From an uncultured Bacteroidota bacterium (lineage in GTDB: Bacteria; Bacteroidota; Bacteroidia; Flavobacteriales; Schleiferiaceae), in NCBI GenBank assembly GCA_913057235.1, contig CAJXNI010000025.1, forward strand, positions 1-41,966: 41,966 bases of DNA, given 5' to 3'. This document shows, piece after piece, positions 1-41,966 of the stretch (within the stretch, counting starts at the first letter, position 1; every line of letters begins with the position of its first letter). Made by a program: the position numbers and the translations under genes. The notes under the pieces were generated by a model, which saw only the letters and a program-made list of their open reading frames with translations, did no database searches and was not told the origin of the DNA.

Positions 1-1856
1 ATTATTTCTTTGCGCTCCATATCTGGTAGATCTACGTATTGGAGATAAGCATATGCGACAAGTGCAGCACCTCCATTATTTATCTCGCTTAACTCTAATT
101 CTTTGAAAACCTCAGCATCTTCATCCAATTCTTCAAATAAGGCGGGAAGTTGCTTATATGGGTCTTGGATTTCACCATCGACAGATTGTACCCAAACTGT
201 ATTGCCAGAAAGGTCATTGAGACTATTTAGTCCTATTTCCTTAATCGGCTTTGAGTATTTCTCTTGAAGATAAGCAGAGGACCTTAAAAAAGCAGGCAAG
301 TAGTCTTTTATCGAATTACCGCCTTTTGTCGCCGGATCATAATAATACCAATAGATAAGCTTCTGCAAATCTACCATGTTGCGCGAACCAATATGTGGGT
401 CTCCACTCTTACCTTGTGTAATGTTATCGATGAAGGAGATAAGTAGTTCTTTATCTGGCTCAGTACTTTCTGCCAACTGTTCTCTAACCATCCTCAAAAC
501 AGTATTCTCGTAGTTATGATACCTAAAAATAGTGCCATGCTCACCTAAGCTTGTCTTAAGTGCCCGAACAAAATCAAAGTTTGGAAACTGACCTTGGTCA
601 GCGAGGATGACTTGATTGTGATGTACTATGCTTCCATCTTCATGCATGATGTGATGGGAGAATTGAAAAGGAATATTCTGGTAGGGTCGAATTCCTTTGA
701 TAGGTGGCAGCGGGCCCAAACCAGCTTCAAAGTCAATGAAATGAAGTGGGTACTCATGCGAAGAAAAAGCTTCTCTTAATTCGTCTTTCAGGATGAAAGG
801 ATTTGAATCTTTTTCGACCTCCTTCTCTACTTGGATAAGCCTTCGATCACTTTGCTCCATCTTCCCTTTTAACTTGAGCTCTTGACCCAGAATCTCGGGA
901 GTCAATTCATCCAGAAATATGGGGGCATCAGGCTTTAACCTTCCATTATGCAAATTGAAAGCAAAACTCCTCTTGAAATCAGCATCAACTAATCCATGTT
1001 GATGCTTGTAACAATGTGCGAATCCGGATTTCCCGGATGGATCATCCAACAAGGATTTAGTTTTGAATTCACATTTTTTACATGCGGCATGCGAAGTTGG
1101 GTAATTGGGGTATTCCTGCTTCTGATAAACTGTTAAGATATCTTGTAAAGTATCGTGGAATGATTTCCCGCCTTTGGCATAGATTGTTTGTCCATCCAGT
1201 ATTCTACCAATAATTTCAGACACATCTACCTCAATCATCAACCGCTCACCAGTTTCGTCTAGATGATCGAAACCAATCTTCACATCCTGACGAATATTTG
1301 CATCTTTACCTGGGAGTCTAATCAGCTGAGCTAAACCATTGATAGAGGCCTTTTTGGTTTTGTCAACCAAAAAAAAGGATGATTTTATCAGACACTTCGG
1401 ATAGGCCCTCTTTGCGACTTCTGTCTGAAAAGCTAAATCAAACAAATAATCTTTCCAACCAGAGGCACAAGTTTTATTGGCATTTGACAAGAATTTGTCT
1501 CCAGGAGCATAACTCTTTGACTTCACTTCAATCAAGTGAAGCGTATTGCCTTTCTTCACCACAATATCCGTAAGTGCAAATAAATCACCCGCACTAAATG
1601 CAGCCTCGAATAAAACACAATCACCTTGCAAAGCTTTTGTTGTTTCCTCTATCGCCTCTAGCGGCCTTTTATACCCATCTTCTATGAACACTCCAGTGGG
1701 ATGAAACCTACGAGCATAGGCTTCTATCTGAAAGCCTCCAGAGGCTAATGATTGAAGAAAGGGATCATCATTACTTTGATTAAAATATCTTTGTTGGTTA
1801 AAATAGACCTTGTTTAAACAACTAAGACCGAGGCGAAACGTTGATTTTGATAGCAT
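1..1856 (-). CDS. DUF2779 protein: Fe-S PD-(D/E)XK nuclease fused to DEDD-type 3'-5' exonuclease (C-terminus off the left edge)
   Basis: The reading frame is open from ATG at 1856 to the window edge, giving 618 codons. The N-terminal part looks like a RecB/Cas4-type nuclease. It has E84, D97 and E110-V-K112, and a likely 4Fe-4S set made of C13 (in a G-L-S-C-L-N-K context) with C259, C262 and C282. A second module starts near residue 370 with F-I-D-F-E-A (D375, E377), followed by P-Y-Q-N-I-P-F-Q-F, which is typical of DUF2779 and resembles exonuclease motif I. A G-S-R-N-M-V-D-L stretch and a G-G-A-A-L-V-A-Y segment near the edge also fit that family. The function is inferred as DNA processing or defence and the substrate is unknown. 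It is divergent from the hydrolase at 1934 and lies in the accessory segment. Family call is solid; role is not known. Confidence 0.82.
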   Translation of the reverse strand, partial: MLSKSTFRLGLSCLNKVYFNQQRYFNQSNDDPFLQSLASGGFQIEAYARRFHPTGVFIEDGYKRPLEAIEETTKALQGDCVLFEAAFSAGDLFALTDIVVKKGNTLHLIEVKSKSYAPGDKFLSNANKTCASGWKDYLFDLAFQTEVAKRAYPKCLIKSSFFLVDKTKKASINGLAQLIRLPGKDANIRQDVKIGFDHLDETGERLMIEVDVSEIIGRILDGQTIYAKGGKSFHDTLQDILTVYQKQEYPNYPTSHAACKKCEFKTKSLLDDPSGKSGFAHCYKHQHGLVDADFKRSFAFNLHNGRLKPDAPIFLDELTPEILGQELKLKGKMEQSDRRLIQVEKEVEKDSNPFILKDELREAFSSHEYPLHFIDFEAGLGPLPPIKGIRPYQNIPFQFSHHIMHEDGSIVHHNQVILADQGQFPNFDFVRALKTSLGEHGTIFRYHNYENTVLRMVREQLAESTEPDKELLISFIDNITQGKSGDPHIGSRNMVDLQKLIYWYYYDPATKGGNSIKDYLPAFLRSSAYLQEKYSKPIKEIGLNSLNDLSGNTVWVQSVDGEIQDPYKQLPALFEELDEDAEVFKELELSEINNGGAALVAYAYLQYVDLPDMERKEI

Positions 1857-1933
1857 AATGTAATATTAAAGGATAATCTGTTACCGTCCAAATCGCTCCT
1901 GGTGTTTTAGAATTAATTAAAGTCTTCATTATC

Positions 1934-2434
1934 ATGCACATCATATTTAATCACGGAAAAGAAAGTGGTCCAAATGGACGAAAAATTGTTGCCATGAGTA
2001 AAGTGGCGGAGTCTTTAGGGCATAGTTATGCTTCCATAGATTATACAGAGTGTGTTAATGAGCACCAAAGGCTCAGTAAGCTTGAAAACTATTTAGAAGG
2101 ACAGAAGGATCAGGAGCTCGTATTAGTAGGTTCTAGCATGGGAGGTTATGTGGCCGCCGGCGCGGCTAATAGGTACACTCTTAAGGGTTTGTTTTTACTA
2201 TGTCCCGCCGTCTATAGAAAAGAATTTCAAGCCCAAGAGTATCAACCTAAAACTGAAGCGATTGAAATCATTCACGGCCGAAAGGACAAAATTGTAGAAT
2301 TAGAGGACTCCTTAAAATTCTCTGCTGAGCATCAGGCGATTCTTCATGTAGTTGAGGATGAGCATAGATTAGCGAATTCAGTCCCTCTAATTGCTCTCTG
2401 GTTCAAACTTTTTCTTGAGCGAATTAAGGTATGA
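1934..2434 (+). CDS. small alpha/beta hydrolase (YqiA/UPF0227-like esterase)
   Basis: A 166-residue single-domain alpha/beta hydrolase. It begins with the H-G-K-E-S-G strand-loop typical of the YqiA group. The nucleophile elbow is G-S-S-M-G-G-Y (Ser about residue 69). The acid region is H-G-R-K-D-K-I-V and the catalytic His is in E-D-E-H-R-L. All three triad elements are present, so it should be an active carboxylesterase or thioesterase-like enzyme, cytoplasmic because no signal peptide is seen. The substrate cannot be told. The stop codon overlaps the ATG of a 42-codon ORF (ATGA at 2431), which suggests translational coupling to whatever followed before that region decayed. Confidence 0.8.
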   Translation: MHIIFNHGKESGPNGRKIVAMSKVAESLGHSYASIDYTECVNEHQRLSKLENYLEGQKDQELVLVGSSMGGYVAAGAANRYTLKGLFLLCPAVYRKEFQAQEYQPKTEAIEIIHGRKDKIVELEDSLKFSAEHQAILHVVEDEHRLANSVPLIALWFKLFLERIKV

Positions 2435-2559
2435 GTATTAAGAAGGGTTTTGCTGAAATACCAGCAAAACGATTAAAGTTATCGCAACGTATTCTTACTT
2501 TGTTTTTTGGCGCAGAAACATATCCCATTAATTCCAAGAATCCACAATATTGCATTTAA
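2431..2559 (+). CDS. short ORF, possible 5' fragment of the next gene
   Basis: A 42-codon ORF that starts in an ATGA overlap with the upstream hydrolase and ends at TAA 2557-2559. Its product (starting M-S-I-K-K-G-F-A-E-I) matches nothing I recognise. The following ORF is in another frame, overlaps it by 10 bases and has no ATG start. A plausible reading is one gene split by a single indel near 2550-2560. A genuine tiny coupled peptide is the alternative. No programmed slippery heptamer in the right phase is visible. Confidence 0.3.
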   Translation: MSIKKGFAEIPAKRLKLSQRILTLFFGAETYPINSKNPQYCI

Positions 2560-3068
2560 AAACTTATGGTAATGGTGTAGCGATTTATTATTTGGGTCAA
2601 GCCGAGCGCTTCCTAAGTTTTGAAATGGCTAGATCTTTTACCTCTTTAGGTAGATTGGAGCTTGCTATGCAAGACATTTTTTTTGCTAAGCAGCACTCGA
2701 TTTCTTCTATCCATGAAGGGGGCTTGCTTACCAATGTCTTTCATGCTATGGATCGGCAGTTGAAAGTAGTTTTTCGAGGCGAAGGCCGAGTTTTCACTTA
2801 CCGCAAAGAGGATTTGGATTTAAACGCAAGTCTTTTTCCATTATTCCGCCCAGCTCCTCCTTTTCAATTAGACCCAGGCTTTTATCGTTTTGATACAATC
2901 ACTGGTCCAATTGGAAAAGCTGATCTGGCGGAACTGTCTGAAATGAAATCGATTTTCTGGAAGAATCCCTTATTGAAAGGTGATCTATGGGCTCTTAATA
3001 CGCCTAACTTTAAGCTTAGAGCAGATAATCAAATAAGAGCGAGACGTTTTCAGTTTGTCGGAGTCTAA
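2550..3068 (+). CDS. hypothetical protein, probably the body of a frameshifted gene
   Basis: A 172-residue ORF whose only upstream start is TTG at 2550; the frame is closed by TAA at 2529-2531. The first internal ATG is residue 25. The protein is mixed alpha/beta, without signal peptide or membrane segment, with a P-A-P-P-F-Q-L-D-P-G-F-Y-R-F stretch in the middle and a basic end (R-A-R-R-F-Q-F). I do not recognise the family. Composition is AT-rich like the rest of 1-3900. Together with the ORF at 2431 it could make one protein of about 215 residues if one frameshift is removed. Evidence for coding is only the ORF length and ordinary amino-acid composition. Confidence 0.5.
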   Translation: MHLKTYGNGVAIYYLGQAERFLSFEMARSFTSLGRLELAMQDIFFAKQHSISSIHEGGLLTNVFHAMDRQLKVVFRGEGRVFTYRKEDLDLNASLFPLFRPAPPFQLDPGFYRFDTITGPIGKADLAELSEMKSIFWKNPLLKGDLWALNTPNFKLRADNQIRARRFQFVGV

Positions 3069-3230
3069 GCCGATCTAAGGAATCTAAACTGATTAAAATT
3101 GTTGGGGGCTTATATCCTTATCAAGTCTTTATTATTTAAACTCGATGTTCTCTGGAGAAAATTCGATCAGGATCTAAACAAAAGGAAGTATATTTAAACC
3201 AGTCTGAATTTAGAGAAAGTTACAATTATT

Positions 3231-3653
3231 GTGAATATTGATTTAATATTCGAGAGATTTTCATCCGAGCAAAAGATTTTAGCTGCAAAAATGAGGTGGC
3301 CATACCTAGCTACAAAGGCGTCTCTCTTTCTGTCAATTGGAGCAAAGCAATATAGGGAAAAGGATTTCTTCTCAGAACCACATACCACTCAGGAAGATAC
3401 AATCAACTTGTTGACAGTCGGTTGTCACCAAGTAATGGAAGGTAAAGGTTTGACCATGGAAAATCCCTTCCATGATTTAAACGTTATCGGCTGCTCTGAA
3501 CTTTTTAAGATGTTTCATTTTGAAAAAATTTCACGACAAACAACTTACAATGTGGCCTTTGACGGAAATAAAGGTGCTTTGGATGAACTGACATTCAAAC
3601 ACATGGTGGATAATTCAGAAATTACTTATTATAACTTTTGCAGATATGTTTAA
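3231..3653 (+). CDS. hypothetical protein (GTG start), unrecognised
   Basis: A 140-residue ORF from GTG 3231. The same frame is open back to TAA 3195-3197. Before that stop it is open again to 3093, reading like protein (residues L-D-V-L-W-R-K-F-D-Q), so the TAA may be a nonsense mutation in a longer gene. The product has no signal peptide or membrane helix and no motif I know. It carries several aromatic and Cys residues near the end (Y-Y-N-F-C-R-Y-V). It is the last ORF before the integration junction at about 3900. It could be an intact small accessory gene or a decayed one. Confidence 0.45.
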   Translation: MNIDLIFERFSSEQKILAAKMRWPYLATKASLFLSIGAKQYREKDFFSEPHTTQEDTINLLTVGCHQVMEGKGLTMENPFHDLNVIGCSELFKMFHFEKISRQTTYNVAFDGNKGALDELTFKHMVDNSEITYYNFCRYV

Positions 3654-3840
3654 GTGTTTTTCCTAGGCATATTGATTGAACTAATGGAACCTCCCCATTG
3701 GATTTTAAAGCTCCATCAATATCTGTCAGCTTGATCAACAAATATGGAACGGGAGGATAGTTTAAAAACTAAATTATATCTTCGCTATGGTTAGCAATTT
3801 GGCGCATCTTACGGAAAAGCCCTCTGCCGGAGGTAAACTC
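3654..3840. other. intergenic, no gene seen
   Basis: AT-rich sequence between the last accessory ORF and the first AATCGTAACCCC repeat. No ORF of convincing length, tRNA or strong hairpin is visible. Confidence 0.5.
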
Positions 3841-3900
3841 GCTAAATCGTAACCCCTGCTTGGAAGCATCATTTTAAAGAAATGATTTTCAGATAATTAT

Positions 3901-3931
3901 GGAGAAGGGTTCAAGAACCCCTCTCTCCGCA
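3901..3931 (+). other. tRNA-Ser 3'-end-like fragment (probable attachment-site scar)
   Basis: The sequence GGGTTCAAGAACCCC followed by TCTCTCCGC looks like the T-arm and 3' acceptor strand of a bacterial tRNA-Ser, ending in discriminator G. No D-arm, anticodon arm or matching full 5' half is present upstream. The T-loop is off consensus by about one base, so this is not a functional tRNA. Only GGAGA at 3901-3905 can pair with the acceptor strand. The best reading is the duplicated 3' end of a tRNA-Ser left as attL/attR by site-specific integration. The alternative is a chance hairpin. Confidence 0.45.
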
Positions 3932-3957
3932 AGTTCGAGTACAGCGACTTAGTAAGA

Positions 3958-3989
3958 CCCTGAAAATCATAGTATTTTCAGGGTTTTTT
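3958..3989 (+). terminator. strong intrinsic terminator after the tRNA-like end
   Basis: Perfect 10-bp stem CCCTGAAAAT (3958-3967) with ATTTTCAGGG (3974-3983), a 6-base loop, then six T. It lies just downstream of the tRNA-Ser-like fragment. This fits a tRNA terminator that remained attached to the tRNA 3' end on the chromosomal side of the junction. Confidence 0.85.
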
Positions 3990-4039
3990 GTTTCCTCCGC
4001 TTGGCAAAATAATGAAGGTTTTGGCACTTTAAAAACGCT

Positions 4040-4075
4040 AAATCGTAACCCCACCCCATTTAGGGGTTACGATTT
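4040..4075. repeat. 13-bp perfect inverted repeat formed by two AATCGTAACCCC copies
   Basis: AAATCGTAACCCC (4040-4052) faces GGGGTTACGATTT (4063-4075) across a 10-base spacer. No T-tract follows, so it is better read as a paired protein-binding site than as a terminator. Confidence 0.7.
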
Positions 4076-4259
4076 TGAAATGGAAAAAATAAAAAGTGTA
4101 GTTCCTTAACTTTCAGGATTTTGCGCGGTCAGGTTTCAGGACATTGTCCTATAATTGTATTGCGAAGTGAGGGCGACAACTGTCAAAAAGGGTTGAAAAT
4201 CGTAACCCCTGCCGTAACCCCTAATCGTAACCCCGGCAGGCTATACGAATCCAATTCTT

Positions 4260-4311
4260 AAGACGCTAAAAGACAATGTTTTATGTCGTCAAGAAACACC
4301 TTTAGCGTCTT
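4260..4311. repeat. 11-bp inverted repeat over the integrase start
   Basis: AAGACGCTAAA (4260-4270) and TTTAGCGTCTT (4301-4311) are perfect complements separated by 30 bases. The right arm is inside the integrase remnant, and its ATG lies in the loop. In mRNA this would bury the start codon region. As DNA it could be an operator or recombinase site. Confidence 0.6.
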
Positions 4312-4381
4312 GTTCTTTCTGAACAAGTCAAAAACCAACAAAGACGGAGCTCCGATAATGCTCCGTGTCACTATTAAATAA
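4283..4381 (+). pseudogene. tyrosine-type integrase, N-terminal arm-binding fragment only
   Basis: ATG 4283 opens 32 codons ending at TAA 4379-4381. The product reads M-S-S-R-N-T-F-S-V-L-F-F-L-N-K-S and then N-K-D-G-A-P-I-M-L-R-V-T-I-K. This is the start of the arm-DNA-binding domain found in Bacteroidota phage/conjugative-element integrases (usual pattern: T-F-S-V-L-F-x-x-K...G-x-A-P-I-x-x-R-I-T). Real members are about 400 residues with a catalytic R-H-R-Y domain, none of which is present here. The gene is therefore truncated by deletion or decay. Its position next to the repeat cluster and the tRNA-like end supports a former element insertion. Confidence 0.72.
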
Positions 4382-4825
4382 GTGGCTTAGTTTTTAGGTC
4401 TCGGTAGAGGAAGAAATTGAAGCGGACTCATTTTAGTGCAAAGAATGATTGTTTCGTACCTGAAAGTACTCGAATTACCTAATGTCTTGGTAGTTGGGTA
4501 AGTGGAATGGATTTTTTTTTGCTAAAAATTAGTTTACGGCAAATTAGATGGTCATTCTCCTCTTTCTAGGTGCTTTCGTTCAAAGCAGAGGTCATAGTGT
4601 GCTTCACCCCCGTCCAAAATAAAAAAGAGGGGCATGAAGGTTTTCCCCACAACTAAATGGGTGCAAGCAGAGCGCTGTTTCTTTTTTTTTTGGCCTTTTT
4701 GCTTTTTATTCAAACCGCTTAAAATTTGCGCATTCTTTTTCAAAGTTTCTGAAAATCATCCTACCAAGTGAGTGGCAGGGCCTAAGGGCTCATTGCTTGC
4801 CCCCATCGCAGCGGGCGGGCTAATC
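4382..4825. other. intergenic remnant, no gene supported
   Basis: Contains long T tracts (about 4511-4520 and 4681-4692) and short hairpins but no convincing gene. A 63-codon minus-strand ORF at 4552-4743 is dominated by low-complexity Lys codons read from a poly-T tract and is rejected. This is probably decayed element sequence joining the backbone. Confidence 0.5.
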
Positions 4826-5224
4826 TTATTCTTGGGGCGCTAGCTGCTCCTCGGCCCAAGCCAGGCCTTGGTCTAAAGATTCAAAAACCTGAAAGGGAAC
4901 AGGATTGGGGCTCATCTTAAAGATGAGTTGTAGCACTTTGCGTAAAAAGGGCTGGGGAACCACGTAGGCAATACCTTGGCAGTAGGTCTTGATCAACTTG
5001 CGCTTCTTTTGCATCCAGGCCGCTTGTTTGCCTTGGTAAATGGGATTGAGCTCCAAGGCGCTGCGGGCATCAAAAACCAGAGCAATTTTTTCTTGATCCT
5101 GGTAGTTTTCCTCCAACTCACGTAGGTACACCTTAAAATTTTCCGGGGTGGCTTTTTCACCTGTAAATTCAATAACAACTAAGGGGAAGTTTTCACGGTG
5201 GAAAAGGGCATAGGGCTGGCTCAT
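4826..5224 (-). CDS. STAS/SEC14-like domain protein
   Basis: A 132-residue cytoplasmic protein with the fold pattern of SpoIIAA/STAS-like small proteins: an N-terminal beta pair (F-P-L-V-V-I-E-F-T-G), a long helix, then A-L-V-F-D-A-R-S-A-L as the central strand-loop. It lies 4 bases after egtD, so it is very probably the last gene of the egt operon. No catalytic residues are visible. A regulatory or lipid/ligand-binding role is only an inference from the fold, and what it does for ergothioneine metabolism is unknown. Confidence 0.6.
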   Translation of the reverse strand: MSQPYALFHRENFPLVVIEFTGEKATPENFKVYLRELEENYQDQEKIALVFDARSALELNPIYQGKQAAWMQKKRKLIKTYCQGIAYVVPQPFLRKVLQLIFKMSPNPVPFQVFESLDQGLAWAEEQLAPQE

Positions 5225-5228
5225 AGGC

Positions 5229-6176
5229 TTATTCTTTTAACCACAAAGAATCTACAAAATAATCTTTCGCATCGGTAAAATGTTTTTGCGCCCTAAAACC
5301 TGCTTTTTTAGCCAGCGCCTCTATTTCGCGCAAACTGTATTTTTTAGAAATCTCGGTGTGGATAGGTTCGGCAGCATCAAACTGAAAGGTTTTATCCAAA
5401 TAATCCACCTTTACCGCCTGCGCTTGTTTGCTAATCAGGTAACTGCGGCATTCTCCGTTTACCGGATTGTAATTGGGGTAGTGCTGAAATTGATCCAGAT
5501 CAAAATGGCCACCCAACTCTTCATTAATGCGTTTCAGCACATTGAGGTTAAAGCGGGCGGTGATGCCCTGGGCGTCATCATAGGCCTTGAGAATGGTACG
5601 CGGATTTTTTTTCAAATCAATACCGCAAAGCAGTTGATCGCCTGGTTTCATAATGGCCTCCAGCCGTCTGAAAAAACTACGCGCCCGCTGGGCGGTAAAG
5701 TTACCAATGTTCCCGCCTAAAAAGAGAATCACCTTGGGCCGCTGCCCTAAGTTGTTCATTTCCTGAATGGCGGTGAAATACTCGTAATGCAAGGTTTTTA
5801 CCGGAAGTTGGGGAAACTGATCCTTCAAATCAGCTTTCAGTTCCCGCAGCACATCCGCTGAAATATCAACCGGGTAGTAGGCAAAGTCTACTTTTTGTGC
5901 TAAAAAATGTTTGAGCAAGATTTTGGTTTTGTAACCATCGCCAGCCCCTAGTTCTACCAGATCAAAGCCCTGCGGGTGATTAATAGCCTTTAAAATTTGA
6001 TCCTTCTGTTTTTCAAAAATGGAAAATTCGCAGCGCGTGGGGTAGTACTCGGGCATCTGCATAATCTGCTGAAAAAGCTTGTCGCCCTCAGCATTGTAAA
6101 AGTAGCGTGAGGGTAGGTGTTTTTTCTTTTTGCTGAGTCCTTCGTTTACACTTTGGGCAAATTCTGTGAGCATCAT
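5229..6176 (-). CDS. egtD: L-histidine N-alpha-methyltransferase EgtD
   Basis: 315 residues, the usual length of the family. It converts histidine to hercynine using three S-adenosylmethionine. Motifs seen: N-terminal S-R-Y-F-Y-N-A-E-G-D-K-L-F and M-P-E-Y-Y-P-T-R-C-E typical of EgtD; SAM motif E-L-G-A-G-D-G-Y (residues 75-82); Y-Y-P-V-D-I-S; and G-G-N-I-G-N-F (154-160), which carries the histidine-binding Asn of the family. The ATG lies directly after the egtB stop (TAAATG), and the two genes act in consecutive steps. A downstream STAS-like gene follows 4 bases later. No key residue appears missing. Confidence 0.93.
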   Translation of the reverse strand: MMLTEFAQSVNEGLSKKKKHLPSRYFYNAEGDKLFQQIMQMPEYYPTRCEFSIFEKQKDQILKAINHPQGFDLVELGAGDGYKTKILLKHFLAQKVDFAYYPVDISADVLRELKADLKDQFPQLPVKTLHYEYFTAIQEMNNLGQRPKVILFLGGNIGNFTAQRARSFFRRLEAIMKPGDQLLCGIDLKKNPRTILKAYDDAQGITARFNLNVLKRINEELGGHFDLDQFQHYPNYNPVNGECRSYLISKQAQAVKVDYLDKTFQFDAAEPIHTEISKKYSLREIEALAKKAGFRAQKHFTDAKDYFVDSLWLKE

Positions 6177-7328
6177 TTAATTTTTTGCGAGCCGCAACCC
6201 GATACACTGCCAACGTTCATGGGCGTGGAAAAAGTTGCGGTATGTTTTACGTTTTTGGGCCGGGGGCGTAAAAATAGAAGCCCCGCGTAGCACCATTTGG
6301 TTGACCATAAATTTGGCGTTGTATTCTCCGGCTTCCGCCTGATAGCGTTGGTAACCCGGGTAGGGAAGGTAGGCACTCTCCGTCCACTCCCAGCGCTCCC
6401 CCCAATTCAGTTCATCAGCCGCATGTTCCCACTCCGCCTCGGTAGGTAGGCGCAAACCTTTCCACTGGGCAAAGGCAAAAGCTTCAAAATAACTGATGTG
6501 GGCTACCGGCCTTTCTAAATCTAAGGGTTTAAAACCTCCTAAGGTGTATTCCCACCAATTGTCTTCTTGTTTAAACCAAAAGAGGGGCGCTTCAATTTTT
6601 TGGTTCTGCACCCACTGCCAGCCTTCGTCATGCCAATACTTAAAATCATGGTAGGCCCCGGCTTCTACAAATTCCCGCCAATCGGCATTGTTGACCAAAG
6701 ACTGCTGCAGGCTGTAGTCTTGCAGGTAGGTGGTATGCAGGGGTTTTTCATTGTCAAAACCAAAGCCCTCGCCACTGTGGCCTAGTTTTGATAATCCACC
6801 CTCCAAGTTGAGCCATTGTGGTTCCCTTTTGGGAGGGGATGCGGTTGGCTTGAAATTTGGCAGCGCCTCCTTAAAAGGTTGCTGCCCTAAGATGTATTTC
6901 AAATCGCTTAAAAGCAGTTCCTGGTGCTGCATTTCATGCTGGAGCCCCAGTTCCATAAGCGCTTCCTGTTCAGCACTTAATCCATCGGCCAAGAGCCTAA
7001 GCACGGATTGATCTACGTGTTGGCGGTAAGTTAAAACATTTTCCCAATTAGGGCTGGTAATTTGCCCGCGGTCTTTACGCTCCAAACGCGCTCCCAATCC
7101 TTGGTAATACGAATTGAACAGGAAATTAAAACCGGGGTCAAATTCCTGATAGCCGGGCTGGAATTTCTGTAAAATTAAGCGTTCAAAAAACCAACTGGTA
7201 TGGGCAAGGTGCCACTTGGCCGGACTGGTAAATTCAGCTGGCTGTGCCATCAGCACTTCGGGCGAAAGCCCCTCTACCAGGCTAAGGGTGTAAGCGCGCG
7301 TTTTTTTGAAGTGCTTAACTAAATTCAT
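6177..7328 (-). CDS. egtB: ergothioneine biosynthesis sulfoxide synthase EgtB
   Basis: 383 residues. The N-terminal DinB-like half carries the iron ligands, H-L-A-H (H40/H43) and H-E-M-Q-H-Q-E (H131, H135, E137). The C-terminal half is a formylglycine-generating-enzyme-like fold ending G-L-R-L-A-K-N. EgtB is a non-haem iron enzyme that joins a thiol to hercynine with oxygen, giving a sulfoxide. No egtC amidohydrolase, egtA ligase or egtE lyase lies beside it, which hints that it uses cysteine rather than gamma-glutamylcysteine; this is inference. The TonB receptor gene ends 42 bases upstream with no strong terminator between them. egtD follows without a gap. Confidence 0.92.
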   Translation of the reverse strand: MNLVKHFKKTRAYTLSLVEGLSPEVLMAQPAEFTSPAKWHLAHTSWFFERLILQKFQPGYQEFDPGFNFLFNSYYQGLGARLERKDRGQITSPNWENVLTYRQHVDQSVLRLLADGLSAEQEALMELGLQHEMQHQELLLSDLKYILGQQPFKEALPNFKPTASPPKREPQWLNLEGGLSKLGHSGEGFGFDNEKPLHTTYLQDYSLQQSLVNNADWREFVEAGAYHDFKYWHDEGWQWVQNQKIEAPLFWFKQEDNWWEYTLGGFKPLDLERPVAHISYFEAFAFAQWKGLRLPTEAEWEHAADELNWGERWEWTESAYLPYPGYQRYQAEAGEYNAKFMVNQMVLRGASIFTPPAQKRKTYRNFFHAHERWQCIGLRLAKN

Positions 7329-7370
7329 GCATGGTACAAAGGCTGCAGGAGCGTTTTTGTTTAGCGCGTT

Positions 7371-9734
7371 TTAGAATTGCACAATTATTCCAATGGACGG
7401 AATGCGTGTGCCGTTTTCATTAATGAGTTCTTTAGTTGCGTAGCGATCGGGCTCACCGGGCTCACCGGGCTCAATGATAGGCTGCCCATTGGCATTTCTT
7501 TGGGGAATCAGGAAGGGTTCGCCCTGCACCGAGCCGCCCAAAAGATTTTGCACATCCAGGTACACGTTTAAAGACCATTTTTCAAAAAACCATTTTTTGT
7601 CTACCCGCACGTTCAGGCGGTTAAAGTTGTCAAAACGTCTGGAGTTCAGGCGCTCGTAATCAGGTAACCCGCGCGGATTACGGTCGTACACGCTTACAAT
7701 GGTAGAACGTTGCACGTCAAGCGGAGTAAAGGGCGCACCGCCTAAAAACTGGTATTGCACGCCCACTTCCCAGTCTTTGCCAAATTTTTTACCACCCGTA
7801 AAGGTGATGATGTTTTCATTGTCCCAGGCCGAGGGAACTAAATCGCCATTGGCATCTTCAAACTCACTTTTTACCAAGGTGTAAGCCAGGGTGCCAAACC
7901 AGCCTTCAATCAATTTCTGCTGGTACAAAAACTCCAGGCCGTAGGCTCTACCGGCCGATGAGGATTCTGCCGGCTCATTGCCAATCACGCCAAAATCACT
8001 GCCCAGGTTGGCCAGGGTAATGCCTTGCTCGGTCAAGAAAGGATAGTTTGCGTAGCGCTTGTAAAAACCTTCCATGCTAACCTTGGCATTAAACGGAAAG
8101 TAGTAGGCAAAACCAGCCACGTAGTGTTGCGCCTCTATGTATTTTAAATCTTGGTTTACCAACACATTATTGGTGTCTCTAAAACCCAGAGCGGTAAAAG
8201 GCGGCAGTTGGTAGTAAATGGAATAATTGGCGTTAAAACTAAGCTCAGGGCTAATGTTATAACTCAGCGCTAATTTGGGCGAAAATTGATTGAGCGGGTT
8301 TGCCATGTTGCTGTTAAAGGTATTCCCATCCATGCGGAAGCCGGCCGTAAGGCTAAGGCGCTGCTTGAAAAAGGCTTTGTTTACGCTGGCAAAAGCGGCA
8401 TAGCGGTACAGACGCAGGCGCGTGCTGTATTCTCTGCGGGGGGTAAAACGTTCATCGCGTTCATCGGTATTGTACTTGGCCTCTTCAAAACCAAAGCCGG
8501 TGGTAATGCGGTAGCCATTGTAGCGGGCAAAGTTTTCTACCCGCAGTTTGTTTTCAATTTCTTGCGATTCATAGTCCAGCAGCTGGCGCTTATCTTCATT
8601 GTTGTCTTCAAACTTAAAGGCGGTGTTGGTGAGCATGAAGCGGCTCAAGATTACATTGGTGTACGAGTTTTCACTGAAGCGGGTGTACTTGGCGCCAATG
8701 CTGTAGTTCCACTGCTCGTTTACCGGTAAAAAGTTCAGTTGAAACTGCTGCTCTTCGGTGTCATTGGCATCGGTATTCAACTCAAAATTATCAATGGCTC
8801 CTAAACCTAAAATGGTGAGTTGGTTTTTATCGTCAAACTTGTGCTTTACCTTAAACTGAAAATCGTTGTAGGTGGGTAAAAAAGGCAGCTCTAAAACCGA
8901 GAATAAAAATTGCAGGTAGCTCCTTCGGGCGGAAGCCAAAAAAGTGGTTTTCTCTCCTAAGGGCCCTTCCAGGGTAAGGCCTACCTCTGAGGCACCTACT
9001 TGAAAAATCCCCCCGATTTTATCGTCTCGGCCATCTTTTAGTTTAAGACTCAACACCGAGCTTAGTCCATTGGCGCGTTCCACCGGAAAGGCCGAGGTGT
9101 AGAGGTCAACCTCGCGAATAAAATTTACGTTTATCAAACCTACCGGGCCGCCACTGCTGCCCTGCGTGGCAAAGTGATTAATGGCGGGTATTTCAATGCC
9201 ATCCAGGTAAAAGCGGTTTTCATTGGGGGCGCCTCCGCGGATGATAATGTCATTGCGGAAGTTAGGAGTGGAAGCTACTCCTGGCAGGGTTTGAATCACC
9301 AGTGAAATATCCTGGTTACCACCCGGGTTCCGTTGAATTTCGTTAATCCCCAAGGTGTTTACGGAAACGGGACTTTCTTCCTTCCGCTCAAAGCGATCCT
9401 GGGCGCTAATTTCTACCGCTTCCAGCTGTTCACCGGCACTGAGAGCAAAATCCAGTACCGTGGGTTTGCTGCGGGTAATTTGTACTTCGTATTCGGTTTT
9501 AGAACCATAGCCCACAAAAGAAGCGGTAATGTTGTACAAGCCGAGCTCTACTTTCAACTCATAGTTCCCGTTATCGTCTGTGGTGGCGCCCAGGGTTTGC
9601 CCTTCAACCACCACGTTGGCAAAAGGCAGGGGCTCATTGTTAATTTCGTCATACACCCGGCCTTTTAAAATTCCCTTTTGAGCCCAAAGGGCTGGCGCCA
9701 GAAGCAGTAGCGCGGCACAGAGTCTGAAATTCAT
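7371..9734 (-). CDS. TonB-dependent outer-membrane receptor with carboxypeptidase-like N-terminal domain
   Basis: 787 residues. Signal peptide (about 18 residues ending L-W-A-Q), then a CarboxypepD_reg-like domain (G-x-V-x-D...P-L-P-F-A-N-V-V-V...T-D-D-N-G-N-Y, about 23-105). Next come a plug domain (about 130-235, with I-I-I-R-G-G-A-P-N-E-N-R-F-Y-L-D-G-I-E-I) and a 22-strand-type barrel ending in F. A 9-bp unit repeats nearly three times near the C-terminus (7448-7473), giving E-P-G-E-P-G-E-P in a predicted loop. Imports an unknown ligand with energy from TonB. It sits 42 bases before egtB in the same direction, so co-transcription with the egt genes is possible. A promoter-like TTTCTTTTG lies about 25 bases before its ATG. 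Confidence 0.9.
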   Translation of the reverse strand: MNFRLCAALLLLAPALWAQKGILKGRVYDEINNEPLPFANVVVEGQTLGATTDDNGNYELKVELGLYNITASFVGYGSKTEYEVQITRSKPTVLDFALSAGEQLEAVEISAQDRFERKEESPVSVNTLGINEIQRNPGGNQDISLVIQTLPGVASTPNFRNDIIIRGGAPNENRFYLDGIEIPAINHFATQGSSGGPVGLINVNFIREVDLYTSAFPVERANGLSSVLSLKLKDGRDDKIGGIFQVGASEVGLTLEGPLGEKTTFLASARRSYLQFLFSVLELPFLPTYNDFQFKVKHKFDDKNQLTILGLGAIDNFELNTDANDTEEQQFQLNFLPVNEQWNYSIGAKYTRFSENSYTNVILSRFMLTNTAFKFEDNNEDKRQLLDYESQEIENKLRVENFARYNGYRITTGFGFEEAKYNTDERDERFTPRREYSTRLRLYRYAAFASVNKAFFKQRLSLTAGFRMDGNTFNSNMANPLNQFSPKLALSYNISPELSFNANYSIYYQLPPFTALGFRDTNNVLVNQDLKYIEAQHYVAGFAYYFPFNAKVSMEGFYKRYANYPFLTEQGITLANLGSDFGVIGNEPAESSSAGRAYGLEFLYQQKLIEGWFGTLAYTLVKSEFEDANGDLVPSAWDNENIITFTGGKKFGKDWEVGVQYQFLGGAPFTPLDVQRSTIVSVYDRNPRGLPDYERLNSRRFDNFNRLNVRVDKKWFFEKWSLNVYLDVQNLLGGSVQGEPFLIPQRNANGQPIIEPGEPGEPDRYATKELINENGTRIPSIGIIVQF
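7448..7473. repeat. 9-bp in-frame tandem repeat inside the TonB receptor
   Basis: The unit CGGGCTCAC is repeated almost three times. On the coding strand it gives repeated Glu-Pro-Gly. Copy changes would keep the frame and only alter loop length. Confidence 0.7.
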
Positions 9735-9764
9735 ACAGTGTTTTTCTGATGAGTAAGCAAAAGA

Positions 9765-9787
9765 AACCCCGGGGTAGTCCCGGGGTT
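9765..9787 (-). terminator. terminator after the SRPBCC gene
   Basis: AACCCCGGG (9765-9773) pairs with CCCGGGGTT (9779-9787) around a 5-base loop. On the minus strand it is followed by a T-rich run, which suits the end of the gene at 9809-10825 and separates it from the TonB receptor. Confidence 0.75.
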
Positions 9788-9808
9788 CAAAAAAAGATGT
9801 AAAAAAAA

Positions 9809-10825
9809 CTACTCCCCGCTAAATATGGGATAAATCACCTGGGTTAACCAGCGATTGGTATCGGGTTCAGTTGCCGGGTCTGTTACATACAACTCAACAG
9901 CCGGAGCACCCAGTTTAATGTTGTTTTCTTTGGCATATTCCTCTATTAAGTAATGCGCTTGACCGGTACCGGAATAGTCTCCGTAGTAATCTACCCGCAG
10001 CACATTGCCACCCACAAATTCACCGGGCATAACGGTGTCATTACCAGCCTTCGTAGAAGCCACGGGCAGGGCCACAATCATATCGGTAGTGCTGGTTACC
10101 GTATCCCAATTGTAGTACATGGCCATAGGTGCCCCGGTCATGTTTTGCATGTCAGGACCTAAAAAGCGACCAATCATCTCGTAGCGCTCTTTGAAAAAGT
10201 CGCTTACGCTCATTTCGTCAAAGCTTACCTGATCCCGCACTCCAAAATACTGAATGGGCGTCATTTCATCGCGCTCTACTTTAAGGGCAGGCTTTTCATT
10301 GGCCTTGGCTTCAGCCACTGATTTTAGCGTGGCCAAACCACTTTCAAACTGAGGGCCCACCATGGCATCCATCAAATACCCGAAAGACCGCTGGAAAAAA
10401 CCCATCTCCCCGTTGAAGCTCCAGCTTACCTGGGTGCTGCCATCCTCATTTTTGGTTAAAATCCATTTACCATTAGACTCACCCTGGCCTTCAAACGCAA
10501 TGCGTGTGTGCATGGTATCCATACCTACGGTGCGTACAATTTGCTGATTGCCACCGCCCATGTTTTCACTGGTCCAGCTGTAAGAGGCGCCTTGGCCCTG
10601 GGTCTGCTCACCGTATTCAAAAGTCATGGTGCTGTCTGCCGCCAGCCAGGGGCTCCAGTTTTCCCAATTCTTGAAATCTGAAATTTGGGCGTACACCACC
10701 TCTTGAGGGGCGTTAATGGTGGCCGAGCGTTCTACCTCGTATTTTGACGGTAAAGTGGCCATCCAAATGCAGTACAGCCCAAACAAAACGAGCAGTACAA
10801 TTAAAATTACTTTGAGTGCTTTCAT
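9809..10825 (-). CDS. membrane-anchored SRPBCC (polyketide cyclase-like) + GyrI-like effector-binding protein
   Basis: 338 residues. One N-terminal transmembrane or signal-anchor segment (about 4-24), an SRPBCC/START-like lipid-pocket domain (about 30-175, with I-N-A-P-Q-E-V-V-Y and N-W-E-N-W-S-P-W), and a C-terminal AraC/GyrI-like effector-binding domain (about 185-338). This fusion is widespread in Bacteroidota and its ligand is unknown. Divergent from guaA across 141 bases. It ends at a clear terminator, so it is a single-gene unit. Confidence 0.78.
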   Translation of the reverse strand: MKALKVILIVLLVLFGLYCIWMATLPSKYEVERSATINAPQEVVYAQISDFKNWENWSPWLAADSTMTFEYGEQTQGQGASYSWTSENMGGGNQQIVRTVGMDTMHTRIAFEGQGESNGKWILTKNEDGSTQVSWSFNGEMGFFQRSFGYLMDAMVGPQFESGLATLKSVAEAKANEKPALKVERDEMTPIQYFGVRDQVSFDEMSVSDFFKERYEMIGRFLGPDMQNMTGAPMAMYYNWDTVTSTTDMIVALPVASTKAGNDTVMPGEFVGGNVLRVDYYGDYSGTGQAHYLIEEYAKENNIKLGAPAVELYVTDPATEPDTNRWLTQVIYPIFSGE

Positions 10826-10953
10826 TGTGTTGATTTTTTAGGAGATAGCTCAAAAGTAATTGAATTTCAACGTTCTTGAAAGAGGTTAAAAAGATGTTGA
10901 ATTCTGCTCGGCTTTCTGCATTAAATTCAGCGCTTTAAAAATCCAAAAGCCCT

Positions 10954-10961
10954 TACCTTTG
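10954..10961 (+). promoter_or_regulatory. guaA promoter -7 box TACCTTTG
   Basis: Exact match to the Bacteroidota box TAnnTTTG, ending only 5 bases before the guaA ATG. Transcription would begin at about the start codon, giving a leaderless or near-leaderless mRNA. A clear TTG -33 box is not seen at the expected spacing. Confidence 0.6.
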
Positions 10962-10966
10962 GCCCC

Positions 10967-12496
10967 ATGCATAACATGATTTTAATTTTAGACTGCGGCT
11001 CGCAATACACGCAGCTAATTGCCCGCAGGGTACGGGAACTCAATATTTACTGTGAGATTCATCCTTTTACGGATACCCACCGAATGGATGCTAACGTTAA
11101 AGGGGTTATTATCAGTGGTAGCCCGGCTTCGGTGCGCGATGCCAATGCCCCTCAACTAGACCTTAGCGACATCCGGGGTAAATACCCGCTTTTGGGCGTT
11201 TGCTACGGAGCGCAGTATTTGGCTAAAGCCGATGGCGGTAAAGTAGAGGCCTCCGAAACCCGGGAATTTGGCCGCGCCAACCTGAAGTCTATTGATCAAA
11301 AATCAGGTTTGTTTAAAAATATGGAGATTGGCTCTCAGGTATGGATGAGCCATGGCGATACCATTCTGGAACTACCCGAAAATTTTGAAATAGAAGCCAG
11401 CACCCGTGACGTGAAAGTGGCCGCTTACCACATTCAAGGGGAGCAAACCTATGGCATACAATTTCACCCCGAGGTGTACCATAGCAAGCAGGGCTTGGAA
11501 CTGCTTAAAAACTTTGCGGTAGACATTTGTGGCTGTCAACAAGACTGGACCCCCGCTTCTTTTGTGGAGGAAACGGTAGAGAAAATGCGCGAAAAACTGG
11601 GTGACGACCAAGTGGTGTTAGGACTTTCAGGCGGGGTAGACAGCACCGTGACAGCCGTGTTGCTGGATAAGGCCATTGGCGATAGGCTACACTGCATTTT
11701 TGTAAATAATGGGTTGCTGCGTAAAAATGAGTTTGAGCAAGTGCTGGATCAGTACAAAGAAATGGGGCTCAACATTAAAGGCGTAGATGCCAGCGAGCGC
11801 TTTTTATCAGCTTTACACGGCATTGCTGACCCTGAGCTGAAGCGTAAAACCATAGGCCGCGTTTTTATTGATGTATTTGACGATGAGGCTTCGGCTATTA
11901 CTAATGTAGATTGGCTGGCCCAAGGCACCATTTATCCGGATGTGATTGAAAGCGTGAGCGTTAAAGGCCCAAGTGCCACCATTAAAAGTCACCATAACGT
12001 GGGCGGCCTACCTGATTACATGGACCTAAAGGTGGTAGAGCCTATAAACACTCTTTTTAAAGATGAGGTGCGCAGAGTAGGTAAAGCCCTTAATATTAGC
12101 CCAGCGCTGTTAGGCCGCCATCCTTTCCCCGGACCCGGTTTGGCCATCCGCATTTTAAGCGAAATTACTGCTGAAAAAGTGCGTTTACTGCAGGAAGTAG
12201 ATCATATTTTTATACAAGGCTTACGCGATCACAATTTATACGATGCCGTTTGGCAAGCAGGCGCCATGCTGCTACCCGTGCAATCGGTGGGCGTTATGGG
12301 CGATGAACGCACCTATGAAAATGTAGTGGCCTTGCGGGCGGTAGAAAGCACCGATGGCATGACGGCAGATTGGGTACATTTGCCCTACGAGTTTCTGGCC
12401 GAAGTATCCAATCGAATTATCAATCGCGTTAAAGGCGTAAACCGTGTGGTGTATGACATCAGTTCCAAGCCACCAGCAACAATAGAATGGGAGTAA
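10967..12496 (+). CDS. guaA: GMP synthase (glutamine-hydrolysing)
   Basis: 509 residues, normal length. Converts XMP to GMP in purine synthesis using glutamine and ATP. The glutaminase domain has the nucleophile in G-V-C-Y-G-A (C79) with H167 and E169 in F-H-P-E-V. The ATP pyrophosphatase domain has S-G-G-V-D-S (221-226), and the dimerisation domain ends [19 protein letters not shown] 10967 is preferred over ATG 10976 because flavobacterial homologues carry a few residues before V/I-L-I-L-D. The last 10 bases overlap the start of the LysM gene, implying translational coupling. Confidence 0.97.
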
Positions 12497-14667
12497 GTTT
12501 TAAGTTTTTAGGAAGTTTAGTTTTAAGCCTGGTTCTATCGGCCGGCTTGTGGGCTCAAAGTGACAGCACGCGCTTGCACGAGGTGAAACCTGGCGAAACC
12601 AAGTACGGCATTTCCCGTCAGTACAACATTACCATTGAGCAGCTAGAACGTTTTAACCCTGAAATTAAAGACGGATTAAGATCGGGTAGTACCTTGCTCA
12701 TTCCACTGCCTGAAAAGGCCGCTGACGCATCGGGCGAGGAACAAAATCAAGGCAATCCACAAGACAGTGGCTTCATAAGCCATGAGGTAAAAGCCAAAGA
12801 AACTCTCTATTCGCTTTCGCGCGATTACGGAGTTTCCATAGCCCAGTTACGGGAAAACAACCCTGCCCTAGAGGAGGGACTGAAGATTGGGATGATCCTG
12901 AAAATTCCGGTGAGTGAACACGCCAAGGTGAACGCTTTACAACCTGCGCAGGATTATTATCTGCATACCGTGGCACCCAAGCAAACCGCTTACTCCCTTA
13001 GCAAGAAATACAATTTGAGCTTAGACAGCTTGTACCTCTTAAACCCTAGCGCTGAGGAGGGGCTGCAAATTGGTCAGCAGTTAAAAATACCCAAAGAAAA
13101 TGTGCCGCTTGAAAAGCTTGACACCACAACTCAAAAGCCGCAGGAACTACTCAGCTCAGACGAAAAGCCATGGGCTAACCAAGAACCATCGGCCCCCGAG
13201 CCTACGGCAAAAGATACCAGCCAGGGCGATTATATTTTGTACAAGGTGAAAACCGGGGACTCTTTTTATGCCTTAAAGCGAAATTTTAATGTGGAGCGGG
13301 AGGATTTACTGGAGCTAAACCCCGAATTAAAAGAAGGTTTAATTGTGGGCAAGTACATCATCATTCCTAAAAAGCAGCAGGCTGAAAAAGTTAGCTGGCT
13401 GGATAAGCTTTTTAATAAAGTGGATGAGCCGCAAAAAGCTCCGGTTCAAGAAGATACCCGCACTCTAAAAGATTCACTCAATGAGGGTATTTCACTACCC
13501 AAGCCCAGTTTAGATACCGATACCAACCTTTTAAAAGAGGTAGATATTTCCAAAAACTACCGGGTGGCCCTAATGCTGCCTTTTAAGGCGCAGCAAGAGC
13601 CTGACACTTTGCTGGGTAGAAAAAAATCTCGTGCGTTTGGGCCCATCACTAAAATGTCTTTAGAGTTTTACCAGGGGTTTTTGATGGCTTCTGAGGCTTT
13701 AGCCGACAGTGGAATGAATATTGACTTGAAGGTTTACGATACCGAGCAAAGCCTGGCAACGGTTAAAAACCAGCTTTTTGAAATTACGCGTAATCAAACC
13801 GATTTGGTAGTAGGCCCTGCACTGAAGGAAAACGTAGAGTACACGGCTGAGCAGTTGAAGGCCGCAGAAATTCCGGTGATTAGTCCTTTAAGTAATGCGG
13901 TAGACGTACGCAACCGCCCCAACCTCATACAGGTGGTGCCAGGCGTTGAGGCCAAAGACGCCCGCCTATCAGAATTCTTAAATGAACAGTTTCCTCACGC
14001 TAATTTAATTTTTGTGCATGCTGGTGACGCCCAAGCCCTGGATCGCGCCAAGCGCATAAAATCACGGTTAAGCCCGCGTAGCCAAGGGGAGTACATTGAG
14101 AATTTTGTTTTTAGTGAAGATGATTTTGATCCCAATAATGAACTGCGACACATTAGGCGCGACAGCCTGCCTACGGTAGTGATTGCTTTGAGCAATGGAC
14201 AGGTATTTTTAAGCGAGCTTACCCGCAGACTGTACGTGCTAAAAGACACCAGTTTGTATTTAGTGGGTAGCCCGCGCTTAATGCAAATGGAAACAGTAGA
14301 ACTGGATTATTTAAACCGATTAAATTTTACCACCACTGAGGTGCTGCACACCGATTATGAAGATACCCTCACCCAGCAGTTTGTCCAAAACTACCGGCAG
14401 CGCTTTAATGCTGAGCCCAGCAAATTTGCGCTGCAGGGCTATGATGTAGGGCAGTACTTTTTAAAGACCTTGTGGTTGAGTGGAGTGTATTTCACCCAGA
14501 GTTTATCAGCCCCGGGGGTAAAAACCACCAGTGGCTTTAAAATAGTTGCTCAGCCTCAGGGAGGTTTTGAAAATGAGTTTGTTTTTGTTACCGGCATCCG
14601 CAATTTAACCTTGGTACGCTTAAACCAAGTGGAAAAAGAAAAACCACTAGAGCCCCTAGACCGCTAG
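12487..14667 (+). CDS. LysM peptidoglycan-binding protein with PBP1-type domain
   Basis: 726 residues. Signal peptide (about 23 residues ending L-W-A-Q). Four LysM repeats follow at about 29-75, 95-145, 155-205 and 250-296, each with the K-x-x-x-T/S-x-Y-x-[IL]-S/K pattern and ending I-P. A low-complexity linker leads to a periplasmic-binding-protein type 1 (ABC substrate-binding-like) domain from about 355 to the end. LysM binds peptidoglycan in the periplasm. The ligand of the PBP1 domain, if any, is unknown. It overlaps guaA by 10 bases. Its stop codon lies within the bidirectional terminator at 14641-14675. Confidence 0.88.
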
Positions 14668-14675
14668 TGGTTTTT
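14641..14675. terminator. bidirectional terminator between convergent genes
   Basis: AAACCACTAG (14641-14650) pairs perfectly with CTAGTGGTTT (14664-14673). T runs lie on both strands outside the stem. It overlaps the last codons of the LysM gene and faces the end of the AAA ATPase gene. Confidence 0.85.
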
Positions 14676-14690
14676 AGAGTATACCTTAAA

Positions 14691-16166
14691 TCAAATTTCC
14701 ATACGCCCACCCCTCAGGTAGCTGCCAAATAAATCGCTAAAATTAAAGCCGTTGGTCAGTTTTTCACGATTCAGTTTGTTGTGTTCGGCCAAAGCCCAAA
14801 GCAGCATTTCCATTAAAAAGTAGTGCTCCTCTTTGGGCACTTCTTTCAGGTGTTTATCGGCCAGTTTTTTTAAGGGTTTTATGTTAGTGAGCGCCTCTTG
14901 GTATTCTTTTTCACTAAAGTCAAATAGGAAATCTAAGGTGTGGCCTTCACTAAACCAGTCTACCAGCGCTTTGTATTCATTTTTTTCATCAGAGGCTTTC
15001 AGTTTATCCAAGGCCGGGAAGTAATCTACCACCAAGGCTTTTACCGCTTCCGCGATGAGGTTTTCGGCCACCAGGCTAGCTCCTTCCTGTTCGCCTTCAT
15101 ACACCAGTTCTACTTTGCCGGTAATGGCCGGAATCACCCCCATAAAGTCGGTAAGGCGTACCTGTGTTTTGGCGGCTCCACTGGTAAGCGCTCTGCGCTG
15201 GGCCGTACTGGCCAGGTTTTCTAATGCCGAAATGGTTAATCGGGTGGAAACCCCACTTTTACTATCTATAAATTCATTGTCTCTGGCCTCAAAGGCAATT
15301 TGCTCCAAAAGGGTTAAGGCCACCTCAGGGAACTCAACACTATTTTGCTGCGCTTCGGTGAGCCGTGCTTCCTGACGGGTGATGCGAAGGGCGGTTTTGA
15401 GGTCCTCAGGATAGTGCGTTAAAATTTGGCTGCCAATACGGTCTTTCAGTGGCGTCACAATGCTGCCGCGATTGGTGTAATCTTCGGGGTTTGCGGTGAA
15501 GACAAACTGCAGGTCTAAAGGCAAACGCAGCTTAAAACCTCTGATTTGAATATCGCCCTCTTGTAAAATATTGAAAAGCGCTACCTGAATACGGGCCTGC
15601 AAATCAGGGAGTTCGTTAATGACAAAAATGCTGCGGTGGGCGCGGGGAATCATCCCAAAATGCAGGGTGCGCTCATCGGAGTAAGGCAGCTTGAGGTTGG
15701 CCGCTTTTATCGGGTCCACATCGCCAATGAGGTCGGCCACCGTTACATCAGGTGTGGCCAACTTTTCAAAATACCGTTCACTGCGGTGAATCCAGTGAAT
15801 AGGGGTTTCGTCTCCTTGTTCGTTAATCAGGTCGTTTGCTTGCCGCGATATGGGTTGCAAGGGGTCGTCATTGAGCTCTGCTCCCTTTACGGCCGGAATG
15901 TACTCGTCTAAAAGTTCCGTCATTTGCCGGGCCATGCGGGTTTTGGCCTGTCCGCGTAAGCCTAAAAAATTGATGTTGTGCCCCGAAAGGATGGCCCGCT
16001 CTACATCAGGGATTACGGTGTTTTCATAGCCGTGAATGCCCGTGAATACGGTGGTTCCTTTTTGCAGATGGTTGATTAAGTTGGCGCGCAGCTCTTCTTT
16101 AATGCTTTTGGGCCGGTAGCCTGATTTTTTCAAGGCTCCTAAGGTGGTGATCTTAGTTCTGTTCAT
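14691..16166 (-). CDS. MoxR/Mg-chelatase-type AAA+ ATPase
   Basis: 491 residues. Walker A G-L-R-G-Q-A-K-T (69-76), Walker B I-F-V-I-N-E-L-P-D-L (180-189) and sensor 1 in F-V-F-T-A-N-P-E-D-Y (221-230). The acidic Walker B residue comes as N-E rather than D-E, which is common in chelatase-like ATPases. Such ATPases work with VWA proteins to insert cofactors or remodel protein complexes. The VWA partner is the gene immediately upstream on the same strand, 38 bases away. Target is unknown. No membrane segment or signal peptide is seen. Confidence 0.87.
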   Translation of the reverse strand: MNRTKITTLGALKKSGYRPKSIKEELRANLINHLQKGTTVFTGIHGYENTVIPDVERAILSGHNINFLGLRGQAKTRMARQMTELLDEYIPAVKGAELNDDPLQPISRQANDLINEQGDETPIHWIHRSERYFEKLATPDVTVADLIGDVDPIKAANLKLPYSDERTLHFGMIPRAHRSIFVINELPDLQARIQVALFNILQEGDIQIRGFKLRLPLDLQFVFTANPEDYTNRGSIVTPLKDRIGSQILTHYPEDLKTALRITRQEARLTEAQQNSVEFPEVALTLLEQIAFEARDNEFIDSKSGVSTRLTISALENLASTAQRRALTSGAAKTQVRLTDFMGVIPAITGKVELVYEGEQEGASLVAENLIAEAVKALVVDYFPALDKLKASDEKNEYKALVDWFSEGHTLDFLFDFSEKEYQEALTNIKPLKKLADKHLKEVPKEEHYFLMEMLLWALAEHNKLNREKLTNGFNFSDLFGSYLRGGRMEI

Positions 16167-16204
16167 GTTTTTGATTCGTTTTGCAATCGGCTAAAAGCCG
16201 GGTT

Positions 16205-17329
16205 TTATATTTTTTTTCTGCGGTTGCGCTCGTAATCCTGAAAAATGAAATCTCCTAAACCTTTAAGGCCCGTGAAGAAAGCCTTTCCCTTATTGGCTTG
16301 CGAGAATTTTTGCACAAACTGCTGCAGGTAAGGGTCTTGGGCAATCATAAAAGTGGTGATGGGGATGTTGGCTCTGCGGCAAGCCGCTGCGCGGTTGTAA
16401 CACTTGTTTACAATGTACTCATCCAGGCCAAAGCTGTTTTTATAGTAGGTGCCGTCTGGTTCATGCAAGCAACTGGGCTTGCCATCCGTAATCATGAAAA
16501 TTTGCTTGTTGGCATTTTTCTTTTTCCGTAGAATATCCATCGCCAAATCCAGTCCGGCCACCGTATTGGTGTGATAGGGTCCTACTTTCAGGTAAGGCAA
16601 CTCTTTGAGCTCAATGGTCCAAGCATCGTTGCCAAACACTAAAATATCCAGGGTGTCTTTGGGGTAGCGACTTTTGATAAACTCGGCTAAAGCCAACGCT
16701 ACTCTTTTGGCAGGCGTAATGCGGTCTTCACCGTAAAGAATCATGCTGTGGCTAATGTCAATCATCAGCACCGTGCTCATTTGCGCTTTGTAATACGTTT
16801 CTTGGGTGACCAGGTCATTTTGGGTCATGCCAAAATCAGTGATGCCTTGATTCACAAAAGCATTTTTGATGCTTTCATTCATGGCAATCTTATCCAGGCT
16901 GTCGCCAAACTGGTAGTTACGCAGGTCTGCGGTTTGTTCATCGCCCTGGCCGGTGTACTTAGTGCTGTGGTTGCCCGTCTGGCTGCGTTTAAGCTTACCA
17001 AAAATTTGTTCCAGGGCCGTTTGCCGGATGGCCTTTTCGGTTTTGGCCGTCATTTTTAAACCGTGGCCAGAACCCTGGCCATCTCCCTCTCCTTCAGGAG
17101 GATCAATTTCTTCACGCAGGAATCCCTTCTTCTTGAGGTCTTCTAAAAAGTCGTCAATGGTGTAGTCTTTGGTGGTAAGGGTGTACTCTTTATCCAGTTC
17201 ACGCAGCCAGTCAATGGCCTCGTCTACATCGCCACTGGTGTGTAAAAGAAGCTCCTTAAAAGTATCCAGGAGTTTTTCAAAAGGCGATTTACCCTGGCCG
17301 GTAAATTCAGAAAATCTAATACCAATCAT
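16205..17329 (-). CDS. VWA-domain partner of the MoxR-type ATPase
   Basis: 374 residues. The N-terminal half (1-185) is helical with an acidic Gly-rich linker (about 78-90). The C-terminal VWA domain has an intact metal-ion site: D191-x-S193-x-S195, Thr near 256 (H-T-N-T) and T-D-G at 281-283. VWA proteins of this type bind a partner through Mg and couple it to the ATPase. First gene of a two-gene operon with the AAA+ gene; divergent from the OsmC gene. The pair resembles MoxR-VWA chaperone modules, but it lacks the membrane-anchored BatA/B-type proteins. Confidence 0.87.
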   Translation of the reverse strand: MIGIRFSEFTGQGKSPFEKLLDTFKELLLHTSGDVDEAIDWLRELDKEYTLTTKDYTIDDFLEDLKKKGFLREEIDPPEGEGDGQGSGHGLKMTAKTEKAIRQTALEQIFGKLKRSQTGNHSTKYTGQGDEQTADLRNYQFGDSLDKIAMNESIKNAFVNQGITDFGMTQNDLVTQETYYKAQMSTVLMIDISHSMILYGEDRITPAKRVALALAEFIKSRYPKDTLDILVFGNDAWTIELKELPYLKVGPYHTNTVAGLDLAMDILRKKKNANKQIFMITDGKPSCLHEPDGTYYKNSFGLDEYIVNKCYNRAAACRRANIPITTFMIAQDPYLQQFVQKFSQANKGKAFFTGLKGLGDFIFQDYERNRRKKI

Positions 17330-17429
17330 AGCGCTGTTTTAACCCACTTGCCAGATGAAAGTTTAGAGTCTTAAATTGCGTAAAAAACGCAACGACATTT
17401 GTTGCCAACCACTAATAAGAACGGTCCAC

Positions 17430-17834
17430 ATGAAAGAAATAGCCCACGTTAAGTACCTCGGACACTTGCGCACCGAGGCCACCCATCTAGCATCGCGAAA
17501 CACGCTTATTAACGATGCACCCACTGATAATAAGGGCAAGGGCGAAGCTTTTTCGCCTACCGATATGGTGGCCACCGCACTAGCCACCTGCATGATTACG
17601 GTGATGGGCATACGAGCGCAAGAAGAGAGCTGGGATTTTGAAGCCCGCGCTAGCGTGGGAAAGGAGATGGCCAGCGGCCCCAGGCGCATCAGTGGCATTG
17701 CTGTGAAACTAAAATGCCAGGTTTCGGGCGGAGCTTTGGCCGCTCAGGTTTTAGAAAAAGTAGCGAAGGCCTGCCCGGTAGCGCAAAGCCTGCATCCTGA
17801 TTTAGTACAGGAGTTGATATTTGAGTGGGATTGA
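17430..17834 (+). CDS. OsmC/Ohr-family peroxiredoxin-like protein
   Basis: 134 residues from ATG 17430. A TTG 54 bases upstream is in frame, but the extension is not family-like. Two conserved cysteines are present, C54 in A-T-C-M-I-T-V-M-G and C115 in K-A-C-P-V-A-Q-S, the pair used by OsmC/Ohr enzymes to reduce organic hydroperoxides with thiols. Also S-P-T-D-M-V-A-T-A-L before the first Cys, typical of OsmC. It is likely a cytoplasmic antioxidant. Single-gene unit, divergent from the VWA gene. Confidence 0.9.
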   Translation: MKEIAHVKYLGHLRTEATHLASRNTLINDAPTDNKGKGEAFSPTDMVATALATCMITVMGIRAQEESWDFEARASVGKEMASGPRRISGIAVKLKCQVSGGALAAQVLEKVAKACPVAQSLHPDLVQELIFEWD

Positions 17835-17936
17835 AACGATTATCTTAGGCATTAAAAAATGGCAGATGTTAAATGCATTAATCTAATTATCTAACACCTA
17901 ATGCGACTATTTTAAGCCAAACCCAAAAGAAAAAGG

Positions 17937-18158
17937 ATGAACCAATACGAACTGTTACTAACCGACAGCGCCATAACCATTAACCGAGTGGCGCAAGTAT
18001 TAAAAGAGAATGGCATCACCATCCACATTAGAGATAATGTAAACTCTGCGCGATTGGCCGGATTCGGTTCTACTCAAAACGATGTAGAGTTGCACGTTGC
18101 TGCTTCTGACATAATCAGAGCCCAGTCGATTGTTAAATCTTTATTCGCGGAAGATTAA
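17937..18158 (+). CDS. DUF2007-like putative signal-transducing protein
   Basis: 73 residues with the small alpha/beta pattern of DUF2007 (PII-like fold): N-terminal Y-E-L-L-L-T, a helix around I-N-R-V-A-Q-V-L-K-E-N-G-I, and the ending V-A-A-S-D-I-I-R-A-Q-S-I-V. No catalytic residues are seen. The role is unproven; the family is thought to be regulatory. Confidence 0.75.
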   Translation: MNQYELLLTDSAITINRVAQVLKENGITIHIRDNVNSARLAGFGSTQNDVELHVAASDIIRAQSIVKSLFAED

Positions 18159-18214
18159 ATCAGAAGACCCGTTGGAATAAGCATCGTCTAACATCCTAAG
18201 TGCCTTTTCTAACA

Positions 18215-19291
18215 TTAAATCCTCAAACTAAACTGCCCCTTGGGCACACGCAGAAAGTCATCACAGTTGTAATCAGGGTAGTTTTTTTCGGCAAAATAGG
18301 TTTTGCGCGCTAAGGCTACCGTTTGCTTAATCTGTTGCGCATACTCACCTTCCCCACGCATTCTACGTCCAAATTGACTGTCATTTAACAGACCTCCATG
18401 GGTAGCTTCTATGCCGTGCTTTATTTTTTGATAGCGATCGGGAAAGTGTTTTTGCACCCAATCCATAAACAAAACCGAAACCCGGCCATTGAGGCGAACC
18501 ATGGTGTAATTGAATTTAACGGCACCGGCATTGCTGCAGGCTTCGGCCACAGCCATGGCCTCATGACTGTTTAAGCCAGGAATCACGGGTGCAAGCATCA
18601 CATTAACCGGGATATTATTCTGGGCTAAAAGCTCAATGGTTTGCAAGCGTCTCTTTACGGAAGCGGTGCGCGGCTCCAATTTCCTGCGCAGGTCCTCATC
18701 TAACGTGGTTACGGAAATACTCACCTTCACCAGGCGCTTTTCGGCCATTCGCTTCAGAATATCCACATCCCGCTGAATGAGGGCATTCTTGGTGATGATC
18801 CCCACCGGATGCTGATACTTTTCCAGAACTTTTAAAAGACCACGGGTAATTTGCAGTTTTTTCTCAATGGGTTGGTAACAATCGGTGTTACCCGAAAGCA
18901 TGATGGGCTCAGGTTGCCAACTGGGTTTTTGAAAAGCCTTCTCCAGCAATTGGGGCGCATTTTTCTTAACTAAGATTTTTTGTTCAAAGTCGGTGCCGGC
19001 ACTGTAACCCCAGTATTCATGGGAGTTGCGGGCGTAGCAATACGCACAACCATGTTCACAGCCCTGGTAGGGATTCATGCTCCAGGTTTTGCCAATATCG
19101 GGGCTGTTTACACGGTTTAAAATGGTTTTGGGATAGACTGCCGTGTAGGTGGTTTTGGCGTTACCGCTGGTGTCTTCGCCTGACTGGTGCAGGTGCTCCT
19201 TAAATTCAGGATCAACCGTGTAATGTTGTTGATGAAAGGGATTGTGCGTATTTATTTGAGCGCCTCGCCCAGTCTTCAAATCTTTCTTCAT
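18215..19291 (-). CDS. PA0069-family radical SAM protein
   Basis: 358 residues. Radical SAM cluster motif C78-x3-C82-x2-C85 in G-C-E-H-G-C-A-Y-C-Y. The context N-P-Y-Q-G-C-E-H-G-C is typical of the PA0069/Rv2578c group, distant relatives of spore photoproduct lyase. Also P-I-M-L-S-G-N-T-D-C-Y-Q-P-I-E and L-E-P-R-T-A. Substrate is unknown; a nucleic-acid repair role has been suggested by resemblance only. The start overlaps the stop of the XRE-S24 regulator (ATGA, 19288-19291), so the two are translated together. Confidence 0.88.
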   Translation of the reverse strand: MKKDLKTGRGAQINTHNPFHQQHYTVDPEFKEHLHQSGEDTSGNAKTTYTAVYPKTILNRVNSPDIGKTWSMNPYQGCEHGCAYCYARNSHEYWGYSAGTDFEQKILVKKNAPQLLEKAFQKPSWQPEPIMLSGNTDCYQPIEKKLQITRGLLKVLEKYQHPVGIITKNALIQRDVDILKRMAEKRLVKVSISVTTLDEDLRRKLEPRTASVKRRLQTIELLAQNNIPVNVMLAPVIPGLNSHEAMAVAEACSNAGAVKFNYTMVRLNGRVSVLFMDWVQKHFPDRYQKIKHGIEATHGGLLNDSQFGRRMRGEGEYAQQIKQTVALARKTYFAEKNYPDYNCDDFLRVPKGQFSLRI

Positions 19292-20082
19292 GTAGTTTTT
19301 TCCATCTTGGCCGCTAGCCTCTTGATTTCGGCTTTCATTTCATCCATCATTTGCCATAGCCGCTGGTTGTGCAGCTCCTGGAGTGAATCCTGGTCGGGGA
19401 TTTCAAAGCTTAGAACCCCTTTAGCTTGCCAAACCTCTAAAATCTCCTCGGGGGGCAAAGTATAGGGTTTGTACTCGCTGTTATCTGATTTCAGCACAAA
19501 CTGGTTTTCTTCATTCAAACGATTTTCTACGCGCTTGTAGACAATGCCATCATTCAGCGTAAGCAAAATATAGCACTGGTTACTTTTTAGATGACGCCAG
19601 TCTTCCACAAACTCGCCAATAACGTAGGCGCCTGGCTGCACGGGCAACATGCTATCGCCTTCAATTTGAAAAATGCGCATGCTTCCGCTTTGTTGCAACT
19701 CCGGAAAGGGTAGGTTGGCGGTTTTAAGCTGTTCTATGTACTCAGAGTCCGCGTACCCCTTGGTATAACCGGCCGCTGCTTTTTGCGGAATTAAGGTGAT
19801 AAGCTCATCGCCCTGATCATCAACGGGAACGGGCAACACGCGCAGTGCTCCGGCTGCATAATTGCCTTGGTAGTTTTTATCCAGCGGTTTTTCTATTAAA
19901 TCGCCCAAAGGCACTTTAAAAATATGGCAAAGCAACTGTAGGGTAGCAATGCGTGGCTCCGTGCGCCCTTCTTCGTAAGCACCAATTAAGCTGCGGTTTA
20001 CGCTTAGTTTATCCGCCAAAGCGGCTTGGGTAAAACCTTTTTGCTTGCGCAGATGGCGAATGTTATTGCCCAGATGATTCAT
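19288..20082 (-). CDS. XRE-family repressor with S24 (LexA-like) self-cleavage domain
   Basis: 264 residues. Helix-turn-helix at 4-60 (F-T-Q-A-A-L-A-D-K-L-S-V-N-R-S-L-I-G-A-Y-E). A C-terminal LexA-like peptidase has S144 in E-G-D-S-M-L-P and K183 in V-Y-K-R-V. A candidate Ala-Gly cleavage site is at 104-105 (K-A-A-A-G-Y). A coiled-coil tail runs about 232-262. All parts for RecA-triggered or ligand-triggered autocleavage are present. Co-transcribed with the radical SAM gene, which it probably controls together with itself. A palindrome 20 bases upstream of the ATG (20102-20123) is a possible operator. Confidence 0.88.
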   Translation of the reverse strand: MNHLGNNIRHLRKQKGFTQAALADKLSVNRSLIGAYEEGRTEPRIATLQLLCHIFKVPLGDLIEKPLDKNYQGNYAAGALRVLPVPVDDQGDELITLIPQKAAAGYTKGYADSEYIEQLKTANLPFPELQQSGSMRIFQIEGDSMLPVQPGAYVIGEFVEDWRHLKSNQCYILLTLNDGIVYKRVENRLNEENQFVLKSDNSEYKPYTLPPEEILEVWQAKGVLSFEIPDQDSLQELHNQRLWQMMDEMKAEIKRLAAKMEKTT

Positions 20083-20101
20083 TGCGTATTAATTTGAAGC
20101 T

Positions 20102-20123
20102 AAATTAAGAAGAATTCTAATTT
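20102..20123. promoter_or_regulatory. possible operator of the XRE-S24 gene
   Basis: AAATTA (20102-20107) and TAATTT (20118-20123) flank a central GAATTC-containing segment, giving an imperfect 22-bp dyad upstream of the repressor ATG. Autoregulation is inferred, not shown. Confidence 0.35.
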
Positions 20124-20261
20124 AAGTAGCCTTTGTCAAAAGATTCCTCCACAGGTTATTGTTAATTAAATAGAGAACAAGGATTGGTTTTTCAGCGCCA
20201 GTTTTTGAGCTTGGTGAGAGCTAGTTAAACTTCTGTAAACTTGCACTCAAATTGGCCGATT

Positions 20262-20747
20262 ATGAAAAAAATGGTGCTACTCCTTATTGGAACTTTGGTG
20301 CTAAGCGCAACGGGTCACGCTCAACCCGACTCTTTACGGGCGGTAGAAGCAAACCCTAAATATGATTCGGCTTTGGCCCTTAGGCTGGGGGCCGATGATT
20401 ACGGCATGAAAAGTTACTACTTGGTGATCCTCAAAACCGGGCCCAATAAAAGTGCGAATAAAGACAGCATCCGCGTAAGCTTTAAGGGCCACTTAAAAAA
20501 TATTAACCGATTGGTGGAAGCGGGTAAAATAATTGTAGCCGGCCCTTTGGGTAAGAACAGCCAGCAGTACCGCGGTATATTTATTTTAAACGGAGTTACG
20601 AGTAGGGAAGAGGCTATGGCACTGCTGCAAACCGATCCGGCCATAAAAAATGGCTTTTTAGACTATGAGCTATTTGAGTGGTATGGCTCAGCCGCCCTGC
20701 CAGAGTACCTGCCCATTTCTGATCAAATTTGGAAAATAAAGCCCTGA
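20262..20747 (+). CDS. secreted YCII-related domain protein
   Basis: 161 residues from ATG 20262, chosen because it gives a clean signal peptide (M-K-K-M-V-L-L-L-I...G-H-A-Q). An in-frame TTG lies 21 bases upstream. The mature part has the YCII ferredoxin-like pattern: Y-Y-L-V-I-L-K-T-G, H-L-K-N-I-N-R-L-V-E-A-G-K-I-I-V-A-G-P-L-G and T-D-P-A-I-K-N-G. YCII proteins are usually cytoplasmic; exported versions occur in Bacteroidota. Function unknown. A TAAACTTG box at 20236-20243 may be its promoter. Confidence 0.8.
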   Translation: MKKMVLLLIGTLVLSATGHAQPDSLRAVEANPKYDSALALRLGADDYGMKSYYLVILKTGPNKSANKDSIRVSFKGHLKNINRLVEAGKIIVAGPLGKNSQQYRGIFILNGVTSREEAMALLQTDPAIKNGFLDYELFEWYGSAALPEYLPISDQIWKIKP

Positions 20748-20847
20748 CTTATTAACCTGGTTATGGGTTCAGAGCTTTTGCCACCGCTGCATCAAAATAT
20801 TTTAGTTCAAAACAGGTTAGTACCTTGCTGGCCCAACACTACTTAGT

Positions 20848-22746
20848 ATGCAAAAATTAGCTCTGCTTTTCGTCATTATTTTTTCAATCAGCGCCCGTGG
20901 CCAAAGCAAAAGGGCGGTGCGCGATTTTCAAAAGGCGCGGGAGTACGTTACTACTGAGAAGTTTGACAAAGCCGAGGAGAGCCTGCTTGAAGCGCTGGAA
21001 GAGGAACCAGGCTACATGGATGCCTTGCTTTTTCTGGCTGACCTCTACAAAAAACTGGGTAAGAAAGACAGCGCCCTTTCCGTTTACGAGCGGGCCTACC
21101 AGCATAATCCACCGTATTATCTAGACCTTTTTTACGGCCGGTTACTGTATGAACTGGAAAAGTACGAGCAAGCCCGCAAACCACTACAAAACTACGCTGA
21201 AAACCCCAGGGCCAACCAGCGCTACCTTACTGAGGTAAACCGCATGATTGAGAGCTGTGCCTTTGCCTTGGAAGCGAAAAAGGAAGCCAAAGCTTATGAC
21301 CCTAAAAACCTAGGCGATAGGGTAAACTCCCCTCAAATGGAGTATTTCCCCAGCATTTCTGCGGATGGCCTTACGCTGGTTTTCACCCACCGCAACATGG
21401 AGGGCGAGAAAAAGGACGAAGACTTTTGGGTCACCACCCGCGATAGCATCTCCGGAGCATGGAAGCAGGCTAAGGCCGTACAAGGGCTTTTAAACACGCC
21501 CCGCAATGAGGGTGCCCAAACCATTACGGCCGATGGCCGGGTGATTTTCTTTGCTGCTTGTGAGCGTCCTGATGGCTTTGGCTCTTGTGATATTTTTGCC
21601 AGCTTTCTGCAACCCAACGGCTTTTGGGGCAAACCTATAAATCTGGGTCCGCAGATTAACAGTGGCCTTTGGGAGAGCCAACCCAGTATTTCGCCCGATG
21701 GTTTAACCTTGTATTTTGTGCGGGGCCGGGGCAGTACCGACCAGAATTTAGACATTTACTACAGCCGCTTTACCACCGATGGCTGGACCAAAGCAAAACC
21801 TGTGGAAGGGGCCATTAATACCGGCAGCCAGGAAACCAGTCCTTTCATCCATTTTGATGGGCAAAGCTTGTACTTCTCGTCTAACGGGCACCCCGGCATG
21901 GGCGATTTAGATTTCTTTGTTTCCCGCAAACAACCCGATGGCAGCTGGGGACCGCCTGAAAATCTAGGCTATCCTATTAACACCAGCGCTCAGGAGTTTA
22001 GCCTAATTGTAGCGCCAGACGGCCGAACAGGCTTCTTCAGTAGTGATGCTTTAGAAACCGGCTTAGGCCGGCTGGACCTCTATTCTTTTAGCCTACCAGA
22101 AAACAGGCGAGCCAAGGCGGTGGCTTACATCCGCGGAAGCGTAATAGACCAAAAAACCCGGGAGCCTTTGGCGGCTGAGATTGATTTTAGCGGTTTAACC
22201 GATAGCACCTTTAGCTTTAAAAAAACCAGTGGGCGCGATGGGAAGTTTTATGCAGTGTTACCGGGCGAAAGTGAATACGCGCTTTCTATTGAGAAACGGG
22301 GCTATCTATTTTACTCGCAAAACTTTAAGTTGGGCTCCCAAGGGGCCGATCAGGCTAAGGTGCTAAACATTGAACTCATTCCTATTGAAGTGGGGCAGAG
22401 TGTAAAGCTAGAGAATGTCTTTTTTGATTTTGACTCTTATGAACTCAATTCACGCAGTTTTGCGGAGCTCAACAAAGTGTACAATTTCTTGAAAGCCAAC
22501 CCCAGCGTAAAGGTAAGTCTGGAAGGCCACACCGATAACCAGGGCACCAATGCTTACAATAAAGAGTTAAGTCAGCAACGAGCCAAAGCCGTGTATGAGT
22601 ATCTCTTAAACAAAGGCATTCAGGCAGATCGGTTAAACTCTGCGGGCTACGGTGCCGAGCAGCCTGTGGCTACCAATGATACGGAGGAGGGCCGGGCCTT
22701 GAACAGAAGAACTGAGATGAGAATCACCAGGTATCAAAATCGTTAG
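20848..22746 (+). CDS. TPR - PD40 propeller - carboxypeptidase-like - OmpA protein (PorE-like architecture)
   Basis: 632 residues. Signal peptide (about 19, ending A-R-G-Q, no lipobox). TPR-like helices occupy about 20-135, WD40-like PD40 repeats about 165-420 (several S-P/A-D-G-x-T/S-L-x-F), a carboxypeptidase-regulatory domain about 430-515, and an OmpA peptidoglycan-binding domain about 525-632 (F-F-D-F-D-S-Y-E-L-N, G-H-T-D-N-Q-G, N-R-R-T-E). This order matches PorE of the type IX secretion system, but Bacteroidota carry several paralogues, so the T9SS role is not certain. It should span from outer membrane to cell wall. It stands as a single-gene unit. Confidence 0.87.
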   Translation: MQKLALLFVIIFSISARGQSKRAVRDFQKAREYVTTEKFDKAEESLLEALEEEPGYMDALLFLADLYKKLGKKDSALSVYERAYQHNPPYYLDLFYGRLLYELEKYEQARKPLQNYAENPRANQRYLTEVNRMIESCAFALEAKKEAKAYDPKNLGDRVNSPQMEYFPSISADGLTLVFTHRNMEGEKKDEDFWVTTRDSISGAWKQAKAVQGLLNTPRNEGAQTITADGRVIFFAACERPDGFGSCDIFASFLQPNGFWGKPINLGPQINSGLWESQPSISPDGLTLYFVRGRGSTDQNLDIYYSRFTTDGWTKAKPVEGAINTGSQETSPFIHFDGQSLYFSSNGHPGMGDLDFFVSRKQPDGSWGPPENLGYPINTSAQEFSLIVAPDGRTGFFSSDALETGLGRLDLYSFSLPENRRAKAVAYIRGSVIDQKTREPLAAEIDFSGLTDSTFSFKKTSGRDGKFYAVLPGESEYALSIEKRGYLFYSQNFKLGSQGADQAKVLNIELIPIEVGQSVKLENVFFDFDSYELNSRSFAELNKVYNFLKANPSVKVSLEGHTDNQGTNAYNKELSQQRAKAVYEYLLNKGIQADRLNSAGYGAEQPVATNDTEEGRALNRRTEMRITRYQNR

Positions 22747-22848
22747 GGTTTTTAATTCGCATGGTTCCTTAAACTTAATTACCAGTAACTCGCAATAATT
22801 AAATCCAGATTTCTAATTTTTTCTTATCTTGACCTTACAAGTGCAAGA

Positions 22849-22863
22849 ACCATAAATTATGGT
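22849..22863. promoter_or_regulatory. 15-bp palindrome ACCATAA-A-TTATGGT
   Basis: Perfect 7-bp arms around a central A, 50 bases before the lipoprotein ATG at 22914. No T-tract follows, so a protein-binding site is the natural guess. Confidence 0.4.
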
Positions 22864-22913
22864 CAGCCACCTGATTTACAGTATTTTCAACCAAGCAAGC
22901 CCAACAATTGGAT

Positions 22914-24455
22914 ATGATTAAGCGACTCCTTTTAGCCCTTACATCTCTGCTGTTTTTGAGTTGTGAGAAGGATATTGATTTTGATCTTTGGAAAGAAATA
23001 AAAATTCAACCTAATGGCACCATCCCTCTGGTTAATGCCAGGTTAACCCTGGCAGACTTAGTAACGGACGGTGATACACTTTTACAAATAGACCCGGATG
23101 ATGCTTTGCGAATTTATTACCGCCAGGACTCTATCTTTAGTTATGGAGCCAATAAACTGGTGCGTATTCCTGACCAGGATCCCGAGCAAATTACCCTGAG
23201 TCGGGTTTTACCCATTGTTCAGGTAGGGAAAAATCTGGGTACTTTAGGAGGAGCTGAAATAGATTCAGCTGAGTTTTTTAAAGGCTTCCTTGAGTATTCT
23301 ATTGTTAGTTCCGCTCCTGTTTCTAATCCGATTGACATTCAGTTTACCTTATTCAATACAGACGATGGAGGAACACCTTTCTCACGTACGATCACCTTGG
23401 CAGCAAATGAGACCACCGCTCTAGATTCAGCCTCGGTAGCTCAATTGTTTTTTGATTTTACCGCTGGGGGCACGCGCACTAATTTTCTAGACGTGCAATT
23501 GGCCATTCAAAATATCAGCGATCTGCCCAGCGGGGTAGATTTAGACGTGATTTTTCGACTTAAGAGTTTGGAAGTACAGCGGGCGGTAGGGTTCTTTGGG
23601 GAAGGTGCAGTGGTAGCTCCTCCTGGTGATTTTGATTTAGGTATCTCAGGATTGGAAAATTTTGCAGGAGGTTTCTTTTTATCTAATCCTACGGTAACTC
23701 TTACTACTATTAGTTCGGCTGGACTACCCGTTGAGGTGAGGTCTACTTTTACGGGTCTCAACAGCGCGGGCAGTGGGGTCCCTTTAGCTCCCCCCAATTT
23801 AGTAATCAATGCCGCCCCAGATGTTAACACTCCTACACTCAGTCCCTTCTCGGTAGATAATGACAATTCGAATATTGTCAACTTTTTGGCCAATATTCCA
23901 AACCAGGTGTTTTATCGGGCGCAGGCCAGCTTAAACCCCGGAGGTCGCCCTTCTACCCCTAATTTCGTGAGTAGAAACTCCAAGGTCTCCGTAAACTTTG
24001 AGCTGGATATTCCCCTTGAGCTTCGTTTGGAACAAATGACCCTGGATGAAACGATTGAAGACGTGCAGATTGGTAGCGTAGAGAGTCCTGACTTCATTGA
24101 GGAGCTTACTTTGTTTGTACGTAGTGAAAATGCTATTCCAGTGACTATGAATATGCAAGTGTCTTTTCTGGACTCCACTACTGGAGACAGCATTGGCGGG
24201 GTTTTTCTGGACTTTTTGCAAGCCGCTCCGGTAGATGCCAATGGTCAGTCAAATGGTACTAGTGTAACCGAGAGTGAAATAGTATTAAATGATGAGCAAA
24301 TAACTGCCTTGCTTAAGTCTAACGCCATCCGGTTCAGGGCCGCTGTAAACACCTTAAACGGAGGAAGTGAAAGAGTTAAATTATATGCAACCGATGGACT
24401 GGAAGTGCGCATGGCCACTCAAGTTAGACTTAATGTAAATCCCGAGAGTCTATGA
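22914..24455 (+). CDS. hypothetical outer-membrane or periplasmic lipoprotein
   Basis: 513 residues from ATG 22914; an in-frame TTG is 6 bases upstream. Lipoprotein signal with lipobox L-L-F-L-S-C (Cys about 17), then an acidic D/E-rich linker and several repeats of beta-sandwich-like sequence without Cys. No recognised catalytic motif. Overlaps the DUF5723 barrel gene by ATGA (24452-24455), so the two products are probably made together and may interact at the outer membrane. Function unknown. Confidence 0.78.
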   Translation: MIKRLLLALTSLLFLSCEKDIDFDLWKEIKIQPNGTIPLVNARLTLADLVTDGDTLLQIDPDDALRIYYRQDSIFSYGANKLVRIPDQDPEQITLSRVLPIVQVGKNLGTLGGAEIDSAEFFKGFLEYSIVSSAPVSNPIDIQFTLFNTDDGGTPFSRTITLAANETTALDSASVAQLFFDFTAGGTRTNFLDVQLAIQNISDLPSGVDLDVIFRLKSLEVQRAVGFFGEGAVVAPPGDFDLGISGLENFAGGFFLSNPTVTLTTISSAGLPVEVRSTFTGLNSAGSGVPLAPPNLVINAAPDVNTPTLSPFSVDNDNSNIVNFLANIPNQVFYRAQASLNPGGRPSTPNFVSRNSKVSVNFELDIPLELRLEQMTLDETIEDVQIGSVESPDFIEELTLFVRSENAIPVTMNMQVSFLDSTTGDSIGGVFLDFLQAAPVDANGQSNGTSVTESEIVLNDEQITALLKSNAIRFRAAVNTLNGGSERVKLYATDGLEVRMATQVRLNVNPESL

Positions 24456-25774
24456 GAGTTAGAACGTATTTTTTAGTGCTACTATTGCTATGCAGCGGAT
24501 GGAATCTACTGTCTCAAAGCGATTTGATGTTGTACAATTTTAATGCTATTGGTCAGAGCTTGCATACCAATCCTGGAATGCAGCAGCAAAGTAAGTTCTG
24601 GCTAGCCTTACCGGGTTTGGCAGGGGCGTCCTTTAATTACCATAATAATGGCTTTGCCTTAGTAGACCTGTTGGAAGAGGGTTCAAATGTGAATGAAAAT
24701 CTAGAGCAGGTTTCACGTAATTTAGATGGCCAAAGTCACTTAACGCTTAGCGGCAGTCTTGATTTACTAGGCATAGGTTTTAAGGCAGGTAATGGTTTTG
24801 TAAGCATGGGATCTACAGTGGATATCGCCTACCGGATGGACTTACCGGGAGCCCTAATGAAGGTTCTTTTTGTGGATGACAACAATAATACACTCACGAA
24901 CTTTTCCATTGATAATTTTGAGTTTGAGACCGTAGCTCGAACAAACCTTTACCTGGGTTATCAGCACACATTTCTAGACGAGCGATTAACTGTTGGAGCA
25001 CGCTACAAATACATTATCGGTCAAGCCCATTCGCATTTTGAGAGGGCGCGCCTTTCTATTGAGAATCAATCAAATTTCTCCGCCATTATTAACACCGATG
25101 TTTTACTCCAAAGCTCAGGTAGGTCACTGGTTGAAGGCGACAATCTGAACGACCCTGGGAGTTTAGCCCTAACCGATAATCGGGGAATGGCCATTGATTT
25201 AGGGGCTACTTATAAATTAACGGAACGTTGGGAGTTAAGCGCTAGTATCATAGACCTTGGCAGTATCACCTGGCAACAAGATGTGGCTCAGTTTAAAAGC
25301 GATGGTACGTACGAGTTTGACGGGGTGGACGTTGATTTGAGTAATGAAAATACGGGAAGTGGTTTTGATGATTTTGCCGATACCCTAGTTGAGGCCTTTA
25401 ACTTTGAAGAAACTCAGGGAGGTAATTACACCAAGTCTCTAATGTCACAAGTATTTGCAGGAGCAAACTTTTTCGTTACCCCAAACCATGTTTTTGGCGC
25501 TCTCTACCACGCCCGGATTTGGAACGGTACCTGGTATCATGATATAGGCATAAATTACCAAGGACGCCTGGCGCGCGATTTTCAAATTATTGGCGGTTAT
25601 TCGATAATTAATGGAGTGGCTCATAACATTGGCGCAGGCCTGCAGGCAAAATTGGGCCCTGTGCAGCTATTTGTGCTTACCGAAAATCTGGTAGGAGCCA
25701 TTGCCTACCAAGGCTTGCAAACTACTAATGTCCGTTTAGGAATAAATATCGCGTTTTTAGGTTCAAACGATTGA
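24452..25774 (+). CDS. DUF5723 outer-membrane beta-barrel protein
   Basis: 440 residues. Signal peptide (about 21, ending N-L-L-S-Q), then Y-N-F-N-A-I-G-Q-S-L-H-T-N-P-G, which is characteristic of DUF5723 proteins, and alternating beta-strand pattern to the end (R-L-G-I-N-I-A-F-L). Predicted to form a barrel in the outer membrane, distantly like PorP/SprF or FadL shapes. It overlaps the lipoprotein gene upstream, and another lipoprotein gene follows after 43 bases, suggesting a three-gene surface module. Confidence 0.83.
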   Translation: MRVRTYFLVLLLLCSGWNLLSQSDLMLYNFNAIGQSLHTNPGMQQQSKFWLALPGLAGASFNYHNNGFALVDLLEEGSNVNENLEQVSRNLDGQSHLTLSGSLDLLGIGFKAGNGFVSMGSTVDIAYRMDLPGALMKVLFVDDNNNTLTNFSIDNFEFETVARTNLYLGYQHTFLDERLTVGARYKYIIGQAHSHFERARLSIENQSNFSAIINTDVLLQSSGRSLVEGDNLNDPGSLALTDNRGMAIDLGATYKLTERWELSASIIDLGSITWQQDVAQFKSDGTYEFDGVDVDLSNENTGSGFDDFADTLVEAFNFEETQGGNYTKSLMSQVFAGANFFVTPNHVFGALYHARIWNGTWYHDIGINYQGRLARDFQIIGGYSIINGVAHNIGAGLQAKLGPVQLFVLTENLVGAIAYQGLQTTNVRLGINIAFLGSND

Positions 25775-25817
25775 CATTCAAATTTCACTAATTTAACTCA
25801 TGAAAAATCGATCAATT

Positions 25818-26645
25818 ATGAAAAAATTTATTGGTATCACGGGAGGCCTCTTCTTTTTGGCTTTTTCGTTCACAGCATGTGAGGAGATTAACAATTTAGA
25901 AGCTGATGCGGAAGAGCGTCTCGCAGACTATTTTCTGGTAACAGAGGCCAACGCGCTGTACCTTTATGCTTTAATGGATGAAGGCCTGAGAAGTGCAGAA
26001 CTTGCTAGTGAAGACTCTGTGCAGGTAGACGGTGCTTGGTTAAAAAGATCTACCAATTTGGGTCCTAACAATTACACGCTTGATTTTGGTAAGGGTGTAA
26101 CCGGAGATGAAGGTACCGTGCGGGAAGGCCAGGTAGTTGTTTCAGGAAGTGCCGCTTATTTAGAGCCTGGATCTGTGCATTACCTTGACTTCAGCAACTA
26201 TAGAGCTGACGAGAAAACCTTCGCGGGGCGTTTATCTATTACCTATGATGGTAATGACCAATTTACCGTTACCGCCCAAGACCAGATTTACAATGATGAA
26301 TTCAGAATGGACATCAACCAATCTGTTAGATGGCTGGCCGGATTAAGCACACCCAATGATTTTGCCGATGATGATATTAGCATTGAAGGAACTTTTTCAG
26401 GGGTTGACTTTGTGAATGCCGATAGTGTTGACATGATAGTAGTTGAGCCCTTACGACTTTTTAAAGGCTGTGAGTACGGAATGGTATCTGGAGTGGTAGA
26501 TGCCACTCTTGACGGTGAAAACATCAAATTTGAGAGTGGTTCTTTAGATTTTATTCAAGAAGACGGTTGTCTTGATTTAGTGAAAATCACTTTTGACGAT
26601 GGAACTGAAACCGCCACCGTTACCAAATCCTTTAAAGGATTCTAA
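25818..26645 (+). CDS. hypothetical lipoprotein
   Basis: 275 residues from ATG 25818, chosen because it gives the usual M-K-K start; ATG 25800 is also in frame. Lipobox F-S-F-T-A-C. The mature chain is acidic, with about 30 helical residues and then a beta-rich domain containing two cysteines (C-E-Y-G and G-C-L-D-L) that may form a disulfide. Not recognised. It ends inside a 16-bp palindrome (26626-26641) that may stop transcription toward rarA. Confidence 0.75.
   Translation: MKKFIGITGGLFFLAFSFTACEEINNLEADAEERLADYFLVTEANALYLYALMDEGLRSAELASEDSVQVDGAWLKRSTNLGPNNYTLDFGKGVTGDEGTVREGQVVVSGSAAYLEPGSVHYLDFSNYRADEKTFAGRLSITYDGNDQFTVTAQDQIYNDEFRMDINQSVRWLAGLSTPNDFADDDISIEGTFSGVDFVNADSVDMIVVEPLRLFKGCEYGMVSGVVDATLDGENIKFESGSLDFIQEDGCLDLVKITFDDGTETATVTKSFKGF
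26626..26641. repeat. 16-bp palindrome at the convergent gene ends
   Basis: AATCCTTTAAAGGATT is perfectly self-complementary and lies at the end of the lipoprotein gene, 10 bases before the rarA stop. A possible weak terminator; no strong T-tract. Confidence 0.4.
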
Positions 26646-26650
26646 TTTCC

Positions 26651-27925
26651 TTATTTCTTAAAATATTTCGGCCAGCGTTGCATCAAAGCTTCGCTGGTTT
26701 TTTTTTCGGATGCACTCTCTGTTGGTTGATATAAAGTCTTGCCGCTGATTGCATCAGGCAAAAACTCCTGAGCCACAAAATGACCAGGGTAATCATGGCA
26801 GTATTTGTACTTCTCGCCATAGCCTAGCTCTTTCATTAGTTGGGTAGGGGCATTGCGTAAATGCAGTGGTACCGGTAACTCACCTGTCTTTTTCACCAGT
26901 TCCTGAGCTTTGTTAATAGCCATGTAGGCGCTGTTGCTTTTGGGTGAATTGGCCAGGTAAATTACACACTGCGAAAGAATAATTCGGCTTTCAGGCCAGC
27001 CAATTTTCTGTACCGCCTCAAAAGTGGTATTGGCTAACAGCAGCGCGTTAGGATTGGCCAATCCAATATCTTCTGAAGCTAAAATTAAAAGCCTACGCGC
27101 AATAAACTCAGGGCTTTCGCCTCCCTCAATCATGCGGGCCAGCCAATAGAGCCCTGCGTTAGGGTCGCTTCCGCGGATGGATTTAATAAAAGCACTGATA
27201 ATATCATAATGCTGCTCACCATTTTTATCGTATCGGGTGCTGCTTTGCTGCAGAATCTTCTCCACGGTGGCATTGGTAATCACTTTTGAATCACCCAAAT
27301 TACCCACCACTAGCTCCAGGTTGTTCAGCATCTTCCGGGCATCACCACCACTGTACCTAAATAAGGCTTCCTTTTCTTTAAGCTCTACTTTTTGTTTTTG
27401 CAGCCATTCATCTTCGGCAAAAGCCCGGTCAAGTAAAGTTTCTAAATGAGCAACGCCCAAAGGCTCTAAGGTGTATACCTGACATCGAGACAGTAAAGCA
27501 CTAATCACCTCAAAACTTGGGTTTTCAGTAGTGGCACCAATTAAGATAATTACTCCGCGTTCTACCGCACCCAGTAAACTATCTTGCTGCGATTTACTAA
27601 AGCGGTGTATTTCATCTATAAAAAGAATAGGGGTGCTGCCTTGTGCAAAAAGCCCTTGGCCCTTGGCTTTTTCAATAACCTCGCGCACGTCTTTCACACC
27701 GCTATTAATGGCGCTAAGGGTAAAAAATTTGCGCCCGCTAAACTGAGCAATCAGTTCAGCTAAAGTAGTTTTACCCACTCCAGGCGGTCCCCAAAAAAGC
27801 ATGGAGGGCACTATTTTTTGTGCCAAAAGCTGCCTTAAAGCGCCATTCTTTCCTACCAATTTTTCTTGGCCCAGGTATTGGTCAAAGGTTTTAGGACGTA
27901 ATCGTTCAGCAAGAGGGGCGCTCAT
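26651..27925 (-). CDS. rarA: replication-associated recombination ATPase RarA (MgsA)
   Basis: 424 residues from ATG 27925. An upstream in-frame start at 27961 would add 12 residues but lies before the predicted transcription start and is only 6 bases from the divergent gene. Clamp-loader-like AAA+: P-L-A-E-R-L-R-P start, Walker A G-P-P-G-V-G-K-T-T, Walker B I-L-F-I-D-E-I-H-R-F, sensor 1 A-T-T-E-N-P-S-F, and the C-terminal tetramerisation region with E-D-I-G-L-A-N-P. Acts at stalled replication forks with SSB. Confidence 0.93.
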   Translation of the reverse strand: MSAPLAERLRPKTFDQYLGQEKLVGKNGALRQLLAQKIVPSMLFWGPPGVGKTTLAELIAQFSGRKFFTLSAINSGVKDVREVIEKAKGQGLFAQGSTPILFIDEIHRFSKSQQDSLLGAVERGVIILIGATTENPSFEVISALLSRCQVYTLEPLGVAHLETLLDRAFAEDEWLQKQKVELKEKEALFRYSGGDARKMLNNLELVVGNLGDSKVITNATVEKILQQSSTRYDKNGEQHYDIISAFIKSIRGSDPNAGLYWLARMIEGGESPEFIARRLLILASEDIGLANPNALLLANTTFEAVQKIGWPESRIILSQCVIYLANSPKSNSAYMAINKAQELVKKTGELPVPLHLRNAPTQLMKELGYGEKYKYCHDYPGHFVAQEFLPDAISGKTLYQPTESASEKKTSEALMQRWPKYFKK

Positions 27926-27946
27926 AAATTGTGCTTCTAAATGCGG

Positions 27947-27954
27947 CAAAAGTA
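27947..27954 (-). promoter_or_regulatory. rarA promoter -7 box TACTTTTG
   Basis: Exact TAnnTTTG on the minus strand, 21 bases before ATG 27925. It supports that start and rules out the longer one. No good TTG -33 box was found. Confidence 0.6.
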
Positions 27955-27959
27955 AGTAC

Positions 27960-27977
27960 ATTTATACGTGATGAAAA
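27960..27977 (+). repeat. 18-nt direct repeat, copy 1 (over the rhomboid start)
   Basis: ATTTATACGTGATGAAAA occurs here and again at 28790-28807, with no other similarity around it. The two copies bracket the rhomboid gene. Confidence 0.8.
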
Positions 27978-28723
27978 GTTGGTTAAAACCCGGTACAGCT
28001 TTCAATGAAAAGGAAGAAGTAGCCCCTTTAGGCATAGAAGTAGTGCTGTTTCCGTTCCTATTAATTCTACTTATGTGGATCAGCTATTGGGCGGATTTCA
28101 CCTTTAATCTCAATCTCTATCAGTGGGGAATATTTCCCCGTGAATTTTCGGGTTTACCCGGGATAGTTGGTACTCCTTTAATTCACGGTGACCTAAAACA
28201 TCTGGTGAGCAACACCATTCCCATTTTACTCTTAGGTGTGGCCTTGTACTACTTCTATCCTCGGCAAGCAAGTTGGGTCATAGCAATTAGTTGGCTAGTG
28301 AGTGGTTTATTGGTTTGGTTCTTTGCCCGAGAGAGTTACCACGTAGGCGCCTCAGGCCTGGTGTACGCGCTGGTGGGCTTTATTTTTTTCAGCGGAATAT
28401 TACAAGGCAAAAGCAACCTTCTGGCGCTTTCTCTTCTGGTGGTTTTTGTTTATGGTGGTTTATTTTGGGGTCTTTTGCCGGTAGAGGAGAAGGTAAGTCA
28501 CGAAGCCCATATTGCGGGTGGAGCGGTAGGTATGGCCTTGGCTGTGCTGTATCGTAGAGTGCTACCGCGACAGTCTGTTCCCAAAGCTGAAGATTATTGG
28601 GAAGATGACGATCTTAGCCATGAAATTGCCAAGTATGGCGAGGATTATTGGAAAGAGTATGCGGGAGAAAAGGAGCCCGCCCACAACGTAATCTATCACT
28701 ACAAACCCAAAGAAACGGATTAA
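27971..28723 (+). CDS. rhomboid-family intramembrane serine protease
   Basis: 250 residues from ATG 27971 (GTG just before is the alternative). Six or so membrane helices lie between residues 22 and 195. Catalytic Ser128 in G-A-S-G-L and His180 in A-H-I-A-G-G-A-V-G. The L-I-H-G-D-L-K-H-L-V-S-N loop before TM2 is the usual rhomboid signature. The acidic cytosolic tail (W-E-D-D-D) is not part of the catalytic core. Substrate unknown. Its stop TAA overlaps the next gene's ATG (TAATG). Confidence 0.9.
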   Translation: MKSWLKPGTAFNEKEEVAPLGIEVVLFPFLLILLMWISYWADFTFNLNLYQWGIFPREFSGLPGIVGTPLIHGDLKHLVSNTIPILLLGVALYYFYPRQASWVIAISWLVSGLLVWFFARESYHVGASGLVYALVGFIFFSGILQGKSNLLALSLLVVFVYGGLFWGLLPVEEKVSHEAHIAGGAVGMALAVLYRRVLPRQSVPKAEDYWEDDDLSHEIAKYGEDYWKEYAGEKEPAHNVIYHYKPKETD

Positions 28724-29217
28724 TGCGAAATTTATGGATTTTGGCACTGGTGCTGCCTTTGCAGCTGGCCGCCCAAACCAATCAAAGCTATTTATACGTG
28801 ATGAAAAAAGGGCGCGTGCCCGCTGAACGTCTAAATTTGGGGACCAAAATAGCCATTAAGGTGGCTGAAGAGGATGGCTGGATTAAAGGGAACTTAAGCC
28901 TTATTACCGAAGATAGAGTGCAGGTGGGCAAGCGCACGGTTTACCTTAGTGCCATTACGCATCTTAGAACCTACAACGAGTTGATGAGCCTCTTAGGGTC
29001 GGCTTTAGCCTCCGGTGGTTTGCTGTTTAGCGGTGTGGTGGCCGTAAATAACACCATTAATGATGACCGGCCTATTATTAGAGATTCGCAGGCCACACTG
29101 GGGGCCGGACTGTTATTAGCCGGGGGTGGTTTACTTTTTTTTGGTCGCAATACCTACCAAGTAGAAAAAGGTTGGTATTTAAAGGTCATAGATTTAAAAG
29201 CTTTAGATAATGAGTAA
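28723..29217 (+). CDS. hypothetical exported/membrane protein
   Basis: 164 residues from ATG 28723, which overlaps the rhomboid stop and gives a signal peptide ending L-A-A-Q. The mature part starts with a beta-rich region (about 20-85) and then two hydrophobic Gly-rich helices (about 88-108 and 125-142). Not recognised. It carries copy 2 of the 18-nt repeat in its early coding region. Its end overlaps the start of the next gene by 8 bases, so three genes (27971-29857) form one operon. Confidence 0.7.
   Translation: MRNLWILALVLPLQLAAQTNQSYLYVMKKGRVPAERLNLGTKIAIKVAEEDGWIKGNLSLITEDRVQVGKRTVYLSAITHLRTYNELMSLLGSALASGGLLFSGVVAVNNTINDDRPIIRDSQATLGAGLLLAGGGLLFFGRNTYQVEKGWYLKVIDLKALDNE
28790..28807 (+). 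repeat. 18-nt direct repeat, copy 2
   Basis: Second exact copy of ATTTATACGTGATGAAAA, 830 bases after copy 1. Here it codes Y-L-Y-V-M-K-K inside the gene at 28723. Confidence 0.8.
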
Positions 29218-29857
29218 ATCAGCCGCAATTGTAGGAGCTACCGGTTTGGTGGGTAGTTTTCTTTTGGAGCAGCTTTTAGCCGATGAGCGCTATGAAAAAG
29301 TGTGGGTCTACGCCCGATCAGAATCTACCCGAGAGCATGAAAAGTTGCAATGGATCACAGGCGACTTAACCAAGGACAGCACTTTTGGTACGGGTATTTC
29401 CGCGGAGGATGTGTTTTGTGCCATCGGCACTACCCAGGCCAAGGCGCCAGATCTAACCCATTACAAAAATGTAGACTACGGAATTCCCTTGCGCACGGCC
29501 ACTTACGGTTTAAAAGGGCAAATGAAACGCATGTTGGTAGTATCGGCCTTGGGAGCCAACGCAAAAAGCAAAATGTTTTACCCCCGCATTAAGGGGCAAA
29601 TGGAAGAAGCCTTGCAAACTATGGCCATTCCGCAGCTGCATATTTTTAGGCCTTCCTTTATTCTGGGGCCTCGGCAAGAATTCAGATTGGGTGAAAATAT
29701 TGGTAAATTTTTGGTTAAAGCCTTAAAGCCACTGGTGCCTAAAAAATACCGCGGGCTGGAAGCGGAGCACATTGCTATGGCCATGATTAAAGCGGCCAAT
29801 GAACCCGGGCATTCGGTTGTTTTAGAAACCCAGGATATTGCTAAGCTTAGTCAGTAG
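29210..29857 (+). CDS. NAD(P)-binding Rossmann protein, TIP30/HTATIP2-like
   Basis: 215 residues. Dinucleotide site G-A-T-G-L-V-G near the start, then C-A-I-G-T-T and a K-N-V-D-Y-G-I-P stretch, S-A-L-G-A-N-A-K-S-K-M-F-Y and R-P-S-F-I-L-G-P-R as in the atypical short-chain reductases related to TIP30. In this group the active Tyr is in F-Y-x-x-x-K; F-Y-P-R-I-K fits. Substrate unknown. Last gene of the rhomboid operon; its end overlaps the convergent HdeD-like gene by 11 bases. Confidence 0.85.
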   Translation: MSKSAAIVGATGLVGSFLLEQLLADERYEKVWVYARSESTREHEKLQWITGDLTKDSTFGTGISAEDVFCAIGTTQAKAPDLTHYKNVDYGIPLRTATYGLKGQMKRMLVVSALGANAKSKMFYPRIKGQMEEALQTMAIPQLHIFRPSFILGPRQEFRLGENIGKFLVKALKPLVPKKYRGLEAEHIAMAMIKAANEPGHSVVLETQDIAKLSQ

Positions 29858-30467
29858 AAGGTTTTGTCCCTTCTTCAGATTCATTAGTGAGTGCGCTGCC
29901 ATCGGCTGTAGCCTTAGGGGCCTTTTTGGCGGATGGCTTTTTACCCCAGTTGCGGGCCTTTAAAGAATAGTAGATGAGGAAGCACCCCAGGAGCAAGCTG
30001 TAAAACCCAACCAGGTAGGTCATGGCATTAGGCGATGGAAAGGGATTGTAAATAATGAGAATGCCCATGACAATGGATACCGCGCCATTTAAAAAGTAGA
30101 GCAGCCTGTTTTGGTTTCGGCCAAAGCCCATTACAAATTGCGAAATGCCCATGAGCACGGCCCAGCCCCCAATGGTGTACGAAAACACTGAAGTAGCCCA
30201 GTTGGGATCGGATAAAATTAGAACCCCTACAATTACCTGGATCACCCCAAAAAAGGAAAGCCCCAACCAATTGGAATGCGTTTTTCGCTTGCGCCACCCC
30301 CAGAAAAACATAACCAGTCCAAAAGCCAAAAAGCTAATGCCTAGATAGGCAATTAAGTCGGTAAGCCTAAAGCCCACCGAGAAAATGACTAAAGCCCCCA
30401 AGACAATAAGCAAAAGGCCTTGTAAGGCCAATAACCACCAGTTTTTTCGCAAAATTTCCATAGCCAT
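29847..30467 (-). CDS. HdeD-family (DUF308) membrane protein
   Basis: 206 residues with six predicted membrane helices in three pairs (about 10-170), each with the G-x-x-x-I/L-x-G pattern of DUF308, and a charged Lys/Ala-rich tail of about 35 residues. Related to HdeD of acid resistance, but function in Bacteroidota is unproven. Ends tail-to-tail with the TIP30-like gene, overlapping 11 bases. Confidence 0.82.
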   Translation of the reverse strand: MAMEILRKNWWLLALQGLLLIVLGALVIFSVGFRLTDLIAYLGISFLAFGLVMFFWGWRKRKTHSNWLGLSFFGVIQVIVGVLILSDPNWATSVFSYTIGGWAVLMGISQFVMGFGRNQNRLLYFLNGAVSIVMGILIIYNPFPSPNAMTYLVGFYSLLLGCFLIYYSLKARNWGKKPSAKKAPKATADGSALTNESEEGTKPSTD

Positions 30468-30484
30468 TAAAATATGTGTAAAGG

Positions 30485-31246
30485 TTAAAATCTCTCAAAC
30501 ACGCCCAATCCAAAAAGGGCAAAATCATACTTCACGGGGTCATTAGGGTCTAGCGCGCGCAGACTGGCATCAAGCTCCTGTACCGCTTTCCAATCATTAT
30601 AGCTACGTTTTAATAGGCCCAATTTACGCGCCACGTTACCGCTGTGCACGTCTAAAGGGCAACTGAGTTGAGCGGGCTTTAAACCGGTCCATAATCCAAA
30701 GTCTACGCCTTGTGTATCTTGCCGCACCATCCAACGTAAGAACATGTTTAGCCTTTTGCAGGATGAATTTTTAGCAGGATTGGAAACGTGCTTTTGGCTG
30801 CGAGCTAGGTGAGGGGTTTCAAAAAATTTCGCTCTGAATTGCTCTAGGGCCTCACGGGCGCTAGCGGGTTTTCCATCGGTGAAAGCCCCTTCTAAGCCTT
30901 TTTGGTGGCGGTAGAGATTTTGGAGGGCTTCCAGAAAAAAAAGTAAATCCTGAAAATTGAAAGTGCGGTGCACAAAGCCCTCCATTTTTTGGCGGTCTTG
31001 CGGGGCATGATTTAGAATAAAATCATGGGGCGCCTGATCCATAAAGTCCACTAGCCTTTGCGCATTTTTTATAATGGTTACTCTTTGCCCCCAGGCTAGC
31101 GTGGCCGCAAAGAATCCGGCTATTTCAATGTCTTCTTTTTTGGTGAAGTTATGGGCAATACTAATGGGGTCGCTCTCAATAAAGCGCGGATGGTTGTACT
31201 GGGCTACCTTCTCGTCTAAAAATGCCTTTAGCTCGGTGGTGTTCAT
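30485..31246 (-). CDS. TIGR02757 (DUF2400) family protein
   Basis: 253 residues, usual family length. Signature segments: Y-N-H-P-R-F-I-E-S-D-P-I-S-I-A-H, F-F-A-A-T-L-A-W-G-Q-R, F-V-H-R-T-F, R-W-M-V-R and the end region P-V-K-Y-D-F-A-L-F-G-L-G. All-helical, fold related to HhH DNA glycosylases by distant similarity, function unknown. The ATG overlaps the kdsB stop (ATGA, 31243-31246), so it is coupled to lipopolysaccharide synthesis at least at the expression level. Confidence 0.88.
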   Translation of the reverse strand: MNTTELKAFLDEKVAQYNHPRFIESDPISIAHNFTKKEDIEIAGFFAATLAWGQRVTIIKNAQRLVDFMDQAPHDFILNHAPQDRQKMEGFVHRTFNFQDLLFFLEALQNLYRHQKGLEGAFTDGKPASAREALEQFRAKFFETPHLARSQKHVSNPAKNSSCKRLNMFLRWMVRQDTQGVDFGLWTGLKPAQLSCPLDVHSGNVARKLGLLKRSYNDWKAVQELDASLRALDPNDPVKYDFALFGLGVFERF

Positions 31247-31992
31247 ATTTTTTCCACCAGGGCTCTTACCTGGGCTAAATCCTCGGGCGTATCTACCGAA
31301 ATAGCGTCATGCTCGGCCAGGCCAACGGTAATGCTACCGCCATTTTCCAGCCAGCGGTTTTGTTCCAGGCTCTCAGCTGTTTCTAGGGTGCTTTGCGGAA
31401 GGGCGGCAAATTTTTTAAGCGCCTCAGGGCGATAGGCGTACATGCCCAAATGCTTGTAAAAAGTATGGTGCTTAATCCATTCTTGTGGGGGATGGTTGCG
31501 TACCACGGGAATAAGTGCCCGGCTAAAGTAGAGGGCTCTTCTTTGCTTAGTCATCACTACAAAGCAGCCGGTACGATTGTCCAAATCGGCTTGCGTTTCA
31601 ATAGCCTTGGCCAGGGTACCTAACTCGGTTTGCTGATCTTCAAACAAGGCAATGAGCCGTTTAATTTCGGCCACCTCAATGAGGGGCTCATCGCCTTGGA
31701 TGTTTACGATCACATCGGCTGCAGCCCCCTGCCGGGTTAAAACTTCATAAGCTTCCAGGCAGCGATTTGTTCCGCTGTTGTGCTCGGCTGAGGTCATCAA
31801 AACCTGTCCTCCAAAGCCCTTAACGGCCTCGGCAATGCGGTGGTCATCGGTGGCAACGTATAGCAAATCTACCGCGGCTTTGCTGCGTTCATACACATGC
31901 TGAATCATGGGTTTGCCTGCAATTTGGGCCAGGGGCTTGCCGGGTAGTCGAGAGCTGGCGTAGCGGGCTGGAATGATACCTAGGGTTTTCAA
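31243..31992 (-). CDS. kdsB: 3-deoxy-manno-octulosonate cytidylyltransferase (TTG start)
   Basis: 249 residues. Activates KDO with CTP for lipopolysaccharide core synthesis. Motifs: I-I-P-A-R-Y-A-S-S-R-L-P-G-K-P (nucleotide binding), V-A-T-D-D, N-I-Q-G-D-E-P-L-I and H-L-G-M-Y-A-Y-R. The start is TTG at 31992: a TAA lies two codons upstream in frame and the first ATG (residue 28) would remove the nucleotide-binding loop. A TAGTTTTG box is 13 bases upstream of the TTG. Confidence 0.94.
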   Translation of the reverse strand: MKTLGIIPARYASSRLPGKPLAQIAGKPMIQHVYERSKAAVDLLYVATDDHRIAEAVKGFGGQVLMTSAEHNSGTNRCLEAYEVLTRQGAAADVIVNIQGDEPLIEVAEIKRLIALFEDQQTELGTLAKAIETQADLDNRTGCFVVMTKQRRALYFSRALIPVVRNHPPQEWIKHHTFYKHLGMYAYRPEALKKFAALPQSTLETAESLEQNRWLENGGSITVGLAEHDAISVDTPEDLAQVRALVEKI

Positions 31993-32005
31993 GAATTATT
32001 TTTTT

Positions 32006-32013
32006 CAAAACTA
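32006..32013 (-). promoter_or_regulatory. kdsB promoter -7 box TAGTTTTG
   Basis: Exact TAnnTTTG on the minus strand, 13 bases before the TTG start codon. No clear TTG at -33. Confidence 0.5.
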
Positions 32014-32051
32014 AGCAATGCGCTTAAGCTGGAATTACCCGCGCATTTGAG

Positions 32052-32059
32052 TAATTTTG
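32052..32059 (+). promoter_or_regulatory. promoter -7 box TAATTTTG of the DUF6095 gene
   Basis: Exact TAnnTTTG ending 4 bases before the ATG, which would again give a near-leaderless transcript. Confidence 0.5.
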
Positions 32060-32063
32060 GTAC

Positions 32064-32288
32064 ATGGCTTCTGATAAAGACAAAATTGCAAAAGGCATGC
32101 GCTTTCTGGCCATAGCCTTACCGCTTATTTTCACCGCACCGGGTATTTTCTATTTGGCCGGTATTCCGGCATACCAAAAGGGTAACTACCTGTGGCTTGT
32201 AGCCAGTATAATTCTCATGCTGGTAGCGGTGTTTTTTATGGTAAAAGGCTTGCGCACCGTGCTGGCGGGTTTTTTTGATCAAGATTAA
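32064..32288 (+). CDS. small DUF6095-type inner-membrane protein
   Basis: 74 residues, charged N-terminus then two membrane helices (about 12-33 and 42-65) and a short F-F-D-Q-D tail. Matches the size and pattern of DUF6095 proteins found across Flavobacteriales. Function unknown. Overlaps the end of the convergent gene at 32285 by 4 bases. Confidence 0.78.
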   Translation: MASDKDKIAKGMRFLAIALPLIFTAPGIFYLAGIPAYQKGNYLWLVASIILMLVAVFFMVKGLRTVLAGFFDQD

Positions 32289-32899
32289 AAACGGGCGCCT
32301 ACCGAAATACCGCCTAAGGCATGCGGTGACCAAAGATTGTCCCATCCATCCCCCGTTAGGTAGAGAGAACCATCGGGATTGAAGCGTTGGTCTTCCCAGC
32401 GAATGTGCACTACACCCAAGTGCAAATAACCGCCCAGGTAAAAGCTTCCCAAGCTGTACTGCAAAACAAATTGACCCAGGTAATAATTATTGCGCTGGTC
32501 AATCTTTACGGATCTCTCAATTCCTTGAAAATTCACGCTTTTGGCAAAGCCCTTAAGGTGTTTTTGACCAAATTTAGGCCCGTACCAAAACCTTGCTTTA
32601 CCGGCATTTTCTAAGGGAAGCATAAACGAAATAAAACAGGTGCTGCCGCTTGCTTCATAAAGTTGGGGCAATAAATTGATGTCATCACTCACACTGGGAA
32701 TGGAGAAATAATCGCGCTGGTGATCTTGGTATTGCACACTAATCAGTTGCCGGCCCGGAAGTTCAAAATTCAATTGGGCATTTACACCGTAGACAAAACG
32801 AAAGGGAGCGGTTTCCAGGCTTAGATTGGTTTGAGCGCTAGCTCTTATCGATAGCAAGAAAAGAGTCCCCATTAGAAGTAAGGTGCGCTGTTTTTTCAT
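32285..32899 (-). CDS. hypothetical outer-membrane beta-barrel-like protein
   Basis: 204 residues. Signal peptide (about 22, ending A-S-A-Q) and a beta-strand-rich mature chain ending G-G-I-S-V-G-A-R-F with terminal Phe, as in outer-membrane barrels. Small size suggests an 8-strand barrel. No family recognised. Located 38 bases after rlmD on the same strand, so it may be read through from it. Confidence 0.7.
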   Translation of the reverse strand: MKKQRTLLLMGTLFLLSIRASAQTNLSLETAPFRFVYGVNAQLNFELPGRQLISVQYQDHQRDYFSIPSVSDDINLLPQLYEASGSTCFISFMLPLENAGKARFWYGPKFGQKHLKGFAKSVNFQGIERSVKIDQRNNYYLGQFVLQYSLGSFYLGGYLHLGVVHIRWEDQRFNPDGSLYLTGDGWDNLWSPHALGGISVGARF

Positions 32900-32937
32900 A
32901 TTATGAGCTCTAATTTAGGGTTTCTAAAACCGCTGCC

Positions 32938-34371
32938 CTAAACCTTCTCAAACAGCGCCACACTTTCAATGTGCGCGGTATGCGGGAACTGGTCTACTAA
33001 ACTGAATTTTTTAAGCTGGTAGCCAGCCTCAGCCAATTGCAGGCAATCACGGGCTTGGGTAGCTGGGTTGCAACTGATGTACACCATCCGTTCAGCGCCT
33101 AGCTTAATCACCTTTCTAAGGGTTTTAGGGGCAATGCCGGCCCGGGGTGGGTCCAGCGTTAGCGTATTAATTTTACCGCTGTATTGCGGATTGTTGAGCA
33201 GAAATTTACCTACGTCTGCGGCATAGAACTTAAGACCCTGTAAGCCATTAGCCTCCGCATTTTGTCGCGCATCCTGCACCGCCTCTTCCACCAGCTCAAC
33301 ACCAATAATTTGCGCCTTTTCAGCCCTTTGCGCCAGCAACTGCGTAATGGTGCCTGTGCCGCTAAACAGGTCTAAAATATAAGGCTTGCTAGTAGGTTCT
33401 TTTTCAAACACATAATCCAGGGCCTTTTGGTACAGCCTTTCGGCCGAAGCCGGATTGGTTTGGAAAAAGCTTTCCAGGCTGATGCTAAAGCGCAAGCCAT
33501 TGATTTCTTCTTCTATAAAATCCTGGCCGTGCAGAATCTCTTGCTGGCCATCGGTGCTTTTAGGCCGGTCTGAAATGTCGTCATTAACGGTGTGCACCAG
33601 GCCCGCCAGCCGATCGCCTAACTCAGCTAGCACAAAATTTTTAAAACCATCGGCATCAAAGGCCTGCAATTGGCTGCTGCTGGTCACAAGGTTCAGTAAA
33701 AGGTGATCATGCAAAAAGCTCTTTTTCACCGCCAGCATCCGGCAAAAGCCGCTGTTCTTTTTACTGTGCCAGGCACTAAAACCGCGGCTGGTAAAATATT
33801 CCTGAATTTTGGGAATGAACTTTTCCAGTTGCGCATCAAACATGCCGCTATCGCCCAAAAGGGGTTCTACCGCCAGCCATTGGCCGCGCTTTTTAAAGCC
33901 CAGCGCAAACTCATCTACAAAAGCATCCTGGGCCGCATCATAGGCTACAGCCGAAAAAGAGTACTCCATTTTGTTGCGGTAATGGAAACTGCGGGGCGAG
34001 CTTACAAATTCATCCAGCAAACCCTCGGGCTCCGCAATTTTACCAATGCGCCTGAAAAGCTCCAGCGTACTTTTTTGCTTGTATTGGCGCTGATCTTCCA
34101 GCGGCAAAGTGATGTAAGGCGCTCCCGGTATAGGGTAGTAAGCGGTTTTTGCCTCCTGGGGCGATGGCTGCAAAACTTGCATCAGCTTGGCTTCGGCATA
34201 GCGGGCTTTGGGCTTTACCACCCGTACCTTAACCACCTGGCCAGGGATGGTATTGGGCACAAAAACCACATAATCGCCATCAGCGGTAGCTATTTTGGCT
34301 ATTCCCTTGCCACCAAAGGCAAGGTCGCTAATGGTTAACTCCGTTACTTCATTTCGGTGAAAGGGGCGCAT
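32938..34371 (-). CDS. rlmD: 23S rRNA (uracil-C5)-methyltransferase RlmD-like, without Fe-S cysteines
   Basis: 477 residues. TRAM domain (about 8-66), then a region at 77-98 where RlmD/RumA normally has the C-x5-C-x2-C cluster; here it reads Y-P-I-P-G-A-P-Y-I-T-L-P with no Cys. The methyltransferase domain has D-L-F-S-G-T-G-T-I, D-P-P-R-A-G and the catalytic Cys in Y-I-S-C-N-P. It methylates a uridine in 23S rRNA or, less likely, tRNA. Whether the exact target is U1939 cannot be told. Divergent from rocD with overlapping promoters. Confidence 0.87.
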   Translation of the reverse strand: MRPFHRNEVTELTISDLAFGGKGIAKIATADGDYVVFVPNTIPGQVVKVRVVKPKARYAEAKLMQVLQPSPQEAKTAYYPIPGAPYITLPLEDQRQYKQKSTLELFRRIGKIAEPEGLLDEFVSSPRSFHYRNKMEYSFSAVAYDAAQDAFVDEFALGFKKRGQWLAVEPLLGDSGMFDAQLEKFIPKIQEYFTSRGFSAWHSKKNSGFCRMLAVKKSFLHDHLLLNLVTSSSQLQAFDADGFKNFVLAELGDRLAGLVHTVNDDISDRPKSTDGQQEILHGQDFIEEEINGLRFSISLESFFQTNPASAERLYQKALDYVFEKEPTSKPYILDLFSGTGTITQLLAQRAEKAQIIGVELVEEAVQDARQNAEANGLQGLKFYAADVGKFLLNNPQYSGKINTLTLDPPRAGIAPKTLRKVIKLGAERMVYISCNPATQARDCLQLAEAGYQLKKFSLVDQFPHTAHIESVALFEKV

Positions 34372-34388
34372 ACGTTTGTTTCTGCCGG

Positions 34389-34417
34389 CAAAATTACCCT
34401 ATTTTGCCACCTCACAA
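34389..34417 (-). promoter_or_regulatory. rlmD promoter TTG-N18-TAATTTTG
   Basis: Minus strand: TTG at 34415-34417 and TAATTTTG at 34389-34396. Good fit to the Bacteroidota consensus, 17 bases before the rlmD ATG. Confidence 0.65.
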
Positions 34418-34433
34418 GCGTTAGCTATATTTT
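34404..34433 (+). promoter_or_regulatory. rocD promoter TTG-N19-TATATTTT
   Basis: TTG at 34404-34406, 19 bases, then TATATTTT (34426-34433; one mismatch to TAnnTTTG), 15 bases before the rocD ATG. It overlaps the rlmD promoter on the other strand. Confidence 0.5.
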
Positions 34434-34448
34434 AGTAAAAGATACATT

Positions 34449-35732
34449 ATGCAAACTACCCAAGATACCAGTCGCTCTGAAGAATTGATGGAGCTTGAAA
34501 ATAAATACGGAGCCCATAACTACCACCCGCTACCCGTTGTGCTAGACCGTGGAGAGGGGGTTTACGTTTGGGACGTGGAAGGGAAAAAATACTACGATTT
34601 CCTCTCGGCCTACTCAGCCGTAAATCAAGGCCACTGTCACCCAGCCATTATTGGCACCTTAAAAGAGCAGGCCGAAAAAATGACCCTCACCAGCCGGGCT
34701 TTTTACAATTCCAGACTGGGAGTATTTGATCAGTACATCACCGAGTATTTTAAGTTTGACAAGGTGCTTCCCATGAATACGGGTGCCGAGGCGGTTGAAA
34801 CGGCCCTAAAGATTTGCCGGAAATGGGCGCAGGAAGTGAAGGGCCTACCCGCAGACGACACTAAAATTATTGTAGCCGAAAATAATTTTCACGGTCGCAC
34901 CACCACCATCGTGTCTTTTAGCAATGATGAAGATGCCCGCAAGGGTTTTGGTCCTTACACGCCTGGTTTTGTGCGCATTGACTATAACAATGTTGAAGCT
35001 TTGGAAGAGGCCTTGCAAATGGAGAACGTAGCGGGATTTCTGGTGGAGCCCATTCAGGGGGAAGCTGGAGTAGTTACTCCAGATGACGAGTATTTACGCA
35101 AGGCCCGTGCACTGTGCTCCAAGCACAACGTTTTGCTCATGACCGATGAGATTCAGACGGGTATTGGCCGCACGGGAGCCTTACTAGCCAGCTGTGGCAA
35201 ATGTGACTGTGCCGGGCACTGCGAGCGCCAGGAAGCTACCTACATACGCCCTGATGTATTGATTTTAGGCAAAGCCCTTAGTGGTGGTGCTTATCCCGTA
35301 TCTGCCGTTTTAGCCGATGACCCGATTATGAATGTGATAAAACCAGGGCAGCACGGCAGTACCTTTGGCGGAAATCCATTGGGCGTAGAAGTGGCCATGG
35401 CCGCTTTAAATGTAATTCGCGATGAGAAGCTTACCCAAAATGCCCGTGAGCTGGGTGAACTGTTTCGTAGTGAAATGAACACTTACATCGCGCAAAGCAA
35501 GATTGTAAAACTGGTACGCGGCCGTGGCTTGTTGAACGCCATTGTGATTAACGACAGCCCCGATAGCGATACCGCCTGGAATATTTGCATGCGCTTGCGC
35601 GATAACGGTCTGCTGGCCAAACCTACCCACGGTAACATTATTAGATTTGCGCCTCCTTTGGTGATGAATGAAGCGCAACTACGTGATTGTGTGTCCATCA
35701 TTTGCAAGACTTTAGAAGAGTTTGAGAATTAA
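34449..35732 (+). CDS. rocD: ornithine aminotransferase with Cys-rich insert
   Basis: 427 residues. Class III PLP aminotransferase that converts ornithine and 2-oxoglutarate to glutamate semialdehyde and glutamate. Motifs: [38 protein letters not shown] lysine K275 in L-G-K-A-L-S-G-G. Between R-T-G and R-P-D-V there is an insert with C249-x2-C252-x-C254-x3-C258, where the common form has a short Cys-poor loop. Four such thiols could bind a metal. Single-gene unit ending at a strong terminator. Confidence 0.94.
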
Positions 35733-35750
35733 TAGCAAATAGCATCCATT

Positions 35751-35779
35751 AAAAAGGCGGCCCGCGGGCCGCCTTTTTT
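35751..35779. terminator. bidirectional terminator between rocD and aceA
   Basis: AAAAAGGCGGCCC and GGGCCGCCTTTTT form a near-perfect 13-bp palindrome with A and T tracts on both sides. It serves the two convergent genes. Confidence 0.92.
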
Positions 35780-35801
35780 GTTCAATTAAGCAAAACAACC
35801 A

Positions 35802-37082
35802 CTAGCCAAACTGGGCAGTTTCAGTACTGCCTTGCATAGCCGTGGTAGAGCTTTGGCCGTTGGTAATGGTGTTTTGAAGGGCGTCAAAAAAGCCGGTGCC
35901 CACAAAAGACTGGTGTTTAACCGCTCTAAAACCTTCTTTTTGTAAGGCAAATTCGCGCTCTTGCAGCTCGCTGTAGCCAGCCATGCCTCTTTCGCGGTAA
36001 GCGCTGGCCAGCTCAAACATTGAGGTGTTGAGCGCGTGAAAGCCTGCCAGGGTGATAAACTGGAATTTGAAGCCTAGCGCAGCCAATTCTTCGCGGAAGC
36101 AAAGCATTTCTTTACGGCTTAATTTAGCTGCCCAGTTGAAAGAGGGAGAGCAGTTGTAGGCCAGCATTTTACCAGGGAACTGCGCGTGTACGGCTTGTGC
36201 AAATTCCCGGGCTTGTTCTAGGTTGGGATTGCTGGTTTCCATCCAAAGTAAATCTGCATAAGGGGCATAGCTTAAGGCGCGGTCAATAGCCTGCGCCACG
36301 CCATTGTTGACCCTGAAAAAGCCTTCTGAAGTGCGCTTACCCGTGGTGAATTTTTGGTCGCGTGCGTCTACATCTGAAGTGAGAAGGTCGGCTGCATCAG
36401 CATCGGTGCGGGCAATGATGAGGGTGGGAACGTCTAACACGTCACTGGCCAGCCGTGCGGCCACCAGTTTATTAATGGCCTCAGAGGTGGGTACCAGCAC
36501 TTTACCGCCCAGGTGCCCACATTTTTTGGCGCTGCTTAGTTGATCTTCAAAATGCACACCGGCTGCACCGGCTCTAATCATACCAGCCATTAACTCATAG
36601 GCGTTAAGGTTGCCGCCAAAACCGGCTTCGGCATCAGCCACAATGGGTACCATGTAGTCTTTGTTACCTACGCCATTTACACTTTGTATTTGGCTAGATC
36701 GCAATAGCGCGTTGTTGATGCGCTGCACCACCATGGGTACCGAGTTAGCCGGGTACAAGCTTTGGTCTGGGTACATTTCCCCGGCAATATTGGCATCGGC
36801 AGCCACTTGCCAACCGCTCAGGTAAATGGCTTCTAAACCGGCTTCAACTTCTTGAATGGCCTGGTTACCGGTTAGCGCACCAAGCCCGGCTACGTAATCT
36901 TGGTTCTTGAGTTTATGCCAAAGTTTGGTGGCACCCATGCGGGCCAGGCTGTGCTCTATGTGTACTCCTCCGCGTAAGCGTATTACTTCTGCGGCCGTGT
37001 AAGGGCGTTCAATGCCTTTCCAGCGTGGGTCATTTTTCCAGTTATTACTTAGTTCAGCGGCTTGTTTCTCTTGATTTGTCAT
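35802..37082 (-). CDS. aceA: isocitrate lyase
   Basis: 426 residues. Splits isocitrate to glyoxylate and succinate, first step of the glyoxylate shunt. Active-site loop K-K-C-G-H-L-G-G (186-193, catalytic C188), substrate/metal motif [10 protein letters not shown] and N-C-S-P-S-F-N-W. Second gene of the aceB-aceA operon, 33 bases after aceB. Allows growth on acetate, fatty acids and other C2 sources. Length is the typical bacterial one. Confidence 0.97.
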
Positions 37083-37115
37083 GATGTTTGTTTTTAAGTG
37101 TATGGGTAATTGGAT

Positions 37116-38699
37116 TTAAAGAAGAGGGTAGGCTTTAAGGGTTAAGAATTCTGTGAAATGCGGGTTAGTAACCAGCTTATTGAAAATTTGCGCAGCCTGA
37201 CTGATTTGCGGCCGCCAGGCGGGGCTGTAACCGTTGTTCACCTTTAATTTCAGAAGTTCTTCCTGAAATAAACTTTCATAAAGGGCCTTATCAAAAAGCC
37301 GTCCGTCTTGCAGGTGTACCTGCTCCTGTAGCCACTGCCAAATTTGGGTGCGTGAAATTTCGGCTGTAGCCGCATCTTCCATTAAATTGTTGATGGCCGC
37401 AGCGCCTTGCCCACTGAGCCAGGCCGCCAAGTATAAAACGCCTACGCGGATGTTTTTCCTGGCTCCTTGTTCGGTGATGTTACCTTGGGGCACGTATAAA
37501 AGAGTTTCTCCTTCGGGCACTTGGCTGGGACGTTTCTCAATTTGGTTGGGAGTGGGCATGTGTTGGTCAAAAACCTCTAAGGCAATGGGTACTAGTGCGG
37601 GGTGCGCTACCCAGGTGCCATCGTGGCCTTTTTGCACTTCATGCAGCTTGTCTTTGCGCACTTTCTCCAGCGCGGCTTGGTGCGCCTCTGCATCATTTTT
37701 AATAGGAATTTGGGCGGCCATACCGCCCATGGCATGCACCCCTCTTTTATGGCAGGCTTCTATCACCCAAGTGGTATACGCTTCCATGCAAGGCACATTC
37801 ATGGTTACTTCGTCTCGGTTAGGGAACACAAAATCTTTACGGTTTTTAAAACGCTTGATAAAAGAGAAAATGTAATCCCAACGGCCGCAATTGAGGCCGG
37901 CACTGTGATCTTTTAGTGCAAATAAAATTTCTTCCAATTGAAAGCTAGCGGTTATGGTCTCAATAAGTACAGTGGCCTTGATGGTGCCCTGTGGAATGCT
38001 CAGATAATCCTGAGCGAAAACAAATACCTCATTCCAAAGTACCGCCTCTTGGTGGTGCTCAATTTTTGGTAGGTAAAAGTAAGGCCCGGTGCCGCTGCTT
38101 AGGAGTGCTTGTGCATTGTGGAAAAAGTAAAGGCCAAAGTCAAAAAGGCTGGCACTCATTTCCTGACCGTTTACCCGCACGTGTTTTTCATTTAAATGCC
38201 AGCCTCTGGGCCTAACCATTAGCGTAGCTGTCTTTGCCTTAAGGCGGTATTCTTTTTTTGGCGTGCTCATTTGTAAGGTGCCACGCACAGCTTCGTAGAG
38301 ATTACGCTGGCCATTCAAACAGTTAGTCCAGGTAGGGGCGTTGCTATCTTCAAAATCAGCCATAAAAACCCGGGCGCCAGAATTAAGGGCGTTAATGACC
38401 ATTTTACGGTCAACCGGTCCCGTAATTTCTACCCTGCGGTCCTGCAGGTCTTGCGGTAGCGCGGCAACCTGCCATTCGCTTTGGCGGATGTGGCTCGTTT
38501 GCGGATCCATCCGGGGCGTATAACCCCGGTCTATTTGCTCTTGTATGCTTTCTCGGTCAGCCAGCAATTCCAGTCTTTTGCCATTAAACCGATGGTGCAG
38601 GGCCTCTAAAAACTCCAGTGCTGGCTGGCTTAAGAGAAAATGCGTTCCGCTGGGTAGGTCTTTGGTGAAGGTGATGTCTTGATGCGTTAAGGTGTACAT
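37116..38699 (-). CDS. aceB: malate synthase A
   Basis: 527 residues, the length of the A isoform. Joins glyoxylate and acetyl-CoA to malate. Motifs: G-P-V-D-R-K-M-V-I-N-A-L-N-S-G-A, M-A-D-F-E-D-S-N-A-P-T-W, L-N-C-G-R-W-D-Y-I-F-S and G-H-D-G-T-W-V-A-H-P. First gene of the glyoxylate operon with aceA. Its promoter (38719-38749) carries operator-like palindromes, and the divergent gene is a RamB-like regulator that probably controls it. Confidence 0.97.
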   Translation of the reverse strand: MYTLTHQDITFTKDLPSGTHFLLSQPALEFLEALHHRFNGKRLELLADRESIQEQIDRGYTPRMDPQTSHIRQSEWQVAALPQDLQDRRVEITGPVDRKMVINALNSGARVFMADFEDSNAPTWTNCLNGQRNLYEAVRGTLQMSTPKKEYRLKAKTATLMVRPRGWHLNEKHVRVNGQEMSASLFDFGLYFFHNAQALLSSGTGPYFYLPKIEHHQEAVLWNEVFVFAQDYLSIPQGTIKATVLIETITASFQLEEILFALKDHSAGLNCGRWDYIFSFIKRFKNRKDFVFPNRDEVTMNVPCMEAYTTWVIEACHKRGVHAMGGMAAQIPIKNDAEAHQAALEKVRKDKLHEVQKGHDGTWVAHPALVPIALEVFDQHMPTPNQIEKRPSQVPEGETLLYVPQGNITEQGARKNIRVGVLYLAAWLSGQGAAAINNLMEDAATAEISRTQIWQWLQEQVHLQDGRLFDKALYESLFQEELLKLKVNNGYSPAWRPQISQAAQIFNKLVTNPHFTEFLTLKAYPLL

Positions 38700-38718
38700 G
38701 GTTGAATTATTTACAGGA

Positions 38719-38749
38719 CAAACCTAATAAAGCGAAAAGTAAAAAACAA
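38719..38749 (-). promoter_or_regulatory. aceBA promoter TTG-N20-TAGGTTTG
   Basis: Minus strand: TTG at 38747-38749 and an exact TAGGTTTG at 38719-38726, with a 20-base spacer. It lies 19 bases before the aceB ATG. The AGCGAA half-site (38731-38736) lies in the spacer, and the palindrome begins at the -33 box. Confidence 0.75.
38731..38736. promoter_or_regulatory. operator half-site AGCGAA inside the aceB promoter spacer
   Basis: Same six bases as the arm of the palindrome at 38749-38762. Its centre is 22 bases, about two helical turns, from the palindrome centre. Confidence 0.45.
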
Positions 38750-38762
38750 GCGAACGTTCGCT
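38749..38762. promoter_or_regulatory. 14-bp palindromic operator AGCGAACGTTCGCT
   Basis: Exact self-complementary 14-mer between aceB and the divergent RamB-like gene, starting at the aceB -33 box. Half-sites of the same sequence occur on both sides (38731-38736 and 38808-38813). Binding by the neighbouring regulator is inferred. Confidence 0.6.
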
Positions 38763-38807
38763 AAAAAGATAAAAACGCTTAATTCAAATCTAAGATTATT
38801 GACTACT

Positions 38808-38813
38808 TTCGCT
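38808..38813. promoter_or_regulatory. operator half-site TTCGCT at the regulator start region
   Basis: Inverted copy of the AGCGAA half-site, overlapping a TACTTTCG box (38804-38811) that may be the regulator's own -7 element. Fits autoregulation. Confidence 0.4.
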
Positions 38814-38825
38814 CAAAAAATTTCT

Positions 38826-40307
38826 ATGCAGGAAGCGCATATCCGCAGCATTTTCGGACTTAAATTAAGGCAGTTACGAGAAGCTAAAAAATTTTCACTT
38901 TTTGGACTTTCTAAGAAAACGGGGCTGTCAAAATCCTATCTGAATGAAATTGAAAAGGGTAAAAAATATCCTAAGACCGATAAGGTATTGGTTCTGGCTA
39001 AAGCCTTGGAGGTAGAGTACGATGAACTGGTAAGCCTGAAGTTAAGCGGTAAAATGGCACCGGTAGCTGAAATGATTCAGAGTGGTATTTTGGAGGAAAT
39101 TCCCCTAAATCTTTTTGGCATGGAGGAGCAGCAGCTTATTGATATTATGGTGAGTGCGCCCGATAAGGTGAATGCCTTTATTTCCACCATGTTTGAATTA
39201 GCGCGCCAGCATAACGTGAGTCGCGACAAGTTTTTTCTAGCCGCATTGCGATCTTACCAAGAGCTCCACCACAACTACTTTAAAGAGTTAGAGCTTAAGG
39301 CCGAAGCGACAGCTCAAAAGTATCAGCTGCGCAATGAGGGTAAGCTGGAACTGCCCATTTTAGAGGAACTTTTGCAGGATGAATTTAACTATCAAATAGA
39401 TCGAGAAACACTAAAGGGGCGGGATGATTTACCTGCGGTGCGCTCTGTTTTTGTGCCCGGTAAGCGTCCTAAACTCCTTATTGACCCTGCTACCAATGAG
39501 TGGCAACAAATTTTTCTGCTGGCTAAAGAACTGGCATTTGTAGAGTTGGGCATTACCCAAAGGCCGGCCACCTTCACTTGGATAGACTTTGACCATTTTG
39601 AAGAGGTGCTCAATAATTTTTACGCCAGCTATTTTGCCGGGGCACTGGTAATTCCAGAGCAGGTTCTCAAGGCTGATTTGCAGCATTTCTTTCAGCAACC
39701 TCGTTGGGACCCAAACTTGCTGCAAGAGCTCTTGAAGAAATACACCTCTTCGGCTGAAACCTTATTTCAACGGCTGACCAATGTGTTGCCCGGTCATTTT
39801 GGTTTAGATAATCTTTTTTTCCTGCGTTTTGAATCGCCCACCGCAGAAGAAGAATACCATTTGAGCAAAGAGTTGCACTTAAGCAGACAGCATCAACCCC
39901 ACGCTACTGAGCGTGATGAGCACTACTGCCGTAGGTGGCTCTCATTGGATATTTTAAAAAACCCAGATCGCTACCAGCAAGGGGAGCAGGCTTTAGGGGT
40001 GCAGATTTCTCGCTACCCCAGGTCTAAAGATGAATACTTGGTTTTTAGTGTTCGCCAACCCGACTTGTTTAAATCCAACTACTATCGGAGCCTTACTATT
40101 GGATTGTCTTTAGATAAAAAACTGAAACGGCAGGTAAAGTTTATCCAGGATTCAAAGATCCCCGTAAGAGAGGTAAGCGTTACCTGCGAGAATTGCCCCA
40201 TTCAAGATTGCCAGGAGCGGGCCGTACCCGACACTAAATTGCGGCTTGAGCAGCAGCAGGCCTACATTAAAGCAGAAGTAACTAAGCTGCAGGAGTCATT
40301 CAGCTAA
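38826..40307 (+). CDS. RamB/ScfR-like XRE-family transcriptional regulator
   Basis: 493 residues from ATG 38826; an in-frame TTG 27 bases upstream overlaps the promoter region and is less likely. N-terminal XRE helix-turn-helix (about 6-62, [15 protein letters not shown]). Next comes a long middle domain with an IrrE-like region ([10 protein letters not shown]), and a C-terminal DUF2083-type part with C-E-N-C-P-I-Q-D-C (three Cys). RamB and ScfR control acetate, propionate and glyoxylate genes through acyl-CoA sensing. Placed divergently from aceBA, it is very likely their regulator. The end overlaps glsA by 4 bases. Confidence 0.86.
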
Positions 40308-41215
40308 AAAATAGCCATTCCCGTTTTAGTGGTAAGTCGCTCTAAGGTTTTCATGCCTAAAACGGAGTTGCCCTGAGGGTTTAACCCCGGGCTCCCTACC
40401 GCCACACTGTATTTTCCAGGATACACGGCAACAATGCCACCTCCCACACCACTTTTGCCTGGTAGGCCTACTCTAAAGGCAAACTCTCCGGCCTCATCGT
40501 AAAAGCCACAGGTTTGCATGAGGGCGTTAATTCTCTGACTTTGCCGGGCACTAAGCAAGGCCTCTCATTCTAATGTTTTTCCAGCATTGGCATAAGGCAG
40601 AAAGGCTTCGGCCAGTTGCTGGCAGCTCATTAAAAGGCTGCACTGATAGTAGTAAAAATCCAGAACTTCTTCTACAGGATTGACAATATTGCCAAAGCTT
40701 CTAAGCATATTGGCCAGGGCCCGGTTTCTAAACCCTTCCTGGGCTTCGCTTTGCGCGATGGCCTTACTGTATTCAATATGAGGATCCTGGGTAAGCTCCC
40801 GCACGAATTGCAGAAAACCCTCCTTTGGATTTTGGAGGTTACTTACCAAAATATCGGCAATGACCAGCGCGCCACTATTTATGAACGGGTTACGCGGTAT
40901 GCCATCCTCATACTCCAGCAGCACCAGCGAATTGAAACTGGTACCCGAAGGTTCTACATCTACGCGGTCAAAAATGGAATCGCCTTGTAACTGCATGGCC
41001 AGAGCTAAACTGAAAACTTTGGTAATACTTTGGGCGCTAAAGGCTTCACGGGCATCACCCAGAGCAAAACAACTATCTTCTAAGGTTTTCAAAAAAACAC
41101 CGTATTTAGTAGGGTCTACCTTGGCTAATTCCGGGATGTAGCTGGCCACTTGGCCCGGTGCTTTTTCAGGCTCTAATTCCTGGTGAATTTCAGAGAAAAT
41201 TTGGTGGTAATCCAT
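40304..41215 (-). pseudogene. glsA: glutaminase A interrupted by an in-frame TGA
   Basis: Read through, the frame is 303 codons, the normal length of GlsA. It hydrolyses glutamine to glutamate and ammonia. The N-terminal part (216 residues) has the S63-x-x-K66 catalytic pair, N-P-F-I-N-S-G-A and N-R-A-L-A. A single TGA at 40565-40567 follows. After it the same frame continues E-A-L-L-S-A-R-Q...[26 protein letters not shown] to TAG 40304. The second part alone would need a TTG start at 40558. A serine-hydrolase fold cut there should be inactive. Cause could be a real nonsense mutation or a sequencing error. Confidence 0.88.
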
Positions 41216-41369
41216 AGCAATAAGACGTTTAGCTGCTGGCTATGTTTAAGCCTGGGGTCTCCCGCCTAAAAGCTCAGGACTGTGGCTGTGCGGACTTCAT
41301 TTTTTAGGGTCCTAATGTTGGATTCATCAGGAACAGCTTTTAAGAAAACAATTCTTTTTTAAAAGCAGG
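41216..41369. terminator. intergenic with an AT-rich hairpin at 41336-41366
   Basis: GCTTTTAAGAA (41336-41346) pairs with TTCTT and TTAAAAGC (41352-41366) with a small bulge. A weak terminator candidate for the SdpI gene on the minus strand. Nothing else is seen here. Confidence 0.4.
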
Positions 41370-41729
41370 CTAAGTTTTTCCGGAAGGAAACTTTTTGACT
41401 AAGGCTGCTTCCACCCGAGCAATTACTAAAATCACCAGGATGATGATTATAGAAACAGCGCTTATTAACTGCAGCAACTTACCTAAAGGAGGGAGAAAAT
41501 AAACTACTAATGTCAGCAGGGCTAGCAGCAAGCCCAGTAAAATCATTTGCCGGGCAGCATACTTTTGGGTAAAATCCCAATGCGCCTTACTTTTCATAGC
41601 CCACACTGTGCGGTAACCGTATATGGGGTTGATATTTTTGGGCGGCTGCCAGCGCAATAGCAAACCAGCCCCACCAAAAATGAGTGCGTTTAGTCCCAGA
41701 ATCAATGGCAGTGCACAGCTCTGATCCAT
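41370..41729 (-). CDS. SdpI-family membrane protein
   Basis: 119 residues, three membrane helices (about 8-26, 60-82, 86-106). The segment N-P-I-Y-G-Y-R-T-V-W-A-M-K-S...W-D-F-T-Q-K-Y after the first helix is the SdpI signature (N-x-x-x-G-x-R-T/S...W). SdpI gives immunity to a toxin in Bacillus; in Bacteroidota this small form has no known role. ATG overlaps the stop of the T9SS cargo gene by one base (TAATG). Confidence 0.82.
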   Translation of the reverse strand: MDQSCALPLILGLNALIFGGAGLLLRWQPPKNINPIYGYRTVWAMKSKAHWDFTQKYAARQMILLGLLLALLTLVVYFLPPLGKLLQLISAVSIIIILVILVIARVEAALVKKFPSGKT

Positions 41730-41966
41730 TACCCGCGCATTAGTTTGCGGGTAATCAGTCCTTGATTGGTTTGCACCTTTAAGAGGTATAGTCCGGACGG
41801 CAAGGCAGGTAAATGATACCGGCCAGTGGTGGCAGAACCTTCTTCCCAGACTTTTTCACCCTGTAAGTTCACAAGGGCTAGGTGCTTTATTTTTAAGCTT
41901 TGCGGATAGTCTAGCTCCAGACCCTTTTGAAAAGGGTTGGGATACACTTCAAAAGTATTAGGCGGT
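41729..41966 (-). CDS. C-terminus of a T9SS-secreted protein (sorting domain; gene continues off the right edge)
   Basis: The frame is open to the window edge, so only the last 78 residues are visible. They read V-Y-P-N-P-F, then L-V-N-L-Q-G-E-K-V-W, L-P-S-G-L-Y-L-L-K-V and a basic end R-K-L-M-R-G. This is the type A C-terminal sorting signal recognised by the type IX secretion system, which is removed during export across the outer membrane. The functional part of the protein lies outside the window. Confidence 0.88.
   Translation of the reverse strand, partial: PPNTFEVYPNPFQKGLELDYPQSLKIKHLALVNLQGEKVWEEGSATTGRYHLPALPSGLYLLKVQTNQGLITRKLMRG

Follow-up and report, generated by a model that had tools for sequence, protein, structure and literature searches.

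A probable tail-to-head junction between two tRNA-targeting integrative elements of the same tyrosine-integrase family in an uncultured Flavobacteriales genome

Results

Organization of the locus

The window, that is, the whole stretch of DNA analysed, is the entire 41,966-nt contig CAJXNI010000025.1 (C25) of an uncultured member of the Schleiferiaceae, whose 2.83-Mb genome is assembled in 49 contigs. Between positions 3777 and 4390 a 157-bp block with a tRNA-Ser-like 3' end is followed by a terminator, by inverted and direct pairs of the 12-mer AATCGTAACCCC, and by an integrase stub. The features are listed below.

3..1856, minus strand: gene for a DUF2779 protein (PF11074, E 3.6e-22), cut by the contig start; presumed cargo
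1934..2434, plus strand: gene for a UPF0227/YqiA-like alpha/beta hydrolase (PF05728, E 1.3e-10); presumed cargo
2550..3653, plus strand: two ORFs (2550-3068 and 3231-3653) without a Pfam, PADLOC or NCBIfam match; presumed cargo
3777..3933, plus strand: conserved right end of the putative left element, with the tRNA-Ser-like end (96.8% over 157 bp to L067:14445-14601 of the relative G014)
3801..3833, plus strand: 33-bp right-end signature, found in the right ends of relatives
3845..3856, plus strand: AATCGTAACCCC copy inside the right end, from the repeat scan; candidate arm-type site
3921..3930, plus strand: attachment core CTCTCTCCGC, common to both element ends and the 3' end of tRNA-Ser(TGA)
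3954..3992, plus strand: intrinsic terminator of the integrase end (arms 3954-3967 and 3974-3987)
4041..4074: inverted AATCGTAACCCC pair (4041-4052 plus, 4063-4074 minus; fold z -5.2); candidate arm-type sites
4198..4234, plus strand: two more direct AATCGTAACCCC copies (4198-4209 and 4223-4234), with identical spacing in G014
4283..4381, plus strand: tyrosine integrase stub, the start of an arm-binding domain (32 codons and a stop)
4382..4391, no strand: last element-homologous bases and breakpoint to other DNA, where the local alignment ends
4826..12496, no strand: chromosomal flank with a SpoIIAA-like gene, EgtD, EgtB, a TonB receptor, a polyketide-cyclase-like gene and guaA, from family matches

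The terminator (~3954-3992) folded far better than its shuffles (z -6.1), and in relatives it occupies the same position, behind the rebuilt tRNA. The window has five exact copies of AATCGTAACCCC, at 3845, 4041, 4198 and 4223 and, on the minus strand, at 4063; the window scan tolerated one mismatch, and shuffles of the window gave a mean of 0.16 copies with a largest count of 2. An exact search of the whole genome returned those 5 copies and no others. The repeats, tRNA-Ser-like end, terminator and 32-codon stub had all been listed in the initial annotation, and scans, shuffles, folding and alignment confirmed them.

An intact counterpart element in G014

An intact element of 9.4 kb with a 410-aa tyrosine integrase was found in region L067 of G014, an uncultured Flavobacteriales MAG (CAJXKC010000001.1). 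The conserved block at 3777-3933 corresponds to the far end of this element, and window positions 3908-4377 match its integrase end (L067:5142-5611) at 96.4% over 470 bp. The two cores of the element are 9434 bp apart (L067 positions 5155 and 14589), and the ends that are separated by this distance in G014 meet at one core in the window as a tail-to-head junction. The joined order is that of a circular form or of two tandem elements. The locus had been read initially as the product of integration, with a second element to the left of the tRNA-like end; the two matches bear out both points, and the G014 element is the intact copy with repeats next to its integrase for which the initial annotation had recommended a search. 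G014 belongs to another genus, and the best EgtD among the other genomes of the family was 62% identical, so the 96-97% identity of the element points to horizontal transfer.

Residues 11-95 of the intact integrase matched Arm-DNA-bind_5 (PF17293). One further integrase hit, on a Bacteroidetes MAG contig of 7830 bp, was 89% identical to it. The G014 element carries RteC-like and HTH_17 genes (Pfam); an RteC-like gene is among the hallmarks of CTnDOT/NBU elements. No relaxase family was found among the 10 G014-element proteins, a subset of its ORFs, that were scanned with Pfam. On the element with the 89%-identical integrase a Fic-type protein (L111:6172-7278, G063:C150) matched PADLOC SoFic (E 3.8e-40). 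A DNA search of the family gave a match in 12 of 88 genomes, this one included; at most 6 candidates were scored per genome, by which arrays are undercounted, and many of the relatives' assemblies are fragmented.

The conserved right end

Window positions 3777-3933 could be aligned with eight other right ends from relatives, and AAATCGTAACCC and TGATTTTC were invariant across all nine. With up to 3 mismatches allowed, the 33-bp signature was present in 7 of 395 genomes sampled from the order, all of them in the family of the window and belonging to three genera; at the same tolerance there was no second right end in the window. The idea that the right end folds into a recombination site was rejected, as two right-end motifs folded no better than shuffles (z 0.34 and 0.09). 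A coding role of the right-end motif is unlikely, the short ORF across it being open in some copies only. Within 3783-3833, ahead of the conserved signature, the right end begins with a sequence that resembles a Bacteroidota promoter box. A putative transcript from this candidate box would cross the core and reach the terminator at 3954-3992.

The attachment core and its tRNA targets

No tRNA was detected in the window by ARAGORN, or in positions 1800-5300 by Rfam, where two weak matches fell far under their cut-offs (Atu_C9, 20.3 against 40 bits; BTnc005, 18.6 against 174.8 bits). A tRNA gene remnant was ruled out on these results. Positions 3921-3931 (CTCTCTCCGCA) are nevertheless identical to the 3' end and the following base of the genome's own tRNA-Ser(TGA) (C15:2865-2950), the kind of tRNA-Ser for which a search had been advised. 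The core CTCTCTCCGC and the A that follows it differ from the ends of tRNA-Ser(GGA) on C12 and of tRNA-Ser(GCT) on C7. The T-arm half of the tRNA-like piece gave a loose match only, and the 10-nt core taken alone occurs at chance level (2 matches with at most 1 mismatch, 1.3 expected). The tRNA-Ser-like end of the initial annotation thus stands as an identical 3' end, but not as what is left of a tRNA gene: from the sequence it is an attachment core shared between elements, belonging at once to one element's right end and to its neighbour's left end.

In relatives, intact tRNA genes are directly followed by integrases of this family (57-59% identical), namely tRNA-Ser(TGA) and tRNA-Ala(GGC) in G024 and tRNA-Ser(GCT) in G008. 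In each case the terminator comes first, the inverted CGTAACCCC pair next and the integrase last. A contig of G063 ends in a tRNA-Ser(GGA) that runs into this element, and its end shares a 55-bp overlap with the start of the contig that carries the 89%-identical integrase. An integrase beside an intact tRNA, as expected of an island placed there by a tyrosine integrase, was therefore seen in the relatives G024, G008 and G063 (contig overlap), while the window itself holds an integrase stub only, with no tRNA on the contig. Directly downstream of tRNA-Ser(TGA), an integrase matching that of G014 was present in 4 of 19 genomes viewed (G014, G028, G062 and G024), some of these stretches being cut by contig ends.

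The tyrosine integrase that stands behind tRNA-Ser(TGA) on C15 of the genome studied here is a different one (387 aa). A proposal to join the window to C15 behind this tRNA was unsupported, since C15 runs from the tRNA to the different integrase and on to other sequence. Beyond the 387-aa integrase there is a short GC-rich repeat run, and the contig ends 2.9 kb behind the tRNA (L078, G000:C15:1-2950).

The repeats follow the integrase

In G014 four copies of the 12-mer are spaced exactly as in the window, and a fifth lies 9 kb further on. Single copies were found in 11 of 60 related genomes, against 15 of 60 for a reversed control pattern; because the control was at least as common, single copies are noise and clusters alone are informative. 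A CGTAACCCC pair lies between the tRNA or core and the integrase in all 5 elements whose integrase is at least 57% identical, whatever the target tRNA. It was absent between tRNA and integrase from all 3 elements with a 49%-identical integrase (element B of G014, G028 and G062), as well as from the DNA behind this genome's own tRNA-Ser(TGA). The repeat thus goes with the integrase across differing target tRNAs, which is how a site recognised by the arm domain should behave. These data fit AATCGTAACCCC being an arm-type site to which the N-terminal arm domain of the integrase would bind, and a repeat that tracks its integrase in this way is a testable candidate.

Empty sites and stacked elements

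In G014 the order is tRNA-Ser(TGA), element B (~54.7 kb, with a 49%-identical integrase), the right end of B, the 9.4-kb element, and the tail CAAGAATCCCGCACAGCGTAAGCTGATGCGGGATTTTT. G064 has the corresponding empty site, with an identical tail CAAGAATCCCGCACAGCGTAAGCTGATGCGGGATTTTT directly behind tRNA-Ser(TGA). Left of the site the flanks of the two genomes align at 70.7% over 2660 bp; to the right, stretches of 1121 and 863 bp align at 73.0% and 76.0%, respectively. In G028 a B element of ~48 kb extends from the same tRNA, and its tail is similar to the empty site of G065 (79.3% over 179 bp). The B elements of G028 and G014 align at 85.2% over 11.5 kb, 80.0% over 5.0 kb and 79.5% over 3.9 kb, with shorter or weaker pieces besides. 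A copy of the tRNA 3' end at the far boundary, with a matching empty site, was accordingly found twice (G014 against G064, G028 against G065). One core is shared by neighbours both in the window (3921-3930) and in G014 (element B and the 9.4-kb element). As read from these alignments, G014 displays element-on-element stacking at one tRNA. The empty sites of G064 and G065 supply the comparison with insert-free relatives that had been called for, as far as the tRNA is concerned; no relative having the exact locus of the window minus its insert was found. Contig C1 of G064 has two tRNA-Ser(TGA) genes (L161, L162) with the same downstream tail and differing spacing to a second core-like copy.

The stub, the breakpoint and the right flank

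The stub is 83% identical to residues 1-35 of the intact 410-aa integrase. Relative to G014 there is a short in-frame gap and a stop after 32 codons, and homology is lost after ~4390; relatives keep intact copies of the gene. The DNA past the breakpoint scored like shuffles (22 against a mean of 20.7 and a maximum of 29), and after 4390 no homology above shuffles was found to the integrase gene or to the remainder of the G014 element. Searches of the genome for the remainder of the stub's own integrase found none: the top match among its other integrases was 33% identical, and none matched at E 1e-70. As far as the assembly shows, the host is without a cognate enzyme for the junction.

The order EgtD-EgtB-polyketide cyclase-guaA is retained in G003 and G067, and no tRNA was detected by ARAGORN around EgtD in the regions fetched from relatives, these two included. 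For these reasons the join at ~4390 looks like a deletion or rearrangement point and not like an attachment site. In relatives EgtD is preceded by genes for a sulfotransferase-like protein, a symporter and a PIG-L-like protein (named by reading the sequences). The match of the PIG-L-like gene is at C1:105593 in the present genome, and with gene order differing in this way the insertion is not datable by gene order. Window positions 4379-4825 and the left part had no tblastx match at E 0.01 in the loci fetched from other genomes. EgtD and an EgtB-like gene also occur inside the 54.7-kb island B of G014 (L158, G014:C1, 11677-13790), whereas the window has the two genes beside the junction.

The left part

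The hydrolase at 1934-2434 scored far under the cut-off of the NCBIfam YqiA model, and the DUF2779 protein had no PADLOC or NCBIfam match. A defence role of the left-part proteins was set aside, as PADLOC gave no match. The GC content of positions 1-3776 is 38.8%, against 46.8% for 4826-41966, and is below that of every same-sized stretch there (43.2-50.0%). Across 30 further 3-kb loci, each at a tRNA of this genome, GC ranged from 39.2 to 49.6%, which makes the contrast modest; foreign origin is supported, not proven. The left part is presumed to be cargo of the left element, probably running to the contig start.

Right ends apart from a matching integrase

In genus g6 exact copies of the core occur behind tRNA-Ser(TGA) or in arrays 0.6 to 2.9 kb apart, with 5 copies in G104 (including the tRNA's own), 3 in G103 and 3 on contig C116 of G100. 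Some of these arrays end in the conserved right end. No integrase end of the window's family was found at the loci of G104, G103 and G100; on contig C118 of G100 the integrase behind the tRNA is 35% identical. A right end of the window's type lies 9.7 kb behind tRNA-Ser(TGA) in G008, and no integrase of the window's kind was found in that stretch. G091 (L113, G091:C20, 5600-8285) has an intact tRNA-Ser(TGA), a left end cut just past the repeats, AraC-like and SDR-like genes (named by reading the proteins) and a right end, that is, both ends with no integrase between them. A tRNA-like piece, on the opposite strand, lies at the cut in G091. A second right-end type (up to 3 mismatches) was present in 9 of 88 genomes of the family, against 2 with the reversed control.

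In G104 (L115, G104:C15:25117-25362) a 128-bp unit, the terminal part of the right end from signature to core, is repeated in direct tandem in at least 1.9 copies that continue to the contig end. This tandem is either a small satellite of the right end or an assembly limit.

Discussion

The best explanation of the region 3777-4390 is that two integrative elements, both of the same tRNA-targeting tyrosine-integrase family, meet there tail to head; we give this reading a probability of roughly 0.78. The left half would be the intact right end of element 1. The right half would be the left end of element 2, with the core, the terminator, the arm repeats and the first 32 integrase codons; element 2 would otherwise have been lost, leaving its stub against ordinary chromosome. 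In the proposed mechanism the integrase binds its arm sites, AATCGTAACCCC, through the N-terminal arm domain, and the element core is recombined with the 3' end of a tRNA-Ser. The tRNA would be rebuilt with the terminator borne by the element, and the displaced tRNA end would come to lie at the element's other boundary. The new boundaries could then serve as targets in their turn, so that elements stack. The initial annotation had suggested a tandem insertion in which both elements decayed; the tail-to-head junction agrees with this, but decay is seen for the right-hand element only. Several points tell against the two-element reading. The other end of the left element and the tRNA are off the contig, and two separate elements are not proven; moreover, the gene order of the flank differs from that of relatives, which leaves the right-hand breakpoint unexplained. 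Furthermore, an intact copy of such a junction was not seen in another genome, the core by itself occurs at chance level, and the GC contrast is modest.

An unlikely explanation, though the one that fares best among the alternatives, is a single permuted element, in which an excised circle was inserted non-site-specifically through its integrase gene, or a duplicate was mostly deleted, so that the junction is an old circular att site. The order at the junction is exactly that of the circular form, the right-hand breakpoint is away from any attachment core, and the far left is off the contig, all of which suits this explanation. It would place the remainder of the integrase at the far left, however, and no such remainder was found in the genome, though the contig is cut; stacking by recombination at the core, on the other hand, is directly seen in G014.

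Somewhat less probable again is that the left part is an integrase-less unit of cargo and right end, like those of g6, that ended up next to a decayed integrase element, either put there or left behind. Right ends without an adjacent matching integrase end in G104, G103, G100 and G008, and the two ends with no integrase between them in G091, are precedents for it. Against this, the contig does not reach the left boundary of the window's unit, and the g6 units are perhaps plain decayed elements. That small units of cargo and right end in g6 stack like cassettes at tRNA-Ser(TGA), moved in trans by shared tRNA-Ser integrases, and that the left part of the window is one of them, is a doubtful proposition. 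The right-end-only units may be decayed elements, an outcome already known from passages of PMC5704250 and PMC3146451. Mobility of such units in trans, if true, would be new, and a cassette-like array would then be entered at the tRNA 3' end.

That a tRNA-like string, a terminator and repeats came together by chance, with no relation to integration, is very improbable: the 10-nt core is at chance level and single 12-mers are no commoner than the reversed control, yet the repeat cluster, the 96-97% match of ~600 bp to two separate element ends of G014, and the empty and filled tRNA sites of relatives led to its rejection.

As to class, an integron cassette array was rejected, as integron-integrase models scored far under their cut-offs (42.6 against 265 bits and 26.6 against 435 bits) and the two right-end motifs fold like shuffles. 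The putative elements are not filed as IMEs, as the ten G014-element proteins scanned included no product of a mobilisation gene. With regard to CIMEs, the right element has lost its integrase and the far boundary of the left element is off the contig. The window looks like a clear, if fairly unremarkable, case of island accumulation at tRNA genes. Its value is that an environmental Flavobacteriales lineage gains a family of islands at tRNA-Ser and tRNA-Ala whose boundaries are precise and for which empty sites, filled sites and stacks are all on record, by which island limits and cargo become callable in relatives and in metagenomes. Should the integrase-less units found in one genus prove mobile in trans, they would be of greater import.

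Bacteroidota integrases with Arm-DNA-bind_5, SAM_5 and Phage_integrase domains have the same domain order as the G014 integrase. The latter is ~37-41% identical to site-specific integrases of Phocaeicola, Parabacteroides, Bacteroides and Prevotella (best 8 of 30 plasmid records); all plasmid matches were below 60% identity, the closest among the matches listed being 41%, and viral collections gave no match. Among the papers listed by literature searches, none named these elements. The kind of event, tandem accretion of integrative elements, is already known elsewhere. The window arrangement works in the same way as the tandem accretion and CIMEs at tRNA genes described in passages of PMC5704250, from which it differs in integrase, core and host lineage and in a left boundary that is off the contig. 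In Dehalococcoides, according to passages of PMC3146451, several ssrA islands lie in tandem; direct repeats of a single RNA gene's 3' end mark their boundaries, and some of them are without an integration module. There a serine recombinase acts at the tmRNA gene, as set out in the same passages, whereas the family described here has a tyrosine integrase at tRNA-Ser or tRNA-Ala.
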